Assembly: GCA_019347795.1 (NCBI GenBank)
Contig: JAHWKS010000033.1
Location: 1 to 14,095, forward strand
DNA: 14,095 nt
Direction: 5' to 3'
Source of the DNA: Planctomycetota bacterium
GTDB taxonomy: Bacteria > Planctomycetota > Planctomycetia > Pirellulales > Pirellulaceae
Shown here: in pieces, positions 1-14,095 of the stretch
How positions within the stretch are numbered: the first letter of the stretch is position 1
Layout: each line of letters opens with the position of its first letter
Program-made: the position numbers and the translations under genes
Notes under the pieces: model-generated
The model's input: only the letters and a program-made list of their open reading frames with translations
The model's database searches: none
What the model was told of the DNA's origin: nothing

Positions 1-543
1 TACTCGCTCGACTTCAACGAGCGCTGCCAGAACGTGGAGTACGTGCTGGAATTCCTGGCGAAGCTTCGCGAACGATCGCCGCAGGCGCTGGACCGCGTGC
101 AGTACATCGAGCAGCCGACCCATCGCGATCTGCGGGCGAATCCCGAAAACCGCATGCACGCCGCGGCGAAGATCAAGCCGGTCGTGATCGACGAGTCACT
201 GATTGACCTGGAAAGCCTCCATCTGGCCCGCGAGCAAGGCTACTCGGGCGTGGCCCTCAAGGCATGCAAGGGACATAGCGAGGCGATTCTGATGGGCGCC
301 GCCGCGCAGAAGTACGGGATGTTCCTCTGCGTCCAGGATCTGACCTGCGTCGGCGCCTCCTTCCTGCACTCCGCCAGCCTCGCCGCCCGCATGCCGACGA
401 TCGCCGCCATCGAAGGCAACGGCCGGCAGTATTGTCCCGAAGGCAACCGCGGCTGGGACGAGCGGTATCCCGGCATGTTCCAGATCACCGATGGAACCGT
501 CGGCACGGCGGAGTTGAACGGGGCGGGATTAGGTTACGCCTGA
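1..543 (+). CDS. Enolase-superfamily (MR/MLE-type) enzyme, C-terminal part
   Basis: The reading frame is open from the first base, so this is the last 180 codons of a gene that starts upstream; the in-frame GTG at 34 is not the real start. The protein shows the late strands of the mandelate racemase/muconate lactonizing enzyme barrel. YIEQP holds a typical metal-ligand Glu, PVVIDES holds the next acidic ligand, and GVALKACKG has the lysine-bearing strand. [12 protein letters not shown] lies near the C-terminus. In the family these residues bind Mg2+ and abstract a proton alpha to a carboxylate. The substrate cannot be told from this part, and the family also includes dehydratases, epimerases and cycloisomerases. 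The gene ends 3 nt before the stop of the convergent protease gene, with no room for a separate terminator. Confidence 0.85.
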
Positions 544-546
544 TTT

Positions 547-1479
547 TCACTCCGGAAAAACGCGTTCCGACCGGGGGATGCGCCGCCGGAGGTTGGCGGC
601 GCCGATGTAGAGGTTCTCGGCCGGCTCGGCGCGGTTTAGGTGCTCGTAGCGGTCTTCGATGGCGCGGAAGCGATCCATGTGGAACGGGTGCGTGCGGAGG
701 AAGGCGGGCATGAAGTCGGGGCCTTTGCCTGCGTCGCGGCGGTGCATCGCCAGGAACAGCTTGCCCATTTCGCGTGGGTCGTAGCCGGCGCGGTAGGTCC
801 ACGTGGCGCCGTCGAGATCGGCCTCCGCCTCGTCCTCGGGTCGGAAGGGCCTTGTGAACATCCGCATCATCGTCCCCGCCGAGGCGAAGAACTCCTCCGG
901 CGAAAATGCTCCCTGCCCGCCGAACGCCGTCTGGGCGAATTTCGAGCGCCGCAGCGGCAAGAGCAGATGCCCGCGATCGAGGTGCGAGAGTTCGTGCCCC
1001 ACCACGCCGACCAGGGCCGCTTCGTTCTCGCAGAAATCGAGCATGCCGCGGAAGAAGAACAGCGTCCCGCCCGGGAACGTGCGGGCGTCGGTGGTCGGCG
1101 AATCGACGACGTAGATCGTCAGCCGCCGATACTTCCGGGCCTTCTCCATCTGCGGCCGAACCGTCTCGACCAGGCGCCGCAGGTACTCCACGTCGCGGCC
1201 GCGGTCTGTCACTTCGGCGCCCTGCTGTTTCAAATGCTCGATGTACTGCCGAGCCGCCGCATTGCCGAAGCGCTTCTCCTCCTCGAAGGAAATCTTGACG
1301 CTCTCCAGCCGGCGCCGCTCCTCCGGCGTTTCCTCGCCGAAGAGGCCGTTGAAGAACGCCTGGGGGTCGGCGAAAGGAAACGCCCCGCGCGGCTGCTGCG
1401 CGGCCGCGGCAGGTGCGACCAGGAGGCTTACCGCGAGGACAAGAATGTTGCGAACGTGGAAAGGGATCATCACCGCCAT
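547..1479 (-). CDS. Exported M48-family zinc metalloprotease
   Basis: This 310-aa protein has an N-terminal signal peptide: a short basic start, a hydrophobic run at about residues 11-22 (NILVLAVSLLVA), then an AAAAQQ cleavage-like region. It should therefore act outside the cytoplasm. The zinc site is clear: HELSH at 162-166 supplies two His ligands and the catalytic Glu, and EAEAD at 217-221, followed by DG, is the family's ExEAD motif supplying the third ligand. The HPFHMDRF segment near 264 matches the conserved THP..R region of soluble M48 peptidases of the BepA/LoiP type. No TPR repeats are visible. The likely role is periplasmic or envelope protein quality control, inferred from the family. 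A second possible start lies three codons in (MIPFHV). If the neighbouring helicase gene really ends at 1657, a 177-nt leader precedes this gene and it probably has its own promoter. Confidence 0.9.
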   Translation of the reverse strand: MAVMIPFHVRNILVLAVSLLVAPAAAAQQPRGAFPFADPQAFFNGLFGEETPEERRRLESVKISFEEEKRFGNAAARQYIEHLKQQGAEVTDRGRDVEYLRRLVETVRPQMEKARKYRRLTIYVVDSPTTDARTFPGGTLFFFRGMLDFCENEAALVGVVGHELSHLDRGHLLLPLRRSKFAQTAFGGQGAFSPEEFFASAGTMMRMFTRPFRPEDEAEADLDGATWTYRAGYDPREMGKLFLAMHRRDAGKGPDFMPAFLRTHPFHMDRFRAIEDRYEHLNRAEPAENLYIGAANLRRRIPRSERVFPE

Positions 1480-1656
1480 TCTACTATTCCGCCGCAGCTA
1501 GTTTGCAACCATATCCAGGCGCATAAACGTGCTGCCCTCCAAATTTCCCCACTTGCCGGTCGTGTTCCATTATTCCGACAAATAGCGGGTGGCAAAAAAA
1601 AGGATCGCTCACAGTGGTGACGCTCACGGCAGCCGTAGGTCGAGCGCATTTGGGGA
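1480..1656 (-). other. Probable intergenic leader of the M48 gene, read through by the shifted helicase frame
   Basis: After correction of the frameshift near 1762 the helicase stops at 1657, which leaves this 177-nt stretch as the gap before the M48 protease. The peptide in the open helicase frame here has low-complexity, unconserved-looking content. On the minus strand there is a weak promoter-like pair, TTGCCA (1590-1595) and AATAAT (1569-1574). The spacing is only 15 nt, so this is a suggestion only. Confidence 0.35.
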
Positions 1657-4600
1657 TCAGGAGCGACTGAACCACGGTGAGAGATTGATGACCGCATCGC
1701 GCACTTCGCTTGGTTGCATCGTTCCCTTGCTGGAGAGAATGTCGATAAGGTCTTCTTGTCGGCTGACCTAGAGCGAGACGGTATAGTAGGCGCTGTTCGT
1801 GGACCCAGTGAAGCCAATGTTTCTGTTCGCTCGTTGGCACATCGAACACATAACGCTTTACGCCGGCGTCGGGACACACCCACCAAGGCGCTAACCCTGA
1901 CTCGTCGCTCATCGTCGCGTTCGCCAGCTCCTCAATTCGTGTCCACGGACTTGTGCCTTCGGCCAGCGTGTCAAATGCCTCTGCAGCCAGCCGCTTGGCG
2001 ATGGAACGGCGAATGGACAGGCCCCCAAAACGCTGGATGCGGCCCTCGCGTTGTTCCAGGTCAACTGGGTTGCGGCACAAGTCCCAATGCACAAGTGTGT
2101 CGCACCAGGTGTGGAAGTCGAGTCCTTCTTGGCCGACGGACGTCGTGGCCACCACGTACGGCCAAAAGGGCGTGTTGAACGCTCTTCGCAGTTCGTCGGT
2201 TCGGATCGGCTTCTCACCGTGCTCGTCGAGGCTTGCGACGCGCGCCTGCACAAACGGCAGCGCCACATGACAGCGAAGGGAAAACGTATCGCCGTTCTTG
2301 TCGCCTAGCGGGTGTAAGAAGAACAAGCCACTCTTGATGCTAAAGCCATCACGCAACTCCTCAGCAAGGTCTTCTTCTGAGAGGCTGCGAAGCCGCGATG
2401 TGATCCATAGGTGTTCATCAAGCACGGCTTCGAGGTTGCCCTCCACAACGGCTCGCTGAATCGCCTCTGGATACGATTCACTGCCGCGACGCAGGACGCT
2501 GTAAAACCAACGCTGATCGAGATAGTTTCGAAGCCCCGTCCATGTCGCGTCCAAGGTGTAGAAAAAGCCGCCCTCATCGACAGCATGTATCCAATGACGC
2601 CGGAGCGCGCGGCCAATGACAACCCCGGGTGCACCAAAGGCGTGCTCGACCAACTCGTTGAACACGGCGTGTGAAATCACCTCGATCGGTTTGGACGCTT
2701 CGGCATCCCAGTCGCGCAGCAGTTGTGCAAGCCCAGCGTCCTCATCGCTCGTCGCAAGTTTTTTCCTTTTTCTTATCTCTTTTAGCAGCACCCACCAGTT
2801 GTTACTAATCCAGTGCCACATGCCCGCGCGATTTTCCAGGCGTGCTAAAAGCCGCCACATCGGCAAATGCGGCGCTCTGTCGCGAACGACGACGCCCAAG
2901 TCGGTGAGCATCCTCTTGATTTGATGACGGATTTCACGACGAACATCGCTTGGCCGTTGACTTTTGGCGGTCAAGGGTTCGGTTGCCTCAACGAGCAGCG
3001 GCGAGGGATGAAACAGGCCCAACAGCGCTTGCCGGCCTTCGGTTGCCGCCAGCAGCCGCCGGCGCGTCACGTCTGCGTAGCCGAGTTTCTCGCTTCCCAG
3101 CGTTGCTGACTCAAGATCGAAGCTCAGCGCCGCAGCGATCGCCTGTGGAACCGCTCGGAACCGGCTGAACAACAGGATCTTAGAAGGCGTGTGCCGCTCA
3201 TCCTTCCAAATTCCGCGAAGCGACCACCACGGCGCGGTAGGAGGCAACCACGGCACACCCAGTTGCCGCGTCGGGACCAGTTCGCGCAATGCCCGGAGCC
3301 GGGGGTGCGGCCATAACTCGGGGCACTCAAAGCGATCACGCATGGCCTCATCAACGCGGACCGCACCATCGCTTTCGACAGATCGTGCGGACTTCCAGGC
3401 AACATAGTGGGTGCCCATCGTCTGCATGGGGAGCGGTATCGACGTCCAGTACGGAACAGCACTGGAACGATGCTTGTCGTCGAAGCTCTCGCACATGTGT
3501 TTGAAAATGGCCAAGTCCGCGCCAGCCACCTCGGCTTCGATAGTTTCCGTCTGCAGGTCCGCCCAGCCGTCGTCGTGCGAGGCGCGTTCCGTTCGCGCCA
3601 TAATTGGCCGAAGCAACTGCTCGACGTTTCTTCGTGCAGATTGTGCCTCACTCGACTTGGGCTGACCTTTCCGAAGCTCGGTTTCGAGGGCGAGGAAGGC
3701 GTCTTCGCACTGCTGCCGTTTCTGCTTTGCAGCCCCGTCACCGCCGTACAAGAATTCGACGAGTTCAAAGAACTCTGAACGGTGTGACGCACCAGCTTCG
3801 TCTTCCCAGCGACGAGAAAAAAAACGATACGGCGTCGCCGACAGCAGAAGGAGAGCTGGTGGATTAGCCACGTCGTCGCCACGAAGCCGACCAATGACCC
3901 GTCGCTCCGCTTCGTCGATGTCCGGATTCAGAAGGTCCCGGAATCGTTGAAACTCGTCAAAGATGACCAGGTCCGGCTGCACTTCCTCGACCGCACTGGC
4001 GGCCAGGGCATTGCGCAGGTGCGCGATGAGTTCGAGGTGGTCAAGGTCGCGGAGCACGGGCAAGAGCTGCTGGTAAGGCTGCAGGTTGAACTCTTGCCGC
4101 ACAGATCGCACAAACGCTTCACGCAACGCGGTGTTGCCTGCCTTTCCCCTTTGTTGCCTTACAGTAGACGTCCAGTGAACCGTCGCGCTGCGCTGAAAGA
4201 CATTCCGATTCCATTCGGTGAAGAAATGAGGCCAGGCGCGTTCGACCAGCGCGTGAACAAGGGCGCGTTCTTCCTGGCGACCGTCGCGGCTCTGCCTCCT
4301 CCGGATCGGTATCGAAGTATCCGGCGTCAGCGAATACAAGTGCAGTCGCGGGTGGCTGGGACGCTCGTAGGCTGGCAACAGCGAAAGTCGATCCACTTGG
4401 CAATCGGCATCGTAGCGCTCATTGGACGGAATTACTTCGAGCAGTTTTCGGCGGTTCTGTCGTGCGATTGCCAAATTGCTACACAAATAAAACACGACCA
4501 ATGGGCGCTCACGTCGGATTGTCATCCGTCGGATCACGTGTTGAGCTACGACCGTCTTTCCCAAGCCGACTTCATCTGCGACGAGGAAGCGACGAACGCG

Positions 4601-4669
4601 CCGCCGAACTCGAAACGCCGACATCACGGCGTCCACCGTCGCTTCCTGGAATGGCTTAGGAACGGTCAT
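1484..4669 (-). CDS. SF2/SNF2-like DEAD/DEAH-box helicase, third gene of the defence-like operon (frameshifted 3' end)
   Basis: The open frame encodes 1061 aa. The helicase motifs are: Walker A ADEVGLGKT (31-39), a DEFQ box (238-241), motif III-like LLLLSATPYR (273-282), and the C-terminal RecA lobe with QEGLDFH (from 847) and DLCRNPVDLEQREGRIQRFG ending near 883. These define an ATP-dependent SF2 translocase of the SNF2-like type found in restriction and defence loci. It is the last gene of a three-gene operon, 6 nt after the PLD gene. The 3' end looks damaged. After LALGQ (residue 969) the +1 frame gives RQEDLIDILSSKG and then VINLSPWFSRS with a stop at 1657-1659. The uncorrected frame continues with 92 Arg/Ser/Gln-rich residues to 1484. 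The intact protein would be about 1003 aa. The long central region between the two lobes is not recognised. Confidence 0.88.
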   Translation of the reverse strand: MTVPKPFQEATVDAVMSAFRVRRRVRRFLVADEVGLGKTVVAQHVIRRMTIRRERPLVVFYLCSNLAIARQNRRKLLEVIPSNERYDADCQVDRLSLLPAYERPSHPRLHLYSLTPDTSIPIRRRQSRDGRQEERALVHALVERAWPHFFTEWNRNVFQRSATVHWTSTVRQQRGKAGNTALREAFVRSVRQEFNLQPYQQLLPVLRDLDHLELIAHLRNALAASAVEEVQPDLVIFDEFQRFRDLLNPDIDEAERRVIGRLRGDDVANPPALLLLSATPYRFFSRRWEDEAGASHRSEFFELVEFLYGGDGAAKQKRQQCEDAFLALETELRKGQPKSSEAQSARRNVEQLLRPIMARTERASHDDGWADLQTETIEAEVAGADLAIFKHMCESFDDKHRSSAVPYWTSIPLPMQTMGTHYVAWKSARSVESDGAVRVDEAMRDRFECPELWPHPRLRALRELVPTRQLGVPWLPPTAPWWSLRGIWKDERHTPSKILLFSRFRAVPQAIAAALSFDLESATLGSEKLGYADVTRRRLLAATEGRQALLGLFHPSPLLVEATEPLTAKSQRPSDVRREIRHQIKRMLTDLGVVVRDRAPHLPMWRLLARLENRAGMWHWISNNWWVLLKEIRKRKKLATSDEDAGLAQLLRDWDAEASKPIEVISHAVFNELVEHAFGAPGVVIGRALRRHWIHAVDEGGFFYTLDATWTGLRNYLDQRWFYSVLRRGSESYPEAIQRAVVEGNLEAVLDEHLWITSRLRSLSEEDLAEELRDGFSIKSGLFFLHPLGDKNGDTFSLRCHVALPFVQARVASLDEHGEKPIRTDELRRAFNTPFWPYVVATTSVGQEGLDFHTWCDTLVHWDLCRNPVDLEQREGRIQRFGGLSIRRSIAKRLAAEAFDTLAEGTSPWTRIEELANATMSDESGLAPWWVCPDAGVKRYVFDVPTSEQKHWLHWVHEQRLLYRLALGQPTRRPYRHSLQQGNDATKRSARCGHQSLTVVQSLLIPKCARPTAAVSVTTVSDPFFCHPLFVGIMEHDRQVGKFGGQHVYAPGYGCKLAAAE
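1757..1770 (-). other. Apparent 1-nt frameshift in the helicase gene
   Basis: On the minus strand the codons run CTA GGT CAG (L-G-Q) and then an extra C (position 1762) precedes CGA CAA GAA GAC (R-Q-E-D). The downstream +1 frame is open for 34 codons, looks like an ordinary helicase tail and ends at 1657. Upstream of this point the +1 frame is closed by a TAG at 1768-1770, so the shift must lie within about 1758-1768. There is no homopolymer here to suggest slippage. A mutation or an assembly error is more likely than programmed frameshifting. Confidence 0.65.
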
Positions 4670-4675
4670 GATTGC

Positions 4676-6484
4676 TCACGTAACCAACTCGCGCCGAATC
4701 ACTTGCCACGTCTGATGAAACTCTTCAATGACTCGCTGTTCTGCTTCTGTTCGTTCTGCGTCGTCTTGCTCGCGGTAAAGCTTCAAGTAGTGCTGGAGCT
4801 TGCGGTCGACAAAGGCCAAGCTCCCCGGATCACGACTCCAGGACTTAAGAACCTCTTCGATGGTCGGTGCCCACCATACCGGCCTAGCCACCTGCCCCTT
4901 CGTGCCTTCGGTCTTGCGGCGGTCGGAGTCCCAATCACCGCCGCCATCGCCGAGGGGATCGCCGGTGAGCAATGAGCGTATCCATTGCAGGAAGGTGCGG
5001 GGGTCGAGATAGCGCGCCAACGCTTGGCGGTCCCGATCATCGTCCGGAGGCGGGTCCATTTGAGCGCGCTGAAGCCACGATAGTGCCTTGTCCTCTAATC
5101 GGAGGCAACACTGAATTAGTTCCGTTTGCTCGCCGGGGGCGACCTGGGGCAGTCGAATTGCCGAGGTATTCGGAGTCCATAAGATCAAGCTGCCCCCCAA
5201 AACCGCGACGTGCAATGTGATTTCCGAGTCGTCAGGATGTGGAGGAGCATCTGCATTGAGAAACGGAAGCTCGTCATTCAGGGTTTGCGTTACCGCCCAG
5301 CGGTTGGCCACTTGCTTTCGAGCTTCTTCCAGTCTCTCTTCAACCTCGTCGGGTTCAATTGGTGACGGAAGCTCGTCTAGTCGGACGGTGTTGGCCATGT
5401 CATGGACGAACACCTCCAAGCCGTGAGAGACGTCGCGATTGACGGCCGCCTTTGCGACGATTTCGATATTGGGACCGAACCACCCACGCTGCGTGGCGTT
5501 TGCGCTGCCGGTCCACAAGGTGTGCCCACCGGCGTGCTGGGCCAGAATCAATTTCGCATGGAGCCCTCGTGCTTCGACCTCTTCATCCTCGGACGCCGCA
5601 TTTTCCGACTCTGCTTCGTCCGACGCCTGTATGAAATCAGGTTCTGGCGCGTCCAAATACAATAATTCCGTGAAGCCGTTCAGCGGTTTTTCGCCCTGTT
5701 GCGCAACCTTGCTCAGCTCGGCCTGCGTCGAAATCAACAGGCGGCGCGTTCCTGCCTCGCCCCACTGTCCCAGACGACGAATCACCGTTCCATCAAGAAA
5801 CGGGCTGATGACGACCAGTTGCGTCAATCCGTCTGGCGGCGTCGGCAGATCACGCCCCGATGTTTCATTGCGAAGCACAACCTCGTTGACCCCGCAGCCG
5901 GCTGGACATTGCCAGTGAATGCCGCGGAGCTCCGAACGCAAGCGAGTCGGCGCAACGCCGGGGAGCGCTGCGCGCGTCGCGAGCTCGAATCCGAGTTCGG
6001 GGATGCCGTCGATCACGGCCCCTTTGGTTGCCTGACTCCCTACGAGCGTTAAGCCAATATCCCATGACATGCTGCGTGTCAGATTCCGGCTGCCAATCCA
6101 GAGTCGCCACTCGGTATTGTCATCGGACTGAAGTTTAACCAACGCGATCTTCGGGTGCCACGATGCCTCTTGCTCGTTGACGACCACCTCGCGAACATAG
6201 CGGTCGAGAATGGCGAGGATTTTGGGAGCCTTCGCGGGGGCGACGATGCGGCCCGCCTGGACGACAAGGCGGACGCGATCATTTAGCTGGTCAACGGCAT
6301 TGGCAAAATCGACTTTGCTGCCCGAGCCTCGGTCGTCGTCCAGGCCGGCGAGTGCAAGCAGCACCGCAACCAACGCCACCAAATCGGCCGAGTAACTGGC
6401 CAACAGCGCATGCTCGACGTGCCAACCAGGTTCGGGTCGCAGCGCGTCAAGGTAAGGGATGCTAGGCCATTTTTTGTCACTCAT
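4676..6484 (-). CDS. Phospholipase D-like (HKD-motif) protein, second gene of the operon
   Basis: This 602-aa protein starts at the ATG that overlaps the upstream stop (ATGA at 6481-6484). A longer in-frame start at 6628 lies inside the upstream gene and gives an unlikely, composition-shifted extension. Two PLD half-sites are visible: H-x-K at 110-112 (SWHPK) followed by GSRNLT (131-136), and H-x-K at 309-311 (GLHAK) followed by GSANAT (326-331) and NIE. Both lack the usual Asp after HxK, as is common in PLD-type nucleases of restriction systems. The two halves are separated by an acidic linker (about 289-305). In the PLD superfamily the two histidines form one active site that cleaves phosphodiesters, so nuclease activity against DNA is the likely role, inferred from context with a helicase. 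The roughly 250 C-terminal residues are not recognised. Confidence 0.85.
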   Translation of the reverse strand: MSDKKWPSIPYLDALRPEPGWHVEHALLASYSADLVALVAVLLALAGLDDDRGSGSKVDFANAVDQLNDRVRLVVQAGRIVAPAKAPKILAILDRYVREVVVNEQEASWHPKIALVKLQSDDNTEWRLWIGSRNLTRSMSWDIGLTLVGSQATKGAVIDGIPELGFELATRAALPGVAPTRLRSELRGIHWQCPAGCGVNEVVLRNETSGRDLPTPPDGLTQLVVISPFLDGTVIRRLGQWGEAGTRRLLISTQAELSKVAQQGEKPLNGFTELLYLDAPEPDFIQASDEAESENAASEDEEVEARGLHAKLILAQHAGGHTLWTGSANATQRGWFGPNIEIVAKAAVNRDVSHGLEVFVHDMANTVRLDELPSPIEPDEVEERLEEARKQVANRWAVTQTLNDELPFLNADAPPHPDDSEITLHVAVLGGSLILWTPNTSAIRLPQVAPGEQTELIQCCLRLEDKALSWLQRAQMDPPPDDDRDRQALARYLDPRTFLQWIRSLLTGDPLGDGGGDWDSDRRKTEGTKGQVARPVWWAPTIEEVLKSWSRDPGSLAFVDRKLQHYLKLYREQDDAERTEAEQRVIEEFHQTWQVIRRELVT

Positions 6485-7698
6485 GCTGCACCATTCACGT
6501 CCATCAGCAGTTGCCGCACATTTCCCCAACGAAAATGTAACGGAGTCGCTGTTGGATGTTCGTCCGGGTTCCATTCGAGCCGTTTCTCTCGGCCCGCTAG
6601 GCTGCGACTCAAGCGGGCACGCCGCCACTTGCGCCCGAATTCAGCATGCTCATAAATGTCGTACAAGTCGCTGAACTGACGGCCTTGCCGATTCAGCCAT
6701 AGCTGCGTCGCCCGCAGGACTTTAAGGATGCCTTGATTGATGCCAGGAGCGTCATGCTGGATTTCTTCGATCTGCAGTTGCGAAGCATCGCTCCCGTACT
6801 CTTCGATGACCTTTAAAAGCTTCGCTCGATGAACGTTGTCGGTCGCAACCTCATCATGCCTTTCGCGCATGTTCTCGACGAGTGCCGCATAGATGGCTCG
6901 TCCGACGGCCGAAATGGCCGCTGCCTGGCGGGCACGGCGCAAGGCAACAACATCTTCGTCGTCCGCGACGTCTCGCACCTTGGATCCCCACATCGAAGTG
7001 CGGTCGGTCAATCGCACGTCATGTTCCACCAGGCGCGACATAAGCGACGGTACATTCTCCGTCCCTGGGCGTGACACGGCGAGAAGACACCCGCGAATGA
7101 ATGCCCTCTCTGTGGAAGCAAGGTCGAAGTTCAGCGGAGAGCTGAAATCGCTCCACTCCTTTGGCGGGGCTGGAAGGCTGGAAAAGATCGGCATCGCTTC
7201 TTCCAGCAGTTGCTTGTCGTCGTCGTGAATCCGCAAACCAGATGAGTTCCGGGCAATCGCCCGGTGAACAGATCGGCGTGACGGATAGCTTCCATCGGCC
7301 AGTGGTCGTAGAATACGCCACGTGCCCAATGCGGTCCAATAGACCGTTGAAGGCGGCTGGCTGGTCGCCTCCGGATAAGTCAGCTTGCCAATAATTCCAT
7401 GCTCGTTTGACTTGATGAGCCGGCCAGCCAACACGATTTCAGATTTCTCAAGCGCCGCCGATACCTGCTTTCGTTCGCCACGTTCGATTAGGCGAAGATA
7501 GAGCCACGGCACAAAGAGCACGTAGCGCAGGCGCGTGTGCAGCACCGAGGTTCCGGGAAAGAATCGATCTGCGTAGGCTTGGTGCAGGGCCAGGAACCCG
7601 ATCTCGTCGCGCACGCCTTGCACGTCGTCCCGCAAATGTGTTTCCGCGCGACGAAGCGCCTCTCGAGAAAGAAGTGTCCATCCAAGGCTCGGTTTCAT
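6481..7698 (-). CDS. DUF6361 family protein, first gene of the operon
   Basis: This 405-aa protein matches my memory of DUF6361: an N-terminal GWTLLS segment, then DEIGFLALHQAYADRFFPGT (31-50) and LRYVLFVPWLY (57-67), equivalent to the family's FPGTS...RARYFLFVPWIY core. No catalytic motif is visible, and the family function is not known to me. It is the promoter-proximal gene of the operon. The minus-strand upstream bases GGGGGA, 6 nt before the ATG, form a plausible ribosome-binding site. Its stop overlaps the PLD start by 4 nt (ATGA), which suggests translational coupling and a joint complex. DUF6361 proteins are, as I recall, usually encoded beside PLD and helicase genes, which supports a defence-type role. 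The 150 nt upstream contain no convincing minus-strand promoter. Confidence 0.82.
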   Translation of the reverse strand: MKPSLGWTLLSREALRRAETHLRDDVQGVRDEIGFLALHQAYADRFFPGTSVLHTRLRYVLFVPWLYLRLIERGERKQVSAALEKSEIVLAGRLIKSNEHGIIGKLTYPEATSQPPSTVYWTALGTWRILRPLADGSYPSRRSVHRAIARNSSGLRIHDDDKQLLEEAMPIFSSLPAPPKEWSDFSSPLNFDLASTERAFIRGCLLAVSRPGTENVPSLMSRLVEHDVRLTDRTSMWGSKVRDVADDEDVVALRRARQAAAISAVGRAIYAALVENMRERHDEVATDNVHRAKLLKVIEEYGSDASQLQIEEIQHDAPGINQGILKVLRATQLWLNRQGRQFSDLYDIYEHAEFGRKWRRARLSRSLAGREKRLEWNPDEHPTATPLHFRWGNVRQLLMDVNGAA

Positions 7699-7814
7699 TG
7701 GCTTCCCCCGGGCGCGTACCCCGTGAGCCGATCCCGAAAAAAAAGTCGTCGAGGGGATACAGGCTTACGCGTTGGCCATCCCTCGATAATGCAATACCGG
7801 AGGCAGTATAATCA

Positions 7815-8337
7815 ATGATGCCACTCGCCGTGCGGGAGATGCTGGCGATGCCGATTCACGATTGGACGCGGGTTCGCGCCAACCGCTTCCACGACTTCCA
7901 TCAATGCTGGACAGTGGCCATTTGCAATGCGCTCAATGGCAGCGTTTTGGCCGGCGGTTATTTCGCCATGATCGAGCGAAAGACGGGCGGTCCCGAGGCG
8001 GACGTGGTGACGCTGGAACTGCAGCCGCCGGAGAGTCCGGTCCCGGGCGGTTGCCGTTGAGGTCCATCCGCCGAAAGCTCGATACGTGGCGCGGGCGGAA
8101 GCCGTCGGATACGCCAGGAAGGCGAATCGCATTACTGTTCGCCATCCCGACGGCGAGGTCGTGGCGATTCTGGAGATTATCTCGCCGGGCAACAAGGATA
8201 GCCGACACGCCGTCCGCCAGTTCGCTCGCAAGGCGGTCGAATATCTCCACGCCGGCGTGCATCTGCTGATTGTGGACCTGTTTCCTCCCAGCCGTCGCGA
8301 TCCTCAAGGGATTCGGAATGAGGGCTCTCCGACATAG
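7815..8337 (+). pseudogene. DUF4058 family protein, frameshifted and truncated
   Basis: The N-terminal part, starting at the ATG at 7815 or more likely at 7848 (MPIHDWTRVRANRFHDFH), is typical of DUF4058, as is the following ALNGSVLAGGYFAMIE. That frame stops at 8058-8060. The family sequence resumes one frame over: AVEVHPPKARYVARAEAVGY, then VVAILEIISPGNKDSRHAV and LLIVDLFPPSRRDPQGI. The break lies near 8035-8050 and fits the loss of one base in the GGGCGGTTGCC stretch. The second frame ends at 8335-8337, just after DPQGI. The family normally continues for roughly another hundred residues, and I cannot find that part in the next 200 nt. The gene is therefore broken twice. The function of the family is unknown; it is abundant in planctomycetes and cyanobacteria. 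Confidence 0.82.
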
Positions 8338-8547
8338 CGAACGCGGGACCGCCCAATAACATAATTGCGGTGGAGGAGATGCAGACCGGCGGCTCGTACT
8401 TGACCCCGCAATTGCGTATGCTCTCGAGAGATTGGCCTTACCGTCTCGACACCAGGGTGCGCGACGCTCGCGATTAGCCGGGGGCGCGCCAAACCCGTAT
8501 CCAAAGGCGCCGGCGACCCGCTACTTTAACCGCACCCGATCTCCACG
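8338..8547. other. Gap between the DUF4058 remnant and nadD
   Basis: This is 210 nt with no recognisable gene. A 32-codon open stretch from the ATG at 8379 to the TAG at 8475-8477 has no family resemblance that I can see and does not look like the missing DUF4058 C-terminus. No clear promoter or terminator was found. Confidence 0.4.
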
Positions 8548-9210
8548 ATGCGACTTGGACTTTACGGCGGTTCTTTCGATCCCGTGCACTACGGGCACCT
8601 GCTCCTGGCCGAGTGCTGCCGGGAGGAGCTGGCGCTGGATGCGGTGTGGTTTCTGCCGGCGGCGGTTTCTCCCTTCAAGACGGGACGCACGGAAACTCCG
8701 GCGAAGCATCGCGTGGAGATGCTCAAGCTGGCCCTGGCGGGGCACGAGGCGATGAACGTCTCAACGCTGGAGATCGATCGCGGCGGGGTGAGCTACACCG
8801 TCGAAACGCTGGCGGGGATTCGCGAGCAACAGCCCCAGGCGGAGCTGTTCTTCCTGATGGGCGGCGACAGCCTTCGCGACCTGCCCTCATGGCGGGAGCC
8901 CGGCCGAATTTGCGAGCTGGCTATTCCCGTGGTCGTCCCGCGGCCCGACGCCCCACCGGTCGATTACGACGTGCTGCGCGGCGTCGCCTCGCCGGAGCGA
9001 TTGGAGGTCATCCGCCGCCGCGAAGTCCAGATGCCGCAGATTAACCTGAGCAACACCGATCTTCGCCGCCGCGTCGCTGCCGGCCAGAGCATCCGCTACC
9101 GGACGCCGCGGGCCGTGGAGAAGTACATCGAAACACACGCGCTGTACCGGGAAGGCGATGAGGAGGAATCGTCGGGACTTGCCAAAACGATTCCGCCGCA
9201 TCAAACTTAG
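8548..9210 (+). CDS. nadD: Nicotinate-nucleotide adenylyltransferase
   Basis: This 220-aa protein catalyses the transfer of AMP from ATP to nicotinate mononucleotide, giving deamido-NAD in cytoplasmic NAD synthesis. The nucleotidyltransferase signature is at the N-terminus: GLYGGSFDPVHYGHL (residues 4-18), with the (H/T)xGH element. The NadD-specific region SYTVETL follows, then LMGGDSLRDLPSW, and near the C-terminus LSNTDLRRR, the ISxTxxR motif. The length is normal for NadD. The last 15 or so residues (EESSGLAKTIPPHQT) are a divergent tail. No Shine-Dalgarno sequence precedes the ATG, but the motif begins at once after it, so the start is secure. An inverted repeat follows 11 nt after the stop and may protect or end the transcript. 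Confidence 0.95.
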   Translation: MRLGLYGGSFDPVHYGHLLLAECCREELALDAVWFLPAAVSPFKTGRTETPAKHRVEMLKLALAGHEAMNVSTLEIDRGGVSYTVETLAGIREQQPQAELFFLMGGDSLRDLPSWREPGRICELAIPVVVPRPDAPPVDYDVLRGVASPERLEVIRRREVQMPQINLSNTDLRRRVAAGQSIRYRTPRAVEKYIETHALYREGDEEESSGLAKTIPPHQT

Positions 9211-9221
9211 CACTTCACACT

Positions 9222-9286
9222 AACCCGAAGCGTCAGAGCGTCAGCGAGGGTCTTGCGAGGTTCCCGTCTCGCTGACGCTTCGGGTT
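9222..9286. repeat. Imperfect inverted repeat (AACCCGAAGCGTCAG... type)
   Basis: The left arm AACCCGAAGCGTCAG (9222-9236) pairs with CTGACGCTTCGGGTT (9272-9286). Next to the loop CGAG (9245-9248) can pair with CTCG (9268-9271). The left arm carries an extra AGCGTCAG (9237-9244), an exact tandem copy of its own last eight bases. There is no T-run after the hairpin, so it is not a classical intrinsic terminator. Repeats of this sequence family are, from memory, dispersed in Pirellulales genomes. The rest of 9287-9465 shows no gene that I can support. Confidence 0.7.
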
Positions 9287-9465
9287 GGTATTTCCTCCGC
9301 ATTGTCGATTCAAGAAGCACAAGCGCCAGCGCCGAAGAAACCGAATATGAACGCAGTTTGCCCATCTCGATTCGCCTGTTGTTGCGGCTTGCCGGCCCGC
9401 GGCCCTTCGGGAGGATTGCGTTTGTAGTCGTTCATCGCTCGCTATTGAACACGCAAAGACTCGCA

Positions 9466-9496
9466 GGGTTGGGAGCCGCCGCTTCCAACCCTTTTT
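9466..9496 (+). terminator. Intrinsic-terminator-like hairpin just upstream of the permease
   Basis: GGGTTGGGAG (9466-9475) pairs over 10 bp (one G-U pair) with CTTCCAACCC (9482-9491) around the loop CCGCCG, and TTTTT follows directly. This is a strong + strand terminator shape. It ends 27 nt before the permease ATG. It could end the nadD transcript late, act as an attenuator for the permease, or be one copy of a dispersed repeat. Confidence 0.6.
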
Positions 9497-9523
9497 GTTT
9501 GCCTAAAAGCCACGCTTCGCGCC

Positions 9524-11311
9524 ATGACTGCTGACGGCTGGATCACGCTGGGACTGGTAGCGTTCATCCTGGTTGTGCTGGTGAAAAACCTGGCGCCGCC
9601 GGACCTGCTGTTTCTGGGCGCCACGGCGCTGTTGGCGCTGTTGGGCGTGATCTCGCCGCAGGAGGCGTTCGCGGGGTTCTCCAACCCCGGGATGTTGACC
9701 GTGGCTGCGCTGTTTGTGGTCGCAGCGGGACTGCGCGAAACAGGCGTCCTGGATCACCTGGGGCGACGCATTCTCGGGCGGGCGAAAACCGAGCCGCAGG
9801 TGATGGGCCGGCTGGCCGGCGTCGTGCTGCCGCTTTCGGCATTTCTCAATAACACGCCGATCGTGGCGATGTTCATCCCGGTGGTGATGGACTGGTGCCG
9901 CCGGCATCAAGTCTCGCCGTCAAAGCTGCTGATTCCGCTCTCGTTCCTCGCCATCCTCGGCGGCACGTGCACGCTCATCGGCACCTCGACCAACCTCGTG
10001 GTAAGCGGGCTGATGATCGAAAGCGACATCGAAGGCATCGAGCGCGGGATCGGCCTGTTCGAGCTGGCGCCGATCGGCATTCCTTACGCGGTGATCGGCT
10101 TTTTTTACCTCGTCGTGTTCGGCCGCTGGCTCCTTCCCGAACGCAAGGAGCTGCTGGAGCAGTTGGGCGAGGCCCGGCGGGAATACCTCGTCGAAGTGAT
10201 GGTGCAGCCGACCTGCCCGCTGATCGGCCAGAGCGTGGAGAACGCCGGTCTGCGGCAACTGCCGGGCTTGTTTCTCATCGAGATCGACCGCAACGGCGAG
10301 GTCATCGGCCCGGTGGGTCCCGACGAGTTGTTGGCCGCGAACGACCGCCTCGTGTTCACGGGCGTTGTGAGCAGCATCATCGAACTCGAAAAGATACCGG
10401 GCATCGTCCCTGCGGCCGATCCTGCGTATGAGGTGGCCCCGCAGAAGCAGAGGCGGCGGCGATTGTGCGAGGCGGTAATCTCGGCCAGCTCGCCGCTGAT
10501 CGGGCAGACGATCCGCGAAACCGACTTCCGCGCATCGTACGGAGCGGCGGTGGTCGCGGTGCATCGCAGCGGCGCCCGCGTCGAAAAGAAGGTGGGCGAC
10601 ATTCGCCTCCGTCCCGGCGACACGCTGCTGCTGCAAACCGGGCCGCACTTTCTTCGCGCTCATCGCAATGACCCGTCGTTCTATCTGGTGAGCGATGTTG
10701 AAGAATGGCGGCCGATCCGCTACGACCGCGCGTGGCAGGCCCTGGTGCTGTTTGTGATTCTGCTGGTGCTGATGACGACCGGCGTCACCGACACGCTCAC
10801 CGCCGCCGCGCTCGTGGCGGTGTTGATGGTGGCCGTCGGCTGCCTCTCCGCCGGCGAGGCCCGCAGCAGCATCGAGTGGCAGGTGCTGATCACGATCGCG
10901 GCTTCGTTCGGCGTAGGGGCGGCGCTGGAAAACTCCGGCGCCGCGGCGACCATAGCCGGCACGCTGTTCGACGCCACTCAGGCCTGGGGACCCGTGGCGG
11001 CGCTGGTGTGCATTACCCTCGTCGCCTCGCTGATGACCGAAATGATCACCAACAACGCCGCCGCCGTGCTGATGTTCCCCTTCTGCCTGCAGACCGCGTC
11101 GCTGTACAATGCGGACCCGCGGCCGTTCCTGATCGCGCTGGTGCTGGCTGCCTCGGCCAGTTTCATGACCCCCATCGGCTATCAGACGAACCTGATGGTC
11201 TACGGTCCCGGCGGCTACCGCTTCACCGATTTCCTGATCGTCGGCGCTCCGCTCAAGCTGGTGCTGACCATCGTCGCCGTGCTGCTGATCCCGCTGTTCT
11301 GGCCGTTTTGA
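9524..11311 (+). CDS. SLC13-type (DASS family) permease with two internal TrkA_C domains
   Basis: This 595-aa inner-membrane transporter has the two-fold repeat of the SLC13/DASS family. The first half carries FLNNTPIV (NNT at 109-111) and [10 protein letters not shown] (STN at 155-157). The second half repeats this with [11 protein letters not shown] (TNN at 509-511) and [10 protein letters not shown] (QTN at 554-556). These are the hairpin and Na+/anion-binding regions. Between the halves, two soluble TrkA_C/RCK_C domains can be recognised at about 222-292 and 312-380, both with the PLIGQ(S/T) entry and a D-R-L or GDTLLLQ strand. Such domains are known in a subset of prokaryotic SLC13 proteins and probably bind a ligand. 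Possible substrates are sulfate, phosphate or dicarboxylates; the sequence does not decide. No Shine-Dalgarno is evident, and a hairpin with a T-run lies 27 nt upstream. Confidence 0.92.
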
Positions 11312-11450
11312 GACCGACTGCGTCTGCACGGAGGAGCCGCGGCCAAACCAGCAGGTGTCCAGAGGCGCCTGTGCGTGTGCACCTCCGCTTCCTGAAGGAT
11401 GCGCGTGAACGCGGCGTAGTTATGTCGCTTTCTTGGCGCGGGCTTAGGAA
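11312..11450. other. Convergent intergenic gap
   Basis: This 139-nt gap lies between the convergent permease and the 223-aa gene. It contains a short palindrome (AGGCGCCT) but no hairpin followed by a T-run in either direction. I see no gene in it. Confidence 0.4.
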
Positions 11451-12122
11451 TCACATGGCCCGTCGCCATGCCAATAGTTTGCCGTCTGCGGGCCAGCGAC
11501 CAAGCCAACAGCAGGGCCAAAGTCCTTGGTTGTATGCTGCAAATAATCGTTCCCAGAAATTCTGGGTTCTTCCATTGAATGCCCGATTTTTGCAGCATTC
11601 CATCATGTCGCAAGCGATTTCATTGATGGCAAATTCGCGACAGTAATCAATGCTTCTATCTGGACCTTGAGGTCCAGCAGGAAGTATTTGCCGAAGGTGG
11701 TCGTGAAGATACATCGGACTGTCCGCTGTCCACTTTATAGCGAGGGACTTGCACTTGTTTATTTCAGCTTCGTGCTCGTGTTCCCAAGAATACCACTCCG
11801 TTGTCTGGATGTATTCAGCGATCAAGCTCCCGCGTAAACCCCCCCAACCCTCTTCGTCGCTCCAGTCGATTTCCCCGGTATGCGGCCATGTTTCGGGCGT
11901 GAGGATACCGTCGGACTTGTACGCAACCATGAATCGTGCTTCATCGCTTGCGAACCCTGCGGCGTCAACGGCCCTGACGAGATCGTTCGTCACGGTAATG
12001 TCGTCACGTTCTTCAGGCGGTCCAACACCGGCAACGATCCCGTCAGAGAACGTGAATTCCATCACCTCGCGAACCAACTCGCGGTTGGGACCGTGATATT
12101 CGAGTTCTTCGGGGACGCACAT
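11451..12122 (-). CDS. Hypothetical protein, 223 aa
   Basis: I do not recognise this protein. It looks real: it is acidic, with balanced composition and well-formed segments. Examples are MCVPEELEYHG at the start, a Trp-rich middle (IDWSDEEGWGGL, TTEWYSWEHEHEAEI) and an ending FAAYNQGLWPCCWLGRWPAD that resembles a conserved C-terminal PCGW-like strand seen in unrelated hypothetical proteins. It has no signal peptide or membrane segment, so it is probably cytoplasmic. The ATG at 12122 has no good ribosome-binding site. The frame stays open upstream with plausible residues (RHIV before M), but no better start codon was found. It lies 99 nt downstream of the antitoxin-like gene on the same strand. 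A role as a stress or immunity-type accessory protein would be a guess. Confidence 0.65.
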   Translation of the reverse strand: MCVPEELEYHGPNRELVREVMEFTFSDGIVAGVGPPEERDDITVTNDLVRAVDAAGFASDEARFMVAYKSDGILTPETWPHTGEIDWSDEEGWGGLRGSLIAEYIQTTEWYSWEHEHEAEINKCKSLAIKWTADSPMYLHDHLRQILPAGPQGPDRSIDYCREFAINEIACDMMECCKNRAFNGRTQNFWERLFAAYNQGLWPCCWLGRWPADGKLLAWRRAM

Positions 12123-12150
12123 GACGATGTGTCGCGTTCGTCTTGCGACT

Positions 12151-12225
12151 TTATTCCTGCTGTAACCGGGCGGCGATGATTGAGTGTGGATTGAGCATCC
12201 GCTCGACTCCGCCGCGAATCGTCAT
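12151..12225 (-). CDS. Tiny ORF overlapping the antitoxin-like gene (24 aa)
   Basis: Its ATG overlaps the stop of the antitoxin-like gene in an ATGA junction. It encodes 24 residues starting MTIRGGVERMLNPHS and ending LQQE before TAA. The coupling would be normal for the second gene of a toxin-antitoxin pair, but the product is far too short for a known toxin. It may be a remnant, a leader peptide or chance. Confidence 0.2.
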   Translation of the reverse strand: MTIRGGVERMLNPHSIIAARLQQE

Positions 12226-12452
12226 GAGCGAAATTCTTCGTAGCGGTCGTAGTCGGCCATCTTCGAATCGTCCCAGCCTTCCCGCCAGGCTTCGTCAATC
12301 GCCGGATATGCTTGCGCGGGATCGAAATCGAGGAGCGCCCGAACCCGTTCGTACGCATCCCGCGGCAGCACGACGACCTCGCGGCCCTGGACCGTCACCG
12401 CAACAGGATGGCCGTCGTCAAGCGACTGAATATGTTGATTGGTCAGGTTCAT
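12222..12452 (-). CDS. Small antitoxin-like protein, 76 aa
   Basis: The start at 12452 is fixed by a clear GGAGG (12458-12462) five bases before the ATG; a longer in-frame start at 12563 gives a basic extension and is rejected. The N-terminal half (NQHIQSLDDGHPVAVTVQGR, then EVVVLPRDAYERVRAL) has the strand-strand-helix pattern of small Phd/YefM-like or planctomycete antitoxin proteins: a short helix, the phrase PVAVTVQGREVVVL, then RDAYERV. The C-terminal half is acidic (DEAWREGWDDSKMADYDRYE) and probably disordered or partner-binding. Known relatives are usually followed by a PIN or MazF-type toxin. Here only a 24-codon overlapping ORF and then the 223-aa gene follow. Family assignment is by pattern only. 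Confidence 0.7.
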   Translation of the reverse strand: MNLTNQHIQSLDDGHPVAVTVQGREVVVLPRDAYERVRALLDFDPAQAYPAIDEAWREGWDDSKMADYDRYEEFRS

Positions 12453-12604
12453 GATTGCCTCCAAGACAATTCTCACATGCATCGCACGCGATCGCAACGC
12501 GAGCTGGCTAAGAATCATTCGGCAAGTGGCCGCACGGTGCCGCACGGTCTTGCTGTTTACCACGAGGGGCGCGGGCCCGCGGACGCCGAATCCTTTTTAA
12601 GAAG
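12453..12604. other. Gap after the GNAT gene
   Basis: This 152-nt gap contains a 12-bp perfect palindrome CGCGGGCCCGCG (12570-12581), but no T-run follows on the minus strand. No RYYYAAC/GTTRRRY pair of an attC was found here, so if GNAT is a cassette its own 3' attC is missing or degenerate. Confidence 0.4.
12458..12462 (-). promoter_or_regulatory. Shine-Dalgarno site that fixes the antitoxin-like start
   Basis: On the minus strand the bases read TTGGAGGCAATCATG: a perfect GGAGG five bases before the ATG at 12452. This is one of the best ribosome-binding sites in the window and decides against the longer ORF. Confidence 0.75.
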
Positions 12605-13102
12605 TCAGGCAGCGTCTGGGCCGGGCGTCCGAAGTTTCGTGGACACGGGTAGGTAGCCCAGCGCCTCGTAGAACCGCCGCGCTTCGGCGTTGACCTCGTA
12701 GACGTTCACTTCAACCCACGGGGCGCCCAAGCGGATGGCCCAGGATTCGACCGACCGCGCGAGCAGCTTGCCAATTCCACGACGCCGCCAGGCAGGATCG
12801 ACCACGAGAGCCTCCAGAACGCCCCATCGCTGTTGGATGAACACGGGGAGATCGGGCGCCGCTCGCATCCGACCGAACGCGACGCCCACGAGACGCCCTG
12901 CCTCTGCCACGAACACGGCCGAGTCCTCCCGGTTCAACAGGTCCGCGAAGTAGGTCTCGGATCGAGGCTGGTCGATCGGTTTGGTGAACATCCACGGAAG
13001 CCGGTCCCGGTGGAGCTCATCGAGCGCATCCATCAATCGACACACGCCGTCGTAGTCTTCCAACCGAGCGGGGCGAATCGTCGCTTCGTTTGAAGTCGAC
13101 AT
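12605..13102 (-). CDS. GNAT family N-acetyltransferase
   Basis: This 165-aa protein starts at the ATG at 13102, whose product begins MSTSNEATIRPARLEDYDGV, the usual GNAT first strand and helix. An open extension to 13237 runs through the attC site and is not coding. Motif A, which binds the acetyl-CoA pyrophosphate, is clear: LEALVVDPAWRRRGIGKLLA (97-116), with R-x-x-G-x-G at 107-111. The following WVEVNVYEVNAEARRFYEAL (129-148) is motif B with the conserved N..A..FYE. The substrate is unknown; GNAT proteins acetylate small amines, antibiotics or protein N-termini in the cytoplasm. The start lies 25 nt from the attC crossover point, as expected for an integron cassette. AGAGG, 12 nt before the ATG, may serve as ribosome-binding site. 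No second attC is visible after the stop. Confidence 0.9.
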   Translation of the reverse strand: MSTSNEATIRPARLEDYDGVCRLMDALDELHRDRLPWMFTKPIDQPRSETYFADLLNREDSAVFVAEAGRLVGVAFGRMRAAPDLPVFIQQRWGVLEALVVDPAWRRRGIGKLLARSVESWAIRLGAPWVEVNVYEVNAEARRFYEALGYLPVSTKLRTPGPDAA

Positions 13103-13126
13103 GCTGCGTGCTGCCTCTCTTCGTTT

Positions 13127-13210
13127 ACCTAACGCTCGCGTTAACCGGGCCGCGGTTAACGACATTGATTTCAGATCGCCGCGCGGCCCCGGTTGAACGC
13201 GTGGTTGGGC
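13127..13210 (-). other. Integron attC recombination site (84 bp)
   Basis: Read on the minus strand, the site opens with GCCCAAC (R'' box, RYYYAAC; 13204-13210) and closes with GTTAGGT (R' box, GTTRRRY; 13127-13133). Inside, CGCGTTCAACCGGGGCCGCG pairs with CGCGGCCCGGTTAACGCG to give an 18-bp stem with two extra bases (a C and a G) on the left arm only. Short unpaired spacers, CA and AGC, separate stem and boxes. The loop is 27 nt. This reproduces the known attC plan: R and L boxes, unpaired spacer, extrahelical bases on the L'' side, variable loop. The layout RYYYAAC-N5-GTTCAA...TTAAC-N6-GTTRRRY is the same as in the aadA attC. The orientation places the small ORF upstream as the donor cassette and GNAT as the next cassette. 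The crossover would fall between G and TT at 13133/13132. Confidence 0.82.
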
Positions 13211-13233
13211 ACTGGCAGTAGCATCCACGGAAT

Positions 13234-13647
13234 TCATGCCATGCCTAACGCGGCCAGTATGGCGCGCACTTGCAGTTGTGGCGAGTCATAAATGTGCAGT
13301 GTGAAATCCAACGGGCGCGGCGGCGTCAGCGAGACTCGCAGCCGCTGCCGCCTGCCGACTCGGGTTTGGACACAGGCTCGCGACAGCGGTAGTCGTCGAG
13401 GCCGCGAAGAAAATGTAGCGTCTCGCCAAGCAATCAGGCTAAGTAGGCAACCACGGCGTTCGGTGCGGTAGAACGAGAAGGTATGCTCCTCTTCGAACGA
13501 GGAATGGCGCGACCGACACGAGCATGCGATCTCGCCATCTGCCAGTTCGACGCGAAGCCATACGCGGCGTGGCGCGTCGTCATCCGACGCGAAGACAGCG
13601 CGTACCGCGTGTTTGTCATCGCGTACGGACCTCATCGCGAAAGCCAC
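13234..13647 (-). CDS. Hypothetical protein, 137 aa, probable integron cassette ORF
   Basis: I do not recognise the product. The start chosen is the GTG at 13647, which has AGAGGA (13655-13660) seven bases upstream. The frame is open to 13788, but that extension is composition-shifted and crosses an inverted repeat. An ATG four codons later (13635) is an alternative. Residues 10-50 look like a small beta-rich domain (VRAVFASDDDAPRRVWLRVE, then ADGEIACSC). The end LDFTLHIYDSPQLQVRAILA is also plausible, while the middle is Arg-rich. The stop lies 23 nt before the attC site in the same orientation, and the GTG lies 24 nt after a GTTGGGC box (13670-13676). This is the geometry of a short integron cassette of about 540 bp. 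Confidence 0.5.
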   Translation of the reverse strand: MAFAMRSVRDDKHAVRAVFASDDDAPRRVWLRVELADGEIACSCRSRHSSFEEEHTFSFYRTERRGCLLSLIAWRDATFSSRPRRLPLSRACVQTRVGRRQRLRVSLTPPRPLDFTLHIYDSPQLQVRAILAALGMA

Positions 13648-13654
13648 TTGAGCG

Positions 13655-13660
13655 TCCTCT
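13655..13660 (-). promoter_or_regulatory. Shine-Dalgarno site supporting the GTG start
   Basis: AGAGGA on the minus strand lies seven bases before the GTG at 13647. It is the reason for preferring this start over the longer open frame. Confidence 0.45.
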
Positions 13661-13669
13661 GAATTGCGT

Positions 13670-13676
13670 GCCCAAC
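13670..13676 (-). other. R'-box-like GTTGGGC, possible end of an upstream attC
   Basis: On the minus strand GTTGGGC matches GTTRRRY and is preceded by GTTCAAC with a 6-nt spacer, the same spacing as in the attC at 13127-13210. No matching RYYYAAC arm was found further upstream, so this is at best a degenerate or truncated site. Confidence 0.3.
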
Positions 13677-13707
13677 TTTGACGTTGAACTGACCATTGTA
13701 ACACCTG

Positions 13708-13729
13708 TAGGCTGCGGGTTTGCAGCCTA
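13708..13729. repeat. Short perfect inverted repeat
   Basis: TAGGCTGC and GCAGCCTA form an 8-bp perfect stem around the loop GGGTTT. There is no T-run on either side. It resembles the small dispersed hairpins common between planctomycete genes and lies upstream of the cassette ORF. Confidence 0.45.
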
Positions 13730-13980
13730 GCACGCAGTCGGTGGATTGGCGCAAGTCGCATCGTAGCAGCGGGTTGGTCCGGGCTCAATCATGGGCGCGG
13801 CGCGTGAGGATGTTTCCGGCCAGCGCTCAATCGCGGGAGTCCGGCTGCAGGCGGTCGGCGGGTTTCTGCACCCCGCGTCCGCCGCGGTTTAAAACGTGGA
13901 TGTAGACCATCGTCCAGCACTTCCGCGCCGATCACTGCGTTTCTTCAAGCGTCTGGTCCAGAAGGAGACGTGGACGAAAG
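13730..13980. other. Gap without a recognised gene
   Basis: About 250 nt lie between the short inverted repeat and the terminator. No convincing ORF, promoter or RNA gene was seen on either strand. Confidence 0.35.
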
Positions 13981-14014
13981 AATCCCGCCTGCCGGTCCTT
14001 CGGCAGACGGGATT
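13981..14014 (-). terminator. Rho-independent terminator of the gene at the right edge
   Basis: On the minus strand AATCCCGTCTGCCG pairs over 14 bp (one U-G pair) with CGGCAGGCGGGATT around the loop AAGGAC, followed by CTTTC. It starts 7 nt after the stop codon of the minus-strand gene at 14022. Confidence 0.75.
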
Positions 14015-14021
14015 GTGGCGC

Positions 14022-14095
14022 CTACAGCAGGTTCACAACGCGCTGGGCGAGGCCTTGCTCGCCCAGGACGATGTTGAGGTGGCCGGCGGAGGCGA
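14022..14095 (-). CDS. C-terminal fragment of an unidentified protein
   Basis: The frame is open from the right edge of the window and ends at a TAG (14022-14024), giving the last 24 residues, which include GHLNIVLGEQGLAQRVVNLL at the very end. The hydrophobic pattern is that of a real folded C-terminus, and the intrinsic terminator 7 nt downstream supports a genuine gene end. The family cannot be told from so short a piece. Confidence 0.6.
   Translation of the reverse strand, partial: ASAGHLNIVLGEQGLAQRVVNLL

Follow-up and report, generated by a model that had tools for sequence, protein, structure and literature searches.

The operon in this stretch of DNA almost certainly encodes Azaca (ZacABC), a named anti-phage system, as judged from its sequence matches. 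The explanation that best covers all the data, to which we assign a probability of roughly nine in ten, is an Azaca operon that was probably acquired horizontally, belongs to a divergent clade and works by the mechanism proposed below. What is new here is limited to the membership and the clade, the kind of system having already been named.

The window, that is, the whole stretch of DNA analyzed, is a contig of 14,095 bases (C224) from a genome of 976 contigs that is 72% complete. As the preliminary description had it, three closely spaced minus-strand genes encode a DUF6361 protein, a PLD protein with two half-sites and an SF2 helicase; Pfam, PADLOC and the coordinates all bear this out (Table 1). 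Genes A and B share an ATGA overlap, and 6 nt separate the gene B stop from the start of gene C. The Pfam matches above cut-offs for the operon are: DUF6361; PLDc_2; and Helicase_C/ResIII.

Table 1. Positions of the Azaca features in the window.
Feature	Coordinates	Strand	Description	Basis
zacA	6481..7698	-	DUF6361 protein, 405 aa, predicted all-helical	Pfam, PADLOC, structure model
zacB	4676..6484	-	PLD-family protein, 602 aa, two HxK..N half-sites, single chain	PADLOC, alignment, fold
zacC	1484..4669	-	SF2/SNF2-like helicase, open frame of 1061 aa, departs from family at ~1755-1765	PADLOC, motifs
natural zacC 3' end	1657..1758	-	33 codons then stop, in a frame that differs from the rest of zacC	homologue comparison

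Assignment to Azaca

The assignment follows from two lines of evidence: PADLOC matches of all three proteins to ZacA, ZacB and ZacC; and literature that names ZacC as the Azaca helicase. Gene A matches ZacA over residues 1-403 of 405 (E 8.5e-84), gene B matches ZacB over residues 1-599 of 602 (E 7e-123), and gene C matches ZacC over residues 3-985 of 1061 (E 7.3e-251). In Pfam, gene A matches DUF6361 at E 2.4e-15 and scores 56.9 bits, where 25 would suffice. The window thus contains ZacA, the PLD-domain protein ZacB and the SF2 helicase ZacC, the last part of which is frame-broken, in adjacent A-B-C order with tight overlaps and with lengths near those of the models. Azaca (ZacA-ZacB-ZacC) reportedly originates with Millman et al. 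2022. A passage of a later paper lists "Azaca (ZacC)" among the SF1/SF2 defence helicases (PMC12278908), and an excerpt of another, citing Millman et al. 2022, assigns a PLD-like domain to Azaca as well as to Mokosh I and Mokosh II (PMC10952713). Azaca is also included in a Pseudomonas genomic-island hotspot, according to part of a further article (PMC12629846). Among 23 publications since 2022 that name Azaca, from a collection without most subscription papers and without bioRxiv-only preprints, no listed title is devoted to the system.

These matches rule out a new, unnamed system, and that candidate is struck from the list. The preliminary description had proposed a distinct anti-phage or foreign-DNA-processing module and had suggested a PADLOC and Pfam search, which returned named Azaca families rather than an unnamed system. 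Its anti-phage half stands: a defence role is supported by the three PADLOC matches, patchy occurrence, carriage on plasmids, atypical GC and the defence neighbours of relatives. The claim to distinctness does not.

Elsewhere in the window, the eight other proteins match no PADLOC model at 0.001, such that no recognized defence gene lies beside the operon. A Pfam scan of the 11 window proteins recognized no methyltransferase, in agreement with the earlier remark that no gene is present to mark self. No Rfam families or tRNAs were found, nor any direct or inverted repeats of at least 14 bases in the two flank stretches searched. A minus-strand ORF of 223 aa (11451-12122) has 53% GC in a 65% genome and matches neither Pfam nor PADLOC.

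Conserved residues and the zacC frame break

ZacB residues 7-379 adopt a PLD fold by structure comparison. The two half-sites, H110/K112/N134 and H309/K311/N329, probably form one active site within the single chain. Both H-x-K...N half-sites are invariant in a 109-row alignment (query included) and likewise in a 34-row alignment with more distant rows. The top-ranked fold match is the vaccinia virus F13 protein, and lipid enzymes and polyphosphate kinase also match; the PLD fold alone is therefore not proof of a nuclease.

In ZacC, the motifs ADEVGLGKT, DEFQ and SATP (I, II and III) are invariant across 27 rows, and conservation of QREGRI (VI) is at least 90%. Together with the ZacB half-sites, these catalytic and motor residues offer direct targets for testing the Azaca mechanism.

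The main frame of zacC follows the family up to GQP near 1760 and stays open from there to 1484. Three-frame translation and comparison with homologues place the family tail, QEDLIDILSSK...INLSPWFSRS, in a different frame, ending at the stop codon 1659-1657, of which coordinate 1657 is the last base. All 33 of the closest homologues carry GQPNQEDL in frame and end in LSPxF. Among the 119 listed relatives, GQPNQEDL is present in 95 and GQPxQ in 106; the remaining 13 are shortened or have diverged in this part. As the stop at 1659-1657 corresponds to the natural C-terminus in homologues, the frame shifts near 1755-1765, through either mutation or assembly error.

The window copy may be inactive through this change before its last 33 codons. 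One reading, possible if somewhat doubtful, goes further and makes it a decaying remnant without present function. The frame change is consistent with decay, as are two relatives in which a transposase-like ORF interrupts zacC or separates it from zacB. Against it, zacA, zacB and all helicase motifs remain open and conserved, and a small sequence error is plausible in so fragmented an assembly (976 contigs, 72% complete).

Judged by sequence, broken Azaca operons recur, in the window and in loci L066 and L067. In L066, a transposase-like ORF (judged by eye) lies inside zacC (12826-14446); in L067, one (also judged by eye) lies between zacB and zacC (12479-13985), and the end of zacC is again in a second frame.

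Proposed mechanism and related systems

The Azaca mechanism is given as unknown in the part of a February 2026 review that treats it (PMC12926258). We tentatively propose, at somewhat less than an even chance, that ZacC serves as motor, ZacA as adaptor and ZacB as cutter. The reaction would involve: loading of ZacC on, or tracking along, DNA using ATP; an encounter with phage or otherwise aberrant DNA, in which ZacA would act as a DNA- or partner-binding adaptor; and licensing of ZacB, the putative PLD nuclease, to cut that DNA.

The predicted structure model of ZacA has a pLDDT of 86, and a structural search gave no PDB match at E<=0.001, hence no informative solved relative. Two weak similarities were seen: residues ~5-51 (window 7698-7540) resemble phycobilisome linker proteins by profile (best 6.7e-6); and residues 262-347 match the Wadjet protein JetA in PADLOC (E 0.0016).

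SauUSI resembles Azaca in joining a PLD-type nuclease to an SF2-type ATPase, being described in the source excerpt as an ATP-dependent restriction endonuclease with nuclease and helicase-like ATPase, and it matches the fold of one half of ZacB. By analogy, Azaca could carry out restriction in which target recognition leads to ATP-driven translocation and the PLD nuclease shreds only foreign DNA. We consider this unlikely. SauUSI, a single polypeptide according to the same excerpt, works as a dimer of one chain, whereas Azaca has three genes and two half-sites per chain, and the structure model and PDB search revealed no target-recognition domain in ZacA. SauUSI is not known to have a DUF6361 partner.

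Hachiman (HamAB) shares with Azaca the logic of nuclease plus helicase. Its sensor helicase and effector nuclease degrade both phage and host DNA, as one section of a paper describes (PMC12278908). If Azaca worked likewise, its helicase would sense damaged or phage-altered DNA and unleash the PLD nuclease on all cell DNA, an abortive infection with which the failure to recognize a self-marking modification gene among the 11 window proteins agrees. However, Hachiman has two components rather than three, and neither gene A nor gene B matches HamA in the full PADLOC lists to E 1, and membership was rejected. We regard a Hachiman-like abortive infection as improbable, about on a par with SauUSI-like restriction. 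Directed cutting by ZacB, licensed by ZacC, is the reading that we prefer.

The earlier comparison with DISARM and Mokosh holds as functional analogy only. DISARM is defined by DrmB and a methyltransferase together with DrmA/DrmC. It shares helicase and PLD proteins with Azaca, and ZacC weakly matches DrmD (4.1e-14) and DrmA (1.3e-11), but neither DrmB nor a methyltransferase was recognized among the 11 proteins of this 14-kb contig, and DISARM membership was rejected. Mokosh likewise has helicase and PLD proteins, with a PLD-like domain (PMC10952713, in the excerpt cited above) and proteins that include MkoA and MkoC (PMC12278908, in part). Mokosh models such as these are absent from the full PADLOC lists for genes A and B and from the best 25 of 28 families for gene C.

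Distribution, clades and probable acquisition

Protein searches found at least 1,088 relatives of ZacA, 874 of ZacB and 2,300 of ZacC; each search covered ~8,000 scored candidates, a capped number, so these are lower bounds, and other helicases may be part of the ZacC count. Profiles built here place A, B and C in that order and on the same strand in 20 of 22 loci, counting the window. The exceptions, L061 and L070, are cut off by a contig edge; L070 and L069 are two contigs of one genome. As the loci were chosen for encoding ZacA and some also contributed to the profiles, this count tests gene order, not independent co-occurrence.

Occurrence is patchy. Of 392 genomes of the phylum, 15 match ZacA, the window's own among them. 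Ten of these matches are near-full on a single contig, starting at model position 1-4 and reaching at least 393; one is divided between two contigs, one is partial, and three are weak. Among 72,556 plasmid records, 42 match ZacA, nine of them across 80% or more of the query, all below 60% identity. Carriage by phage was rejected, with zero ZacB matches among 50,697 phage records.

A ZacC tree suggests two deep clades within Azaca, although it is small (17 rows) and midpoint-rooted, the composition of four rows is unusual, and the branch of L009 is long. The window falls together (100/99) with the plasmid of Methylocystis parvus (L006) and two MAGs, one from Pirellulales and one from Fuerstiella; its clade also takes in a MAG from Acidobacteriota and plasmids from alpha- and betaproteobacteria. 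The other clade, across a branch of 1.75, holds G333, which is of the same family as the window. The window copy differs from other Azaca operons in its separate deep clade as well as in its frame break, and its clade scores lower in PADLOC. ZacA reaches 280 bits in the window and 283 in L006, as compared to 307-413 for nine other full-length copies of the phylum and 469 for L011; ZacC reaches 834 and 880 in the window clade, as compared to 1103 (L062) and 1190 (L011). A less likely reading is that this clade is a separate Azaca subtype spread between phyla on plasmids, with a ZacA adaptor recognizing a different trigger.

The operon was probably acquired by horizontal transfer. Its GC content, 58.7%, is below that of nadD (65.5%) and of the M48 protease gene (66.7%), as the preliminary description had judged by eye, and the mean over 17 readable stretches of this genome is 65.2%. 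Of 149 overlapping two-kb segments taken from those stretches, not one falls at or below 59.05%, the highest value of three such segments of the operon. Among 31 family genomes (own included), nadD is found in 28 and the M48 protease in 22, many of the M48 matches being weak. Outside the window, G416 is the only genome in which both share a contig at a distance of ~6 kb or less, and their arrangement there is different, so that no empty site can be defined. A conserved housekeeping site was rejected.

Neighbours of Azaca on the six plasmids read include: integrases/recombinases; AbiE; a UvrD helicase with a PD-(D/E)XK nuclease; and toxin-antitoxin genes. At a PADLOC threshold of 1e-60, one set of 57 neighbours held DRT, Wadjet, pAgo, PprDinG, AbiE and Druantia proteins, and a second set of 57 held BREX, DISARM and Shango proteins. 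A control of 85 proteins, taken elsewhere in six of the neighbours' genomes (nine stretches) and not matched for plasmids, matched only reverse-transcriptase, PD-T4-6 and mad6 models. The control nonetheless returned 22 model names at 1e-60, against 21 and 20 in the neighbour sets, since a single protein hits many related models. The neighbour sets gave 125 and 87 families at 1e-10 and the control 85, with the best 25 of each displayed. As neighbours were picked by eye, the control was unmatched and the scan counts families rather than proteins, no enrichment ratio is given.

On plasmids of two genera, the PD-(D/E)XK nuclease and UvrD helicase pair adjoins Azaca (L006:21782-27549 and L009:8485-13493); in one plasmid it lies downstream on the same strand, in the other upstream on the opposite strand.
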